Shown in pieces: positions 1 to 64,000 of a stretch of 64,000 nucleotides of DNA. Made by a program: the position numbers and the translations under genes. Source of the DNA: Xanthomonas sp. F10 (lineage in GTDB: Bacteria > Pseudomonadota > Gammaproteobacteria > Xanthomonadales > Xanthomonadaceae). Below the pieces are notes generated by a model. It ran no database searches and was not told the origin of the DNA. It saw only the letters and a list, made by a program, of their open reading frames with translations. Each line of letters starts with the position of its first letter. The stretch's first letter is position 1. The stretch spans positions 1,082,456 to 1,146,455 of the forward strand of contig NZ_JACHNP010000001.1 in NCBI RefSeq assembly GCF_014206815.1, given 5' to 3'.

Positions 1-2
1 GT

Positions 3-890
3 GCGGATACGGTGGTGATCAAGGAGAACGTGCACGAGCACGACGGCCTCGTGCAGATTCCGGATGGGATCGCCGCTGGCGCGCATGTGCGTGCGCGCGG
101 CGAGGATGTGCGCGCCGGCGAGCGCGTGCTCGAGGCCGGCATGCTGCTGACGCCCTCGCGGATCGGCCTGGCCGCGGCCCTGGGCATGGACCAACTGACC
201 GTGGCGGCGCGGCCGACCGTGGCGGTCTTCGCCACCGGCGACGAACTGGTCGAGCCGGGCCTGCCGTTGCAGCCGGGCCAGATCTACAACAGCAACCGCG
301 ACATGCTGATGGCGCAGCTGCGCCTGCTCGGCCTGGCGCCGACCGCCTGGCCGACGCTGCCGGACGATCCGCAGCGCATCCAGGCCATGCTCGCCGATGC
401 GGCCTCCGCGTTCGACGTGGTGCTGACCTGCGGCGGCGTCTCCGCCGGCGAGAAGGACTACCTGCCGCGGCTGCTGGCCGAGCACGGCCGCATCCTGTTC
501 TGGAAGGTGCGCATGCGCCCGGGCATGCCGCTGCTGTTCGGCGAGTGGGATCGCGCCCTGTTCCTTGGCCTGCCGGGCAATCCGGTGTCGGTGCTGGCGA
601 CCTTCCTGGCGATCGGGCGGCCCTTGCTGGATGCGCTGCAGCGGCGCAGCGAGCCGCACCGGGCCTGGCGCGCACGGCTGGCGTCCGGCTGGGACAAACG
701 CCACGACCGGCTGGAGTTCCTGCGCGGGCGCATGCGCTGCGATGCGCACGGCCAACTGTGGGCGGAACCGAATCCTGCGGACGGCTCGCATCGCCTGCGC
801 GGCGCCGCCGACAGCGACGTGCTGCTGCGCTTGGAGGAGGGCGCGCGCCAGTTCCAGGCCGGCGACGTGGTCGAGGTGGTGCCGTACTGA
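3..890 (+). CDS. moeA: Molybdopterin molybdotransferase MoeA, C-terminal part (cut by window edge)
   Basis: MoeA inserts molybdate into adenylylated molybdopterin in the last step of molybdenum cofactor synthesis. The frame is open from the first bases of the window, so the N-terminus lies upstream. The visible ~296 residues hold the family signatures: ATGDELVEPG, the YNSNRDML segment, TCGGVSAGEKDY (the MoaB/Mog-type fold), RMRPGMPLLFG and LGLPGNPVSVLATF. The C-terminal MoeA domain IV is complete and ends at TGA. moeB follows 51 bp downstream on the same strand, as expected for a moe cluster. An internal GTG at 12 is unlikely to be a true start, because the sequence before it (ADT) continues the conserved ADTVVIKENV motif. 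Confidence 0.95.
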   Translation, partial: ADTVVIKENVHEHDGLVQIPDGIAAGAHVRARGEDVRAGERVLEAGMLLTPSRIGLAAALGMDQLTVAARPTVAVFATGDELVEPGLPLQPGQIYNSNRDMLMAQLRLLGLAPTAWPTLPDDPQRIQAMLADAASAFDVVLTCGGVSAGEKDYLPRLLAEHGRILFWKVRMRPGMPLLFGEWDRALFLGLPGNPVSVLATFLAIGRPLLDALQRRSEPHRAWRARLASGWDKRHDRLEFLRGRMRCDAHGQLWAEPNPADGSHRLRGAADSDVLLRLEEGARQFQAGDVVEVVPY

Positions 891-941
891 GCGGCGCGGC
901 GGGCGGCGGACGCGGGCCCGGTTTGCGTCGATAATGCGCGC

Positions 942-2078
942 ATGGGCATTCGAGAACTGACCCCGGCACAGGCGCAGGCGCGGCAGGCGCAGGGTGCGCG
1001 CTTGCTCGACATCCGCGAGGAACACGAGCGCGCCACCGGCATGGCCGCCGGCGCGCAGGGCGTGGCCCGCGCGCAGTTGCAGGCCGACCCGGCCGCCTAT
1101 CTCGGCACCGGGACCGAGGTGCTGCTGATCTGCCAGAGCGGCAAGCGCTCGCACGACACCGCGGTGTTCCTGGAACAGGCCGGCTACCCGCAGGTCGCCT
1201 CGGTGCTGGGCGGCACCACGCGCTGGCAGCGCGAGGGCTTGCCGCTGCAGCGGCCGGCGCTGGCGCCGGAGCAGGAGGACTTCTTCGACCGCTATTCGCG
1301 GCATCTGCGCCTGCCCGAAGTCGGGGTCGAGGGCCAGCGCCGGCTGCAGGCCGCGCGCGTGCTGCTGGTCGGTGCCGGCGGCCTGGGCTCGCCGGCCGGT
1401 TTCTACCTGGCCGCGGCCGGGGTGGGGCAGTTGCGCATCGCCGACGACGACGTGGTCGAGCGCAGCAACCTGCAGCGGCAGATCCTGCACGGCGACGCGC
1501 GGATCGGTCAGGCCAAGGTGGACTCGGCCGCGGCAAGCCTGGGCGCCCTGAATCCGGGCGTGCGGGTGGAGGCGGTGCGCGAGCGGGTCACCGCCGACAA
1601 CGTCGAGCGGCTGCTGCAGGACGTGGACGTGGTGCTGGACGGCTCGGACAATTTCCCCGCGCGCTACCTGCTCAACGATGCCTGCGTGAAGCTGGGCAAG
1701 CCGTTGGTGTACGGCGCGGTGCAGCGCTTCGAGGGCCAGGTCAGCGTGTTCGACGCCGGCCGCCGGCGTGGGCAGGCACCGTGCTACCGCTGCCTGTTCC
1801 CGGAGCCGCCGCCGCCGGAGTTCGCACCGAACTGCGCCGATGCGGGCGTCCTCGGCGTGCTGCCCGGCATCGTCGGCCTGCTGCAGGCCAACGAAGTCTT
1901 GAAGCTGCTGCTGGACATCGGCGAACCGCTGCGCGGCCGCCTGCTGCATTTCGACGCGCTGGCGATGCGCTTCCGCGAAACCCGCCTGTCCGCCGATCCT
2001 CAGTGCCCGCTGTGCGCGCCGGACCGGCCGTTTCCAGGCTATATCGACTATGCACAGTTCTGTGGCGCTGAGTCTTAG
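942..2078 (+). CDS. moeB: Molybdopterin-synthase adenylyltransferase MoeB with N-terminal rhodanese domain
   Basis: This 378-aa protein activates the C-terminus of the small molybdopterin-synthase subunit MoaD by adenylylation. Residues ~1-105 form a rhodanese domain with active-site loop CQSGKRS (Cys64). Residues ~115-370 form the ThiF/E1-like domain with the nucleotide-binding motif GAGGLGSP, a DGSDNF motif, and two zinc-binding pairs (CYRC near 280 and CPLC near 355). E. coli MoeB lacks a rhodanese domain, and eukaryotic MOCS3/Uba4 carries it at the C-terminus, so the N-terminal placement is a lineage architecture. It suggests sulfur transfer and adenylylation in one chain (inference). The ATG at 942 follows a TATAATG-like stretch. 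Confidence 0.93.
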   Translation: MGIRELTPAQAQARQAQGARLLDIREEHERATGMAAGAQGVARAQLQADPAAYLGTGTEVLLICQSGKRSHDTAVFLEQAGYPQVASVLGGTTRWQREGLPLQRPALAPEQEDFFDRYSRHLRLPEVGVEGQRRLQAARVLLVGAGGLGSPAGFYLAAAGVGQLRIADDDVVERSNLQRQILHGDARIGQAKVDSAAASLGALNPGVRVEAVRERVTADNVERLLQDVDVVLDGSDNFPARYLLNDACVKLGKPLVYGAVQRFEGQVSVFDAGRRRGQAPCYRCLFPEPPPPEFAPNCADAGVLGVLPGIVGLLQANEVLKLLLDIGEPLRGRLLHFDALAMRFRETRLSADPQCPLCAPDRPFPGYIDYAQFCGAES

Positions 2079-2741
2079 CTGTCATTAGGTGTCGCTGTTC
2101 GCGGCGGCATCCGTACCCTCATCCGCCCCTGCGTGGCACCTTCTCCCGGTGGGAGAAGGGAGATGCGGTCTCGATGGCGGAAGCAGTGTCGCGCCGCTCA
2201 AGCCCCTCTCCCTGCGGGAGAGGGGTTGGGGTGAGGGTACGGCGCGCAGCGACTCGCGATGCAAGGCTGCGCTGGCTTTCGTTGTACGCAGCGGCACCCG
2301 TACCCTCATCCGCCCCTTCGGGGCACCTTCTCCCGGTGGGAGAAGGTAGGTGCGGTCTCGATGGCTGAAGCAGTGTCGCGCTGCTCAAGCCCCTCTCCCA
2401 TCGGGAGAGGGGTTGGGGTGAGGGTACGGCGCGAAGCGACTCGCGATGCCAGCCTGCGCTGGCCTTCGTCGTACGCCGCGGCACCCGTACCCTCATCCGC
2501 CCCTTCGGGGCACCTTCTCCCGGTGGGAGAAGGGAGGAGGGGTCTCGATGGCTGAAGCAGCGTCGCGCACGCTCAAGCCCCTCTCCCTGCGGGAGAGGGG
2601 TTGGGGTGAGGGTACGGCGCGAAGCGCGCGACCGCCTGCATGTCTCACAAGAAGCGCCTTGCGCGCAGCACGCAGTGCGCCGCGTCTCATGTCGTATCCC
2701 GCTCCATGGGGATGCTGCGGCCTTGTGCGTAGAATCGGCGC
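2079..2741. repeat. Three-copy ~187-bp direct repeat array (Xanthomonas intergenic repeat), no gene
   Basis: The 660 bp between moeB and the antiporter gene hold three tandem units starting near 2113, 2300 and 2487 (period 187). Each unit has a short hairpin of the form CTTCTCCCGGTGGGAGAAG, followed by a second hairpin AGCCCCTCTCCC(T)GCGGGAGAGGGG and the string TTGGGGTGAGGGTACGGCGCG. Similar units recur near 44080-44260 and 60640-60840. Open frames of 74-125 codons across the array are translations of the repeat and are not genes. The antiporter promoter probably lies in the last ~90 bp. Confidence 0.85.
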
Positions 2742-4592
2742 ATGACCAGTGCAGCCGACAGCAGCGAATTGATCAAGGTGGTGGCGCTGCTCGGCGCGGC
2801 CGTGGTGGCGGTGCCGGTGTTTCGCCGGCTCGGCCTGGGATCGGTGCTCGGCTATCTCGCCGCCGGCCTGGCGATCGGGCCGTTCGGCCTGGGCTGGTTC
2901 TCCGATCCGCAGGCGATCCTGCACGTCGCCGAATTGGGCGTGGTCATGTTCCTGTTCGTGATCGGCCTGGAAATGCGGCCCTCGCACCTGTGGAGCCTGC
3001 GCAAGCAGATCTTCGGCCTGGGTACCGCGCAGATCATCGTCTGCGCGAGCGTGCTGACCGGGGTCGGCCTGGCCTTCGGCTTTCCTCTGCCGGTGGCCTT
3101 CATCGCCGCCTCCGGCTTTGTGCTGACCTCCACCGCGGTGGTGATGCAACTGCTCGGCGAGCGCGGCGACATCGCCTTGCCGGCGGGGCAGAAGATCGTC
3201 GCGATCCTGCTGTTCGAAGACCTGTTGATCGTGCCGCTGCTGGCCATGGTGGCGTGGATGGCGCCGGTGCCGGCGGACGCGTCTGCGCCGTCGCGCTGGA
3301 TCGGCATTGGTATCGGCGCCGCGGCGATCGTCGGCCTGCTGGCGGCCGGGCGCTGGCTGCTCAACCCGCTGTTCCGGCTGCTGGCCGCCGCCAAGGCGCG
3401 TGAGGTGATGACCGCGGCCGCTCTGCTGGTGGTGCTGGGCGCGGCGCTGCTGATGCAACTCGGTGGGCTGTCGATGGCGATGGGGGCGTTCCTGGCCGGC
3501 GTGCTGCTGTCCGAATCGACCTTTCGCCACCAGATCGAAGCCGACATCGAACCGTTCCGCGGCATCCTGCTGGGGCTGTTCTTCCTCGGTGTCGGCATGG
3601 CGCTGAACCTGGCGGTGGTGGCGGCCAACTGGACGCTGATCGTCAGTGGCGTGCTCGCCTTCATGGCCGCCAAGGCGGCTTGCATCTATCTGGTGGCGCG
3701 GCTCACCGGCAGCGGCCATGCGCAGGCGCTGGATCGCGGCGTGCTGATGGCGCAGGGCGGCGAGTTCGCCTTCGTGTTGTTTGCCGCCGCCGGCGGCGCC
3801 GGCGTCATCGATGCGCAGATCAACGCCAACCTGACCGCCATCGTGGTGCTGTCGATGGCGCTGACCCCGCTGTTCGTGCTGCTGTACCGGCGGTGGGCGC
3901 CGGTGGAGGCTCCGTCGATGGAGGGCGTGGATGCGGCCGACGGCCTCACCGGAAGCGTGCTCATCATCGGTTTCGGCCGCTTCGGCCAGGTCGCCAGCCA
4001 GTCGCTGCTGGCGCGCGACGTGGACGTGACCATCATCGACAACGACATCGAGATGATCCAGAGCGCGGCCAAGTTCGGCTTCAAGATCTACTACGGCGAC
4101 GGCACCCGCCTGGACGTGCTGCACGCTTCCGGTGCGCACAGCGCCCGCGCCATCGCCGTGTGCGTCGACAACCGCGAGGCGGCCAACCGCATCGTCGAGC
4201 TGGCCAGGCACGAATTCCCGCAGGCCAAGCTGCTGGTGCGCTCCTACGATCGCGAACACGCGCTGGAGCTGATCGCCGCCGGCGTCGACTACCACATCCG
4301 CGAGACCTTCGAATCGGCGGTGGAATTCGGCCAAGCCGCGCTGATCGAACTTGGCATGGACGAGAGCGAGGCGCGCTCCATTGCGCGCGAGATCCGCCGC
4401 CGCGATGCCGAGCGGCTGGAACTGGAGGTCGCCGCCGGCGACGTGCGTGCTGGCAGGGGCCTGATGTACGGCAACATCACCCCAGTGGTGCCGACCCCGA
4501 CCCCGTTCACCCCGCCGCGGCGCGAGAGCCGCACGCTGAATCCCGAAGGCGTGCCGGTGACCGAGCCGGCGCAGGAACCTGACGGCACATAG
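2742..4592 (+). CDS. Kef/CPA2-family monovalent cation:proton antiporter with TrkA-N domain
   Basis: This 616-aa inner-membrane protein has about 12 hydrophobic segments over residues ~10-385 (Na+/H+ exchanger fold), including the conserved FLFVIGLEMRPSHLW and GVLLSESTFRHQIE stretches. A cytoplasmic TrkA-N/RCK domain follows, with the Rossmann motif GFGRFG at 410-415 and the acidic end of the second strand at IDND. A proline/threonine-rich tail of ~35 residues closes it. Kef systems exchange K+ for H+ and are often gated by glutathione conjugates; YbaL-like relatives have the same layout. No ancillary KefF/G quinone-reductase-like partner is adjacent. The last codons of the gene are partly duplicated downstream near 4765. 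Confidence 0.9.
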   Translation: MTSAADSSELIKVVALLGAAVVAVPVFRRLGLGSVLGYLAAGLAIGPFGLGWFSDPQAILHVAELGVVMFLFVIGLEMRPSHLWSLRKQIFGLGTAQIIVCASVLTGVGLAFGFPLPVAFIAASGFVLTSTAVVMQLLGERGDIALPAGQKIVAILLFEDLLIVPLLAMVAWMAPVPADASAPSRWIGIGIGAAAIVGLLAAGRWLLNPLFRLLAAAKAREVMTAAALLVVLGAALLMQLGGLSMAMGAFLAGVLLSESTFRHQIEADIEPFRGILLGLFFLGVGMALNLAVVAANWTLIVSGVLAFMAAKAACIYLVARLTGSGHAQALDRGVLMAQGGEFAFVLFAAAGGAGVIDAQINANLTAIVVLSMALTPLFVLLYRRWAPVEAPSMEGVDAADGLTGSVLIIGFGRFGQVASQSLLARDVDVTIIDNDIEMIQSAAKFGFKIYYGDGTRLDVLHASGAHSARAIAVCVDNREAANRIVELARHEFPQAKLLVRSYDREHALELIAAGVDYHIRETFESAVEFGQAALIELGMDESEARSIAREIRRRDAERLELEVAAGDVRAGRGLMYGNITPVVPTPTPFTPPRRESRTLNPEGVPVTEPAQEPDGT

Positions 4593-4614
4593 CCGCACCC
4601 GTTGGTGGGGAGGT

Positions 4615-4681
4615 GTAGGAGCGGCTTCAGCCGCGACCGTGCGTTCCAGGAACGCCTGTTCGCGGCTAATACCGCTCCTAC
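4615..4681. repeat. REP-like palindrome (GTAGGAGCGGCTTCAGCCGCGA family)
   Basis: A 67-bp imperfect inverted repeat begins GTAGGAGCGGCTTCAGCCGC and ends with its near-complement (GCGGCTAATACCGCTCCTAC). It lies between convergent genes, so it may act as a transcriptional barrier as well as a repeat. The same element recurs at 4798 and 49079. Confidence 0.85.
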
Positions 4682-4797
4682 GGCACGCGCCCAGCTTCAG
4701 CGCAAGAACGCTTGTAGTGCCTGCACGTAGCCGGGTCGTTGCCGACGTCGTTTGATGGAGCCAGCGCAGGAGCGTGACGGCACATGGCCGCACAGTT

Positions 4798-4865
4798 GTA
4801 GGAGCGGCTTCAGCCGCGACCGTGCCTTCCTGGGAGCGCCTGGTCGCGGCTAAAGCCGCTCCTAC
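4798..4865. repeat. REP-like palindrome, second copy
   Basis: A 68-bp inverted repeat with arms GTAGGAGCGGCTTCAGCCGC and GCGGCTAAAGCCGCTCCTAC. It is part of the local duplication that also copied the ends of the two flanking genes. Confidence 0.85.
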
Positions 4866-4880
4866 GAGAGGCGCACAGCC

Positions 4881-5654
4881 TCAGCGCAAGAACGCCTGCA
4901 GCGCCTCCATGTAGGCGGGATCGTCGCTGATGTCGTTGTGGTCGGCCTGCGCGAAGGCGACCATGGTCGGGTGCTGCGGCAGGGCCTCGAGCAGGGCGTC
5001 GGTGCTGGACGGCGGCACCACCTGATCGCGGCCGGCGCGCAGGATCAGCAGGGGACCGCGATAGACGCGCAAGGCCCGCGCAGAATCGTAGCGATCGCGC
5101 AGCAGCCAGCGCACCGGCGCCCACGGGTAGTGCGCCTGCGCCGCCGACACCAGGCTGTCGAACGGCGTCACCAGCGCCAACCGCGATACCGCACGGCGCG
5201 CGGCCAGCTGACTGGCCACGCCGCTGCCCAGGCTGCGGCCCAGTACCGCGATCTGTGCCTGCGGCTGCATGGCGCGCACGTGGTCGTACAGCGCCACGGC
5301 ATCGCCGACCAGTGCGGTCTCGCTGGGTGTGCCGTCGCTGGCGCCGTAGCCGCGGTAGGCGAGCAGGTAGACGCTGTGGTCGGGCAGGGCGGCCTGCAGC
5401 TGCGCGCGGGCGGAGCGCAGATCCTCGGCATTGCCGCCGAAGTACAGCAGCACCTTGTCGCGGCCGGGATGGACCTGCCAGCCGCGCAGTTGCACGTCCG
5501 CGCCACGCCGCAGCGTGAAATCGGTCTGCGCCGCTGTCACCCGCGTGCCTTGCGGGAAGTACAGCAGGTCGCGCTGGCCCAGGTAGAGCAGGGCACAGAC
5601 CACCACATAGGCCGCGGCGAGAATGGCCGCCGCGATCGCGGTGTAACGCAGCAT
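4881..5654 (-). CDS. Alpha/beta hydrolase, BEM46/YfhR-like, membrane-anchored
   Basis: This 257-aa protein has an N-terminal hydrophobic segment (residues ~5-27) that probably anchors it in the inner membrane with the hydrolase domain outside the cytoplasm. The alpha/beta-hydrolase domain shows the nucleophile elbow GRSLGSG (Ser141), a candidate acid at Asp210 (RAGRDQVVP) and His239 (ADHND). The oxyanion region is LYFGGNAED. The substrate is unknown; BEM46-family members are serine hydrolases of poorly defined function. It starts 2 bp after the DUF1244 stop codon, so the two are probably co-transcribed. Its 3' end is the source of the duplicated fragment near 4690-4757. Confidence 0.85.
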   Translation of the reverse strand: MLRYTAIAAAILAAAYVVVCALLYLGQRDLLYFPQGTRVTAAQTDFTLRRGADVQLRGWQVHPGRDKVLLYFGGNAEDLRSARAQLQAALPDHSVYLLAYRGYGASDGTPSETALVGDAVALYDHVRAMQPQAQIAVLGRSLGSGVASQLAARRAVSRLALVTPFDSLVSAAQAHYPWAPVRWLLRDRYDSARALRVYRGPLLILRAGRDQVVPPSSTDALLEALPQHPTMVAFAQADHNDISDDPAYMEALQAFLR

Positions 5655-5656
5655 CG

Positions 5657-5953
5657 CTAACCGTGCTTGCGCTGCGCCTCGGCGAAGGCGGCCAGTTGCT
5701 CAGGCGTGGCCTCGGCCTGGTGCTGTGCCTTCCAGTCGGCGAACGGCATGCCGTAGACGCGCTCGCGCGCCTGCTCCTTGCTGAGATCTTCGCCTTCGGC
5801 GGCCGCTGCCTCGCGGTACCAGTCGGCCAGGCAGTTGCGGCAGAACCCGGCCAGGATCATCAGGTCGATGTTCTGCACGTCGGGGCGGTCCTGGTTGAGG
5901 TGCTGCAGCAGGCGGCGGAAGGCGGCGGCCTCGATGCGGGTGGTGTCGGTCAT
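5657..5953 (-). CDS. DUF1244 family protein
   Basis: A 98-aa acidic cytoplasmic protein carrying the family core [11 protein letters not shown] (two cysteines) followed by [11 protein letters not shown] chose the ATG at 5953 (MTDTTRIE) because DUF1244 proteins start close to this point. An upstream ATG at 5977 would add eight residues of non-conserved sequence. The family has no established function. The gene is divergent from folD and lies immediately upstream of the alpha/beta hydrolase gene on the same strand. Confidence 0.85.
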
Positions 5954-6003
5954 GGCGGAATCGGGGACAATGGACATCCCCGACTCTACACCCGCCCGCC
6001 CCG

Positions 6004-8657
<2,654 letters not shown>

Positions 8658-8664
8658 TGCCCAT

Positions 8665-8783
8665 GCGCGGGAGTGGGGACTCGCGACTGGGGATTCGTCG
8701 CCCGCCGCGTCTCCAGCGGCCGTGTGCAGCGCGGCCCCCCGCTGTTGCGAATCCCGACTCCCGAATCCCCAATCCCGGCCCCA
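8665..8783. repeat. Inverted GGGAGTGGGGACTCG/CGAATCCCGACTCCC repeat between guaB and guaA
   Basis: The 126-bp guaB-guaA spacer has GGGAGTGGGGACTCGCGACTGGGGATTCG on one side and complementary CGAATCCCGACTCCCGAATCCCC on the other. These are the same iterations as at 6885-7160, and they can fold into a long stem. It may influence read-through between the two genes (inference). Confidence 0.7.
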
Positions 8784-10349
8784 ATGACCAACATCCACAG
8801 CGACAAGATCCTCATCCTCGATTTCGGTGCGCAGTACACGCAGTTGATCGCGCGGCGCATTCGCGAACTGGGCGTGTATTGCGAGATCTGGGCGTGGGAC
8901 CACGATCCGGCCGAGATCGCCGGCTTCGGCGCCAAGGGCATCATCCTCTCCGGCGGCCCGGAATCGACCACGCTGCCGGGTGCGCCGGCTGCGCCGCAGG
9001 AAGTGTTCGACAGCGGCCTGCCGATCTTCGGCATCTGCTACGGCATGCAGACCCTGGCCGCGCAGCTTGGTGGCGCCACCGAGGCGGCGGATCAGCGCGA
9101 GTTCGGCCATGCCGAAGTCGAGGTGGTGGCCGCCGACGCGTTGTTCTCCGGGCTGACCGATCACGCAGGCGCCTCGCGCTTGAACGTGTGGATGAGCCAC
9201 GGCGACCACGTGTCGCAGGTGCCGCCGGGCTTCACCATCACCGCCGTCACCGACCGCATTCCGGTCGCGGCCATGGCCAACGAAGCCAAGCGCTGGTACG
9301 GCGTGCAGTTCCATCCGGAAGTCACCCACACCCTGCAGGGCCAGACCCTGCTGCGCCGTTTCGTGGTCGACGTGTGCGGCTGCGCCACGCTGTGGACCGC
9401 GGCCAATATCATCGACGACCAGATCGCCCGCGTGCGCGCCCAGGTCGGCGACGACGAGGTCATCCTCGGCCTGTCCGGCGGCGTGGATTCGTCGGTGGTC
9501 GCCGCACTGCTGCACAAGGCGATCGGCGACAAGCTGACCTGCGTGTTCGTCGACACCGGCCTGCTGCGCTGGCAGGAAGGCGACCAGGTGATGGCGATGT
9601 TCGCCGAGCACATGGGCGTCAAGGTCATCCGCGTCAACGCCGCCGACCGCTACTTCCAGGCGCTGGCCGGCGTCAGCGACCCGGAAGCCAAGCGCAAGAT
9701 CATCGGCAACCTGTTCGTGGAGATCTTCGACGAAGAGTCGAACAAGCTCCGCAACGCCAAGTGGCTGGCGCAGGGCACCATCTACCCCGACGTGATCGAG
9801 TCGGCCGGCAGCAAGACCGGCAAGGCCCACGTCATCAAGAGCCATCACAACGTCGGCGGCCTGCCCGAGCACATGAAGCTGGGCTTGGTCGAGCCGCTGC
9901 GCGAACTGTTCAAGGACGAAGTGCGGCGCCTGGGCGTCGAACTCGGCCTGCCGCGCAGCATGGTCTACCGCCATCCGTTCCCCGGCCCCGGGCTGGGCGT
10001 GCGCATCCTCGGCGAAGTGAAGCGCGAGTACGCCGAACTGCTGGCCAAGGCAGATGCCATCTTCATCGAGGAACTGCGCAAGGCCGACCTGTACGACAAG
10101 ACCAGCCAGGCCTTCGCCGTGTTCCTGCCGGTGAAGTCGGTCGGCGTGGTCGGCGACGCCCGCGCCTACGAGTGGGTGATCGCGCTGCGCGCGGTGGAGA
10201 CCATCGACTTCATGACCGCGCACTGGGCGCACCTGCCGTACGACTTCCTCGGCACGGTGAGCAACCGCATCATCAACGAACTGCGGGGGGTGTCGCGGGT
10301 GGTGTACGACATCTCGGGCAAGCCGCCGGCGACGATCGAGTGGGAGTGA
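8784..10349 (+). CDS. guaA: GMP synthase (glutamine-hydrolysing) GuaA
   Basis: GuaA aminates XMP to GMP. The 521-aa product has an N-terminal class I glutamine amidotransferase domain (nucleophile Cys85 in FGICYGMQ, His in QFHPEVTHT) and an ATP-pyrophosphatase domain with P-loop [12 protein letters not shown]-terminal dimerisation domain ends PPATIEWE. The start at 8784 gives [17 protein letters not shown]; upstream in-frame codons are repeat sequence. The last 25 bp (10325-10349) are repeated imperfectly at 15819-15843. The gene therefore served as the attachment site of a 5.5-kb island whose insertion left guaA intact. Confidence 0.97.
10325..10349 (+). other. attL: left attachment-site repeat at the guaA 3' end
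   Basis: The 25 bp ending at the guaA stop match 15819-15843 at 22 of 25 positions. The shared core is GATCGAGTGGGAGTGA, which includes the stop codon. The 3' end of guaA is a documented integration hotspot for genomic islands. Confidence 0.8.
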
Positions 10350-10354
10350 GTTGA

Positions 10355-10543
10355 CGTCCTTCGCGGACTATCGCCAGCTGTCGAAAAATTCACGAAGGCC
10401 TGGGCGAACGCGTGCAGATCAATTATGCCCAGGACGAAGTGCCCACTGCCATGATCGTGAGACCCGGGGCGCAAAAGCAGTTGCCGATCGGGTCCGCAGC
10501 CGGAACGCCGGTGGTGTTTGTAGATTCCCAAAGCCCGCCCTGA
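10355..10543 (+). pseudogene. Possible 3' remnant of an unidentified gene at the island's left end
   Basis: A 62-codon open stretch without a start codon begins directly after attL and reads ...GERVQINYAQDEVPTAMIV...GTPVVFVDSQSPP before TGA. It has the hydrophobic/polar patterning of real protein, unlike the other frames. It may be the tail of a gene truncated when the island formed. I do not recognise the family. The following ~230 bp to the regulator promoter show no coding signal. Confidence 0.35.
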
Positions 10544-10786
10544 CACTTGCGGCTCGCAGCTTCCCCGCACTCGCCGAAGCACTCCACTTCGCCTGCGGTG
10601 GGCCTAATTTCCAGCTTTGCGTTGCTATGTTCGGCAGCTTTGCTCGGTCCCGCACTCTCAGAGCGCTTCACTCGAAATTGACCAACGCCCGTATCCAGAG
10701 AAGATCCTTGGAAGCTTGCTTTCGGTGAGGCCGGGGGAGGCGTGGCAACAATCGACGTCTCGCGGGTAATGAAATGAACGTGAAGG

Positions 10787-10803
10787 TCGGGTGGGGCACC
10801 CGA
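10787..10803. promoter_or_regulatory. Operator 1 of the island regulator: 17-bp perfect palindrome
   Basis: TCGGGTG-GGG-CACCCGA has perfect 7-bp arms. Its start lies exactly 30 bp upstream of the start of the second palindrome, so both would face the same side of the helix. Confidence 0.7.
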
Positions 10804-10816
10804 TCTTGGGCGCAGA

Positions 10817-10833
10817 TCGGGTATAGTACCCGA
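10817..10833. promoter_or_regulatory. Operator 2 overlapping the -10 box of the island promoter
   Basis: TCGGGTA-TAG-TACCCGA has perfect 7-bp arms and contains TATAGT (10822-10827), a good -10 hexamer. No good -35 is visible at 17 bp, where the first palindrome lies. A ribosome-binding site AAGGAG sits at 10849-10854, six bases before the ATG at 10861. The arrangement suggests autoregulation by the adjacent MerR-like protein (inference). Confidence 0.7.
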
Positions 10834-10860
10834 CCTACAACCCTGCCGAAGGAGCCTGTG

Positions 10861-11382
10861 ATGCGCCTAGTGCCGACCCCAGTCGCCTCGCAGCTCACTG
10901 GTCTTTCAACAGAACAGCTGCGCGAGTGGACCAGTCGTCGTGCACTTGTGCCGGCCGATGTGCGGCCACGGCAGAAGGGCTCGCCTGCACAATTTAGTTG
11001 GCAGACTGTTCTTGTCTTGCGACTGGCTTTGCTGCTGCGTCACCAGTTCGGTGTCGAGCTTCAATTTCACAAAGAAAACTTCACAAGGCTGCGCAAGGTG
11101 TTGCACTCAACATCCTTTATCGCCCTATGGGGGCGGCGCCTAGCGCTGACGTGGCAAGGTGAGTTGTCGCTGCTTGACGATCAGACGTCTCTGCCGGTCG
11201 GAGATACCATTCTGATTCATCTTGACCCGCATCTAGCCATCATCAGGGACGGATTCGCGTTACCTGACGCAGCAGCGGCGACGGCGGCGGGACAGCTGGA
11301 TCTGTTCTCTCTCTCTCCAGTGCGAGCAGTAACGCGATCGTTGAAGGCGGCCAATGCTCGTAAGCAGAGGCGCTCGGCATGA
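10861..11382 (+). CDS. MerR-like winged-helix regulator, probable controller of the island restriction system
   Basis: A 173-aa protein. Residues ~7-75 look like a MerR-type winged helix: helix-turn-helix VASQLTGLSTEQLREWTSRR, then a wing with RPRQKGSPAQFSWQTV and a helix rich in Leu/Arg (LVLRLALLLRHQF). The rest resembles no effector domain I know, and the C-terminus is basic. I chose the ATG at 10861, preceded by AAGGAG, over an in-frame ATG at 10774 that lies upstream of the palindromes and promoter. By position it resembles a C-protein that times methyltransferase and nuclease expression after entry into a new host. That role is inferred from context only. Confidence 0.7.
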   Translation: MRLVPTPVASQLTGLSTEQLREWTSRRALVPADVRPRQKGSPAQFSWQTVLVLRLALLLRHQFGVELQFHKENFTRLRKVLHSTSFIALWGRRLALTWQGELSLLDDQTSLPVGDTILIHLDPHLAIIRDGFALPDAAAATAAGQLDLFSLSPVRAVTRSLKAANARKQRRSA

Positions 11383-11443
11383 GTTTCCAACATGTCGGCC
11401 GTCGGATACTTCTGCCCGGACTCGCATGGTTGGGGGTGTAACG

Positions 11444-14400
11444 ATGGTCTCTGTGCAGCAATGGCTCGACAGGCTCGGCTATTTGGCCGACCCCGCAGCG
11501 CTTCATGTGCGCGGAGCGAAAGTTCCGGCCGAGCACCCGTATGCTATGGAGATATCGGGTCTTTTGAAGCCAAATGGAGCAATCCGGGCGCAGGCTGTTT
11601 TCGATGTCGAAGGCGTGCCGACCGTGGTGTTTGTGGGCGAAGAAGGACCCTTGTCTCCGCAGAAGCTCGATGATGTGCGCAAGCGCATCTGGAATCAGAA
11701 CCTTGCAACGGTTGTGATTGAGCTGAAGGGCGCAGAGGCGATTGCCCTGCCAGCGCGAAAGCTTCAGGCCGAACAACGGCTGCGACTAGATGACGCGAGA
11801 CCTGATGGGCCGTTTTCCGCCTTGGATGTCGCAACGGCCAACTTGTCGCGCAGATTGCCGAAGTGGTTCGACGTCAAGGCGCGAGTCGATCGTAAACTGT
11901 TAGCCAATTTGTCGGTGACAGTGAGTAAGCTCGCTGGCGAGGGACTTCGTGGCAACGGATCCATCGCCACGCGCAGGCGGTTGGCTGAACTGCTCATGGG
12001 GCAAGTATTATTCATTTCGTACCTAGAGCATCGCGAGATCGTCGGGGCGACGTACCGCGAGCGTCGCCGCGTGACCGCGCTCCACGAATTGGTCGCAACA
12101 ATGGATCGCGAGGGTGTTCGTAATCTGGTGGATCGTTTGCGAAGGGACTTCAACGGCGACTTCATGGGAGATGATCGGCATGACCCCTGGATGGCACTAG
12201 CTGACCAGGGCTTTACGCTGCTGAATCAATTTCTTAGCCGTACTGACATGGAAAGCGGGCAGGGTGATTTCTGGAACTATGATTTCAGCTACATCCCAGT
12301 GGAGCTGCTTTCCGGTTTGTATGAGAAATTTCTTACGCCCGAGCAGCAGGCAAAAGAGGGGGCGTATTACACACCCCGCAATCTGGCAATGCTTGCAGTT
12401 GACCAGGCCTTATTGGCGTCTCCGGATCCCCTGGCAGAGATCATCTTCGACGGGGCGTGCGGTTCTGGCATCCTACTCACCACTGCTTACCGTCGCCTTA
12501 TCGCTCTGTCAGAAGCAAAGAGGGGGGGGCGACTTGGATTCGCCGAGCGCGGTGAATTATTGGTGCACAGCATTTTTGGTGCTGATGTCAATTTTATGGC
12601 ATGCCGTGTCACGGCTTTCAGTCTTTATCTGTCGCTGTTGGAAGGACTCGATCCAAAGGATATCCTTGAGGCTCAGGAACGTGATGGTACCAAGCTGCCT
12701 TCCTTGAGCGATACCAACTTGGCTCATGGCAAAGTGCGAGGGGATTTCTTTCGTAACTCTCACGCGTTTCATAGTCGCCGCTTCACATTGATCATCTCTA
12801 ACCCGCCATGGGCCGAGCCTGAAGGGGACGCGCGCACTTCAGCCGACGACTGGGCGAAGCGGGCGAGCGTGCCTTTCGCTCGGCGGCAGATAGCGGGCGC
12901 ATACGTTTTGCGGGCCCGCGAGTTCCTGTCGGAGGGCGGTCGCGTGTGCCTCATTCTGCCGATCGGCCAGTTCCTTGGCGCTTCAGCTTCAAATGCTAAT
13001 TTCGTGGCCCACACCTTACGCAACTACCGCCCGTTGCGACTGATCAACTTCGGTGATCTTCAAGGTCTGCTGTTTCCTACGGCAGAGAACACCTGCCATG
13101 TCTTCATTGGAGAGCGTCGCGGTGGCGAGCTCGGCAATCACGTTCCATTCGACGAAACTTTCGACTACCTGGTTCCCAAAGCCGATTTGAGTCTCGCCCT
13201 GGGCAGGTTGACGATGCAGTCTGCCGATCGCCACACACTGCAGACTCGTGCAGTGGCGGAGGACCCGCAGCTGCTGGTTGCGATGATGTGGGGTGACGCA
13301 AATGATTTGGCTATCTGGACTAGGCTGACTCTGCGAGGGACTTTTGCCGATTTCTGGCGCGGCCCCAAAGAGTTCCGCCGCTGGGTGTACCGTAAAGGCA
13401 TTCACTTACAGGACAAGAGCCGTGAGGCTGTTGACGCTGGTGTGCTTCGTGGAAGGAAGCATGTACCGATCGCTGCCTTGCGGTTGGGCTCGCCGGTCCT
13501 GCACCCCGAGTTGCTTGCCGAGTGGCCTGTGCAACACAAAACCGTCGTAGGCTTGGGGCCGGAAATCCTAAAGGTCTTCGACGGGCCGCGCGTGTTATTC
13601 CCGGATGGCTTTTCCAAGGATGAACAGAACGTTCGGGCTGTGTACTTTGAAGGTCCCGCTTCGTTCACTCATAGCATTGGTGTAATTGCGGGGCCTAAGG
13701 AAGACGCAGCGTTATTGCAGTTCGTCGCGGTCTACCTACGCTCGACGCTAGCACGCTATTTCCTAATGTTGCGCGGTTGGAAGATGCTTTGCGAGCGCAA
13801 CGGTGTGCATTTGAGCGACGTAGAAACCTTCCCCTTTTTCGCTCCCGATGCCGCTCCTGATCCTAAGGCGGCTTACGCTGCATTGCGCACGGTTCGAATT
13901 CGGATGAACGAGCTTGCCTCGCTCTCGGATCTGGAGCAGGTGCCTCGATATGAAGCGTTGCGTGGTGAACTCGACCACGCGATATTTACGTATTTTGGAC
14001 TCACGGCTGAAGAACAATTGCTGGTTCGAGAAACCGTGGACGTCTTAATGCCCTCAGTGCGGCCGCGTAGTTTCAAGAGTTTGGATACCCCGGCACAGCA
14101 TCGTGTTAAGGCTGACGATTTTAATATCTATGCCAATGCACTCGCGGAAGCATTAACGGCTTGGCGTACAAAAACACGCGGCCAAGGGAAGTTTGGGATT
14201 GATGTCATTGCTAGCGATCCCCGGCGCGCTGGGCCTTCAGGCATTGTGCGCGTTTCCTATATGCAGAGACCCACCGATGAGCCGGAGGTCAGCGCCAAGA
14301 TTAACGATGAACTGGTGCTCGCAACGTTAGCCGAACTTCAGCGTCTCGGGCTGCGCTTGATCCAGTCTGGCGATTTCCTGCACCTTATACCAGATGTGCA

Positions 14401-14545
14401 TCTGTGGATCGACGAGTCCCTATACCTTGTGCGCCCTCTTGCCCGGCGGAATTGGACCCGTAGACAGGCTCACCGGGATGCTGAACACATTGTGCGCAAT
14501 GTGCAAGCGCAATCCTCTGGAAAGAAGAGAGTGGAGATGACATGA
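11444..14545 (+). CDS. N6-adenine DNA methyltransferase, type II/IIG-like, 1033 aa
   Basis: A gamma-type adenine methyltransferase by motif order: YYTP at 308-311, SAM-binding FDGACGSG at ~335-342 and catalytic NPPW at 453-456. An N-terminal ~150-residue domain precedes it (with WNQNLATVVIELKG around 84-96), followed by an alpha-helical stretch. The ~500-residue C-terminal part presumably holds target recognition; WKMLCERNG...HLSDVETFPFF is typical of such regions. The ATG at 11444 (MVSVQQWLDRLG) follows GGGGGTG; in-frame upstream ATGs overlap the regulator gene. The stop overlaps the next start in ATGA, implying translational coupling to the nuclease-like gene. Alternatives are a solitary BREX/DISARM-type methylase, but none of the partner genes of those systems is present. 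Confidence 0.85.
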   Translation: MVSVQQWLDRLGYLADPAALHVRGAKVPAEHPYAMEISGLLKPNGAIRAQAVFDVEGVPTVVFVGEEGPLSPQKLDDVRKRIWNQNLATVVIELKGAEAIALPARKLQAEQRLRLDDARPDGPFSALDVATANLSRRLPKWFDVKARVDRKLLANLSVTVSKLAGEGLRGNGSIATRRRLAELLMGQVLFISYLEHREIVGATYRERRRVTALHELVATMDREGVRNLVDRLRRDFNGDFMGDDRHDPWMALADQGFTLLNQFLSRTDMESGQGDFWNYDFSYIPVELLSGLYEKFLTPEQQAKEGAYYTPRNLAMLAVDQALLASPDPLAEIIFDGACGSGILLTTAYRRLIALSEAKRGGRLGFAERGELLVHSIFGADVNFMACRVTAFSLYLSLLEGLDPKDILEAQERDGTKLPSLSDTNLAHGKVRGDFFRNSHAFHSRRFTLIISNPPWAEPEGDARTSADDWAKRASVPFARRQIAGAYVLRAREFLSEGGRVCLILPIGQFLGASASNANFVAHTLRNYRPLRLINFGDLQGLLFPTAENTCHVFIGERRGGELGNHVPFDETFDYLVPKADLSLALGRLTMQSADRHTLQTRAVAEDPQLLVAMMWGDANDLAIWTRLTLRGTFADFWRGPKEFRRWVYRKGIHLQDKSREAVDAGVLRGRKHVPIAALRLGSPVLHPELLAEWPVQHKTVVGLGPEILKVFDGPRVLFPDGFSKDEQNVRAVYFEGPASFTHSIGVIAGPKEDAALLQFVAVYLRSTLARYFLMLRGWKMLCERNGVHLSDVETFPFFAPDAAPDPKAAYAALRTVRIRMNELASLSDLEQVPRYEALRGELDHAIFTYFGLTAEEQLLVRETVDVLMPSVRPRSFKSLDTPAQHRVKADDFNIYANALAEALTAWRTKTRGQGKFGIDVIASDPRRAGPSGIVRVSYMQRPTDEPEVSAKINDELVLATLAELQRLGLRLIQSGDFLHLIPDVHLWIDESLYLVRPLARRNWTRRQAHRDAEHIVRNVQAQSSGKKRVEMT

Positions 14546-15294
14546 CGTCAGTGACCGCCCCATTAGAGTCTCCCCCTGCGGCTTGGCTTGCGGCTTTTCC
14601 TATCCAGCCGGCCACCGAAGCCGTGGAGGCCTTGCGACAGGGGTGGATGGAACTGGCACAAAGGCCGCGGCCAGAATTCAATCCAAAGACCAAAGAAGAT
14701 GCGCTCACAAAACGCTTGAAGGTCTATGTGGAGAATCATGTTGCTCGACAGCGTGGACTGCTTGGCATGTGGGCCGCGGAAGATATCATCGGTGATTTTG
14801 ATCCAGTAACGGGCGCGATGATCGAGGAACGCAGAACAGATATCGTGTATGGATGGAACGACGCTTTACAAGGCATTAAGCTTGTGTTTGAGTTCAAGCG
14901 CTTGGGTCGCCAGAAAAAGCATCGCGACCATTATCTAAAAAAAGAAGGCCTCGGCCGGTTTGTAACAGGTATATATAGTCGCCGCCAAGCAGTGGCGGCC
15001 ATGGTAGGAGTTCTACTCGATCCGGAAATTGAGGTGGTGCCCCCAATCCGGACTGCCCTGGAGGATGAGGGCTTGGCGAAGACATTGCGTTTGCGCAAAA
15101 CAGCAGCTGGTCTTACCTATTCGCGGCCGTCCACGCTTTTTGCTTACGCCGATTTTGATACCGAGCATGAGCGTGAAGCAGCGCTTGCGCCAACGCACGG
15201 AACAATCCGAGTCTCGCACTTTTTCTTTAGCTTTGGTTACCCGACTACCACGTTGAAGCGGAAGACCGCTTCCTCCATCGGCGTGCCCAATTAA
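14542..15294 (+). CDS. PD-(D/E)XK nuclease-like protein, candidate restriction subunit
   Basis: A 250-aa protein starting inside the methyltransferase stop (ATGA). A conserved-looking core reads RTDIVYGW...KLVFEFKRLG, giving D100...E117-x-K119, the D-x(n)-ExK signature of PD-(D/E)XK nucleases. Upstream helices (KEDALTKRLKVYVENH) contain acidic residues that could complete the site, and LGRFVTGIYSRRQAVAAMVG could be the following helix. I recognise no named family. Coupling to an adenine methyltransferase and a regulator suggests the cleaving subunit of a type II-like system. A role in antiviral targeting of unmodified DNA is inferred. Confidence 0.6.
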   Translation: MTSVTAPLESPPAAWLAAFPIQPATEAVEALRQGWMELAQRPRPEFNPKTKEDALTKRLKVYVENHVARQRGLLGMWAAEDIIGDFDPVTGAMIEERRTDIVYGWNDALQGIKLVFEFKRLGRQKKHRDHYLKKEGLGRFVTGIYSRRQAVAAMVGVLLDPEIEVVPPIRTALEDEGLAKTLRLRKTAAGLTYSRPSTLFAYADFDTEHEREAALAPTHGTIRVSHFFFSFGYPTTTLKRKTASSIGVPN

Positions 15295-15818
15295 TGTGCT
15301 CACATGGGGAAAGACTCCCTGAGATACGTGAGCCAGGGTGGTTTCGGGGTGGTTCGGAGTGCGTGCAATGAGGGTTCTGGAGAAGAACTGCAGGGTCGTT
15401 CAGGTGTGCGCTCTCTGGAAAGCGGTGAGACTCGGGTCATTCCATTTGATAACCACCAGCGAAATCACTGGAACGATCCATGGAGGACAATGCCATCACG
15501 TTGCCTCAGGGGGCTGGCGCATCCGAGGTTGGGAGGGCCGTCGAGGCCGCCTTCATTGGCGACCTATCATCCTGAAAAAAAGAATCCCCGTTTCCTGACT
15601 TCAGAGTACTTCACCCGTGACGACGTGGACGCCGTCGTAGGCGGTCGGCAGGGTCTACGCTATCCTAGATGCCGATTGACTATGGGTTGCCAGTACCATC
15701 GGGTCCTGAAATGCCTCTGTCTTCCGTACCAGACAAAGCTCTTCTCGGGCGACGGTAAGCGCGACGGTAATGGCCATGTCGATCAACACCAAATCCTTAA
15801 CCACGAGGACTTGCGAGT
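15295..15818. other. Island right end, no supported gene
   Basis: About 520 bp between the nuclease-like gene and attR. A 179-codon frame (15304-15843) crosses it and runs into the guaA-derived repeat, ending MIEWE, but its composition is low-complexity and resembles no protein. Short minus-strand frames are equally unconvincing. It may be remnants of a lost integration module. Confidence 0.5.
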
Positions 15819-15843
15819 GCCGTTGATGATCGAGTGGGAGTGA
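15819..15843 (+). other. attR: right attachment-site repeat
   Basis: GCCGTTGATGATCGAGTGGG plus AGTGA repeats the last 25 bp of guaA with three mismatches, including the stop codon in the same frame. It marks the right island boundary. Confidence 0.8.
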
Positions 15844-15878
15844 CGTCCGGTTCTTTCGAGGCGATCGTCCTCTATCGG

Positions 15879-15914
15879 AAATGCCGCACCGATGATTTGA
15901 TCGGTGCGGCATTT
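15879..15914. terminator. Perfect 15-bp hairpin, probable original guaA terminator
   Basis: Arms AAATGCCGCACCGAT and ATCGGTGCGGCATTT flank a GATTTG loop. It lies 36 bp after attR, between plus-strand genes and the minus-strand dabA gene. It would have terminated guaA before the island arrived and can work in both directions. Confidence 0.75.
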
Positions 15915-15990
15915 CTCTGGGCCAGCAAAGAAGCCAGACTAGCCCTCGCGCGTTTGCCGTTTTAGTGCCGAGTAGGTGGTGAAGGCTGCT

Positions 15991-18426
15991 TCAAGTGAGC
16001 CCCGCCGCGGCGGCGCGCTTTGAGACGGCAGCGTTGAAGCGCGCTTCCCAGCTTAGATCGCCGGTGTAGCGCCACGCCATCCGCCCTTCATCATCCAGCG
16101 CGAAAAGATGCAGCCACCGGTTGTCGAACAGCGCGCGCACCTGCGGATGGCGTTCGAGAATGTTGCTGATCGCCTCGGTCGGTGCCTCGATCAGTACGGA
16201 GAGCCGCAGCGGTTCGTGGATCAGCCGTTCGCCGTCGTGCACCGACTGCCACGGCAACCCACCGCGCAGCAGGCCGCCATTGCCTTCGACCACGCCGATG
16301 CCGCCGGTGACGTTGTGCAGCAGCTTGTTGCCTGCGCCGAAGACCTCGGGCGCGACGGTCGAGCCGTAGTACTGCAGGCTGATCCAGCTGGCGACCAGGA
16401 CCGGGGCGGTCAGGATCAGCTCCAGCACGCCGAAGCCCTCGTCGCGCCGCCAGTCGTAGTCGTGGAGGAAGGTGCGTCCCGCCAGGTCGCGTCCCGCCGT
16501 GCGCGAGCGCGGCGCGGCGATGAAGGCCTGGCAACCGGCCAGTGCCCACTCGGGGCGCAGTTCGGCCCAGTCGCGGGCGCGATGCGCGATGTCCTGGCTG
16601 TGCTGCGCGCGCGGCAGGCGCAGTGCGCGCTCGCCGCGCGTCAGCGCGCCGGCGTTGTGCAGCCAACGCGCCGCCTGCTCGAGATCGGTGGCATGCGCGG
16701 GCGCGGGATGGTCAGCGCTGTAGAGCGTGACCGCATCGGTCGTGGTGTCGTGCAATGCACCCACGAACAGCGTGTCGGCGGGAATGGCGATGCCGCGCTC
16801 GGCGAGACCGACGCGCACCTCGGGGTCGTTGAGCAGTCTAGCGAGCAGCCGCGCGTTCACTTCGCCCGAGTAGCCGCCGCAGGCGCCGCAATGCAGGGCG
16901 CTGGCATGCGGGTTGTTCACCACGTTTGCCCCATGGCTGGCGATCACCACGAGACGGGCGAAGCCGCTGGTGAGCGACATCGCCTTGAGGATGCGCGTGG
17001 CCATGGTCAGCCGCGTGTCGAGGTCGAGCGCGTCCGCCGGGCGCGGCGCGGGATCGTTCGGCGCTGGGTGCCGCGTCAGTCCCAATCCATCGCGCAGCAG
17101 CTTGGCGACGTAGATCGGACCGGTGGCCTCGACGAAGGCGAACGAGGAAATGGCGGCCAGCTTGAAGCGCCCCCAGGCGCGCTTCGCACGCGCCGCGATC
17201 CGCGCGGCGAGGTCCGCCTCGGCCACCGAGGACGTGGCCTCTCCCGCGCAGGTGTGCACCCCCGGCGTCAGCAGCACTGGAAGGCGCGCTTCGACTACGT
17301 CCGAGGCGAACCGCCGATGGCCGATACCCAGCCCGAAGAAGCCGGCGAACCCGATCGTCTGGATGCCCGCATCGAGGCTTTCCAGTGCGCGGCGGAACAC
17401 TTCCGATCGCACGTCGATGCAGAAGGCCATCTGCAATGTCATCCGGGCAGGGGCGACCGGGGCCGGGGCGGGCGCTGCAAGCACGCTGCCGAGCCGCCGC
17501 TGCGCAGCCCGTTCGGCCGCTTCCTGCAGGATGCTGTCGACGACGTCGTCCGAAGTCGCCGCCACCGGCATGGCGTAAGCGGCGATGGCGGTTCGCCACG
17601 CGGGCGCGATCGCCGCACCGAACTTGCCCAGCAGGGCGGCTTCCCAACTGATGCGGATGGCGAGCAGATCGGTGACGCAGGCATCGGTTCCGCCGCTCAG
17701 CTCCGCTTGCCAGAGCCGATGGCGGGCGACCTGGCTCCAGCCGCCCAGCGTGGTCAGCAGTCGGTGGAAATAGCCGTCCAGCGCCTCGGGCGAGAGGCCG
17801 AGGCGGGCGACTCCCTCGACGATCGCCTCTTCGGCAGTCGCTGGCGCGTCCGCCACCTGTTGTGCGAATCGGGTGAGCCCGGCGATTTCCGGCGTCAGAT
17901 CGTGGGTCGCGACGAGGCGCCATGCGCTGTAGGCGCCGCCTGACTGCCCGGCGACCCACAGCGCCTGGCCCTGATCGAAATAGGCGGCGGCCCAGTGCCC
18001 GATGCGCTCTTCGACGATGCCCGGCCAGTCGATCGCCGAAACGTCGCGGGCCAAGTCGGCGACGGTCGGAATTGCCTGCGGGGCAGGGTGCATGGCATCG
18101 ACGGCGAGTTTGAGCGCGGACACCGTCGGCGGGCGCAGCGCCGTCGGCGCGTTGTGCCAGGCCGCCTGCAGATCCTCCTCGGCGATGTCGCCGGACTGCA
18201 GCCGCTGCGCATACCAGGGGCGCGGCATGGCCACGGCGATGCCGGCGGCGCGCCGTAGCCGTGCCGCCGCGATCGGCAGCGGTTCGCCGGCCTGGCCGAG
18301 GAAGGGATTGACCGCCACGCTCGAGGCCAGCGGCCACAGCGGGGGAATGGCGCGTGCCGCACGCGCGGCGGCGGCGATGATCGCAGCGTGGGATAGGGGC
18401 GACGCGTCGGTCGTGGTCATCGGCAT
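15991..18426 (-). CDS. dabA: DAB inorganic-carbon transporter subunit DabA (DUF2309)
   Basis: DabA is the beta-carbonic-anhydrase-like subunit that, with DabB, drives energy-coupled CO2 hydration and bicarbonate accumulation at the membrane. The 811-aa product carries the zinc-site residues in order: C336 and D338 in FCIDVRSE, H498 in IASHGANVV and C513 in [12 protein letters not shown]. The spacing matches the family (2, 160 and 15 residues). ATG 18426 is preceded by AGGA. An internal ATG at 18420 forms an ATGA overlap with the dabB stop, so the two genes are coupled. Open frame further upstream is read-through in the dabB region and was discarded. Confidence 0.93.
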
Positions 18427-20021
18427 GGGGGTGTCCTGGCAGTTGAGGGGCACGGGGTCTTGCGGACGGACCAGCCGCCGAGCAGGCGATCGAGCGTGGC
18501 GTTGGCATACAGGCCGTTGGAGAGATGCACGCGCAGTCCGGCGGCGGCCGGGTGCGTCGCCCACAGCGGGAACAGCGCCTGCGCCACCGCCACCAGGCCG
18601 AAGCTCAGCACCGCCAGCGCCATCAGCGTCCACTCCAGCCGGCCCGGTGCCGGCGTCGCCGGCAGCACGCCGGTGGTCAGCCATTCGGCGGCGGTCTGCA
18701 GCGCGAAATAGCCGACCGCAGCGGCGCTGGCGTAGAGCGCGGTCTTGCGGGTGAGCGGGCGCGGCGCGGCATCGGCCAGGCCCTGGGCCAGCAGATAGGC
18801 GACACCGAAGATCAGGATGGCGCCCAGGGCCAGCGCCTGCGGCGACTTGTGCCCGAAGCCGAAGGCGAACCCGAAGGCGGCGCCGATCCCGATGTAGATC
18901 GCCAGCGCGATCAGAAAGGCGCGGCCCACCGCCGCCCCGTTGGGCACGGCAACCGGCCCGGGCCGGCGAATGGATGCCACTTGCTCGACGGCACCGCCGG
19001 AGGCCAGGAAGGCATGTGCCTTGTACAGCGAGTGCGCGACGATGTGCAGCAGCGCCAGCGGAAACAGCGCCAGCCCGCACTGCAGGATCATGAAACCCAT
19101 CTGCGCGACCGTCGACCAGGCCAGCGAGGTCTTGACCGCGGGCTGGGTCAACATCACCAGCGCCCCGAACAGCGCGGTGAACCCGCCCAGCATCGCCAGC
19201 ACGGCCAGCACGCCGGGGGCGGCCAGCATCAGGTCGGCGAAGCGGATCAGCAGGAAGCCGCCGCCGTTGACCACGCCAGCGTGCAGCAGCGCCGACACCG
19301 GCGTGGGCGCCTCCATCATCTCGGTGAGCCAGCCATGGGTGGGGAACTGCGCCGATTTCAGCACTGCGGCCAGCGCGAGCAGGGCGGCGGCGGCCGTCAG
19401 CAACCAATCGTGCTGGCCGCTGCGCGCCAGCGTGTTGATCGTGGCGATATCGGTGGTGCCCAGGCTCTTCCAGACAAGCAGCGCCGCTGAGATCAGGGCG
19501 ATGGCGCCGATGCTGGAGAACAGGCGCTTCTTGCGCGCGGCGCGCCGCGCCGCCACGCGGTCGGGGTAGAACAGCAGCAGGCGATTGAGCGCGACGCTGG
19601 TCGCGATCCAGGCCACCACGACCTGGACCAGGTTGCCCGCCTGCACCAGCAGCAGCACCGCGGCGAGTGCGATACACAGCCAGCCGGTGAAATAGCCTTG
19701 TCGCGCCTCGCCGTCGAGATAGGTGCGGGTGTAGCGCACCACGATCCAGCCGACGAAGGCGACCAGCAGCAGCATCGTGGCGCTCACCGCGTCGAGCCGG
19801 ACCGAGAGGCCGATGCCGCTCCAGCCAATCACGCCGCTGTCGCCGGCGCCGCGCGCGATCAGCAGCGCCAGCGAGGCGATGGCGACGATCAGCGCGCCGA
19901 GCGCGGCGCCCTCGGCGAAGACCGGCACCAGGCGGGGGCGTCGGCCGCTGCGAACGAAGCCGAACACGGCGGCGACCAGCAGCAGGAACGGTGCAGAGAG
20001 CGGCAGCAGATAGAGCGACAA
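18417..20021 (-). CDS. dabB: DAB inorganic-carbon transporter membrane subunit DabB (NuoL-like)
   Basis: A 534-aa NuoL/MrpA-type polytopic membrane protein with ~14 hydrophobic segments and the conserved [20 protein letters not shown] and [11 protein letters not shown] helices. It partners DabA to couple cation flux to CO2 hydration. The best start is TTG at 20021, preceded at proper distance by GAGGGG. No ATG fits, and sequence further upstream ([14 protein letters not shown]) is not hydrophobic. It is first in the dabBA operon and divergent from a LysR gene, with 107 bp between the two starts. Confidence 0.9.
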
Positions 20022-20102
20022 GGCAATCCCCTCGGATCGGGCACGGTGGCGGGCGGCGCCACGATAGCGATCGGTGGGATCCAACAAAAATTCATTGTTT
20101 TC

Positions 20103-20130
20103 ACGATATCGTTCGCTATTATCGAACGAT
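20103..20130. promoter_or_regulatory. Nested palindromes between dabB and its LysR regulator
   Basis: ATCGTTCG-CTATTAT-CGAACGAT (20108-20130) has perfect 8-bp arms and contains a T-N11-A LysR box. It overlaps a second palindrome, ACGATATCGT (20103-20112). The larger one ends on the first bases of the LysR start codon, which fits autoregulation plus control of dabBA. Confidence 0.7.
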
Positions 20131-21019
20131 GGCCACCCTGAACTACAACCACCTGCGCTACTTCTGGGCCGTGGCCCACGACGGCAATCTGACCCGCACC
20201 GCCGAACGGCTCCACCTCACCCAATCGGCCCTGTCGGTGCAGATCCGCAAGCTCGAGGAGCGCCTCGGCCATGCGCTGTTCGAGCGGCGCGGGCGGCAAC
20301 TGCACTTGACCGAGGCCGGGCAGATCGTGCTCGACCATGCCGACGCGATCTTCGCCACCGGCGATGAACTGCTGGGCACGCTGCGGCAGACCGGTGTCGC
20401 GCGGCAGGCGCTGCGGGTCGGCTCGCTGGCCACGCTGTCGCGCAACTTCCAGCTGGAGTTCCTGCGGCCGCTGCTCGGCCGTCCCGACATCGACCTGATC
20501 CTGCGCTCGGGCAGTGGCGGCGAACTGCTGCGGGCGCTGGAAGCGCTCAATCTCGACGTCGTCCTGCTGAATCAGGCGCCCCCTGGCGACGCGCTGACGC
20601 CGTTCGTCACCCACCGGCTCGCCGAGCGCCCGGTCAGCCTGGTGGGCACGCCGGACCGGCTGGGCCATGCCGCCAGCGTCGCCGATCGCCTTCGAACCCA
20701 CCCCATCATCCTGCCGACGGTGGACAACAGCGTGCGTGCGGGATTCGACGCCCTGGCCGATCGCCTGGGCGTGCGCCCGCAGATCGTGGCGGAAGTGGAG
20801 GACATGGCGATGATGCGGTTGCTGGCGCGCGAGGACATCGGCCTGGCCGTGCTCCCGCCGATCGTGGTCAAGGACGAGATCGCCGCGGGCGTGCTGGTGG
20901 AAGGCGACCAATTGCCGGACATCGTGGAGACCTTCCACGCCGTCACCATGTCGCGGCGCTTCCCCAATCCCCTGGTGCGGCTGCTGCTGCAGCCGACGGC
21001 TGCGCAAGCAGGCATGTAG
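20129..21019 (+). CDS. LysR-family regulator, NhaR-like, divergent from dabBA
   Basis: A 296-aa LysR-type regulator. The N-terminal winged helix reads NYNHLRYFWAVAHDGNLTRT then AERLHLTQSALSVQIRKLEE. The NYNHL-YFW opening is typical of the NhaR subgroup. Residues ~90-290 form the periplasmic-binding-like effector domain. The ATG at 20129 is preceded by the palindrome described above; an in-frame start at 19991 lies inside dabB and is rejected. By divergence it probably regulates the DAB carbon-uptake operon. NhaR homologues respond to Na+/pH, so a sodium or bicarbonate signal is conceivable but not shown. Confidence 0.88.
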   Translation: MATLNYNHLRYFWAVAHDGNLTRTAERLHLTQSALSVQIRKLEERLGHALFERRGRQLHLTEAGQIVLDHADAIFATGDELLGTLRQTGVARQALRVGSLATLSRNFQLEFLRPLLGRPDIDLILRSGSGGELLRALEALNLDVVLLNQAPPGDALTPFVTHRLAERPVSLVGTPDRLGHAASVADRLRTHPIILPTVDNSVRAGFDALADRLGVRPQIVAEVEDMAMMRLLAREDIGLAVLPPIVVKDEIAAGVLVEGDQLPDIVETFHAVTMSRRFPNPLVRLLLQPTAAQAGM

Positions 21020-21152
21020 CGCCCTATCCGTCGCCCTAAGGGGCTTAGGCGGTTAACCCGAGTAGGACTCAGCAGTAGTTGCCGAAGATCGGCCGCCACG
21101 CCGCGGCAGTGCGCGTGCGTCGGTCGAGAAACGAAGTCGCTGGCTGTGTAGA

Positions 21153-21170
21153 TTGACAATATGCTGTCAA
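21153..21170. promoter_or_regulatory. Probable MarR operator overlapping a TTGACA -35 box
   Basis: TTGACA-ATATGC-TGTCAA is an inverted repeat 17 bp before the MarR start codon at 21187. The left arm is itself a perfect -35 hexamer, which fits autorepression. Confidence 0.6.
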
Positions 21171-21186
21171 ATAGACAGGATGATGC

Positions 21187-21642
21187 ATGACTTCCGAGAA
21201 CCTTCCCCTGCTGGTTCGCGAACTGGTCCTCGCGGTGTTCGCCACCAATGGCCGCCTGGTCGACATGGGCAACCGCCTGGTGCGCCCGATCGGGCTGACC
21301 ACCGCCTGGTGGCAGGTGCTCGGCGCGCTCGGGTACTCGCCGGTGCCGCTTCCGGTGGCGCATATCGCCCGCAACATGGGGCTGACCCGGCAGGCGGTCC
21401 AGCGCGTCGTGGAGCTGCTGGCCGCACACGGGTTCGTGGTGTTCGAAGCCAATCCGCATCATGCGCGCGCCAAGCTCGTGGTGTTGACGCCGGCAGGGCG
21501 CGCGGCCCTGGGCGCCGCCGAGGCCGCGGTCGCGGCGCTCGACCAGCAACTGATCGAACGCTTGGGCGCCGAGCGCGTCAGCACGGCCATCGCAGTGCTC
21601 GTGGAAATGCGCGATGCACTCGACCAGTCCTTGGCGGGATAA
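21187..21642 (+). CDS. MarR-family transcriptional regulator
   Basis: A 151-aa winged-helix protein. The recognition region is VAHIARNMGLTRQAVQRVVE, with wing HHARAKLVVLTPAGRAAL, flanked by long dimerisation helices. MarR proteins are usually ligand-responsive repressors of their own operon and neighbours. An FAD monooxygenase gene follows 43 bp downstream on the same strand, so the monooxygenase is the likely target and its aromatic substrate or product the likely ligand (inference). Confidence 0.9.
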   Translation: MTSENLPLLVRELVLAVFATNGRLVDMGNRLVRPIGLTTAWWQVLGALGYSPVPLPVAHIARNMGLTRQAVQRVVELLAAHGFVVFEANPHHARAKLVVLTPAGRAALGAAEAAVAALDQQLIERLGAERVSTAIAVLVEMRDALDQSLAG

Positions 21643-21685
21643 GGCAGAGGCCGATACCGCAACGCGTCCATCACCAGGAGAGACC

Positions 21686-23371
21686 ATGGAGCCTGCTTCG
21701 CACATCGATGGGTCCGAGACGGACGTCATCATCATCGGCGGCGGACCGGTCGGCCTGACCACCGCCTGCGCGTTGGCCCACCACGGAGTGCGATTCCGCA
21801 TCTTCGAGCAGCGCACGCAGCCCAAGCCGCATTCTCGCGCCAACAATCTGTGGGCGCGCCCGCAGGAATTGCTGGCGAGCATCGGTATCCGCGATGCCCT
21901 GGCGGAGCGGGCGCATCGGATCACCCACATCCACACGCTGTTGAACGGCAAGACGGTGGATCCGATCGACATCGCGCAGGTCGACAGTCCCTATCCGGAG
22001 GTGCTCTACAGCGGACAGGATGTCATCGAGAACACGCTGGCGCAGCGGATCGCAGCCGGCGGTGCCGCGCTGGAACGCGGGCGCAAGGTGGTCGAGGTCG
22101 AGCAGGATGCCGATGGCGTCACCGTGGCGATCGCGACGGTGGACGACGCTGGCGCGGAAATCGCGGGCATCCCCCTCGAACGACTGCGCTGCCGCTATCT
22201 GGTCGGTGCGGACGGGGCCGAAGGCTTCGTGCGCAAGCGGATCGGCGCGGACTTCGCGACGGAAAAACTGCCGCACTGCATCAATCGACAACTTGATGCC
22301 AAGCTGCGCTGGCGGCGTTCCACTGATTTCGATCACCTCTGGTTCTTCTATTACCCCAAGGGCTTCTGCGGCGTGCTGCCGGTGTGGGAGGGCTACCACC
22401 GGCTGTTCTTCCTGTCCGACGACGCGGGCATTCCCGATCGCGATCCGACGCTGGAGGAACTGCAGGCCATCGCGCGCGAGGTCACCGAGGACGAGACGCT
22501 GGAGCTCAGCGATCCGATCTGGATCACCCACAGCCGCTTCCAGCACGGCGTGACCCCGCGTTACGCCGACGGACGCATCTTCCTGGTAGGCGATGCCGGC
22601 CATCTCACGCTGCCCGCGGGCGGCCAGGGCATGAACGCCGGGCTGCAGGATGCGGTCGGTCTTTCGTGGCGATTGGCAATGGCCTTGCATGGCAAGGCCG
22701 CGCCGGTGCTGCTGGAATCCTACGGCGTGGAGCGCGGCGGCGAGCACAGCCGTCTGGACGCCCAGCAGGAAAAAGGCTTCAAGAACAGCGTGTACCGGGG
22801 CGCGATCAAGGACGCGGCCATGGGGATCGCAGCCAGTTTCCTGCCCAACATCGGCGCGCTGATTCAGGGCACCGACGATCTCCAGCAACTTTCCGTCGCC
22901 TATCCCGACAGTCCGTTGAACGAGGACCACCTCAACGGACTGCGAGAGGTCGTGCATCGGCGCGTTCCCCATCCCGGCGACCGCGCACCGGATGCGGCCG
23001 TCATCGCCCAGGATCTGTCCTCGACGACGTTGTTCGCGCATCTGTACAACCCCGACGGCGTGACCTGGGGCTGGACCTTGTTGCTGTTCGATGCCCGTCG
23101 GCAGGACGCCCTGGTTGCGATGCGTGATGCACTGGCGCAGTTGCATGCGTGGGAGTGGATCCGGCCCCGCTTGATCCTCGGCGGGGCGGTGCCGCAGGCT
23201 GGCGATGCCACGGCGCTGTTCGATCTGGATGGGCTGGCGCACGGCGCCTATGGGATCGAGCGTCAACCTGCGATGGTGCTGGTCCGGCCCGATGGCCATA
23301 TCGCCTTCCGTGGCCCGCTCGACGCGCCGGACCTGCTGCGCGCGTACTGCGCCAGGATCTTTGGCGGTTAG
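21686..23371 (+). CDS. FAD-dependent aromatic monooxygenase (PheA/TfdB-like)
   Basis: A 561-aa group A flavoprotein hydroxylase. The N-terminal dinucleotide fold IIIGGGPVGLTTACALA (~14-30) is followed by the RANNLWARPQELL region and the second FAD/NADPH contact YLVGADGAEGFVRK. The GD motif is GDAGHLTLPAGGQGMNAGLQD. A C-terminal ~150-residue thioredoxin-like domain ends the protein, as in phenol hydroxylase relatives. ATG 21686 follows AGGAG at 21676-21680. It probably hydroxylates a phenolic or polyketide-like compound; the substrate cannot be read from sequence. Confidence 0.88.
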   Translation: MEPASHIDGSETDVIIIGGGPVGLTTACALAHHGVRFRIFEQRTQPKPHSRANNLWARPQELLASIGIRDALAERAHRITHIHTLLNGKTVDPIDIAQVDSPYPEVLYSGQDVIENTLAQRIAAGGAALERGRKVVEVEQDADGVTVAIATVDDAGAEIAGIPLERLRCRYLVGADGAEGFVRKRIGADFATEKLPHCINRQLDAKLRWRRSTDFDHLWFFYYPKGFCGVLPVWEGYHRLFFLSDDAGIPDRDPTLEELQAIAREVTEDETLELSDPIWITHSRFQHGVTPRYADGRIFLVGDAGHLTLPAGGQGMNAGLQDAVGLSWRLAMALHGKAAPVLLESYGVERGGEHSRLDAQQEKGFKNSVYRGAIKDAAMGIAASFLPNIGALIQGTDDLQQLSVAYPDSPLNEDHLNGLREVVHRRVPHPGDRAPDAAVIAQDLSSTTLFAHLYNPDGVTWGWTLLLFDARRQDALVAMRDALAQLHAWEWIRPRLILGGAVPQAGDATALFDLDGLAHGAYGIERQPAMVLVRPDGHIAFRGPLDAPDLLRAYCARIFGG

Positions 23372-23440
23372 GGCGAGCGTGCAGGTCTGCCGCAGTTGGT
23401 GGCCCCGCGGCATGGCGCGGGGACGATGCCAGAGGGTGTT

Positions 23441-23896
23441 TTAAGGCGCATATTCCAGGTGGATGAGCGGATAGGGCTTGCCCTGGTGGTCGTGCGGGGA
23501 CCGCCCTGTGCGCCTGAAGCCCATCCTTTCGTAGAAGCCGACAGCCTGATGGTTCTGTTCGTTGACGTCGGTGGTCATGCGCGGATGCAGCGCGAGGCCG
23601 TGCCGCACCAGCGCGGCGCCGACACCGGTGCCACGAGACGCGGGGTCGACGAACAACGCCTGCATATGCCCGTCTTCGATGAGCATCAGCGCCAGTGGAC
23701 GGTCGTGCGCATCCACGGCAAACCACAGCGGCGCGCTGGGCAGGAATTCGCGCACCATCGTCTGGATGGCAAGGCGATCCTGCGCCGACAGGAAGTCGTG
23801 TGTCGCATCGACCGCCTCCTGCCAGATCTGGACTGCGCGTGCTCCCTCATCGGGACGAGCGCGCCGGATCGCGATCGTGGTGTTGTCGGTTTTCAT
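23441..23896 (-). CDS. GNAT N-acetyltransferase, YjaB-like
   Basis: A 151-aa single-domain GNAT protein. The opening IRRARPDEGARAVQIWQEAV and DATHDFLS, the acetyl-CoA loop DPASRGTGVGAALV, and the end VNEQNHQAVGFYERMGF then GKPYPLIHLEY closely resemble E. coli YjaB. YjaB is a GNAT enzyme whose natural substrate is not firmly established. The gene is isolated, convergent with the monooxygenase gene and separated from it by 69 bp. Confidence 0.85.
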   Translation of the reverse strand: MKTDNTTIAIRRARPDEGARAVQIWQEAVDATHDFLSAQDRLAIQTMVREFLPSAPLWFAVDAHDRPLALMLIEDGHMQALFVDPASRGTGVGAALVRHGLALHPRMTTDVNEQNHQAVGFYERMGFRRTGRSPHDHQGKPYPLIHLEYAP

Positions 23897-24174
23897 GTCT
23901 CGTTGCGTTTCAGGAGTGACCGTCGAAGCGTTGCCGTGCTTGGATGGCGCATTTCAGGGGATCGACCCGAGCACGTGGATCGACACATCGGAGTCGCCGA
24001 ATTCGGTCTCGACGTGGAGGCATGGCACCGGCACGATGCCGAAGCCCTGCGGCGGCTTCGATCAGTATGGCATGCAGATCGCCGCGGGCGCCGATGGCCT
24101 GCCTGGCCATCGCAGCGCCTGTCTCCGCGCCGCTGACGAGGCGAGCGCCGTGCGTGGTGGCGCATGCACGCGCA
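23897..24174. other. 278-bp spacer, no supported gene
   Basis: A minus-strand frame of ~85 codons (around 23910-24165) stays open and reads ...HGARLVSGAETGAAMARQAI.... It lacks a convincing start and any family I recognise. It could be a gene relic. Confidence 0.3.
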
Positions 24175-24951
24175 TCAGGCGGGTCGTGCTACCCAGAGGG
24201 TCCAGCGGTCTTGCTCGACGATTTCCCCATGCGCAGGCCATCGGCGACGGAGGTCGTCGATCAAGGACTGCAGTTCGTCATCGCTCAGTTCGTGCAGGAT
24301 CGAGCGACCCGTGCGTGCCGCCAGGTCGAGGGCCAGCGATTCGACGCTAGCGTAGCGTTTGCGTGTTTCCCACAGCGAATGCTCGGCGATGTCGGTGAAG
24401 CCGGCAGCGTGCATGGCCGCCGCGACGGTCGCGTGCGTAGGCCGACGGCCGGCCTCGATGGCACGAAGCCGCGGAAACAGGTCGAAGAAGTAGCCGCGCA
24501 GGTGCGTGCTGGATCCAGGCAGGTCGACGTCCTCGGGTGTGCGGTCCTGCACGAGCAGGCGGCCACCGGGCGCCAGCAGGCGACGCGCTTCGGCAAAGCA
24601 CGCCACGTAGTCCGGCAGGTGGTGAATCAATGCGCGCTGGAACACCACGTCGCAGCTCGCCGTGGGCAGCCCCGTCGCGGTGGCGGTGCCTTGCACGAAG
24701 CAGACGTTGTCCACGCCCGTGCCTCGCTCGCGGCTCGCAGCCACCATCTCCGCGGAGAAATCCACACCCGTGACCTGGGCGGCACCCAGCGCATGCCAGG
24801 CCAGCGCGTAAAGTCCGCCGCCGCAGCCGACGTCGGCAATTCGCTTGCCGACAGGTTCGACAAGGGCGTGCACGGCGTCCATCCAGGCGGGATCGACGTC
24901 CCTGCCGGAGTAGGTGTATCGGTTCTGGTGTGCGTGGAAATCAATGGGCAT
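24175..24951 (-). CDS. Class I SAM-dependent methyltransferase
   Basis: A 258-aa Rossmann-fold methyltransferase. Motif I is IADVGCGGGLYALAW at ~38-52, motif II TGVDFS, motif IV CDVVFQRALIHHLPDYVACF, and post-motif LLAPGGRLLVQDRTPED. The C-terminal part resembles UbiE/Methyltransf_11 members. ATG 24951 (MPIDFHAHQNRYTYSGR) is preferred over the in-frame ATG at 25032, which lies inside the inverted repeat shared with the divergent LysR gene. The substrate is unknown. Divergence suggests control by that LysR protein. Confidence 0.85.
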   Translation of the reverse strand: MPIDFHAHQNRYTYSGRDVDPAWMDAVHALVEPVGKRIADVGCGGGLYALAWHALGAAQVTGVDFSAEMVAASRERGTGVDNVCFVQGTATATGLPTASCDVVFQRALIHHLPDYVACFAEARRLLAPGGRLLVQDRTPEDVDLPGSSTHLRGYFFDLFPRLRAIEAGRRPTHATVAAAMHAAGFTDIAEHSLWETRKRYASVESLALDLAARTGRSILHELSDDELQSLIDDLRRRWPAHGEIVEQDRWTLWVARPA

Positions 24952-25011
24952 TGGCAGTGGTCCATGGCGGGATGCACGGCCTGCGATGCTAGATAGGGAT
25001 AATGGGAATGT

Positions 25012-25045
25012 AAAATATCTGCTTGCTACCATGAGCAGATATTTT
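25012..25045. promoter_or_regulatory. 34-bp inverted repeat between methyltransferase and LysR genes
   Basis: Arms AAAATATCTGCT (25012-25023) and AGCAGATATTTT (25034-25045) are perfect 12-bp complements separated by 10 bp. The site lies in the 110-bp divergent intergenic space, is AT-rich against a GC-rich background, and ends 17 bp before the LysR ATG. It is the likely LysR operator for both directions. Confidence 0.75.
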
Positions 25046-25061
25046 GAATATCATTGGCGCC

Positions 25062-25949
25062 ATGGAATTGCGCCATCTCCGTTATTTCGTCGCCGTGGCA
25101 GCCGCGCAGAGCGTCACCAGGGCGGCGGCACATCTGGGCATTCAGCAGCCGCCGCTCAGCCAGCAGATCCGCGACCTGGAGCGCGAACTGGGTGTCGAAC
25201 TGTTCCAGCGGACACCGCGCAGCGTGCGCCTCAACGATGCAGGGCGCGTGTTCCTGGCGGATGCGCAGGCCATTCTGGCCGCGGCCGACGACGCCGTCGT
25301 TCGCGTCCGGTGTGCGGCGCAGGGGCAGTTGGGTCGACTGGTGATGGGCTACACCAGTTCGGCTGCGCTGCATCCGCTGGTACCGCGGATCCTGCGGGTG
25401 TTTCGCGAACGCCATTCCCAAGTGGCGTTGGACGTACGCGAAAATGCTACCGACAGCCTGTTTCGTGCGGTGAGGGCCGAAGAGATGGACGCGGCATTCG
25501 TGCGCGCTCCCGCCGAGCGCTTTGCGCCGCTGCACGCCGTCACCCTGTGCGAAGAAGCAGTGGTGGTCGCGCTGCCACGTGGACACCGGCTGGGCGCGGC
25601 AACCGGTGCGTTGGCGCTGGAAGACCTGGCGATGGAGGAGTTCGTGCTGTATCGCAGCCCGGACGGGCCGGGCATCCTGGACGTGCTGTCCGCTGCGTGC
25701 CACCGTGCCGGTTTCGCGCCGCGCGCTGTGGCGAGCGTGCCGCGTCTGCTGTCCGCTGCCGCCATGGTGGCGGCAGGGCAGGGCATTGCGATCGTGCCGA
25801 TGGCGCTGCAGTCGCTGCATCGCGAGAGCGTGGTGTACCGCCAGCTGGATCCGGCATCCGCGTTCACCATCCCGTTGACCTTGATCTGGCGCGATGCGCC
25901 ATCCGGCTCGCCGTTGGCGCGTTTGGTGGCCTTGGCGAAGGACGCATGA
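25062..25949 (+). CDS. LysR-family transcriptional regulator
   Basis: A 295-aa LysR protein. The DNA-binding helix region reads MELRHLRYFVAVAAAQSVTR then AAAHLGIQQPPLSQQIRDLE, typical of the BenM/CatM-like group whose first residues are MELRHLRYF. The effector domain spans ~90-290. ATG 25062 is preferred because family members begin MELRHL. It is divergent from the methyltransferase gene around a strong inverted repeat. Downstream lie only decayed genes, so its former targets may have been lost. Confidence 0.9.
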   Translation: MELRHLRYFVAVAAAQSVTRAAAHLGIQQPPLSQQIRDLERELGVELFQRTPRSVRLNDAGRVFLADAQAILAAADDAVVRVRCAAQGQLGRLVMGYTSSAALHPLVPRILRVFRERHSQVALDVRENATDSLFRAVRAEEMDAAFVRAPAERFAPLHAVTLCEEAVVVALPRGHRLGAATGALALEDLAMEEFVLYRSPDGPGILDVLSAACHRAGFAPRAVASVPRLLSAAAMVAAGQGIAIVPMALQSLHRESVVYRQLDPASAFTIPLTLIWRDAPSGSPLARLVALAKDA

Positions 25950-26047
25950 GCCGGCGCGGCGTATCCCGTCCCGCTGTGCGTCGGTAGTCGCCTGCCTGGC
26001 TCGGCAGCGTATCGCCCGGCGGGCGGCCGCGAGCGCCTTCGACGGCA

Positions 26048-26864
26048 TCAGCCGTGGCTGGGCATCGGCGCCCCTACCGCTTCGCGAATGGCGGCCGGCG
26101 CCGTCGACCAGGCGCCTGCATGGAACGGCGGCTTCGGGTCGTACTGGATCTTCAGCTGTGCCTTCATCGCTTCCGCATCCCCGCGCAGGTGGCCGATGAG
26201 CGCCAGCGTCATGTCCAGGCCGGCCGAGACGCCCGCGGAGGTCCAGTACTTGTCGCTGACCACCCAGCGCTCGTCCACATAGGTGGCGCCCTGGTCGTTC
26301 AGCATGTTCTGCAAGGCCCCAGTGCGTGGTGGCGCGGCGGCCGCGCAGCCCGGCGCGGCCCAGGATCAGGGCGCCGGTGCAGACACTTGCGGTGATTCGC
26401 GATGTCCTGTCGATCCGCCGGATCCAGCCCATGACGTCGGCATCGTTGGAAACGTCGCGCACGCCCATGCCGCCGCCCGGGATGAGCAGGACGTCGGCCG
26501 TGTCGATGTCCTGGATCAGCGCATTCGCCTGATAGGTCACCATGCCACTGTCGCTGCGGTAGGGATCGCGGGTCTTGGCCGCGAGCACCAGGTCGATGCC
26601 CGGTACCCGATGGAGCAGTTCGTAGGGGCCGATCCAGTCGAGCATGGTGGTGCCCGGGAACAGCAGGATCACCACCTTCGTCGGCGCCGCGGAGCCCGGC
26701 GGCGTCGCGCTGTCAGGATGCGTCTTCGATGGCAAGCTCGCCGGCGTGGACGCCGCGGCCATCACGCGGGGGCTGACCAACAATGCGCCCAGGCCGAACA
26801 GCCCCAACTGGCTGACATACCGGCGCATCGGGTTGTGGTCCATGGGGTCTCCAGAGTTGGGCAT
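26048..26864 (-). pseudogene. DJ-1/PfpI family protein, frameshifted
   Basis: The ATG at 26864 (RBS AGGAG) opens a protein with an N-terminal RR-containing hydrophobic signal (MRRYVSQLGLFGLGALL), then a DJ-1/PfpI domain: VVILLFPGTTMLDWIGPYEL, LLIPGGGMGVRDV, and nucleophile elbow SVCTGALILGRAGL. After ATTHWG the frame is lost. The continuation (LQNMLNDQGATYVDERWV, SAGVSAGLDMTLALIGHL) is in another frame and ends at 26048. The break lies in a G-run at ~26316-26322 and fits a loss of two bases. It could be a true pseudogene or a homopolymer sequencing error. The catalytic cysteine lies upstream of the break. Confidence 0.8.
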
Positions 26865-26952
26865 GCTGTTCTCCTCTTGATGGCGGTAGGTGGTCGCTGG
26901 GCCGTCGGTTGCCGACGGGGACTGACAGGGGGGGCGGCGCCGTGCAGGCTGC

Positions 26953-27440
26953 TCAGAAGCCCTCGAGCACGATCTTGCCGCGGGCGCGATGCGTCTCGAT
27001 CCATTCGTGCGCGCGCCGCAGATTGGCGGCATTTACCGTGCCGAAGTGTCCGGCCAGCGTGGTGCGCAGCACGCCGGCATCGATCAGCGATCCGACGCGG
27101 GTCAGCAGTTCGTGCTGGCGGATCTGGTCCGGCGTGGCGTGCATCGAACGCGTGAACATGAATTCCCAATGCAGCGACACGCTCTTGGTTTTCAGCTTGC
27201 GGACGTCGATGTGATCGGGATCGTCGATGAGCGCGACGTGCCCCTGCGGGTTGATCGCGGCGACGATCTCGTCGAAATGGCGGTCGCTCTGGTTCAGGCT
27301 CGCGACGTAGTCGACGCCGGCGAAGCCGATGCGCCGCAGTTCTTCGGATAGCGGTTTGGTGTGGTCGATCACGTGGTGCGCGCCGAGGTCGCCGACCCAT
27401 TTGGCGGTTTCCGGACGCGACACGGTGCCGATCACGGGGC
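26953..27440 (-). pseudogene. Zinc-type alcohol dehydrogenase, 5'-truncated
   Basis: About 160 residues of the C-terminal half of an MDR-family (zinc-binding alcohol dehydrogenase-like) protein: PVIGTVSRPETAKWV, LGAHHVIDHTKPLSEEL, INPQGHVALIDD, and the C-terminal ARGKIVLEGF. The N-terminal catalytic domain and the start of the Rossmann fold are missing. The coding frame meets an unrelated plus-strand gene fragment at ~27435-27441. It cannot encode a functional enzyme. Confidence 0.8.
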
Positions 27441-28063
27441 GCGGCCGACATGTTGTGCAGCGCATGGCTGCCCGACAGCCACGGCGTCTATTTCGCTCCG
27501 ATGGCGAGCAGGTTCGAGAAGGTCGCCGTTCTCTACCGCCCCTACGCGTACTGGGGCGTGCCGGACGACGTGCCGCAGGCCCTGGTGTCCTCGATCGAGG
27601 ATCTGCGCAAGCCGGAGGTGGCTGCGCGCATGCACAAGCGCATCCAGGGCATCGGCGCGGGCGCGGGCATCAGCCGGTTCTCGCGCACGGCGATGACGCA
27701 GTATGGCCTCGCAGAGGCCGGTTACCACTTCGAGAACGGCACGCTGGACGACTGCGTGGCGGCGTACGAACATGCGGTGCAGCACGGCCGTTGGGTCGTG
27801 CTGCCGTTGTGGAAGCCGCAGTTCCTGCATGAGCAATACGCGATTCGACCACTGCAGGATCCGCTGGGGTGATGGGCGGCGCCGACGAGGCGACACTGGT
27901 GGCGCGCCACGAGGTGATGCACCGGTTGCCTGCGGAGGCAGCGTCGGCATTGCGCAGCACCTCCCTCGGCAATGACGCCGTTTCGCGGCTGGATTATCTC
28001 GTCTCGCGCGATCGGGTGGATCCGTTGGAGGCCGCTCGTCGCTGGTTGTACATTACCGGCTAG
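27441..28063 (+). pseudogene. Glycine-betaine/proline ABC transporter substrate-binding protein, truncated and frameshifted
   Basis: The first ~140 codons read ADMLCSAWLPDSHGVYF, RPYAYWGVPDDVP, GRWVVLPLWKPQFLHEQYAI and RPLQDPLG before TGA. This is the C-terminal lobe of an OpuAC/ProX-type binding protein. The continuation MGGADEATLVARHEVMHRLP...RRWLYITG follows in another frame from ~27869, so a frameshift lies near 27865. The N-terminal half and signal peptide are absent; the fragment abuts the truncated dehydrogenase gene at ~27440. No permease or ATPase gene is nearby. Confidence 0.75.
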
Positions 28064-28586
28064 CCACGTCCCTTCGTTCTGCCAGGAAGGCGTCTCCACG
28101 CAGGCGCGTTGCATTGCGTCTCGCTCGTGCAGCAGGGCGAAGGTGCGCGCAACCCTCGAGCACCAGGTGGAGGCCGATGGAGCTCCACTGAACCCCTCGT
28201 CACGATCCGCTTGCCGCATGACCTTGCTGCGTGGGTACCGTCAGGGCGGCGGCTGGCGCTGACGTGGAGCGGCGCGCCGCGTGTCCTGCGGTATGCAGAT
28301 CGCACGGCGCCGGGCAGTGCAGGGCTGGACCTCGCATAAGGAGGGTCGGCACCGGTGCTGGCGCGGAGGTCGGGCGCCAAGTGCCTGCGTTTCGAGACGT
28401 TTCGAGACGTTTCGACGCAGCTTCGGCTGCAGACCTTGATGCATGTCGCACGCGCTTCACGCGGCACCTATGCCAACATGGCTTTTCGCCGGACCGTGGA
28501 AGCCGTGCTTTCAGCGGATCTCGGTTTCATTCAAGACGAACCGTCTTCAGTGTTATTTATTAACACCGCTGCGGCCATGTAAATAG
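28064..28586. other. 520-bp region without a supported gene
   Basis: Short frames exist on both strands but none has family features. A small direct repeat, TTTCGAGACG in three near-copies, lies at ~28388-28420. The AT-rich last 60 bp probably hold the promoter of the downstream kinase gene. Confidence 0.4.
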
Positions 28587-30758
28587 GTGCACGTGTACCG
28601 AGAACTGGCACAGGCCCAGCGCGATGCGCAATTGGATGCGGAGCAGCGCAAAGCGCTGCTCATGATCGCGTCTGGCGCGCCCATGGCCGAGTGCCTGGAT
28701 GCGCTCACCGATGCCGTCGGCCGCCTCGTGCCCGATGCCCGTGCCTGCGTGCTGTTGGCGAGCCAGGACCGCCGCACGATGGGCGACGGTTACTCGTCGC
28801 ACTTTCCACCTGCGTTCGCCGCGGCCATCCGCGGCTTGCCGATCGGGGAGGCGCTCATCGGCACCTGCGGGACCGCCATCCACGAAGGGCGTCCGGTCGA
28901 ATGCGAGGACGTGGAGCACTCGCCGCAGTGGGCCGCGCCCTGGCGCGCGCTTTGCCTGGAAAACGGCATTCTGGCGTGCTATTCGCATCCGGCCATCGGG
29001 CAGGGCGGCAAGGCGGTCGGATCGTTCTTTCTGTGTCTTGCGGAAGCGCGGCAGGCCACTGCGTGGGAGCGCAAGGTCGCCGAATTCGGCGCACTGGCGA
29101 CCAGCATCGTGGTGGAGCGGGAACGGGCGGCCGCGCATCTGCGCAAGGAGATGGCCGCACTCGCCCGGCTGCAGGAATTGAGCGCCGAACTGGTCGGGCC
29201 AGGGGAGTTCGAGCCGCTGCTGCAGAAGATCCTGGCGGCGGCCGCCGACATCTCGGGCACCGACAAGGGCAACATCCAGATTTTCGATCCGATCAGGAAA
29301 ACGTTACGGATCGTCGTGCACCAGGGCCTGGGGGCGCGGCTGGTCGAGCATTTCCGCGAGGACGGGTGGGACGCCAGTTGCGGGGAGGCGGCGAAGCAGG
29401 TGCAGCGTCTGGTGGTGGCCGATGTGGAGAAGCTGGAGGGCCTGCAGGGCACGCTGGGCCTGGAGATCGTGATGGAGGACCAGATCCGCTCCATCCAGTG
29501 CACGCCGTTGCTCAGCCGCGATGGGCGGCTGCTGGGCATGCTCAACAACCACTACCGTTGGCCGGGCGGCCCCGACCCGGACGCGCTGCGCTACATCGAC
29601 CTGCTCGCGCGGCAGGCGGCCGAACTGGTGGAGCGCCATCAGATCGAGACGGAGCTGGCGAAGGAGCGGCAACGCAAGGACGAGTTCCTGGCCATGCTCG
29701 CGCACGAACTGCGCAACCCGTTGGCGCCGTTGCGCAACATGCTGGAAGTGCTCAAGCGCTCGCACGGCAACGAAGCGCTGTCGCGGAAGGCGCAGGAGGT
29801 CATGGAGCGGCAGGTGCGGCACCTGGTGCGGCTGGTGGACGACCTGCTCGACGTCAACCGCATCAAGCAGGGCAAGCTGGAGCTGCGGCGCGAGCCGCTG
29901 CTGCTGGCCGAGGTGATCCAGCAGGCGGTCGAGGTCTGTCGTCCTGCGCTGGACCAGCAGCGGCATCGGTTGCGCGTGGTGTTGCCGCAGGCACCGCTGC
30001 CGCTGCAGGGAGACTCGGTCCGTCTGACCCAGGTGTTCGGAAACCTGCTCACCAATGCGTGCAAGTACACGCCTCCCGGGGGAGACATCGAAGTCCGGGT
30101 GGAAGCGATCGAGGGCAGCGTCGAGGTCGTGGTCGAGGACAACGGCTCCGGCATTCCGCCGGACAAGATCGACGCCATCTTCGAACTGTTCACCCAGGTG
30201 GACCGCACGCTGGAGCGTGCGCAAGGCGGACTCGGCATCGGCCTGATGCTGGTCAGGCAACTGGTCGAGATGCACGGCGGCACCGTCGAAGCGCGCAGCG
30301 AGGGAGCCGGCAAGGGCAGCGCCTTCGTCGTGCGGCTTCCCGCCGACGCCGCGCCGGCCGCGGCGTCGGGCACCGCGGATGCCAGGTCGTCACACATCGC
30401 GCGCCGGATCCTGGTGGTCGACGACAACGCGGATATCGCGCTGGCGCTGGCCGCGCTGCTGGAACTGGACGGGCATGACGTGCGCACGGCCGGAGGCGGC
30501 GAGGAAGCGCTGGCGATGGGCGCACGCATGCGCCCGGAGGTGATCCTGATGGACATCGGCATGCCCGGCATGGACGGCCACGAAGCGTGCCGCCGCATCC
30601 GCGAATGCGACTGGGGCAGGGACATCACCATCGTCGCGTTGACCGGCTGGGGACAGGATGGCGATCGGCAGGATTCGGCGCGCGCCGGGTTCGACGCGCA
30701 TCTGGTCAAGCCGGTGGGATTTGCCGAATTGCACGGCCTGTTCGCCGGGCTCGGCTGA
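28587..30758 (+). CDS. Hybrid sensor histidine kinase (GAF-GAF-HisKA-HATPase-REC)
   Basis: A 723-aa soluble kinase. There are two GAF-like sensory regions (~25-185 and ~195-350), then a HisKA dimerisation domain with phospho-acceptor His373 in AMLAHELRNPLAPLRN. The HATPase_c domain shows NLLTNACKYTPPGG, DNGSGIPPDKI and GGLGIGLML. A C-terminal receiver has Asp656 in VILMDIGMPGMDG. No transmembrane segment is visible, so the signal is probably cytoplasmic. The start is GTG at 28587, directly after an in-frame stop; the RBS is weak, so the start is uncertain. No partner regulator is adjacent, and the receiver suggests a phosphorelay. Confidence 0.9.
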   Translation: MHVYRELAQAQRDAQLDAEQRKALLMIASGAPMAECLDALTDAVGRLVPDARACVLLASQDRRTMGDGYSSHFPPAFAAAIRGLPIGEALIGTCGTAIHEGRPVECEDVEHSPQWAAPWRALCLENGILACYSHPAIGQGGKAVGSFFLCLAEARQATAWERKVAEFGALATSIVVERERAAAHLRKEMAALARLQELSAELVGPGEFEPLLQKILAAAADISGTDKGNIQIFDPIRKTLRIVVHQGLGARLVEHFREDGWDASCGEAAKQVQRLVVADVEKLEGLQGTLGLEIVMEDQIRSIQCTPLLSRDGRLLGMLNNHYRWPGGPDPDALRYIDLLARQAAELVERHQIETELAKERQRKDEFLAMLAHELRNPLAPLRNMLEVLKRSHGNEALSRKAQEVMERQVRHLVRLVDDLLDVNRIKQGKLELRREPLLLAEVIQQAVEVCRPALDQQRHRLRVVLPQAPLPLQGDSVRLTQVFGNLLTNACKYTPPGGDIEVRVEAIEGSVEVVVEDNGSGIPPDKIDAIFELFTQVDRTLERAQGGLGIGLMLVRQLVEMHGGTVEARSEGAGKGSAFVVRLPADAAPAAASGTADARSSHIARRILVVDDNADIALALAALLELDGHDVRTAGGGEEALAMGARMRPEVILMDIGMPGMDGHEACRRIRECDWGRDITIVALTGWGQDGDRQDSARAGFDAHLVKPVGFAELHGLFAGLG

Positions 30759-30925
30759 CCTGGCCAGGGTCGGCACACGCGCACGTCGCGCCTGGTGCGC
30801 TGTGGCCCGTGCGGTGATGCGCAGCCCGGCCAAGCGACCACACGTGGCATGACCGCGTCCGCGCGGTTTGCTCGGCGTAGCCCGCTAGGGCCACGGAATC
30901 CGAGAGGGCGTCATCTTGTGCGCGC

Positions 30926-31834
30926 TTATGCTGGCGGCGCGGCGAAGGTCTCCGGCCATACCAGCGAGCGGTGAACCTGGGAGCCTGCCATGGCGCCGCT
31001 GGCGACGGCCAGTGACAGCGAATGCGGCGCTTTCGCCACGTCGCCGCACGCGAAGACACCGGCCACCGAGGTCCTGTGCTCGGCATCGATGCGGACCTGG
31101 ATGCCCATTGGCGTCTCTTCCAGCAGGCAGCCCATGGCCTCGGCCAGGGGGCCGGACGGGGCGGTGCGCGGGGCCGTGAACAGGCCGGCGAAGACCAGCC
31201 GGCGACCGTCGGCCAGGACCACGTCGGCGTGCCCCTCGATCCTGTCGATGGCCGCCTCCTCGATCGTCACGCCGCGGCCGGTCAGGCGGTCCCTGGCTGC
31301 CTCGTCCAGCTGCAGCGCGCCGTTGACGAGCAAGGTCACATGGCCCCATTCGGTGAGCAGTTCGGCCTGGTGTGCGGACAGCGCGCCGGCGCCGACGATG
31401 CCGATGCGGCCCTGATCCAGCTCGTAGCCGTGGCAGTACGGGCAGTGGAACACGGCCGTGCCCCAGCGTTCGGCAAGACCGGCGACGGCCGGAAGCTGAT
31501 CGGCCACGCCGGTGGCCAGCAGGATGCGACGGCCCTGGTGCGTGCCGCCATCGGAGGTGGTCACGCTGAAGGCGTCCAGGGAGCCGGTGGCGGTCAGGGC
31601 GTGTGCGTCCAGCCAGGCCAGCGTCGGATAGGCGTCGAGTTGCTGGCGCGCGGTCGCCGCGATGACGTCCGGCGGCACGCCGTCCTGGCCGAGGAAGCCA
31701 TGTGCATGGCGGGCGGTGCGATTGCGGCGCTGGCCCGCATCGATCACCAGCACGGAGCGGCGTGCCCGCAGCAATTGCAGGGCGGCGGCCATGCCTGCAT
31801 AGCTGCCGCCGATGATGATGGTGTCGTGGTGCAT
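30926..31834 (-). CDS. NAD(P)/FAD-dependent oxidoreductase, thioredoxin-reductase-like
   Basis: A 302-aa flavoprotein of the thioredoxin-reductase fold. The N-terminal FAD motif is IIIGGSYAGMAAAL and the redox-active pair is CPYC in FHCPYCHGYELD. The NADPH fold is GIVGAGALSAHQAELL and the C-terminal FAD motif VFACGDVAKAPHSLSLAV. ATG 31834 follows CCAGGAG. It starts 2 bp after the Rrf2 gene stop, so the pair is an operon. Members of this subfamily act as small disulfide reductases; the acceptor is unknown. Confidence 0.88.
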   Translation of the reverse strand: MHHDTIIIGGSYAGMAAALQLLRARRSVLVIDAGQRRNRTARHAHGFLGQDGVPPDVIAATARQQLDAYPTLAWLDAHALTATGSLDAFSVTTSDGGTHQGRRILLATGVADQLPAVAGLAERWGTAVFHCPYCHGYELDQGRIGIVGAGALSAHQAELLTEWGHVTLLVNGALQLDEAARDRLTGRGVTIEEAAIDRIEGHADVVLADGRRLVFAGLFTAPRTAPSGPLAEAMGCLLEETPMGIQVRIDAEHRTSVAGVFACGDVAKAPHSLSLAVASGAMAGSQVHRSLVWPETFAAPPA

Positions 31835-31836
31835 GC

Positions 31837-32280
31837 TCAACTCCTGGTACGTCGTGCTGCCGCATGCCGGCGCGCGAAGTCCGCGGCCAGGTCGGCAAGG
31901 GTGATCTCCGAAAACCGCTTCAACAGCAACGCCTCGGCCTCTGCGAACGTGCCTTCGAGTGCGGCATTCACCGCTTGCTCCACCAGACATTCCGGGGCTT
32001 CGTGACGATTGCCGATGGCGAACAGGGCGGGTTCACCCAGCGCCTCGTGCAACTGGCGCAAGGTGACCGCGGCCAGGTCGGCGTGGATGCGCCATCCGCC
32101 GGCATGCCCGCGGTCCGAGGTCACGATGCCGGCGCCGCGCAAGTACCCCATGGTCCGCCGGACCACGACGGGGTTGGTCCCCAGGCACTGGGCCAGGGCG
32201 TCGGAGGTCATGGGGCCATCGTGCTCGGCCATGTGCAGCAGGGCATGCAGGACAGAAGACAGGCGGCTGTCGCGTTTCAT
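31837..32280 (-). CDS. Rrf2-family transcriptional regulator
   Basis: A 147-aa winged-helix Rrf2 protein: DALAQCLGTNPVVVRRTMGY with LRGAGIVTSDRGHAGGWRI as recognition helix and wing. It has only one cysteine in the region where IscR-type members have three (HEAPECLVEQ), so it is unlikely to bind an Fe-S cluster in the IscR way. It is probably a redox- or thiol-responsive YwnA/CymR-like repressor of the coupled oxidoreductase gene. A minus-strand promoter TTGACC (32311-32316) with CATCAT (32288-32293) at 17 bp spacing lies just upstream. Confidence 0.85.
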   Translation of the reverse strand: MKRDSRLSSVLHALLHMAEHDGPMTSDALAQCLGTNPVVVRRTMGYLRGAGIVTSDRGHAGGWRIHADLAAVTLRQLHEALGEPALFAIGNRHEAPECLVEQAVNAALEGTFAEAEALLLKRFSEITLADLAADFARRHAAARRTRS

Positions 32281-32596
32281 GTAACTAATGATGTTTCGAA
32301 AGCTGTGGCGGGTCAAGTGCGACCTGGGTGCCGGCGCTGCGATCGCGATCAACGGATGTGCCGTGGAACATTTGCGCACCTGTCGCCCGTAAGGCGCGCC
32401 GAGTGCAACCGGATTCGCCGCGATCGCGACATGGCGTTATTCGGTGGCATGGCGCTTGTTCACCGAGGAATGGCCACGACCTGGTTTCGCGTCATCGCCA
32501 CCGTGGTGTTTGTCGACCGCTTCCCGGCCCGGACCACGTACCTTGATCCAGCCTGAGATGCAGGCGGAATTCCCCGGGTGGGAAAGGATCGATGGA

Positions 32597-33016
32597 ATGG
32601 AAACGAAGGCGAAGGGCTTGGCAATCGTGGTCGCGGCGGGACTGGCGCTGTCCTTTCAGGCGCAGGCGCAGTCGTGCTGCCCCTCCGGCGGGCACGGGGT
32701 TGTGGGCAAGGGCTTGGGGGAAAGCGTGCCCAAGGCGCTGAATCTCGCTACGGATTCGGCCTGGCGCGTCTATGAGTTCTCGCGCGATGGCGTGAACTAC
32801 CTGCAGATCAACGACGCCAGCGGTGTGGTGCGCGCCGCGGTCGGCCGCATCGGCAAGACGCTGTGGGTGCTGCCGATGGGCAGCGACGTGGCGCGCGTCT
32901 CGCTGACGGCGGCGCCACTGGTGCCGGGCCGCGTGGTCTATCGGACGTCGGAAGTCGTGGTGCGGCTGCGCAGCCATGCCAGCGGCGACGCATGGGAGAT
33001 CACGCCGGCAGAGTGA
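32597..33016 (+). CDS. Small secreted protein of unknown function
   Basis: A 139-aa protein with a clear signal peptide (residues 1-~24, hydrophobic core LAIVVAAGLALSF, cleavage after AQA). The mature chain begins with a Cys-Cys pair (QSCCPSGGHG) and has no other recognised motif; beta-strand-like segments WRVYEFSRDGVNYLQIND and KTLWVLPMG follow. I do not recognise the family. The 3' end overlaps the convergent MASE1 gene by ~79 bp. Confidence 0.65.
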   Translation: METKAKGLAIVVAAGLALSFQAQAQSCCPSGGHGVVGKGLGESVPKALNLATDSAWRVYEFSRDGVNYLQINDASGVVRAAVGRIGKTLWVLPMGSDVARVSLTAAPLVPGRVVYRTSEVVVRLRSHASGDAWEITPAE

Positions 33017-34524
33017 GCCCGGGGGGACGCGCTTTCGGACACCAGAAAGCTGAAGCTCAACGCATGGCGGCGCCGGCAGGTGCCGCCATGCGCCTGCAGG
33101 CGGACCGCCAGTTCGCGGTCCGGCGCCTCCGGGCGGCGGCGCAGCGCGCTCAGCATCGCCGCATCGGCGGTGATGCGGATGGCGATGCCTTGCCGGCCCC
33201 TCGCACGCCATACCCGCGCCTGCAGCAGGTGGGTGTGGGCCACGGGCAGCGTCTCGATGGCGTCGAGGATGCAGCGATAGGCCACCAGCTGCAGGCCCAG
33301 CGACAGCCGCTGCGGATCGCCATGCAGGCGGCAGCGGAACTCCGTCGCGCACAGGTTGGCGAAGGTCGGCGAGCGCAGGGTGGGATACAGCCCATGCGTC
33401 TCGATCCCGAGCGGATACAGCGCGGTGACGTATTCGTCCAGCAGTTGCGCCTGGATCACGCCGGTGCGGGTCATCTGCATGGCGGCGGCGTAATGGCCGC
33501 GCGCGCGCAGGTCTTCCACCACGTCGCGGCGCAGCTTGTTGATCTGGGTGCGGAGGTCGGTGTAGTCGACCACCCGCCGGCGCAGCGTGCGTTCGGCCGA
33601 CAGGTACCCGGCCTGCGCGAAGGCCAGCGCCTGCTCGCGCATGCGCCCGTCGTCGCGCATGTGCCGGCAGGCCGCGGAGATGCGCGATCCGAACGCGAAC
33701 ATCACCGTGGCGGTGGCCGCGAGCAGGATCTGCACCACGAACGCGTCGGCGTCGTGCATGCCGGGTGCGACGGCCCTGGGCATGGACAGCGCCACGGCCA
33801 CGTTCGCCAGCACCACGCCGAGCGCCGCGCCCCGCCAGCCATGGCGCAGCGTCAGCACGATCGCCGGGACCACCAGCAGCACCAGCAGCACCTGCCGCAG
33901 CACGGCATCGTCGACGGCGGCGATCGACGCCGACAGCACGACCGCAGCGGCGATCGATGCCAGGCCCTCGCGCAGCAGCGAGGCCTGCATCTGCGCAGGC
34001 TCGTCGCGGCGCAGCCACAGCAACGCGGGCAGCACGAACATCAAGGTGCCCAGGTAATCGCCCAGCCAGTAGCGCAGCAGCACATCCAGCGGCGCCGGCC
34101 CCGTCGGACCGCCCAGTGCGGTGTTGATCGCGATGTTGCAGAGCGTGCTCCACAGCGCGGTCGCCAGCGTCAGCGGCAGCAGCCAGTGATCGTGGCGCGC
34201 CAGATCCGGAATGCGCTGACGCATCAGGACCGGCAGCAGCGATACCGCCGGCATCAGCAGGAACGGACTCAGATACGCCCAGGCGGCACTCGCGCCCCAG
34301 GTCTCGCTCATGGGAATGCGCAGGGTCAGCAGCGCGGCGGCATCGCCGGCCAGCAACCACGGCCAGCGCCGCGCGGGCAGGAACAGCAGGCTGGCGACGC
34401 GCACGCCTGCCGGCAGATACCACTGGTCCACGGAGCAGCGCCAGGCCAGCAGGAACGCGGCACAGTAGGCAGCGCTCAGTAGAACGCCTCTGGCGATATC
34501 TCGTCCTGCGGCCATCCCCGCCAT
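32938..34524 (-). CDS. MASE1-domain membrane protein with degenerate kinase-like tail
   Basis: A 528-aa protein with eight or so membrane segments over ~1-300 in MASE1 style (YLPAGVRVASLLFLPARRW, WLGDYLGTLMFVLPALLW). The remaining ~220 residues resemble an UhpB-type histidine kinase end (LGLQLVAYRCILDAIET in the position of the N box) but lack the Asn and Gly motifs for ATP binding. There is no GGDEF or EAL domain. It may be a non-catalytic sensor or partner protein. Start ATG 34524 or 34515. The C-terminus overlaps the convergent secreted-protein gene. Confidence 0.7.
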   Translation of the reverse strand: MAGMAAGRDIARGVLLSAAYCAAFLLAWRCSVDQWYLPAGVRVASLLFLPARRWPWLLAGDAAALLTLRIPMSETWGASAAWAYLSPFLLMPAVSLLPVLMRQRIPDLARHDHWLLPLTLATALWSTLCNIAINTALGGPTGPAPLDVLLRYWLGDYLGTLMFVLPALLWLRRDEPAQMQASLLREGLASIAAAVVLSASIAAVDDAVLRQVLLVLLVVPAIVLTLRHGWRGAALGVVLANVAVALSMPRAVAPGMHDADAFVVQILLAATATVMFAFGSRISAACRHMRDDGRMREQALAFAQAGYLSAERTLRRRVVDYTDLRTQINKLRRDVVEDLRARGHYAAAMQMTRTGVIQAQLLDEYVTALYPLGIETHGLYPTLRSPTFANLCATEFRCRLHGDPQRLSLGLQLVAYRCILDAIETLPVAHTHLLQARVWRARGRQGIAIRITADAAMLSALRRRPEAPDRELAVRLQAHGGTCRRRHALSFSFLVSESASPRAHSAGVISHASPLAWLRSRTTTSDVR

Positions 34525-34885
34525 CCGTGGTGTGTCGCCGCTACTGTATAAGCCGGATCGGCGTCGAGGGTAGACAGTTGGTCGTGGGACGACAGTGTGA
34601 GATGCGTCGCACGTGGTCGACGGATGCAGGTGGATGCGTGTTCGTGTTTCCGCGTCTGCATCCGCGCGTTCGCGATCACGACAGCCCGTTCGCTCATTGC
34701 GATGGCGCGTCAGTGCCTCTCTGGCAGGGCTCCACACTTGCACACGGCTTCTGCATCGTATCGTCGCAACGCTTGCGTGCGTTTCGGTCGCTCGCGCGGC
34801 GATGCAGGCGCCGCGTGGACGCAGGCGCGACACCGGCGACGCTAGGCTCGCGCCATCTCGATAGTTCCCAGAGGAGATCATCCCG
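34525..34885. other. 360-bp divergent intergenic region, no gene seen
   Basis: This lies between the MASE1 gene and the SnoaL-like gene. No convincing ORF, RNA or hairpin was found. Promoters for both directions must lie here; a GAGGAGA ribosome-binding site precedes the downstream ATG. Confidence 0.4.
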
Positions 34886-35251
34886 ATGACCGAGGCGAAC
34901 CAGCACATCCTGCAGGCCGCGAATGCCGCCCTCGCCGCAGGCGATCACGAAGGCTTTCTCGTTCACTGCACCGAAGATACGACCTGGCACTTCATCGGCG
35001 AGCGGACACTCCGAGGCAAGCAGGCGGTGAGGGAGTGGATGGCCGAGGCCTACCGGCAGCCACCGCAGTTCGACGTCCGCAAATTCATCGTCGGCGATGG
35101 CCACGTCGTGGCCATCGGCCAGATCGCGCTCGCTACCGGCGACGCCGGGACGTCGCTGTTCTCCTACTGCGACGTCTGGCGATTTCGCGATGGGCAGATG
35201 GCGGAACTGGAGGCGTACGTGGTGCCGCTGTCTGCAGCGCAGGACGATTAG
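34886..35251 (+). CDS. SnoaL-like/NTF2-superfamily protein
   Basis: A 121-aa protein of the cystatin-like NTF2 fold. It has an N-terminal helix (ILQAANAALAAGDHEGFLVH), then strands with DTTWHFIGERTLRGKQAVRE and a C-terminal ALATGDAGTSLFSYCDVWRF then DGQMAELEAYVVP. These match nuclear-transport-factor-2-like or SnoaL_2 proteins. Some members are isomerases or hydrolases, but no catalytic set can be assigned. The RBS GAGGAGA precedes ATG 34886. Confidence 0.8.
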   Translation: MTEANQHILQAANAALAAGDHEGFLVHCTEDTTWHFIGERTLRGKQAVREWMAEAYRQPPQFDVRKFIVGDGHVVAIGQIALATGDAGTSLFSYCDVWRFRDGQMAELEAYVVPLSAAQDD

Positions 35252-35335
35252 CCGCGAGCGCGCATCCGGCCTCTGGCATCCATTCTTATCGCGCCGTCGC
35301 GTGCGCGTCTGCGCACGGCGCGACGCCAGGATCGC

Positions 35336-36685
35336 TCAGTGCAACAAGGTGTCCGCCAGCAGCTTCAGGTTCAGTACCACGATCAGCGCGGCGATCGCCC
35401 AGGCCAGCCAGGCCAGCCCACGGCGCACCACCAGCGGGCCCATGCGTTGCTTGTCGGTGACGAAACGCACCAGCGGGATCACCGCGAACGGCAACTGCAT
35501 CGACAGCACCACCTGGCTCAGCACCAGCAGCTTGGCCGTGCCCTGCTCGCCGTACAGCGAGGTCACCGCGACTACCGGCACGATCGCCAGGCCGCGGGTC
35601 AGCAGGCGCCGCGCCCATGGCGGCAGGCGCAGGTGCAGGAAGCCTTCCATCACGATCTGCCCGGCAAGCGTGGCCGTAACGGTGGAATTGATGCCGGAGG
35701 CCAGCAGCGCCACCGCGAACAGGGTCGAGGCCAGGCCGACGCCGAGCATCGGCGCCAGCAGTTCGTGTGCCTGTTCGATTTCCTCCACGTCGGTGCGGCC
35801 GTGCGCATGGAATACCGCGGCGGCGAGGATCAGGATCGCAGCATTGACGAACAGTGCCAGGCTCAGCGCGATGGTGCTGTCGGTCAATGCCCAGCGCAGC
35901 GCCGAACGGCGGCCCTGGTCGGTGCGTTCGTAGGCACGGGTCTGCACGATCGAGGAATGCAGGTACAGGTTGTGCGGCATCACCGTCGCGCCGATGATGC
36001 CGATCGCCAGGTACAGCGCGGCCGGATCGGTCACCACCTGCGCGCGTGGGATGAAGCCGGCCAGCACCTCGCGCAGCGGCGGCGCGGCCAGCACGATCTG
36101 CACCAGGAAGCAGGCGAAGATCACCGTCAGCAGGGCGATCACGAACGCTTCCAGCGCGCGGAAGCCGCGGCGCATCAGGAACAGCACCAGCAGCGCGTCG
36201 ATCGAGGTGATGATCGCGCCGGCGGTCAGTGGAATGCCGAACAGCAGCTTCAGCGCGATCGCGGTCCCGATCACCTCGGCCAGGTCGCAGGCGATGATGG
36301 CGGCCTCGCAGGCCAGCCACAGCAGGAAGTTCACCGGCTTGGAATAGTGCGCGCGGCAGGCCTGGGCCAGATCCAGGCCGGTGGCGATGCCCAGGCGCGC
36401 AGCCAGGCCCTGCAGCACGATCGCCATCAGGTTGGACAGCAGGATCACCGACAGCAGCAGGTAGCCGAAGTGCGAGCCGCCGGCGATGTCGGTCGCCCAG
36501 TTGCCCGGGTCCATGTAGCCGACCGAGACCATGTAGCCGGGCCCGAGGAAGGCCAGGAAGCGGCGCCAGCCCAGGCCGGTGCGCGGCACGGCGACGCTGG
36601 CGTGCATCGCCCCCAGGCTGGGGCGCGGCTCGCCACGGCTGGCGTGTTCGGCGGCGGAGCTTGGCAGGGGCAGGGGGGCGGCCAT
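35336..36685 (-). CDS. mntH: Nramp-family Mn2+/H+ symporter MntH
   Basis: A 449-aa inner-membrane divalent-metal importer with 11 predicted helices. The metal-site motifs are DPGN in [15 protein letters not shown] (helix 1) and MPHN in [11 protein letters not shown] (helix 6). The N-terminal ~35 residues are cytosolic and variable. Manganese uptake supports oxidative-stress defence. It is divergent from mntR, and a perfect MntR-type palindrome lies 35 bp upstream of the start, indicating Mn-dependent repression. Confidence 0.95.
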
Positions 36686-36719
36686 GGCAACGACGGGGTG
36701 AGGCGGGGTGCGAACGAGT

Positions 36720-36737
36720 ATATAGCAGGTGCTATAT
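36720..36737. promoter_or_regulatory. MntR box between mntH and mntR
   Basis: ATATAGC-AGGT-GCTATAT has perfect 7-bp arms and matches the MntR operator type found before proteobacterial mntH genes. It can serve both divergent promoters. Confidence 0.8.
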
Positions 36738-36834
36738 GGATTAGCATTGGCAATTCAAATCGCTGCGATAGCCCGGATTTCGGCCAGAATAGGCGGGTGG
36801 CCGGCGGGCGCCGGCACCGGACAAGGGCGTTGCA

Positions 36835-37299
36835 ATGCAGAAAAGCGGGAAGTCGATGGCGCCGACGGCGGTGCTGCTCGACGCCGAGGTGCAGGTCGAA
36901 AGCTTCCGCCAGGTGCGTGAAGCGCACCGCCTGGAGCTGATCGAGGACTACGTGGAGTTGATTTCCGACCTGCTCGCCGATGGCGGCGAAGCGCGGCAGG
37001 TGGATATCGCCGCGCGCCTGGGCGTGGCCCAGCCGACCGTGGCCAAGATGCTCAAGCGCCTGGTCAAGGGTGGCTGGGTGGTGCAGCGTCCGTATCGTGG
37101 CGTGTTCCTGACCGCCGAGGGCGAGGCGTTGGCCGCCGCCAGCCGGCAGCGCCACCAGACCGTGGAGCAGTTCCTGCTGGCCCTGGGGATCGATCCCGAC
37201 ACCGCGCGCCGCGACGCCGAGGGCATCGAGCACCATGTCAGCGAAGCGACGCTGGCGGTGTTCGCCGAGTTCGTGCGCAAGCACAGCGCGCCGCGATGA
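36835..37299 (+). CDS. mntR: Manganese-responsive transcriptional regulator MntR
   Basis: A 154-aa DtxR/MntR-family repressor. The winged helix reads [20 protein letters not shown] with wing [14 protein letters not shown]. The metal-binding/dimer region contains the acidic and histidine residues of [11 protein letters not shown]. It lacks the SH3 domain of long DtxR members, as in E. coli MntR. It represses mntH through the box at 36720-36737. Its stop overlaps the tadA start (ATGA). Confidence 0.92.
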
Positions 37300-37796
37300 G
37301 CCTCGGCGAGGACGTGCAACAGGCGCGCGACGAGCACTGGATGCGCCACGCGCTGGCCCTGGCCGAACGCGCCGAGCGCGACTTCGACGAGATCCCGGTC
37401 GGCGCAGTGCTGGTCTCGGCCGACGACACGGTGTTGGGCGAGGGCTGGAACCTCAACATCGCCGAGCACGACCCCAGCGCGCATGCCGAGATCGTCGCGC
37501 TGCGCCAGGCCGGCCGCCGGCTCGGCAACCACCGCCTGGTCGGCAGCCGCCTGTACGTGACCCTGGAGCCGTGCGCGATGTGCGCGATGGCGGTGGTGCA
37601 CGCGCGGGTGGCGGAACTGATCTATGCCGCCACCGATCCCAAGACCGGCGCCTGCGGCAGCGTGTTCGACCTGCTCGCCGACCCGCGCCACAACCACCGC
37701 GTGCAGGTCCGCAGCGGGGTGCTGGCGGCGGCGGCCAGCACGCGGTTGACCAACTACTTCCGCGCCAAGCGCGGCAAGCCGCCACTCGGCGCGTGA
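37296..37796 (+). CDS. tadA: tRNA-specific adenosine deaminase TadA
   Basis: TadA deaminates A34 to inosine in the anticodon of tRNA-Arg(ACG). The 166-aa product has the zinc deaminase motifs H63-A-E65 in [10 protein letters not shown] and C93-x-x-C96 in [15 protein letters not shown], and the C-terminal [11 protein letters not shown] segment. It is translationally coupled to mntR through ATGA. The essential housekeeping role is separate from manganese control. Confidence 0.95.
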
Positions 37797-37896
37797 GCGC
37801 CACGCCCCTGCCGGTCGCGCAGCCCGCGCGGTATCATTGACGCTTGATACGACACTCCCGCGCCGGCATCGCCGCCGCGAACGACAGGACGGTGAT

Positions 37897-38469
37897 ATGG
37901 CGCAAGCGCACGTGGCGAACGATCGGCTGATCTGGATCGATCTGGAAATGACCGGCTTGGATACCGATCGCGATTCGATCATCGAAATCGCCACGGTGGT
38001 GACCGACGCCCAACTCAACGTGTTGGCCGAAGGACCGGAGTTCGCCATTGCCCATCCGCTGCAGACGCTGGAGGCGATGGACGAGTGGAACCGCAACCAG
38101 CATCGCCACTCCGGCCTGTGGCAGCGCGTGCTCGACAGCCGGGTCACGCTGGCCCAGGCCGAGGCCGAGACCATGGCGTTCCTGACCCAGTGGTGCAAGC
38201 CCGGCACCTCGCCGATGTGCGGCAACTCGATCTGCCAGGACCGGCGCTTCCTGCACCGGCAGATGCCGCGGCTGGAGCGTTTCTTCCATTACCGCAACCT
38301 GGACGTGTCGACGCTGAAGGAACTGGCGCGGCGCTGGGCGCCGACGGTGTCGGCCGGACTGACCAAGACCTCCTCGCATACCGCGCTCAGCGACGTGCAC
38401 GACTCCATCGACGAACTGCGCTACTACCGTCCGTTCATGGGCAGGCTGGGCGGGCAGGGCGAGGGCTGA
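37897..38469 (+). CDS. orn: Oligoribonuclease Orn
   Basis: A 190-aa DEDDh 3'-5' exoribonuclease that degrades dinucleotides, including pGpG from c-di-GMP turnover. The motifs are IDLEMTGLD (ExoI), [17 protein letters not shown] (ExoII) and [18 protein letters not shown] (ExoIII, His/Asp). ATG 37897 ([18 protein letters not shown]) gives the usual length; an in-frame upstream ATG at 37837 lies in non-conserved sequence. Confidence 0.95.
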
Positions 38470-38514
38470 CCCGCGCTCCGGGCCTTCGCGCCGCTGCGGG
38501 GCACATGCGGGAGG

Positions 38515-38536
38515 CCGCCCGACGCGCGTCGGGCGG
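38515..38536. terminator. Perfect 22-bp palindrome between convergent orn and mscS genes
   Basis: CCGCCCGACGC followed by GCGTCGGGCGG forms a GC-rich stem with no T-tract. It may be a bidirectional terminator or attenuating structure. Confidence 0.45.
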
Positions 38537-38565
38537 ATGCAGGGAATACCGAGTGATGCCGCCGC

Positions 38566-39527
38566 TCAGCGCGCCAGCGGCGGTCCCGGCTTGGTCTCGC
38601 CGTCGTCGGTGACGCCCTTGGTCAACAACTCCGCGATCGGGCGGCCGTCGGCATCGTGGTGGTACACGTGCAGGTCGCGCTGCGGATACGGAATGCTGAG
38701 CCCGTTCTCCAGCAACTGGTTGCGGATCTGCTCCAGCGTGGTGCTCTTGGCCGCGCCGAAATCGCCATTCTTGGCGTAGCCGAACAGCATCAGGTCCACC
38801 GTGCTTTCGCCCAGGTTGGTGACCTGCACGAACGGAGCGGGGGTTTTCAGGATGTTCGGATTGTCCTGGGCGATCTTCAGCAACAGTTCCTGCGCCTTCT
38901 TCAGGTCGTCGCCGTAGCCGACGCCGACGGTGATCTCCAGGCGCCGGTTGGGTAGGGTGCTGTAGTTGACGATCGGCGCGGTGGTGATGGTGCTGTTGGG
39001 CAGGGTCACCATGCGCTCGTCGAAGGTGCGGATGCGGGTCTGGAAGATCCGGATCTCGTCGACCACGCCTTCCTGGCCGGCCACCACGACGTGGTCGCCG
39101 TCGCGCATCGGCCGCAGCACGATCAGCATCACCCCGGAGGCGATGTTGGACAGCGAGTCCTTCAGCGCCAGGCCCACGGCGAGGCCGGCGGCGCCGAGCA
39201 CGGCGAACAGCGAGGTCGGCGGCACACCGATCTTCTGCAGCGCGGTGACCAGCACCAGGACCAGCATCAGCGCGTAAGCGACGTTGCGCAGGAAGTTGCT
39301 GAGCGTGGTCTCCACCCGCGCGCGCAGCAGGACGCGCTGCAACCACAGACTCAGACGCTTGGCGATCCACATTCCGATCACCAGGATCAGGATCGCCACG
39401 CCCCAGTTGAGCGCGTACTGCGACCAGTCCAGCGTGCGCCAGTCGAACGGGCGCGTGGCCGGCGTCGCCGGAGCGGCGGCCGTGGCGGCCGCCGTCAGTG
39501 CCGTCAGCCACGACTGCGCCATCGCCA

Positions 39528-39531
<4 letters not shown>
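38566..39531 (-). CDS. MscS-family mechanosensitive ion channel
   Basis: A 321-aa small-conductance channel. Three transmembrane segments lie in ~30-145. The pore-lining TM3 glycine/alanine pattern is seen in [25 protein letters not shown]. The beta domain contains [18 protein letters not shown] and the C-terminal alpha/beta domain [11 protein letters not shown]. It releases solutes on hypo-osmotic shock. The start ATG at 39531 overlaps the ppsA stop (ATGATG), so it is the second gene of the ppsA transcript. Confidence 0.92.
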
Positions 39532-41903
<2,372 letters not shown>

Positions 41904-42048
41904 GCGCGATGCTCCGTTAGGCCATCGCCCGAGGCGGGCTGAATGGCCGCGTCCGTGAGGGAAGAAGCCGATATGATGCAGTGCGTACCCGAGCCGGCAC
42001 AAGCGAAGCGGGCGTATCCGTTGGGTTTCAGCCAGGAGAATGCAGGCA

Positions 42049-42870
42049 ATGTCGACGATCAGACCGGTGTTCTACGTGTCCGATGGAACCGGTATCACCG
42101 CTGAAACCATTGGGCATAGCCTGCTCACCCAGTTCAGCGGTTTCAGCTTCGTCACCGACCGCATGTCGTTCGTAGACGATCCGGAAAAAGCCCGCGATGC
42201 GGCGCAACGCATCCATGCCGCGGGCGAGCGGTACCAGGTTCGGCCGATCGTGGTCAACTCCTGCGTCGATCCGCAGTTGAGTATGCTGCTGGCCGAAAGC
42301 GGTGCGTTGATGCTCGACGTGTTCGCGCCCTTCATCGAGCCGCTGGAGCGCGAATTGAACGCGCCGCGGCACTCGCGAGTGGGGCAGGCGCACGGCCTGG
42401 TCGATTTCGAGACCTACCACCGCCGCATCAACGCGATGAACTTCGCGCTGGCGCACGACGACGGCATCGCGCTCACCTACGACGAGGCCGACGTGATCCT
42501 GGTGGCCGTCTCGCGCGCGGGCAAGACGCCGACCTGCATCTACCTGGCGCTGCACTACGGCGTACGCGCGGCCAACTATCCGTTGACCGACGAGGACCTG
42601 GAGAGCGATCGGCTGCCGCCGCGGCTGCGGCCTTACCGCAACAAGCTGTTCGGGCTGACCATCGATCCGGAGCGGCTGCAGCAGATCCGCCAGGAGCGGC
42701 GGCCGAATTCGCGTTACTCCAATGCGGAGACCTGCCGACGCGAAGTGGCGGCGGCCGAAACCATGTTCCGCATGGAACGGATTCCGACGCTGAGCACCAC
42801 GCATACCTCGATCGAGGAGATTTCCAGCAAGGTGCTGGCGACGCTGGGACTGCAGCGCGAGATGTTCTGA
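42049..42870 (+). CDS. ppsR: PEP synthase regulatory protein PpsR (DUF299)
   Basis: A 273-aa bifunctional enzyme that inactivates PpsA by ADP-dependent threonine phosphorylation and reactivates it by Pi-dependent pyrophosphorolysis. It shows the N-terminal [19 protein letters not shown] and the P-loop-like [16 protein letters not shown] 42049 ([10 protein letters not shown]) has AGGAG 10 bp upstream. The in-frame ATG at 42040 lies only one base after the same RBS, so it is less likely. It sits divergently next to its target ppsA. Confidence 0.94.
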
Positions 42871-43007
42871 ACGGGCAGGGCGACGGGCGGGGCCGCTCCC
42901 GGCGGCAATGGCATTTCCGCACGTCGCCGCACGGAGTTCCACGGTAGGCCCACGGCATCGATCCGTCAATGCTGCCGCCGGCGCGATCCAGCGTGTAGGA
43001 TCGGTCC

Positions 43008-43514
43008 ATGCAGCACGCCCTGACCCGCAGCGAACGCATCCCCCGGCTCAGCCGTTTCGGCTGGCTGATGGGGCTGTACGCCGAGAACTACCTGCACCTG
43101 AACCGTTTGTTCGTGCCGGCCGATCTGGCCGCCGGCAGCTACGTCTCCAGCATCGGCGACGGCCTGGACCTGCGCCTGGACGTGATCGAGCGCCATCGCT
43201 ACACCGTCGAACTGCGCCTGACCTACGACCTGTGCGATCCGCTGACGGGCGAGCCGGACCCCTCGGCCTATGTGCGCCTGTACCTGGACGCGCGCCAGGC
43301 CGAGACCACCCATTGCTATGTCGGCCGCCGCTGGCAGGACGTGATGGGGCTGTACCCGCCGCCGGCGGAACTGATCAGCCACCGCATGCGCATGAACACC
43401 TTCCTCGGCAAATGGCTGGAATACCTGGCCGAGCGCGGCCATGGCGTGGCCACGCTGCGGCCGGCGCCGCCGCTGCCGCGCGCCTCGCAGGACGCGGCGA
43501 CGCCCGCCGTCTAG
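43008..43514 (+). CDS. DUF1249 family protein
   Basis: A 168-aa protein with the DUF1249 pattern: FGWLMGLYAENYLHLNRLF at the N-terminus, LDLRLDVIERHRYTVELRLT in the middle, and NTFLGKWLEYLAERGHG near the C-terminus. No catalytic motif or signal peptide is visible. Family members are cytoplasmic and often lie next to Nudix (nudF/MutT) genes; here a Nudix gene follows 69 bp downstream on the same strand. The function is not established. Confidence 0.85.
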   Translation: MQHALTRSERIPRLSRFGWLMGLYAENYLHLNRLFVPADLAAGSYVSSIGDGLDLRLDVIERHRYTVELRLTYDLCDPLTGEPDPSAYVRLYLDARQAETTHCYVGRRWQDVMGLYPPPAELISHRMRMNTFLGKWLEYLAERGHGVATLRPAPPLPRASQDAATPAV

Positions 43515-43583
43515 CCTCCGGATAGACCAGGCGGCCGCGCGGATACGGCATACTGCGCGCCCGTTGCCACCTGCCGTCGCCGC

Positions 43584-44072
43584 ATGCCTTACACCCCCAT
43601 TGTCGCCACCTTGGGCTACGTGCTCTCGCCCGACCGCAGCCAGGTGCTGCTGGTCCACCGCAACGCCCGGCCCGGCGACCATCACCTGGGCAAGTACAAC
43701 GGCCTGGGCGGCAAGCTGGAGGCAGACGAGGACGTGCTGGCCGGCATGCGCCGCGAGATCCTGGAGGAAGCCGGCATCACCTGCGAGGCGCTGCAGTTGC
43801 GCGGCACCATCAGTTGGCCGGGGTTCGGCAAGCACGGCGAGGACTGGCTGGGCTTCGTGTTCCTGATCGAGGCCTACAGCGGCGAACCGTTCGCCGAGAA
43901 CGCCGAGGGCGCGCTGGCCTGGGTGCCGATCGCGCAGATGGACACGCTGCCGATGTGGGAGGGCGACCGCCACTTCCTGCCGCTGGTGTTCGATGGCGAC
44001 CCGCGCCCGTTCCATGGGGTCATGCCGTACCGCGACGGACGCATGCAGTCCTGGCGCTATTCGCGGGTCTGA
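43584..44072 (+). CDS. Nudix hydrolase, MutT-like
   Basis: A 162-aa Nudix protein with the complete box GGKLEADEDVLAGMRREILE followed by EAGI (Gx5Ex7REUxEExGU). The sequence around it (KYNGLGGKLE, LRGTISWPGFGKHGEDWLGF) resembles MTH1/8-oxo-dGTP diphosphatase-type enzymes. Sanitisation of oxidised nucleotides is the likely role, though Nudix specificity cannot be read from the box alone. The coding region ends just before a repeat element. Confidence 0.88.
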   Translation: MPYTPIVATLGYVLSPDRSQVLLVHRNARPGDHHLGKYNGLGGKLEADEDVLAGMRREILEEAGITCEALQLRGTISWPGFGKHGEDWLGFVFLIEAYSGEPFAENAEGALAWVPIAQMDTLPMWEGDRHFLPLVFDGDPRPFHGVMPYRDGRMQSWRYSRV

Positions 44073-44077
44073 CACTT

Positions 44078-44262
44078 AAAGCCCCTCTCCCGCCGGGAGA
44101 GGCGTTGGGGTGAGGGTACGGCGCGAAAGCGACCCGCGGGGTTTGGGTGGGGTGGGACAAGGGTGCGGCGCGAAAGCGATTCGCGGAGTTTTGTTGCGTC
44201 AGGCTCCGCCGTACCCTCATCCGGCCCTTCGGGCCACCTTCCCCCGACAGGAGAAGGAACAG
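44078..44262. repeat. Xanthomonas intergenic repeat (same family as 2113-2640)
   Basis: AGCCCCTCTCCCGCCGGGAG then TTGGGGTGAGGGTACGGCGCG appear, followed by GTACCCTCATCCGGCCCTTC and a decayed second hairpin. Between the halves, GGTGCGGCGCGAAAGCGATTCGCGG is a partial extra copy. Confidence 0.75.
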
Positions 44263-44284
44263 CCTCATCTCTCTCGCCTCCGGC

Positions 44285-44446
44285 TTGTCCACAGCAGCTG
44301 TGGATCGTTCCTGCACAAGCCTGTGGGCAAGCGTGGCAAGTCGCTGAAATGCCTGCCCGATTTTGCCGGGTGGTGAAAATTTCAGCAGTCCGGGTCGCAC
44401 TTCTCCACAGCCGGTGTGGATGAAATCGCACGAACGCTGTGGATAA
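44285..44446. other. Cluster of six DnaA-box-like sites
   Basis: Two sites match the DnaA box TTRTNCACA: TTGTCCACA (44285) and TGTGGATAA (44438, reverse). Four near-matches lie between: TGTGGATCG (44299), TGTGGGCAA (44322), TTCTCCACA (44401) and TGTGGATGA (44415). Some are paired as palindromes, such as CCACAG-CAG-CTGTGG. There is no gene here. Chance is possible, but six in 162 bp is dense. Confidence 0.5.
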
Positions 44447-44550
44447 GGGACCGGTGGCGTTGTGCCACAACGGCCGCCGCCGCGCTGGCGAAAAATTCGC
44501 CAGCGTCGATCGCGCGCCCGCGTCGTCGCACGTGCGTGCGCGTCGCAGCG

Positions 44551-45309
44551 CTACTGCGCGGTCCAGCCGCCGTCGATGGCGATGGTCTGCGCGGTGATGT
44601 TGCGTGCCGCCGGCGAGGCCAGGAATGCCACGCAGCCGGCCAGTTCGTCGTAGGCGATGAACACGCCCTTGGGCATCGGCTTGAGCATCACCTGGGCGAT
44701 CACGTCGGCTTCGGAGATGCCGCGGGTGCGGGCCTGGTCGGCGATCTGCCTGTCCACCAGCGGCGTCTTCACGTAGCTGGGGCAGAGCGTGTTGATGGTG
44801 ATGTCGGTATCGGCGGTCTCCAGTGCGATGACCTTGGAGAAGCCGACCAGGCCGTGCTTGGCGGCGACATAGGCACTCTTGTAGGGGCTGGCGACCAGCG
44901 AATGGATGCTGCCGATATTGACGATGCGGCCGAAGCCGCGTTCGCGCATGCCCGGCAGCACCGCCTGGGTCAGCCGCGCCACGCCGGTGAGCATCACCTC
45001 CACCAGCAGGCCCCACTTCTCCATCGGGAACTCCTGCAGCGGCGCCACGTGTTGCAGCCCGGCGTTGTTGACCAGCACGTCGACCGGCCGGCTCAGCGCG
45101 GCAAGCGCGGCCTGGATGCTGTCGGCGCTGGCCACGTCCAGCGCCACCGCTTCTGCCGAGCCGCCAACCTGGCGCAGCTGCGCGGCGACCGCCTCGGCGG
45201 CAGCCAGGTCGAGGTCGCTGACGACGATGTGGCGGCCGCCGGCCGCCAACTCGTGGGCGATGCCGGCGCCGATGCCGCTGGCGGCACCGGTGATCAGGAC
45301 GGTCTGCAT
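44551..45309 (-). CDS. bdhA: 3-hydroxybutyrate dehydrogenase (SDR family)
   Basis: A 252-aa short-chain dehydrogenase with cofactor motif TGAASGIGAGIAHEL, NAG motif LVNNAGLQHV, and catalytic Ser/Tyr/Lys (NIGSIHSLVAS, YVAAKHGLVGFSK). The C-terminal region, NTLCPSYVKTPLVDRQIADQ and ITAQTIAIDGGWTAQ, is typical of D-beta-hydroxybutyrate dehydrogenases. It interconverts (R)-3-hydroxybutyrate and acetoacetate. The PHA synthase genes phaE-phaC lie ~0.8 kb away on the other strand, which fits use of polyhydroxybutyrate breakdown products. Confidence 0.88.
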   Translation of the reverse strand: MQTVLITGAASGIGAGIAHELAAGGRHIVVSDLDLAAAEAVAAQLRQVGGSAEAVALDVASADSIQAALAALSRPVDVLVNNAGLQHVAPLQEFPMEKWGLLVEVMLTGVARLTQAVLPGMRERGFGRIVNIGSIHSLVASPYKSAYVAAKHGLVGFSKVIALETADTDITINTLCPSYVKTPLVDRQIADQARTRGISEADVIAQVMLKPMPKGVFIAYDELAGCVAFLASPAARNITAQTIAIDGGWTAQ

Positions 45310-45446
45310 GGGGCAATACCTGCGCGAAAGTGGGGGCGATCAGCGTAGCAGCGCACCGCGCGCCCCGGCAGCGGGCCGCTCGCCAGTGCGGCGGCGCCAC
45401 GCTACCCTGTGCCGTCGCTCGCCGCTCACGCCGGATCCGCCACGTT

Positions 45447-46067
45447 ATGCCGATGAAACGCCACTTCTCCATGCTGCGCGAATTCCAGCTGGCCGACTGG
45501 TTCACCCTGGCCAATGCCTTCTGCGGCACCGGTGCGGTGTTCGCGGCAATGCGCTTCCTGCAGGACGGCCGCCGCAGCGACCTGCTGTTCGGCATGGCAT
45601 TGATCCCGCTGGCGTTCGTGTTCGACGCGCTCGACGGCCGGGTGGCGCGGTGGCGCAAGTCGTCCTCGACGCTGGGCCGCGAGCTGGATTCGCTGGCCGA
45701 CGTGATCTCCTTCGGCGTGGCCCCGGCCGCGCTGGCCTACGCCTGCGGCATGCAGGGCGGTTGGGACTGGCTGGTGCTGAGTTTCTTCGTCTGCTGCGGG
45801 GTCAGCCGCCTGGCCCGCTACAACGTCACCGCCGAGCAGATCGCCGGCGACGGCGACAAGGTGCCGTACTTCGAGGGCACGCCGATCCCGAGCAGCCTGG
45901 GGCTGGTCATCGTGCTGGCGATCGCCGCGCACCTGGGCCACATCGGCGACGCCTTGTGGTGGGGCGAGTGGCGGCTGGGACCGTGGCTGCTGCACCCGCT
46001 GGCGCTGCTGTTCGCGCTGTCCGGCTCGCTGATGATCAGCAAGACGCTGCGCATCCCCAAGCCCTGA
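45447..46067 (+). CDS. pssA: CDP-diacylglycerol-serine O-phosphatidyltransferase PssA
   Basis: A 206-aa CDP-alcohol phosphatidyltransferase with several membrane segments and the catalytic motif DALDGRVARW followed by GRELDSLAD (Dx2DGx2ARx8Gx3Dx3D). It transfers phosphatidyl from CDP-diacylglycerol to serine in the inner membrane. ATG 45447 (MPMKRHFSMLREFQLADW) gives the expected N-terminus. It stands alone upstream of the PHA synthase operon. Confidence 0.9.
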   Translation: MPMKRHFSMLREFQLADWFTLANAFCGTGAVFAAMRFLQDGRRSDLLFGMALIPLAFVFDALDGRVARWRKSSSTLGRELDSLADVISFGVAPAALAYACGMQGGWDWLVLSFFVCCGVSRLARYNVTAEQIAGDGDKVPYFEGTPIPSSLGLVIVLAIAAHLGHIGDALWWGEWRLGPWLLHPLALLFALSGSLMISKTLRIPKP

Positions 46068-46112
46068 TCGCAGCGGGTTGCTATCATCGCGGGCCAGTTC
46101 GGGAGAGTGGCG

Positions 46113-47231
46113 ATGAAGGCTAGCGGCGGCGGTGGCGCCGGCGATTTCGAGGCGATGACGCGGCAGTACTGGGAGGCCTGGAGCGCCGCGTTGCGCCAGG
46201 GCGCCCCGGCCCCCGCGTCCGCCGCGGCCGGCGACGGTACCGGCTCCTGGCGCGAGGCGATCGCGGCCTGGAGCCAGTGGCTGCCGCGCGGCAGCGCGCC
46301 GCAGGCCGAGGACGCAGTGGCGCAGTTCCAGCAGCATGCCGGCGACTGGCTCGGCGCGATGCAGCAGGTGGCCGCGCAGTTCGCCGGCCGCGACGCCAGC
46401 AGCGCCGACGTCGCCGAGGCCTGGAAACGCCAGGTGCAGGGCCAGCGCGAGCAGTTGCTGCAGTGGCTGCTGGGCGCGGTGCGCGGCACCGGCCAGGCCG
46501 GGATCGACCCCTGGTTGCAGCAGGCGGCGCAGTGGCTGCAGGGCCTGCAGCGCGACAGCGGGCCGTGGCTGCAGATGCCCGGGTTCGGCCCGGCGCGCAA
46601 CCACCAGGCGCGCTGGCAGGCGCTGGCCAAGGCGCAGCAGGACTACCAGGCGCAGTTGCAGGCCTACCTGGGACTGCTGCAGGGCGCCATCGACCGCGCC
46701 TTCGGCCTGTTCGAGGAGAAGCTGCGCGCGCACGAGGATCCGGGCCGGCAACTGACCAACGCGCGGGCGATGTTCGATCTGTGGATCGATGCGGCCGAGG
46801 AGGCCTATGCGGCGGCCGCGCTGTCGCCGGAGTTCCGCCAGGTCTACGCCGACGTCGCCAATGCGCAGATGCGCCTGCGCGCCTTGCTGCAGCGCGAGAC
46901 CGAGCAGGTCTGCGAGCAGGTGGGCCTGCCGACGCGCACGGAACTGGATGCCGCGCATCGGCGCATCGCCGAGCTGGAGCGGCGGCTGCGGCGCTTGGAG
47001 CGCGGCGACGGGCAGGGTGCGACCGCCGGTCCGGCCGTGACGCCCGCACCGGCCGCGGCCACGCCGACCTCGCCAAGGAAAAAGACCAGGAACACGGCCG
47101 CCGGCGCGCCCGCTGCCAAGACCGCGGCGACCGCATCCAAAGCCAAATCCAAATCCAAAGCCAAGGCTGCGCTGGCCGCCACGCCGCGCCGCGCCGGGGC
47201 CGCGCCCGCCGCGCGTCGGAGTCGTTCATGA
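46113..47231 (+). CDS. phaE: Class III polyhydroxyalkanoate synthase subunit PhaE
   Basis: A 372-aa accessory subunit of class III PHA synthase, with the amphipathic helical layout of PhaE and conserved segments FEEKLRAHEDPGRQLTNARA and YADVANAQMRLRALLQRETE. It ends with a coiled-coil LPTRTELDAAHRRIAELERR. A Lys/Ala-rich tail of ~70 residues follows (KAKSKSKSKAKAALAAT), resembling histone-like DNA-binding tails. ATG 46113 follows GGGAGAG. Its stop overlaps the phaC start (ATGA). Confidence 0.9.
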   Translation: MKASGGGGAGDFEAMTRQYWEAWSAALRQGAPAPASAAAGDGTGSWREAIAAWSQWLPRGSAPQAEDAVAQFQQHAGDWLGAMQQVAAQFAGRDASSADVAEAWKRQVQGQREQLLQWLLGAVRGTGQAGIDPWLQQAAQWLQGLQRDSGPWLQMPGFGPARNHQARWQALAKAQQDYQAQLQAYLGLLQGAIDRAFGLFEEKLRAHEDPGRQLTNARAMFDLWIDAAEEAYAAAALSPEFRQVYADVANAQMRLRALLQRETEQVCEQVGLPTRTELDAAHRRIAELERRLRRLERGDGQGATAGPAVTPAPAAATPTSPRKKTRNTAAGAPAAKTAATASKAKSKSKAKAALAATPRRAGAAPAARRSRS

Positions 47232-48304
47232 AAGGGCCGTTGAGTTTCAGCAGCGATGATCTGGTCCAGGAAACCCTGGAGCTGCAGCGCAAGCTGCTCG
47301 AAGGCCTGCGCGTGCTGCCGGGCCTGGACGCGGTGGACTACGGCGCCACCGCGCGCCAGGAGGTGTGGCGCGACGGCAAGGTGGTGCTGTATCGCTTCGT
47401 CGGCGAACGCCCGCCCACCGCCAAGGTGCCGCTGCTGATCGTCTATGCCCTGGTCAATCGCCCGTACATGGTCGACCTGCAGGCGGACCGCTCGCTGGTG
47501 CAGGGCCTGCTGGCGCTGGGCGAGGACGTCTATGTGCTGGACTGGGGCTACCCGGACCGCTCCGAGCGCTACCTGACGCTGGAGGACTACCTGCTGCGCT
47601 ACATCGATGGCGCGGTGGACCACCTGCGCGCGGCCGGCGACGGCGCGCCGGTCAACATGCTCGGGATCTGCCAGGGCGGCACGTTCTCGCTGTGCTACTC
47701 CGCGCTGCAGCCGGAGAAGGTGCGCAACCTGGTCACCATGGTCACGCCGGTGGATTTCCACACCCCGGACAACATGCTGTCCAACTGGGCGCGGCAGGTC
47801 GACGTCGACCTGTTCGTGGACACGCTGGGCAACGTGCCGGCGGACCTGATGAACGTCAGCTACCTGATGCTCAAGCCGTTCCGGCTGAACCTGCAGAAAT
47901 ACGTGGGCCTGCTCGACATCCTCGACGATCCGCGGGCGCTGGAGGATTTCCTGCGCATGGAGAAATGGATCTTCGATTCGCCGGACCTGGCCGGCGAGAC
48001 CTTCCGCGAGTTCGTCAAGCAGTTCTACCAGGACAACGCGCTGATGCACGGGCGCGCGCGCATCGGCACCCACACCGTGGACCTGGGCCGGGTCACCATG
48101 CCGGTGCTCAATGTCTATGCCGAGCAGGACCACCTGGTGCCGCCGGACGCGTCGCGGGCGCTGCGCGGTGTGGTCGGCAGCCGCGACTATGCCGAACTGA
48201 GTTTCCGCGGCGGCCACATCGGTATCTATGTCTCCGGCCGCGCCCAGCGCGAAGTACCGGCGGCACTGCACCGCTGGCTGGCCGAGCGCGATGGCGGACA
48301 CTGA
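47228..48304 (+). CDS. phaC: Class III polyhydroxyalkanoate synthase subunit PhaC
   Basis: A 358-aa alpha/beta-hydrolase-fold synthase that polymerises (R)-3-hydroxyacyl-CoA. The catalytic triad is Cys148 in LGICQGGTFS, Asp301 in VYAEQDHLVPP and His330 in RGGHIGIYVSGR. The length matches class III PhaC, which needs PhaE for activity. It is translationally coupled to phaE. The cytosolic granule-associated enzyme provides carbon storage. Confidence 0.94.
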   Translation: MKGPLSFSSDDLVQETLELQRKLLEGLRVLPGLDAVDYGATARQEVWRDGKVVLYRFVGERPPTAKVPLLIVYALVNRPYMVDLQADRSLVQGLLALGEDVYVLDWGYPDRSERYLTLEDYLLRYIDGAVDHLRAAGDGAPVNMLGICQGGTFSLCYSALQPEKVRNLVTMVTPVDFHTPDNMLSNWARQVDVDLFVDTLGNVPADLMNVSYLMLKPFRLNLQKYVGLLDILDDPRALEDFLRMEKWIFDSPDLAGETFREFVKQFYQDNALMHGRARIGTHTVDLGRVTMPVLNVYAEQDHLVPPDASRALRGVVGSRDYAELSFRGGHIGIYVSGRAQREVPAALHRWLAERDGGH

Positions 48305-48385
48305 GCGCTGGCCCCATCGCGCCGTCACGCGGGATCCGCGTCGGCGCGGGTAGAGTGGGGCGCCGCCGTTGCTGGAGCCGCCGCC

Positions 48386-48586
48386 ATGTCGCAACCCCGT
48401 TCGCTGTCGCGCTCGTTGAACGACCGCATGATCGCGGGCGTGATGGGCGGCATCGCCCACCGCTTCGGCTGGAATGCGACCCTGCTGCGGGTGCTGTACG
48501 TGGTCGGGTCGATCGTCTCGGCCGCGTTCCCCGGCATCCTGGTCTACCTGATCCTGTGGCTGCTGATTCCCAACGAAGCCGACTGA
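48386..48586 (+). CDS. PspC-domain small membrane protein
   Basis: A 66-aa protein with the PspC pattern: RSLNDRMIAGVMGGIAHRFG then a single membrane segment (VLYVVGSIVSAAFPGILVYL) ending LLIPNEAD. Full-length PspC regulators carry a longer tail, so this is a stand-alone domain. It may take part in envelope-stress sensing (inference). The next gene may overlap its 3' end. Confidence 0.8.
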   Translation: MSQPRSLSRSLNDRMIAGVMGGIAHRFGWNATLLRVLYVVGSIVSAAFPGILVYLILWLLIPNEAD

Positions 48587-49038
48587 AGCGGCCGCTGCCG
48601 CTGGCCTGGCGCCGTGCCGGCATCGCCGTCGGCGCCCTGTGGACTTCGCCCAATACCTTGCTTGGTGTACTTGCCGGGGTCATCGCGCTGGCCTTCGGTG
48701 CGCGCTTGCGTTTCAGCCGCCGTGAACTGGCGCTGGTGTTCGAACGGGTGCCGTTGCGGCCGCGTGGGGCGATGACGCTGGGCAACGTGATCCTGCTCAG
48801 CGCCGACGATCTGGACGTGGCCTGCGCCACCTACGAGCACGCCGCCGGTCGCTGCCGGCATCCGGCGGTGCGGCTCGGCGACCACGAACGTGCGCACGTG
48901 CTGCAGTACATGCTGCTGGGGCCGCTGTTCCTGCCGGTGTACCTGGCCTGCGGTGGGGTCAGCGTGCGCAATCCCCTGGAGCGGGCTGCCGATCGCTACG
49001 CGCTGTACGGTCGCGGCTGGTGGCCGGGCACGGGCTGA
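48556..49038 (+). CDS. Small membrane-associated protein with HExxH motif, function unknown
   Basis: About 160 residues. A hydrophobic segment near the start (NTLLGVLAGVIALAFGARL) is followed by RELALVFERVPLRPRGAMTLGN in two parts, then GDHERAHVLQYMLLGPLFLPVYL containing His-Glu-Arg-Ala-His, and ERAADRYALYGRGWW. HExxH is a zinc-metallopeptidase signature but also occurs by chance. I do not recognise the family. The start is uncertain: GTG 48556 overlaps the PspC gene by 31 bp, and no ATG exists before the conserved-looking region. Confidence 0.6.
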   Translation: MAADSQRSRLKRPLPLAWRRAGIAVGALWTSPNTLLGVLAGVIALAFGARLRFSRRELALVFERVPLRPRGAMTLGNVILLSADDLDVACATYEHAAGRCRHPAVRLGDHERAHVLQYMLLGPLFLPVYLACGGVSVRNPLERAADRYALYGRGWWPGTG

Positions 49039-49078
49039 GTGCGCAAACCGCTGCTTTGGCCATGCACGAGGTCATCGC

Positions 49079-49145
49079 GTAGGAGCGGCTTCAGCCGCGA
49101 CGGGCGTTCCTGGCAATGCCTGCTCGCGGCTGAAGCCGCTCCTAC
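49079..49145. repeat. REP-like palindrome, third copy
   Basis: GTAGGAGCGGCTTCAGCCGC ... GCGGCTGAAGCCGCTCCTAC, the same family as at 4615 and 4798. It lies between convergent genes. Confidence 0.88.
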
Positions 49146-49176
49146 GAGCGACCCACGTCCTTGCGAATGGCTGCCG

Positions 49177-50388
49177 TCAATCCAGTCGTGAAAAACCGAA
49201 CAGGCGCTTGAGCGGGTGTGCGTGCCGCTCGATCTGCGCGCGCAGCAGGCCGGCGCCGATCATGCTGTAGGTGATGCCGTTGCCGCCGTAGGCCATGGCG
49301 AACTGCACGCGCGGGCCGTGCTGCGGATGCGGGCCGAAGAATGGCAGGCCGTCTTCGGTCTCGGCGAAGGTGCCGGCCCAGGCGAAGGTCGGCTGCAGCT
49401 CCAGCCCCGGGATCGCCTTGGCGATCTTGCGCGAGAGCGTGCGTGCCTTGCTGTCCACGCGCGCATCGCGTCGCGCGGGCACGTCGACGCTGTCGTCCTC
49501 GCCGCCGGCGACGATGCGGCCGTTGCCGGTGCTGCGCAGGTACAGATACGGCCGCGCGCTCTCCCAGACCATGGTGTCGTGCAGCGGGCCGAGCGCGGAC
49601 GGATCCAGCGGGTCGCTGACGAAGGCATAGCTGCTGCGGTTGCGCGCCACGCGCTGGTCCAGCCAGTGCTGATTGGCGTAGCCGGCGGCCATCACCACGT
49701 GGCCGGCGCGCACCTGCGCGCCCTGGTCGGTGCGCAGGGTCACGCCGCGGCCATTGACCACGATCCGCGCGATGCGGGTGCGGTCGTAGACGCCGACGCC
49801 GCGCCGGAACGCCCGGCCGAGCAGACGGTAGGTGAGGCGGTACGGATCCACCCGCGCCGCCTGGTGGCTGAGAATCGCGCCGTGCGCCTGGATGCCGTAG
49901 TCGGTGTCCAGCGCCCGCGCGTCCAGCCATTCCACGTTCAGGCCGTGCCGCGCGCGTACCTCCAGCTCTTCCTGCAGCACCCGCACGTGCCGGCGTTTGC
50001 TGGCGTAGTAGAGGCTGTCGTTGCGGGAGAAGTCGACGTCGCGCAGCGGCCGCACCAGGTCGCGCAATTGCTCCAGCGCCTGCGCGCAGGCACCGTAGGC
50101 CAGCGCGGCGGCGGGTTCGCCATAGCGCTTGGCCAGGTCGATCAGGTGGGTGTCGATCTCGTACTGCAGCAGGGCGGTGCTGGCCGCGGTGCTGCCCCAG
50201 CCGATGTCGCGCTGCTCCAGGACCGTCACGGCATGCCCGTGGGTGCTCAGCTCCTCGGCGATCAACGCGCCGGTAATACCGCCGCCAACGACGGCGACAT
50301 CGCAGCGCACGTCGTCGCGCAGTTGCGGAAAACTCTGCATCAGCCCGTTGCGGACCGACCAGAAGGGATAGCCGCTTTTAAGATCCAT
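49177..50388 (-). CDS. DAO-family FAD-dependent oxidoreductase
   Basis: A 403-aa flavoprotein of the D-amino-acid-oxidase/glycine-oxidase superfamily. The N-terminal FAD motif is VAVVGGGITGALIAEEL (~31-47), followed by the VLEQRDIGWGSTAASTALLQ region. The substrate-domain strands include GRIVAGGEDDSVDV, and the C-terminal FAD contact is FAMAYGGNGITYSMIGAGLL. No signal peptide or Rieske domain is present. The amine substrate cannot be assigned. Confidence 0.85.
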   Translation of the reverse strand: MDLKSGYPFWSVRNGLMQSFPQLRDDVRCDVAVVGGGITGALIAEELSTHGHAVTVLEQRDIGWGSTAASTALLQYEIDTHLIDLAKRYGEPAAALAYGACAQALEQLRDLVRPLRDVDFSRNDSLYYASKRRHVRVLQEELEVRARHGLNVEWLDARALDTDYGIQAHGAILSHQAARVDPYRLTYRLLGRAFRRGVGVYDRTRIARIVVNGRGVTLRTDQGAQVRAGHVVMAAGYANQHWLDQRVARNRSSYAFVSDPLDPSALGPLHDTMVWESARPYLYLRSTGNGRIVAGGEDDSVDVPARRDARVDSKARTLSRKIAKAIPGLELQPTFAWAGTFAETEDGLPFFGPHPQHGPRVQFAMAYGGNGITYSMIGAGLLRAQIERHAHPLKRLFGFSRLD

Positions 50389-50565
50389 GACGACCCGGCG
50401 CAGAAAGGATGTGCGACTTACGCGCAGGCCCGGTTAAGTCCGCGTGAGGCGGCGCAGGCGTCACCTTGGGGCAAACAGCCGCGATTAACCTCGGTGCAGA
50501 AGTCCCTCACATGGCGCTGTGTATGGTGCGCGCCAGTTCCACGAATTCCCTGTAGAGGAAGCGTC

Positions 50566-50781
50566 ATGTCGGTCGTTCTGTACATCGGTGGCAGCAAGGA
50601 CGGAGAGAAGGGCGTGGTGCCCTACGGTTTCCGCAAGTCCATGAAGGAAACCGAGGCAGGCCCGGAGATCTATGTCGAGCGCGTGCTGGCGGTGAGCGAT
50701 CGGCAGGTGCGGATCATGGCGCTGGAATCGCTGCAGGACGAGATCGTCGTGGAACGGCTGCACAGGTATTATTCGCGTTGA
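50566..50781 (+). CDS. Conserved small protein of unknown function (71 aa)
   Basis: A 71-aa protein: MSVVLYIGGSKDGEKGVVPY then RVLAVSDRQVRIMALESL and a C-terminal QDEIVVERLHRYYSR. It has no signal peptide or cysteine. The RBS GAGGAA precedes ATG 50566. It sits between the oxidoreductase gene and the photoreceptor kinase gene with its own promoter space. I recognise no domain. Confidence 0.65.
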   Translation: MSVVLYIGGSKDGEKGVVPYGFRKSMKETEAGPEIYVERVLAVSDRQVRIMALESLQDEIVVERLHRYYSR

Positions 50782-50856
50782 CGCCGGCGTGCGAACCCCG
50801 GTGTGGCCGCCCGCCTAGGCGGGCCAGCGACGGTTCGCACCGACCTGCCATCGACC

Positions 50857-52491
50857 ATGCCCGCACCAGAAACCAGTAACAGCCCGGCGCCGCCGACGAC
50901 CGTCGACCCGAACGCACCCACCGACATGTCCAACCAACGCAGCGATATCTTCTTCGCTGCGGTGCAGACCACGCGCATGCCGATGATCGTGACCGATCCG
51001 CGGCAGCCGGACAACCCGATCATTTTCGTCAATCGCGCGTTCCTGGAGATGACCGGGTACAGCCGCGATGAGCTGATCGGCAACAACTGCCGCTTCCTGC
51101 AGGGGCCGGACACCGACCGCGAGACGGTGCGCAGTGTGCGCGATGCGATCACCACGCACGACGAAGTGGCGGTGGAGATCCTCAACTACCGCAAGGACGG
51201 TTCCAGTTTCTGGAACGCGCTGTACATCTCCCCGGTCTACGACGATCGCGGCGAACTGGTCTACTTCTTCGGGTCGCAACTGGATGTCAGCCGCCGCCGC
51301 GACGCCGAGGACGCGCTGCGCCAGGCGCAGAAGATGGAAGCGCTGGGCCAGCTCACCGGCGGCATCGCGCACGACTTCAACAATCTGCTGCAGGTCATGT
51401 CCGGGTACCTGGAACTGATCGAACATGCGGTCGAGAGCGATCCGCTGAACCCGTTGCTGCTGCGCAAGAGCGTGGAGCGCGCGCGCGACGCCGCGGGCCA
51501 GGCCGCGCGCCTGACCCAGCAGTTGCTGGCGTTCGCGCGCAAGCAGAAGCTGGAAGGGCGGGTACTCAACCTCAATGCCCTGGTGGCCGGCATGAGCGAT
51601 GTGGCCGAGCGCACGCTGGGCGACGGCATCGCGTTCTCGCTGGAACTGGCGCCGGACCTGCGCAACTGCCGGATCGACCCGACCCAGGCCGAAGTGGCGC
51701 TGCTGAACATCCTGATCAACGCCCGCGACGCCATGGCCGACCAGGCGTCGCCGCGCCTGGTGATCCAGACCCGCAACGTGTCGGTGCGCGCCGACGAACC
51801 CACCACCTACGACAACCTGCTGCCCGGTCACTACGTCTGCGTGTCGATCACCGACAACGGCAGCGGCATGCCGCCGGAGGTACTGGCGCGGGTGCTGGAT
51901 CCGTTCTTCACCACCAAGGAAGAAGGCAAGGGCACCGGCCTGGGCCTGTCGATGGTGTACGGCTTCGCCAAGCAATCCGGCGGCGCGGTACGCCTGTATT
52001 CGGAGGAGGGCCACGGCACCACCGTGCGCCTGTACTTCCCGATCGACGACAACGTCGAGAACATGGCGCCGCGCGATTCGCGCACGCGCCGTCCGTTCGA
52101 CCGCCAGGGCGACGAGACCATCCTGATCGTCGAGGACCGCCCGGACATCGCCGAGCTGGCGCGGCTGTTCCTGGAGGACCAGGGCTATGCCACGCACGTG
52201 GTCTACAACGCCCGCGAGGCGCTGGAGTTGCTCGATACCGGCGTGCACGTGGACCTGCTGTATTCGGATCTGATCATGCCGGGCGGCCTCAACGGGGTGA
52301 TGCTGGCGCGCGAGGCGCGGCGGCGCCGGCCCAAGATCAAGGTGCTGCTGACCACTGGCTACGCCGAATCCTCGATCGAGCGCACCGACGCTGGCGGCAA
52401 CGAGTTCGACGTCTTGGCCAAGCCCTACAACCGCCAGGAGCTCACCCGCAAGGTGCGCATGGTGCTGGACGGCCCCAACGGGGTGAGCTGA
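50857..52491 (+). CDS. LOV-domain blue-light hybrid histidine kinase
   Basis: A 544-aa photoreceptor kinase. The PAS/LOV domain (~30-150) has the flavin-adduct motif GNNCRFLQG with Cys78, preceded by [16 protein letters not shown]. It is followed by a HWE/NtrB-like HisKA domain ([20 protein letters not shown]) and HATPase_c ([24 protein letters not shown]). A C-terminal receiver has [13 protein letters not shown] and phospho-Asp in [12 protein letters not shown]. Xanthomonas LOV kinases of this architecture have been reported to influence motility, adhesion and virulence. ATG 50857 or 50929 are both possible starts. Confidence 0.93.
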
Positions 52492-52587
52492 CGCGGCCAG
52501 GTCGGCGCGCGCCTGTCAACGGGTTCCCCGACGGCGCGTGCACTGCGAAAATGCGGGTTTTCCGCAAGGCGGCTTCGGCCGGACGCA

Positions 52588-54957
<2,370 letters not shown>

Positions 54958-54972
54958 GGTTGCAGGAGGAAG

Positions 54973-55010
54973 GCCGGCGCGACCGCAATGCGGTCGTGCA
55001 CCCGCGCCGG
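54973..55010. terminator. Nested GC-rich hairpin between convergent tex and kinase genes
   Basis: CCGGCGC ... GCGCCGG encloses an inner stem ACCGCA-A-TGCGGT. There is no T-run, so termination is possible but not certain. Confidence 0.45.
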
Positions 55011-55011
55011 A

Positions 55012-58000
55012 TCAGGCTGGTTCGGCGCGCGAACTTTGGTCGGTGGCGAGCGTGGCCGGCGGCGGTGCCACCAGCGATGCGGCCAGTCCGAGCAACTTGA
55101 CCGGATCCACCGGCTTGCCCAGGTGTGCATCGAAGCCGGCTTCCAGGGCCAGCGCGCGATCCTCGCTGCGCACGTAGGCAGTCAGCGCGATGGCCGGGAT
55201 GCGGCTGGCTGCGCCAGCGCCGCGGGCGCGCACGCTGCGGATCAGGCTGTGGCCGTCGCGGCGTGGCATGCCCACGTCGCTGACCAGCAGGGCATACGGC
55301 CGCTCGCGCAGCAGCGCCTCGGCATCGTCGGCGCAGACCGCGGTCTCGACCACGGCGCCGGCTTCCTGCAGGAAGCGCTGGGTGACGCCGCGCGAATCCA
55401 TGTCGTCGTCCACCACCAGCACGCGTACGCCGTCCAGGCGGATGCCGCCGCGTCGCAGCACGCCGCCGGGCATCGCCGCGTCGTCGCCGCGGCGGATCGC
55501 GTCCAGGCCGTGCAGGTCGTTGCGCGGCAGCAGCAGGGTGAAGGTCGCGCCGAGACCGACACCGTCGCTGCTGACCGACAACTGCCCCTGGTGCAGTTCG
55601 GCCAGCTGCTTGGCGATCGCCAGGCCCAGGCCGAGGCCGCCGGCACTGCGCGTGCTGCTCGCATCGGCCTGGCGGAAGCGGTCGAACACGTGCGGCAGGA
55701 ACACCGGGTCGATGCCGATGCCGGTATCGCCGATGGCGATGCGCACGTGGGTACTGGTGCTGTCCAGGGTCACCGTGACGGTGCCGGCGCTGGGGGTGAA
55801 CTTGATCGCATTGCCGATCAGGTTGGTCAGCACCTGCTGCAGCCGCACCGCATCGCCCAGGTAGGGCAGGGCGGTGGCGTCGTCGGCGACCAGCACGATG
55901 TCGATGCCCTTGTTCTGCGCGCCGGGACGGGCCGCATCGATGGTCTCGGCCAGCAATGCGCGCAGGTCCAACTCGTCCGGCTCCAGGTGCACCTTGCCGG
56001 ACAGGATGGCGCTCATGTCCAGCAGGTCATCGATGATCTGCGCCTGCGAGTGGGCGCTGCGTTCGATGACTTCCAGGCCTCTGACCAGGTCCTTCTCGCG
56101 CACCGTCTCGTCCTGCATCAGCCGCGACCAGCCGAGGATCGCGTTGAGCGGCGTGCGCAACTCATGGCTGAGCGTGGCCAGGAATTCGTCCTTCATGCGG
56201 CTGGCGCGCTCGGCCTCGCTGCGCGCGCTCTGCTCGGCGGCGAGCAACTGTTGCAGGCGCAGGTCGGTGCCGCGGCGCTCGATGATGATGCCGGCCAGGT
56301 GCGACGCCGAGCGCGCCAGATCCTGTTCGTGCGGATTGGGGTAGTGCACGAACGGGTAGTACAGCGCGACCACGCCCAGCACTTCGCCGTCGCTGGCCAG
56401 GATCGGCGTCGAGCAGCAGGCGATGATGTCCGCTTCCAGGGCGGTGGCCAGGTAGGCTTGCCAATGCGGATTCACCCGCACATCGCTGCACAGCACCTGC
56501 CGGCGCAGGTAGGCGGCGCGTCCGCAGCAACCGGTGTTGGGACCGATCGGCAGGCGCTGCACCGCCTTGCGGAAGGCGGGCGGCATGCTCGGCGCCGCCC
56601 CTTCCAGCAGGCACTGGCGATGCTCGTCCACCAGCATGATGGTGCAGCGCAAGCCGACATCGCTCTGCGACTCGATGCCGCGCGCGATCGCCTCCAGCAC
56701 CGCGTTGAGCGGCTTGCCAGTGGTGATCATCTCCAGCGCGGCGCGCTCGGCGGTGGTGGCGTTCTCGATGCGTTTGCGCTCGGCGATGTCCAGCAGCGAG
56801 CCGATGAAGCCGAGGAACTGCCCCGACGAACTGAAGCGCGGCGTGGCGGTGTCCACGCACCAGCGATACTCGCCATCATGGCGGCGCAGGCGGTACTCAA
56901 TGGTGTAGCCGCGCCGGTCGGCGCAGGCGCGCGCCAAGGTGCGGCCGATGGCGGCCAGGTCGTCGGCATGGATCTTTTCCTGCCAACCGCTGCCCATCGC
57001 CTCCTGCTCGCTCTGCCCGGTGAACAGATACCACTGGCGGCTGACGTATTCGCAGTCGCCGTCGGCATTGGACATCCAGATCATCACCGGCGCGTTGTCG
57101 CACAGCTGGCGGAAGCGCAGTTCGCTTTCCTGCAGGCGCTGTTCGACCAGGCGGCGGTCGTGGATGTCGGTATTGGTGCCGATCCAGCGCACGATGCGGC
57201 CGCTGTCGTCGCGGATCGGCAGGGCGCGGCCGAGATGCCAGCGGTACTCGCCGTCGTGGCGGCGCAGCGGATACTCGATCTCGTACGGCTTGCCGCTGCG
57301 CAGCGCCTCCGGCCACGCCTCCATCACTCGCGCCAGGCCTTCCTCGGTATGGACATGACGCCAGCTGTCGTAGCCGGCCTCGCCGAGCGGCAGCCCGGTG
57401 TATTCGTACCAACGGTGGTTGAAGTAGTCGACGTGACCGTCCGGCCTGGCGGTGAAGACGATCTGCGGCATCGCATCGGCCAGTTCGCGCAGCCGCGCGG
57501 CACTGCTGGCCAGTTCGCTTTGCGCGCCGGCGCGTTCCATCGATTCCCAGCAGCGCGCCGCCACCAGCCGCACCAGCTCGATCTCGGCCGACATCCACAC
57601 CCGCGGCTGGGTCTGGTGCACGCCGATCGCCGCGACCAGCCGGCCGGCCTTGTGCAGCGGCGCGGTGAGCACCGCGCGCATGCCCAGGCGCCGATAGTTC
57701 GGATCGTCCATCCGCATCGGCGGCCGGTGGGTCTCGGTGTCCTGCACCACCCACGGCCGGTTCTCGCGCATGCAGTCCAGCAGGTCGCTGCCGAAGTCGC
57801 TGAAGCGCGAGCGCCCGGTCAGGTGCGTGGCGCCATCGACGTAGTCGGCGCGCACGTCGAAGGCATCCTCGTCGGCCTCGACGATCGCGTAGGCGCAGCG
57901 GCTGGCGCCCAGGTGCTGGCCGAGCAGGGCGGCCCCGGTCTCGCAGATCGCTTCGACGCTGTGCAGGTTCTGCAGCGTGTCCTCGAGCATCAGCAGGAAG

Positions 58001-58857
58001 CTGTCGTGCGCCTGCGCGCGCGCCTGCTCGGTGCGGTCGATGCCGTGCACCAGAATCCCGCTGACCTTGCCCTCGGCATCGTGCATCGGCTGATACACGC
58101 ATTCCAGCGTGGTTTCCGAGGTCGCTTCGTGCGTCGTGCGGCAGAGCTGGAAGGTCATCGCCTCGTCGATGAACGCCTGACCGCTGCTGCGGACGCTGTC
58201 GAGCAGGCCAATGATGCCCTGCTGCCGGATTTCCGGAATGGCTTCGAGCAGCGGACGGCCGACCACCTCGCGCGGTCCGACCAACTGCTGGTAGCGCCGG
58301 TTGACGGTTTCGATCACGTAGTCCGGGCCGCGCAGGATCGCCAGCGCCGCCGGCGACTGCTCGAAGGCATCGGCCATCTGCGCGCGTTGCGCGTCCAACG
58401 CCTTGAGCAGCGCATCGCGTTCGCGGGCCAGGGTGATCCGCGCGGTGTCTTCGGTGCACACGCACAGCACGCCGGCGATATGGCCGTCGTCGTCGAACAG
58501 CGGGCTGTAGGAGAAGGTGAAGTACACCTGCTCGCTGTAGCCGTTGCGCATCATCGTCAACGGGATATGTTCGTTCCAGGTCGATTCGCCGCTGGCCATG
58601 ACCTGGTCGGCCTGTGCCCGGACCTCCGGCCACACGTCCGGCCACACCTCTTCCATCGGCCGCGCGAAACCCTGCGGGTGGCGCAGGCCGAGGATCGGCA
58701 CGTAGGCGTCGTTGTAGAGGTTGAACTGGCGTTCGCCCCAGCGCACCGCCATCGGGAACCGCGAGTTCAGGCAGATCGACAGCGCGGTGAGCAGGCTCTT
58801 CGGCCACTGCTCCATCGGCCCCAGTTCGTGCTCATGCCAATCGATGGCGCGCAGCAA
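55012..58857 (-). CDS. Large PAS/GAF hybrid sensor histidine kinase
   Basis: At least 1281 aa. PAS-like domains lie at ~20-150 and ~155-290, a GAF domain at ~295-450, two more PAS/PAC units at ~460-720 (each with RRHDGEYRW), and a GAF with EMITTGKPLNAVLEAIARGI at ~720-870. HisKA has His898 in FLATLSHELRTPLNA. HATPase_c and a receiver with Asp1194 (LLVSDVGMPRRDG) follow. No membrane segment is seen. The start is unclear: TTG 58857 is the track start, but conserved-looking sequence (FPAGSATGALLRAIDW) continues upstream to a stop at 58962 without an ATG. It lies in the same orientation as a single-domain receiver gene. Confidence 0.88.
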   Translation of the reverse strand: MLRAIDWHEHELGPMEQWPKSLLTALSICLNSRFPMAVRWGERQFNLYNDAYVPILGLRHPQGFARPMEEVWPDVWPEVRAQADQVMASGESTWNEHIPLTMMRNGYSEQVYFTFSYSPLFDDDGHIAGVLCVCTEDTARITLARERDALLKALDAQRAQMADAFEQSPAALAILRGPDYVIETVNRRYQQLVGPREVVGRPLLEAIPEIRQQGIIGLLDSVRSSGQAFIDEAMTFQLCRTTHEATSETTLECVYQPMHDAEGKVSGILVHGIDRTEQARAQAHDSFLLMLEDTLQNLHSVEAICETGAALLGQHLGASRCAYAIVEADEDAFDVRADYVDGATHLTGRSRFSDFGSDLLDCMRENRPWVVQDTETHRPPMRMDDPNYRRLGMRAVLTAPLHKAGRLVAAIGVHQTQPRVWMSAEIELVRLVAARCWESMERAGAQSELASSAARLRELADAMPQIVFTARPDGHVDYFNHRWYEYTGLPLGEAGYDSWRHVHTEEGLARVMEAWPEALRSGKPYEIEYPLRRHDGEYRWHLGRALPIRDDSGRIVRWIGTNTDIHDRRLVEQRLQESELRFRQLCDNAPVMIWMSNADGDCEYVSRQWYLFTGQSEQEAMGSGWQEKIHADDLAAIGRTLARACADRRGYTIEYRLRRHDGEYRWCVDTATPRFSSSGQFLGFIGSLLDIAERKRIENATTAERAALEMITTGKPLNAVLEAIARGIESQSDVGLRCTIMLVDEHRQCLLEGAAPSMPPAFRKAVQRLPIGPNTGCCGRAAYLRRQVLCSDVRVNPHWQAYLATALEADIIACCSTPILASDGEVLGVVALYYPFVHYPNPHEQDLARSASHLAGIIIERRGTDLRLQQLLAAEQSARSEAERASRMKDEFLATLSHELRTPLNAILGWSRLMQDETVREKDLVRGLEVIERSAHSQAQIIDDLLDMSAILSGKVHLEPDELDLRALLAETIDAARPGAQNKGIDIVLVADDATALPYLGDAVRLQQVLTNLIGNAIKFTPSAGTVTVTLDSTSTHVRIAIGDTGIGIDPVFLPHVFDRFRQADASSTRSAGGLGLGLAIAKQLAELHQGQLSVSSDGVGLGATFTLLLPRNDLHGLDAIRRGDDAAMPGGVLRRGGIRLDGVRVLVVDDDMDSRGVTQRFLQEAGAVVETAVCADDAEALLRERPYALLVSDVGMPRRDGHSLIRSVRARGAGAASRIPAIALTAYVRSEDRALALEAGFDAHLGKPVDPVKLLGLAASLVAPPPATLATDQSSRAEPA

Positions 58858-58975
58858 GGCTCCCGTGGCGCTGCCGGCGGGAAACCGGACAGGGGGCGGC
58901 GAACAGTCCTGGGCGTTGATGGTGGAGTCCCTCGAAATCGTCCCCGCCAGGCGGCGGGCTTACGATCGGGGATTC

Positions 58976-59356
58976 TCAGGGGCGTGCGGTCGTCTTGGCG
59001 TGAGCGTCCTGCAAGGCCTTGATCAGCTGTTCGGACAGATAGGGCTTGGTCAGCACCACGCCGGCGGCGAAGCCGGTGGGCAGGGCATCGGCGGCCACGC
59101 CGGTGGCAAGCACGAAGGGCGTTCCGCGTTCGCTCAGCGCCCGCGCCACCGGCTCGCTGGTCTCGCCAGCGGAAAGGCGGAAGTCGAGCACGGCCCGGTC
59201 GGGGCGTTCGCTGTCGATCAGCGCAAGGGCCTGCTGCACGGAGGCGGCGACACCGACCACCTCGGCGCCCGCCTGGGCAAGCTGCAGTTCCAGCAGCGTG
59301 GCGTTCATCTCGTCGTTCTCGACCACCAGGATACGCAGGCCCCGCAATGCCGACAT
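58976..59356 (-). CDS. Single-domain response regulator
   Basis: A 126-aa receiver domain with no output domain. It shows ILVVENDEMNATLLELQLAQ (acidic pocket), phospho-Asp in RAVLDFRLSAGE, and a conserved Lys in VVLTKPYLSEQ. It precedes the hybrid kinase gene by ~120 bp on the same strand and is probably its partner or a phosphorelay competitor. ATG 59356 (MSALRGLRILVV) is preferred over 59404, which lies in a poorly conserved leader. Confidence 0.85.
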   Translation of the reverse strand: MSALRGLRILVVENDEMNATLLELQLAQAGAEVVGVAASVQQALALIDSERPDRAVLDFRLSAGETSEPVARALSERGTPFVLATGVAADALPTGFAAGVVLTKPYLSEQLIKALQDAHAKTTARP

Positions 59357-59536
59357 CGCTTGCTCGTTAAGGTTTGGGAACGGAAAGTATAGCGGGACCG
59401 TCACTGCCGCCGCCTAGACAAACGGCCGCCGGAAGATGAAGCGTTTACCTGTGATCGCCATCGACGCACCGGCGGTCGTGCAAACACGCGGCGGTCGCGC
59501 AAAAAAACAAACGGCAGCCGAAGCTGCCGTAAGTCC

Positions 59537-59623
59537 TGGTGCCGAAGGTGGGACTCGAACCCACACGCTTTTAAGGGCGGCGGATTTTGAGTCCGCTGCG
59601 TCTACCGATTCCGCCACTTCGGC
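59537..59623 (-). tRNA. tRNA-Leu (anticodon CAA)
   Basis: An 87-nt class II tRNA. The acceptor stem is GCCGAAG with CTTCGGC, and the anticodon stem-loop GCGGA-CTCAAAA-TCCGC gives CAA (reads UUG). It has a long variable arm (CGCCCTTAAAAGCG), T arm GTGGGTTCGAGTCCCAC and encoded CCA. It is a strong hit by pattern. Confidence 0.95.
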
Positions 59624-60045
59624 GCGGCCGCGGAGTATAGCCGACTGTGCGGCCGTGCCGCTAGCGGCGCCATGCCGGTGCTGTCTCAGTGTGGGGCAGG
59701 GGAGAGGGATGGCAGTGGGCGAGGCGTTCCCGGGCCGTTCTCTCTATAGGCGGTACGCCGTCGCGACATCTGTGTCGCGCTTCCCAGGGCGCTTCGTGTT
59801 GTGCCGACATCGTCAATTGCGCGCCGGGCATGGCTGCAGACGCTCGGCAGCGTTTCTGTGCCGCGGACTGCCATGGACCCACATCGTCGTGATGGTCGAT
59901 GCGAGGCTCGCGCGTCGTGGAATGCAGGCGTCCACGACGATTCGATGAGGTATGGCGGGTGCCTTGGCGATGCCACGAACGTTCCGCAAAAAAACGCTTG
60001 CGTGTGCCGATCACGATCGTTAATATTCCGCTCCTCGCAGCACGT
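59624..60045. other. 420-bp region without a gene; tRNA promoter at right end
   Basis: No ORF with family features was seen. A promoter TTGCGT (59998-60003), 17-bp spacer, TAATAT (60021-60026), followed by a GC-rich discriminator, fits transcription of the tRNA cluster from ~60033. Confidence 0.6.
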
Positions 60046-60121
<76 letters not shown>

Positions 60122-60166
60122 ACTTTTCGGACGTAGGCCTGTCCGCAAAGCGACATCGTTAACAGC

Positions 60167-60242
60167 GTCCCCATCGTCTAGAGGCCTAGGACATCACCCT
60201 TTCACGGTGGCGACCGGGGTTCGAATCCCCGTGGGGACGCCA
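60167..60242 (+). tRNA. tRNA-Glu (anticodon TTC), copy 1
   Basis: 76 nt. Acceptor GTCCCCA/TGGGGAC, anticodon loop CTTTCAC within TCACC/GGTGG, T arm CGGGGTTCGAATCCCCG, encoded CCA. It lies 45 bp after tRNA-Ala and is probably co-transcribed with it. Confidence 0.96.
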
Positions 60243-60304
60243 ATTTGCAGGAATTCCTCGCACGCATCCGGGTTCGGCTCTGCCGAACGCATTGAGTGCG
60301 GGGT

Positions 60305-60333
60305 TTGTACATCGGAAGAAAGTCGGGTAAGAT
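60305..60333 (+). promoter_or_regulatory. Internal promoter of the second Ala-Glu tRNA pair
   Basis: TTGTAC (60305-60310), 17-bp spacer, TAAGAT (60328-60333). It has the same spacing as the promoter of the first pair. Confidence 0.55.
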
Positions 60334-60354
60334 TCCGCTTCTGCCAGTACACGT

Positions 60355-60430
<76 letters not shown>

Positions 60431-60474
60431 ACTTTTCGGACATAGGCCGTCCGCAAAGCAACATCGTTATCTGC

Positions 60475-60550
60475 GTCCCCATCGTCTAGAGGCCTAGGAC
60501 ATCACCCTTTCACGGTGGCGACCGGGGTTCGAATCCCCGTGGGGACGCCA
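60475..60550 (+). tRNA. tRNA-Glu (anticodon TTC), copy 2
   Basis: 76 nt, identical to copy 1 in all positions read. It ends 8 bp before a strong intrinsic terminator. Confidence 0.96.
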
Positions 60551-60557
60551 CTCTTCG

Positions 60558-60587
60558 AAAACACCCGGCATCGCCGGGTGTTTTTTT
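60558..60587 (+). terminator. Rho-independent terminator of the tRNA cluster
   Basis: ACACCCGGC-ATC-GCCGGGTGT stem followed by TTTTTTT. A textbook intrinsic terminator immediately after the last tRNA. Confidence 0.9.
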
Positions 60588-60637
60588 ATGCGTGCTGTGG
60601 TCGGGGCGGCGTCTTGGAGATGGCGGGGGCGTGCGCC

Positions 60638-60842
60638 CGTACCCTCACCCCAACCCCTCTCCCGGAGGGAGAGGTGCTTTGGCTTCTTCCTTCTCCCTGT
60701 GGGAGAAGGTGCCCCGCAGGGGCGGATGAGGGTCCGGACGCGCACGACATTTCAACTGTCGTGACATGCGCCTTGGCATTTCGACCGCACGTGGCTGCGC
60801 CGTACCCTCACCCCAACCCCTCTCCCGAGGGGAGAGGGGCTA
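60638..60842. repeat. Xanthomonas intergenic repeat, two inverted halves
   Basis: GTACCCTCACCCCAACCCCT with CTCTCCCGGAGGGAGAG appears at ~60640. CTTCTCCCTGTGGGAGAAGG with GCCCCGCAGGGGCGGATGAG follows, and a third half-unit at ~60800-60842. Same family as at 2113 and 44078. No gene lies between the terminator and the hydrolase stop. Confidence 0.8.
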
Positions 60843-60860
60843 TTACGCTGCGGCGCCCGC

Positions 60861-62732
60861 TCAATGCAGCAGCCGGCGGATCTGCAGGATCGCTTGCGGC
60901 GTTTGTTGCACGCTGTGCCCGGAGACGATCACCGTTTCCGAGGCGGCGCTGGGCAGGTGGGCGCTCCAGTACGGCACGATGCCGTCGCTGGACTGCGTCA
61001 GCGGCACGCGCGGATCCTCCTGCCCGATGATCGAGTGGTAGGTCACCTGCGGTGAGATCGGCAACTGCGCCGCGGCAAGGATGAAGGGATCGCGGTCGCT
61101 GAGGCTGTCGATGCTGTTGGGCAGTGGGCCGAGCATGTCCTTGCCGGCAATGTCCTTGAACTGATCCAGGACGCGACGGGGCAGGCCGATCACGGCGCGC
61201 GCCAGTTCGCCGAGGGTACCGGCGGCCTCGGGCGTGCCGCGCTGCGGGGTGGCCAGGAAGATCGCTTCGGATACTTCCGGCATCGGCGCGAAATGCAGCA
61301 TCGGTCCGAGCCTGGCTTGCAGCGCCTGGCGCGCCTGCGGATCCAGCGCGGCCCCATCGAACAAGGTGCGCCACAGCCGCTCGCCGTCGCTGGAGGACAC
61401 CATCAAGCGCGCCAGCACACCGCCCATGCTGTGCCCGATCAACACCATGTCGTGTGCGGACACGCTGCGGCGCTGCGGATCGAACTGGTCCAGCGTCTGT
61501 TGCAGCGCCGTGCGCACCTGCAGGTGGGTGTAGGGAATCGGCAGGTTGGTCGGGTAGTACACCAGCCAGATCTGGTAGCGCGCGCGGACCTGCGGATCGC
61601 CGAGCAGGTCGTTGGCCAGGTTCACCCACGCCTCCGGGCTGCTGGCCAGCCCATGCAGCAGCACCAGCACGCGCCGGTTCGGATCGTAGGGCTGGGTCAG
61701 GAACACGTGCGGCCGGTCGATGCCGTGCCCCAGGCCAAGCAGGGTGCGCAGCGACTGCGCGGCGAAGCCGGCGCGGGCCATCCATACGCCATAGCCGGCG
61801 CTGAAGTTGGCGGCCAGCGGCACGTCGGCACCGCCCATCGCCACCCGCTCGCTGAGCGAGGGATCGTGGACCTCCACGTGGGCGCTGTGGCCGGACAATA
61901 CCTCTTTGAGAGTGCGGCCGTCGAAGCGCAGCAAGACCGTGAGGTTGGGCGTGGGCATGTCGCTGTAGGCGGGAGCGGCGTCGGCAGCGCCGATGACGTC
62001 CGGCGCCGGCCGCGGCAGGACCGCGACCATTTCCGCACCGAACCCGTCGCGCCGATAGACGCTGCGCAGCCCGTCGAAGCGCAGGCCGCTGGCCGCCAGC
62101 ATCGCTTCGGGCATCGGCATGTCCTTTGGGCTACCGATGCCGCTGGTATCCAGCGTCACCGTCCACTCGGGCAGGGCAGCGATCTGTGCACCGGCGTCCT
62201 GCGTGGCGGGTGGATGTCGCCGGTAGCGCGCGAACAAGGCCGTGACCGCTTGCTGCACGGCGTAGTTGTAGTAGTCGCGCACCTGGGTCTGGCGTTCCTC
62301 GAAGGCGCGTTCGCTGGGCGTGCGTCCGCTGAAGAACAGGTAGGCGTAGGCGTAGCGCGCGGTCTGCAGCCAGGCGGCCAGCGTGGCATCGCCGTCCGGC
62401 TGCTGCTTGGCGGCACGCTGCGCGGCCAGGAGCGACAGTTCCGACGCCGTCGCCAGGGCGCGTTCCTGGTCCAGGTCGGTGTTGCCGAGCAACTGCTCGA
62501 CGCATCGCGCAACCGTTGCCGTGCAGCTTGCCGCGTCGAGGCCGGCGACGTTCAGCGTCTGCAGGGCGGCATGGCTGGGGCGCGCGGCGCTCAGGGCGTC
62601 GCCACGCTTGGCCTGGATGTAGCGCGCGGCATCCACGCGCTGCAGGGTGACGCTGGCGCAGCCGCCGGCGCACAGCGCCAGCCCCAGCACGACGCAGGCC
62701 AGCGCCACGCGGTGCCAGCGCTGGCGCCTCAT
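60861..62732 (-). CDS. Lipoprotein alpha/beta hydrolase (lipase-like)
   Basis: A 623-aa protein with a lipoprotein signal (VLGLALCAGGC, lipobox Cys25), so it is probably outer-membrane or periplasmic. The C-terminal ~300 residues are an alpha/beta hydrolase: LVLLHGLASSPEAWVNLAND, nucleophile elbow LIGHSMGGVLARL, an LATPQRGTPEA segment, and catalytic His likely in VSGHSVQQTP. The N-terminal half is a beta-rich region without a recognised domain. ATG 62732 overlaps the RND permease stop (ATGA). Efflux or envelope lipid processing is possible, but the substrate is unknown. Confidence 0.85.
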   Translation of the reverse strand: MRRQRWHRVALACVVLGLALCAGGCASVTLQRVDAARYIQAKRGDALSAARPSHAALQTLNVAGLDAASCTATVARCVEQLLGNTDLDQERALATASELSLLAAQRAAKQQPDGDATLAAWLQTARYAYAYLFFSGRTPSERAFEERQTQVRDYYNYAVQQAVTALFARYRRHPPATQDAGAQIAALPEWTVTLDTSGIGSPKDMPMPEAMLAASGLRFDGLRSVYRRDGFGAEMVAVLPRPAPDVIGAADAAPAYSDMPTPNLTVLLRFDGRTLKEVLSGHSAHVEVHDPSLSERVAMGGADVPLAANFSAGYGVWMARAGFAAQSLRTLLGLGHGIDRPHVFLTQPYDPNRRVLVLLHGLASSPEAWVNLANDLLGDPQVRARYQIWLVYYPTNLPIPYTHLQVRTALQQTLDQFDPQRRSVSAHDMVLIGHSMGGVLARLMVSSSDGERLWRTLFDGAALDPQARQALQARLGPMLHFAPMPEVSEAIFLATPQRGTPEAAGTLGELARAVIGLPRRVLDQFKDIAGKDMLGPLPNSIDSLSDRDPFILAAAQLPISPQVTYHSIIGQEDPRVPLTQSSDGIVPYWSAHLPSAASETVIVSGHSVQQTPQAILQIRRLLH

Positions 62733-64000
62733 GCCGCGGCCTTCGCCGGCATGCCCGCACGGCGCGCGAACAGCAGGTCGTACAGCACCGGGATCACGCC
62801 CAGGGTCACCAGCGTGCCCAGGGCCAGGCCGCCGATCATGGTGATGGCCATGCCGGTCCACAGCGGCCCGGCGAACAGCATCAGCGGAATCAGGCCGACG
62901 ATGCAGGTCAGCTTGGTCATCACGATCGGGCGCAGGCGCTTGACCGCCGCGGCGATCACCGCCTCGTGCCGGCCCAGGCCATCGGCCAGTTCGGCCTCGA
63001 TCCGCTCCAGCAGCAGCACCGCGTTGTTGACGATGATGCCGGCCAGCGCGAGCAGGCCGAAGGTGGCCATGAAGCCGAACGGATAGCCGGTGACCAGCAG
63101 GGCGAGGGTGGCGCCGATCAGCACGAACGGAATGCTGGCGACCACGATGAACAACTTGCGGAACGAATTGAACTGCCACACGAACAGCAGCAGGATCGCC
63201 CCCAGCGCATGCGGCATGTACTGCAGCAGCGCCTGGTTGGCTTCGGCGGCATCCTCCAGCTCGCCGCCCATCTCGATGCGGTAACCCGGCGGCAGGCGCA
63301 GCGCCGCCACCTTGTCGGCCAGCGCGTCCACCACCTGGTCGGTGGTCAGGTCCGGGTTGCGGCCGGTGATGGTGATGGCGCGGCTCAGGTTGCGGCGCTG
63401 GATGGTCGAGGGTTCCGAACTCAGCCGGATGTCGGCGATCGCCGACAGCGGCAGCGGCGCAGCGCCGGAGGACGGATAGATCGGCGTGTCGCCCGGGTTG
63501 CCGGCGCGTGCACGCTGGTCGCTGTCGCCGCGCAGCACGATCGGCACATTGCTGCCGTCGTCGTGGATCACCGAGGCGTCCACGCCGCCGTAGCGCAGTT
63601 GCAGCGCCTGGGCGATGTCCTCGCTGGCGACGCCGGCGCGGCGCGCCTTGGCCTGGTCCACCTGCACCACGTAGCGCGGGATGCGGCTGTCCCAGTCGTC
63701 GCTGACGTCCAGCGTGCCGGGCAGGGCGCGCAAGGCGTCGGCGATGCCGGCGGCGAGGCGGCGCAGTTGCGCCTCGTCCGGGCCGATCACCCGGTAGATC
63801 GCCACGCCGGATTCGGTGGAGCCCAGCGAAAAGCGCTTGGGCTCGGCGCGCACCGCCGGATACGCCTGGCGCAGGTGGGTGCGCACCTTGGCGATCAGCG
63901 CGTCGATGTCGGTGCCCGGCCGCACGCTGACGGTGAAGTAGGCGATGTTGGCCGCCGGCAGCGGCGGGTTCAGCCCGAGCACGATGCGCGGGCCGCCATC
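62729..64000 (-). CDS. RND efflux transporter permease, C-terminal part (cut by window edge)
   Basis: About 424 residues of an AcrB/HAE1-type permease. They include part of the periplasmic pore domain (PRYVVQVDQAKARRAGV, LPPGYRIEMGGELEDAAEAN) and the last membrane helices with GFMATFGLLALAGIIVNNAV and VKRLRPIVMTKLTCIVGLIP, ending FARRAGMPAKAAA. The N-terminal half lies beyond the window on the right. It exports substrates by proton motive force with an adaptor and outer-membrane channel, probably encoded upstream. It is coupled to the lipoprotein hydrolase gene. Confidence 0.93.
   Translation of the reverse strand, partial: DGGPRIVLGLNPPLPAANIAYFTVSVRPGTDIDALIAKVRTHLRQAYPAVRAEPKRFSLGSTESGVAIYRVIGPDEAQLRRLAAGIADALRALPGTLDVSDDWDSRIPRYVVQVDQAKARRAGVASEDIAQALQLRYGGVDASVIHDDGSNVPIVLRGDSDQRARAGNPGDTPIYPSSGAAPLPLSAIADIRLSSEPSTIQRRNLSRAITITGRNPDLTTDQVVDALADKVAALRLPPGYRIEMGGELEDAAEANQALLQYMPHALGAILLLFVWQFNSFRKLFIVVASIPFVLIGATLALLVTGYPFGFMATFGLLALAGIIVNNAVLLLERIEAELADGLGRHEAVIAAAVKRLRPIVMTKLTCIVGLIPLMLFAGPLWTGMAITMIGGLALGTLVTLGVIPVLYDLLFARRAGMPAKAAA

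Follow-up and report, generated by a model that had tools for sequence, protein, structure and literature searches.

A guaA-side island of Xanthomonas sp. F10 carries a candidate restriction-modification-like operon with a MerR-like regulator

The window analysed here, a stretch of 64,000 nucleotides, harbors directly behind guaA a compact group of three genes, and the question is what a MerR-like regulator, a large N6-adenine methylase and a small nuclease-like protein accomplish together. A sequence-only reading had proposed an undescribed restriction-modification (R-M) or defence system. The tight plus-strand arrangement that it described is borne out by the gene coordinates: an ATGA overlap of 4 bp joins the methylase gene (11444-14545) to the gene of the 250-aa protein (14542-15294). 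The features of the locus are as follows.

10334..10349, no strand: left 16-bp direct repeat GATCGAGTGGGAGTGA, corresponding to the guaA 3' end
10789..10801, no strand: distal operator copy, core GGGTGGGGCACCC, two mismatches to GGGTANNNTACCC
10819..10831, no strand: proximal operator copy, core GGGTATAGTACCC, exact
10861..11382, plus strand: MerR-like regulator, 173 aa from the start supported by its relatives
11444..14545, plus strand: N6-adenine DNA methylase, 1033 aa, with N6_Mtase and Eco57I domains and a full-length match to a PADLOC type IIG model
14542..15294, plus strand: PD-(D/E)XK nuclease-like protein, 250 aa
15828..15843, no strand: right 16-bp direct repeat GATCGAGTGGGAGTGA, the end of the island

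The guaA gene ends at position 10349 and is followed by a 5.5-kb stretch of lower GC content (54-58% across 11-16 kb versus about 66-73% on both sides), which is closed by a repeat of the final 16 bp of guaA and succeeded by minus-strand genes. The repeats and the comparison within the genus support an acquired guaA island, in agreement with the earlier claim that the lower-GC DNA had arrived here. This comparison comprised 20 genus genomes per search including the window's own; the distance from guaA to the right flank is about 0.4 (G004), 2.6, 3.0, 3.9, 6.3, 13.9, 79 and 105 kb in eight other genomes and 5.7 kb in the window (10349-16046), and the remaining 11 gave no flank match over its gene. 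Such widely differing insert sizes indicate that the place is an integration hot spot, nearly empty in G004; guaA is already known as an integration site (PMC9376610). The first 40 bp past guaA match the post-guaA DNA of four genus mates (G001, G003, G006, G010), and the last 190 bp of the island show 73-80% likeness to DNA near guaA in G003, G006 and G009. These three genomes harbor an integrase beside guaA that is 45-61% identical to that of an alphaproteobacterium, in which the same trio adjoins guaA together with this integrase (L077); a third trio locus has guaA at a distance of 5 kb (L024). The window's own 5.5-kb island contains no integrase, thus suggesting that it was moved by those of other elements, and it is probably a passenger mobilised by their guaA-specific integrases. 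In the same-species genome G453 the artificially joined island flanks matched on the guaA side only. Positions 10389-10546, which show about 76% identity to DNA of two genus mates (L102, L103), are probably the remnant of an earlier cargo gene.

A search with the nuclease retrieved 31 loci elsewhere, distributed over Alpha-, Beta- and Gammaproteobacteria according to the record titles, and the neighbourhood check confirmed that the trio is a conserved unit that recurs in distant genomes. The methylase gene lies directly upstream of the nuclease gene in 29 of the 31 loci (27 full length, two cut by contig ends, L009 and L019), and a start codon that gives the 4-bp overlap is found in 28 of these 29; L031 retains a methylase remnant of 22 residues and L032 none. 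In an environmental relative, Variovorax sp. OK212 (L002), the methylase shows 87% identity. The regulator is present in 25 loci. The six others are the two cut and the two degraded ones (L031, L032) as well as L012 and L028, which lack the gene. Most neighbouring open reading frames have no homologue in the other loci; neighbours are common to L005-L010 and partly common within L016/L017/L027 and L025/L026, and the 31 loci are therefore not independent. A scan of nine large neighbours from six loci identified Hma proteins (L004), MmeI (L011), nSTAND (L013), conjugation proteins (L015), a DEAD-box protein (L020) and a DNA polymerase (L025).

The occurrence of the nuclease is scattered. Its profile found no match in 18 genus mates, and of 60 relatives a single further genome matched, G047 from another family of the order (G453 lay outside this search). 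In a phylum sample of 398 genomes it matched two, the window's own included, and diverged copies such as those in G075 and G251 escape this profile. Plasmid records contain the nuclease in 17 and the regulator in six cases, and the nuclease gene is annotated there as hypothetical or "Fis family". No match was found in 50,697 phage records, and scans of viral contigs with three diverged nucleases retrieved no relatives; with the close family they returned two nuclease-bearing contigs, on one of which the regulator is present as well. These two IMG/VR contigs (L085/L087 and L086) are labelled as viral. The annotation of a Paracoccus plasmid places a sul2 resistance gene about 0.7 kb past the nuclease gene (L035:9436-10248).

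The methylase was recognised from the outset as a 1033-aa N6-adenine enzyme with the motifs YYTP, FDGACGSG and NPPW, and this assignment is strengthened by an alignment of 24 methylases, in which FDGACGSG and NPPW do not vary, nor does the YTP part of YYTP. Residues 4-1026 match the PADLOC model REase_MTase_IIG (PDLC03623) with 833 bits, which places the protein in the type IIG family as defined by this broad model, itself weakly matched in 2 of 14 control genomes. The full-length match raises the alternative of a genuine single-chain type IIG enzyme, with the small protein as an accessory. Its N-terminus is predicted, in a poor structure model, to form an alpha/beta domain, and three of the 50 rows of a structure search with this model span that region, aligned with DrdV or BsaXI at 14-17 A rmsd. 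However, within the scope of a test for [DE]xK and HxK nuclease types, no [DE]xK pair is kept in at least 13 of 15 diverged methylases, and the only pairs conserved at 90% or more in the close family, D143/K145 and D149/K151, sit just before and at the start of a predicted helix. This alternative is unlikely, and the lack of a conserved [DE]xK pair suggests that cutting would come from a separate gene. The analysis identified no methylation target. On plasmid pRSB223 the annotation splits the methylase into two genes (L038:5963-9657), and on Pseudosulfitobacter plasmids it looks short (L037:6598-8663).

The 250-aa protein is the candidate for this separate function. The proposed PD-(D/E)XK signature D100...E117-x-K119 is present and, like E52, unchanged in every one of the 42 family sequences, although several share only about 20% identity; the alignment leaves out the degraded loci L031 and L032. 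A structure search with a poor model returned restriction enzymes as top matches and points weakly to nucleases of the BamHI/EcoRV type, and sequence searches of solved structures retrieved no nuclease. An AbiEi match (E 5e-4, residues 120-194) was taken as chance because no other library gave a match. The invariant motif also bears on the interpretation of the module as an epigenetic regulator or another non-defence methylation unit of mobile elements. The presence on plasmids and islands would suit such a unit, as would the related methylases that occur without a nuclease (L072, L073), but the full conservation of the motif makes the role of an idle partner unlikely, and we regard this interpretation as distinctly improbable.

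The identification of the first gene product as MerR-like can be retained with two amendments. Its Pfam matches are exclusively of the MerR type (E 8e-4 and 0.077), without an Xre-type HTH domain among them, but the MerR_1 match of 19.8 bits, real-looking as it is, remains below the curated cut-off of 21.6. The start has moved from position 10774: for 15 of the 25 loci similarity sets in only from residue 26-30 onwards, and both operators lie inside the longer frame, so that the regulator probably starts at ATG 10861 and comprises 173 aa.

Palindromes are located upstream of the regulator in nearly all loci examined. Within a zone of 110 bp 5' of the regulator and 10 bp of the gene, 35 of 36 loci, some of them near-identical, contain GGGTANNNTACCC with no more than one mismatch. 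It is exact in 24 loci and present twice in 24, with a usual spacing of 30 bp; in L029, which forms the exception, each of two copies deviates at two positions. Two further loci, L110 (exact) and L108 (one mismatch), joined the set afterwards. The remainder of these loci (676,692 bp) contains no exact and two one-mismatch sites. Nine stretches upstream of methylases were also checked: regulator and core are both absent from seven and both present in L037, and in L072 a weak regulator match occurs without a core. The host genome contains two exact sites, one of them at this operon, and the window alone yields one match at up to one mismatch, which is not beyond chance; the case for the operator therefore rests on its position and on the comparison among loci. 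This comparison indicates that the regulator family goes with a conserved palindromic operator, which is new here. A sigma-70 scan detected no promoter before the regulator. The TATGAT within many operator copies resembles a -10 box, as judged by eye only.

The recurrence of the trio and the conserved operator support the proposal of a controller-methylase-nuclease operon, but the third gene is less constant than this proposal implied. All six plasmid records with the regulator encode an N-6 DNA methylase downstream, and a search of 398 genomes of the phylum and 385 of a class, partly overlapping samples, gave nine distinct regulator matches, seven with a large methylase downstream; the two others are a fragment of 58 positions (the second match in G744) and a weak match (G464, E 2.6e-5). 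In the 13 regulator-first loci with a methylase, the window's included, the third gene encodes a PD-(D/E)XK protein in eight, a PIN-domain protein in two and a member of another family in three. The VapC-like PIN genes (L083:6044-6541 and L084:6098-6595; Pfam 1e-10 and 1.5e-12) occupy the position of the nuclease, 3 bp past the methylase; a regulator and an operator of the same type precede them, and no antitoxin gene lies between methylase and PIN gene. The other family (L090:8860-9642, L091:8890-9627, L110:6207-7028) follows the regulator and a methylase of 815-827 aa; its proteins of about 250 aa are unrelated to the nuclease and share 31-35% mutual identity, and those of L090 and L091 have no Pfam or PADLOC match. 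Among six methylase-first loci, three (L071, L075 and L077) have a following gene that is matched by the nuclease profile; in L071 the pair stands behind an HTH_11 gene. The candidate in L074 is doubtful (hhalign probability 2%), though its E, D, E and K align, and L072 and L073 contain no recognisable nuclease among open reading frames of at least 100 aa. In L076 (7287-13433) the methylase, PD-(D/E)XK and TIR-domain genes overlap as one operon, and a WYL gene is oriented divergently; regulators of the WYL type are known to accompany defence systems, e.g., BrxR (PMC12707154). Regulator and effector of the operon are thus perhaps exchangeable.

This variation is the main argument for a methylase-gated effector system, in which the methylase would mark or sense DNA and an exchangeable effector, freed on invasion, would attack DNA or RNA, perhaps that of the host cell itself, as in abortive infection or addiction. 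The TIR gene that overlaps the nuclease gene in L076 fits this scenario, and PIN domains are reported as needed for phage defence in PMC13092281. However, both PIN loci represent one lineage with methylases that are 79% identical, the window's own family always has a PD-(D/E)XK third gene, although its loci were found through that gene, and the top structural matches of the nuclease are restriction enzymes. We hold this scenario to be possible and lean against it. A broader proposal, offered as tentatively, is a modular immune platform that combines the MerR-like regulator and its operator with a methylase sensor that has lost its built-in nuclease, and with swappable effectors (PD-(D/E)XK, PIN, the further family and perhaps TIR).

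The comparison with known systems narrows the choice. C proteins are Xre-type controllers of classical type II R-M systems. The module resembles these systems in its separate methylase and nuclease genes, its small regulator and the palindromic operators before the regulator's own gene, and differs from them in a MerR-like regulator (below the Pfam cut-off) and a methylase of 1033 aa. It has what characterizes a type II system of separate genes, namely the catalytic motifs of the methylase and a linked nuclease that bears its motif (29 of 31 loci, 42 of 42 sequences), and, as in C-protein-type systems, a conserved palindromic operator before the controller gene (35 of 36 loci, at most one mismatch). 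With the putative type IIG enzymes of PDLC03623 it shares a methylase that fits the model over its full length; by contrast, no conserved PD-(D/E)XK motif was found in this methylase, and the module has separate nuclease and regulator genes. In RptR-controlled systems, too, a small regulator heads the R-M operon behind conserved short palindromes, but RptR is reported to be a different, all-helical protein that binds TAGCTA and stands mostly before type I systems (PMC12255303), in an account that makes no mention of MerR.

BREX and MADS also possess large N6-adenine methylases (PglX and MAD2), and the distant likeness to these models, together with a weak mad1 match of the regulator (E 0.039), would be expected if the module were a fragment or relative of either. 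The scores are far under the curated cut-offs, with 27 bits versus 720 for MAD2 and 21.3 versus 400 for the best PglX model (BREX-2), so that membership in both systems was rejected; the 5.5-kb island contains no partner genes, as the sequence-only reading had noted for BREX, and a relationship of this kind is highly improbable. The claim of an undescribed system made by the sequence-only reading holds in part: among the matches listed in the open-licence PMC literature none described the trio or an R-M controller of MerR-like type, but the methylase alone is already catalogued as PADLOC type IIG.

The explanation that we favour, with somewhat better than an even chance of being right, is a mobile R-M-like defence operon in which the methylase marks self, the separate nuclease cuts unmarked DNA and the MerR-like regulator sets the level. 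Gene order, overlap, motif conservation, operator conservation and island ends are read directly from the DNA. The anatomy fits separate-gene methylase-nuclease systems, and the operon would work most like an R-M system with a controller. The methylase would mark a fixed target as self by N6-methyladenine; the 250-aa nuclease would cut mark-free DNA, alone or in a complex in which the methylase supplies target recognition; and the MerR-like protein would bind the tandem GGGTANNNTACCC operators in front of the regulator gene and so determine the operon level, thereby playing the part of C proteins in classical type II systems. From this anatomy we infer methylation, cutting, operator binding and its sign, presumably repression, as well as phage defence and mobilisation, and the module is best read as R-M-like, with a controller of an unusual type and effectors that may be exchangeable.

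If this explanation is correct, the operon would add a MerR-like class of R-M controllers with a predictable operator, and it would imply that catalogued single-chain type IIG proteins can rely on a nuclease that is encoded separately and overlooked in annotation. It would also offer a system in which the coupling of methylation to interchangeable effectors can be tested. Should the modular platform prove true, self-reading by methylation would drive both restriction and cell-suicide outputs.
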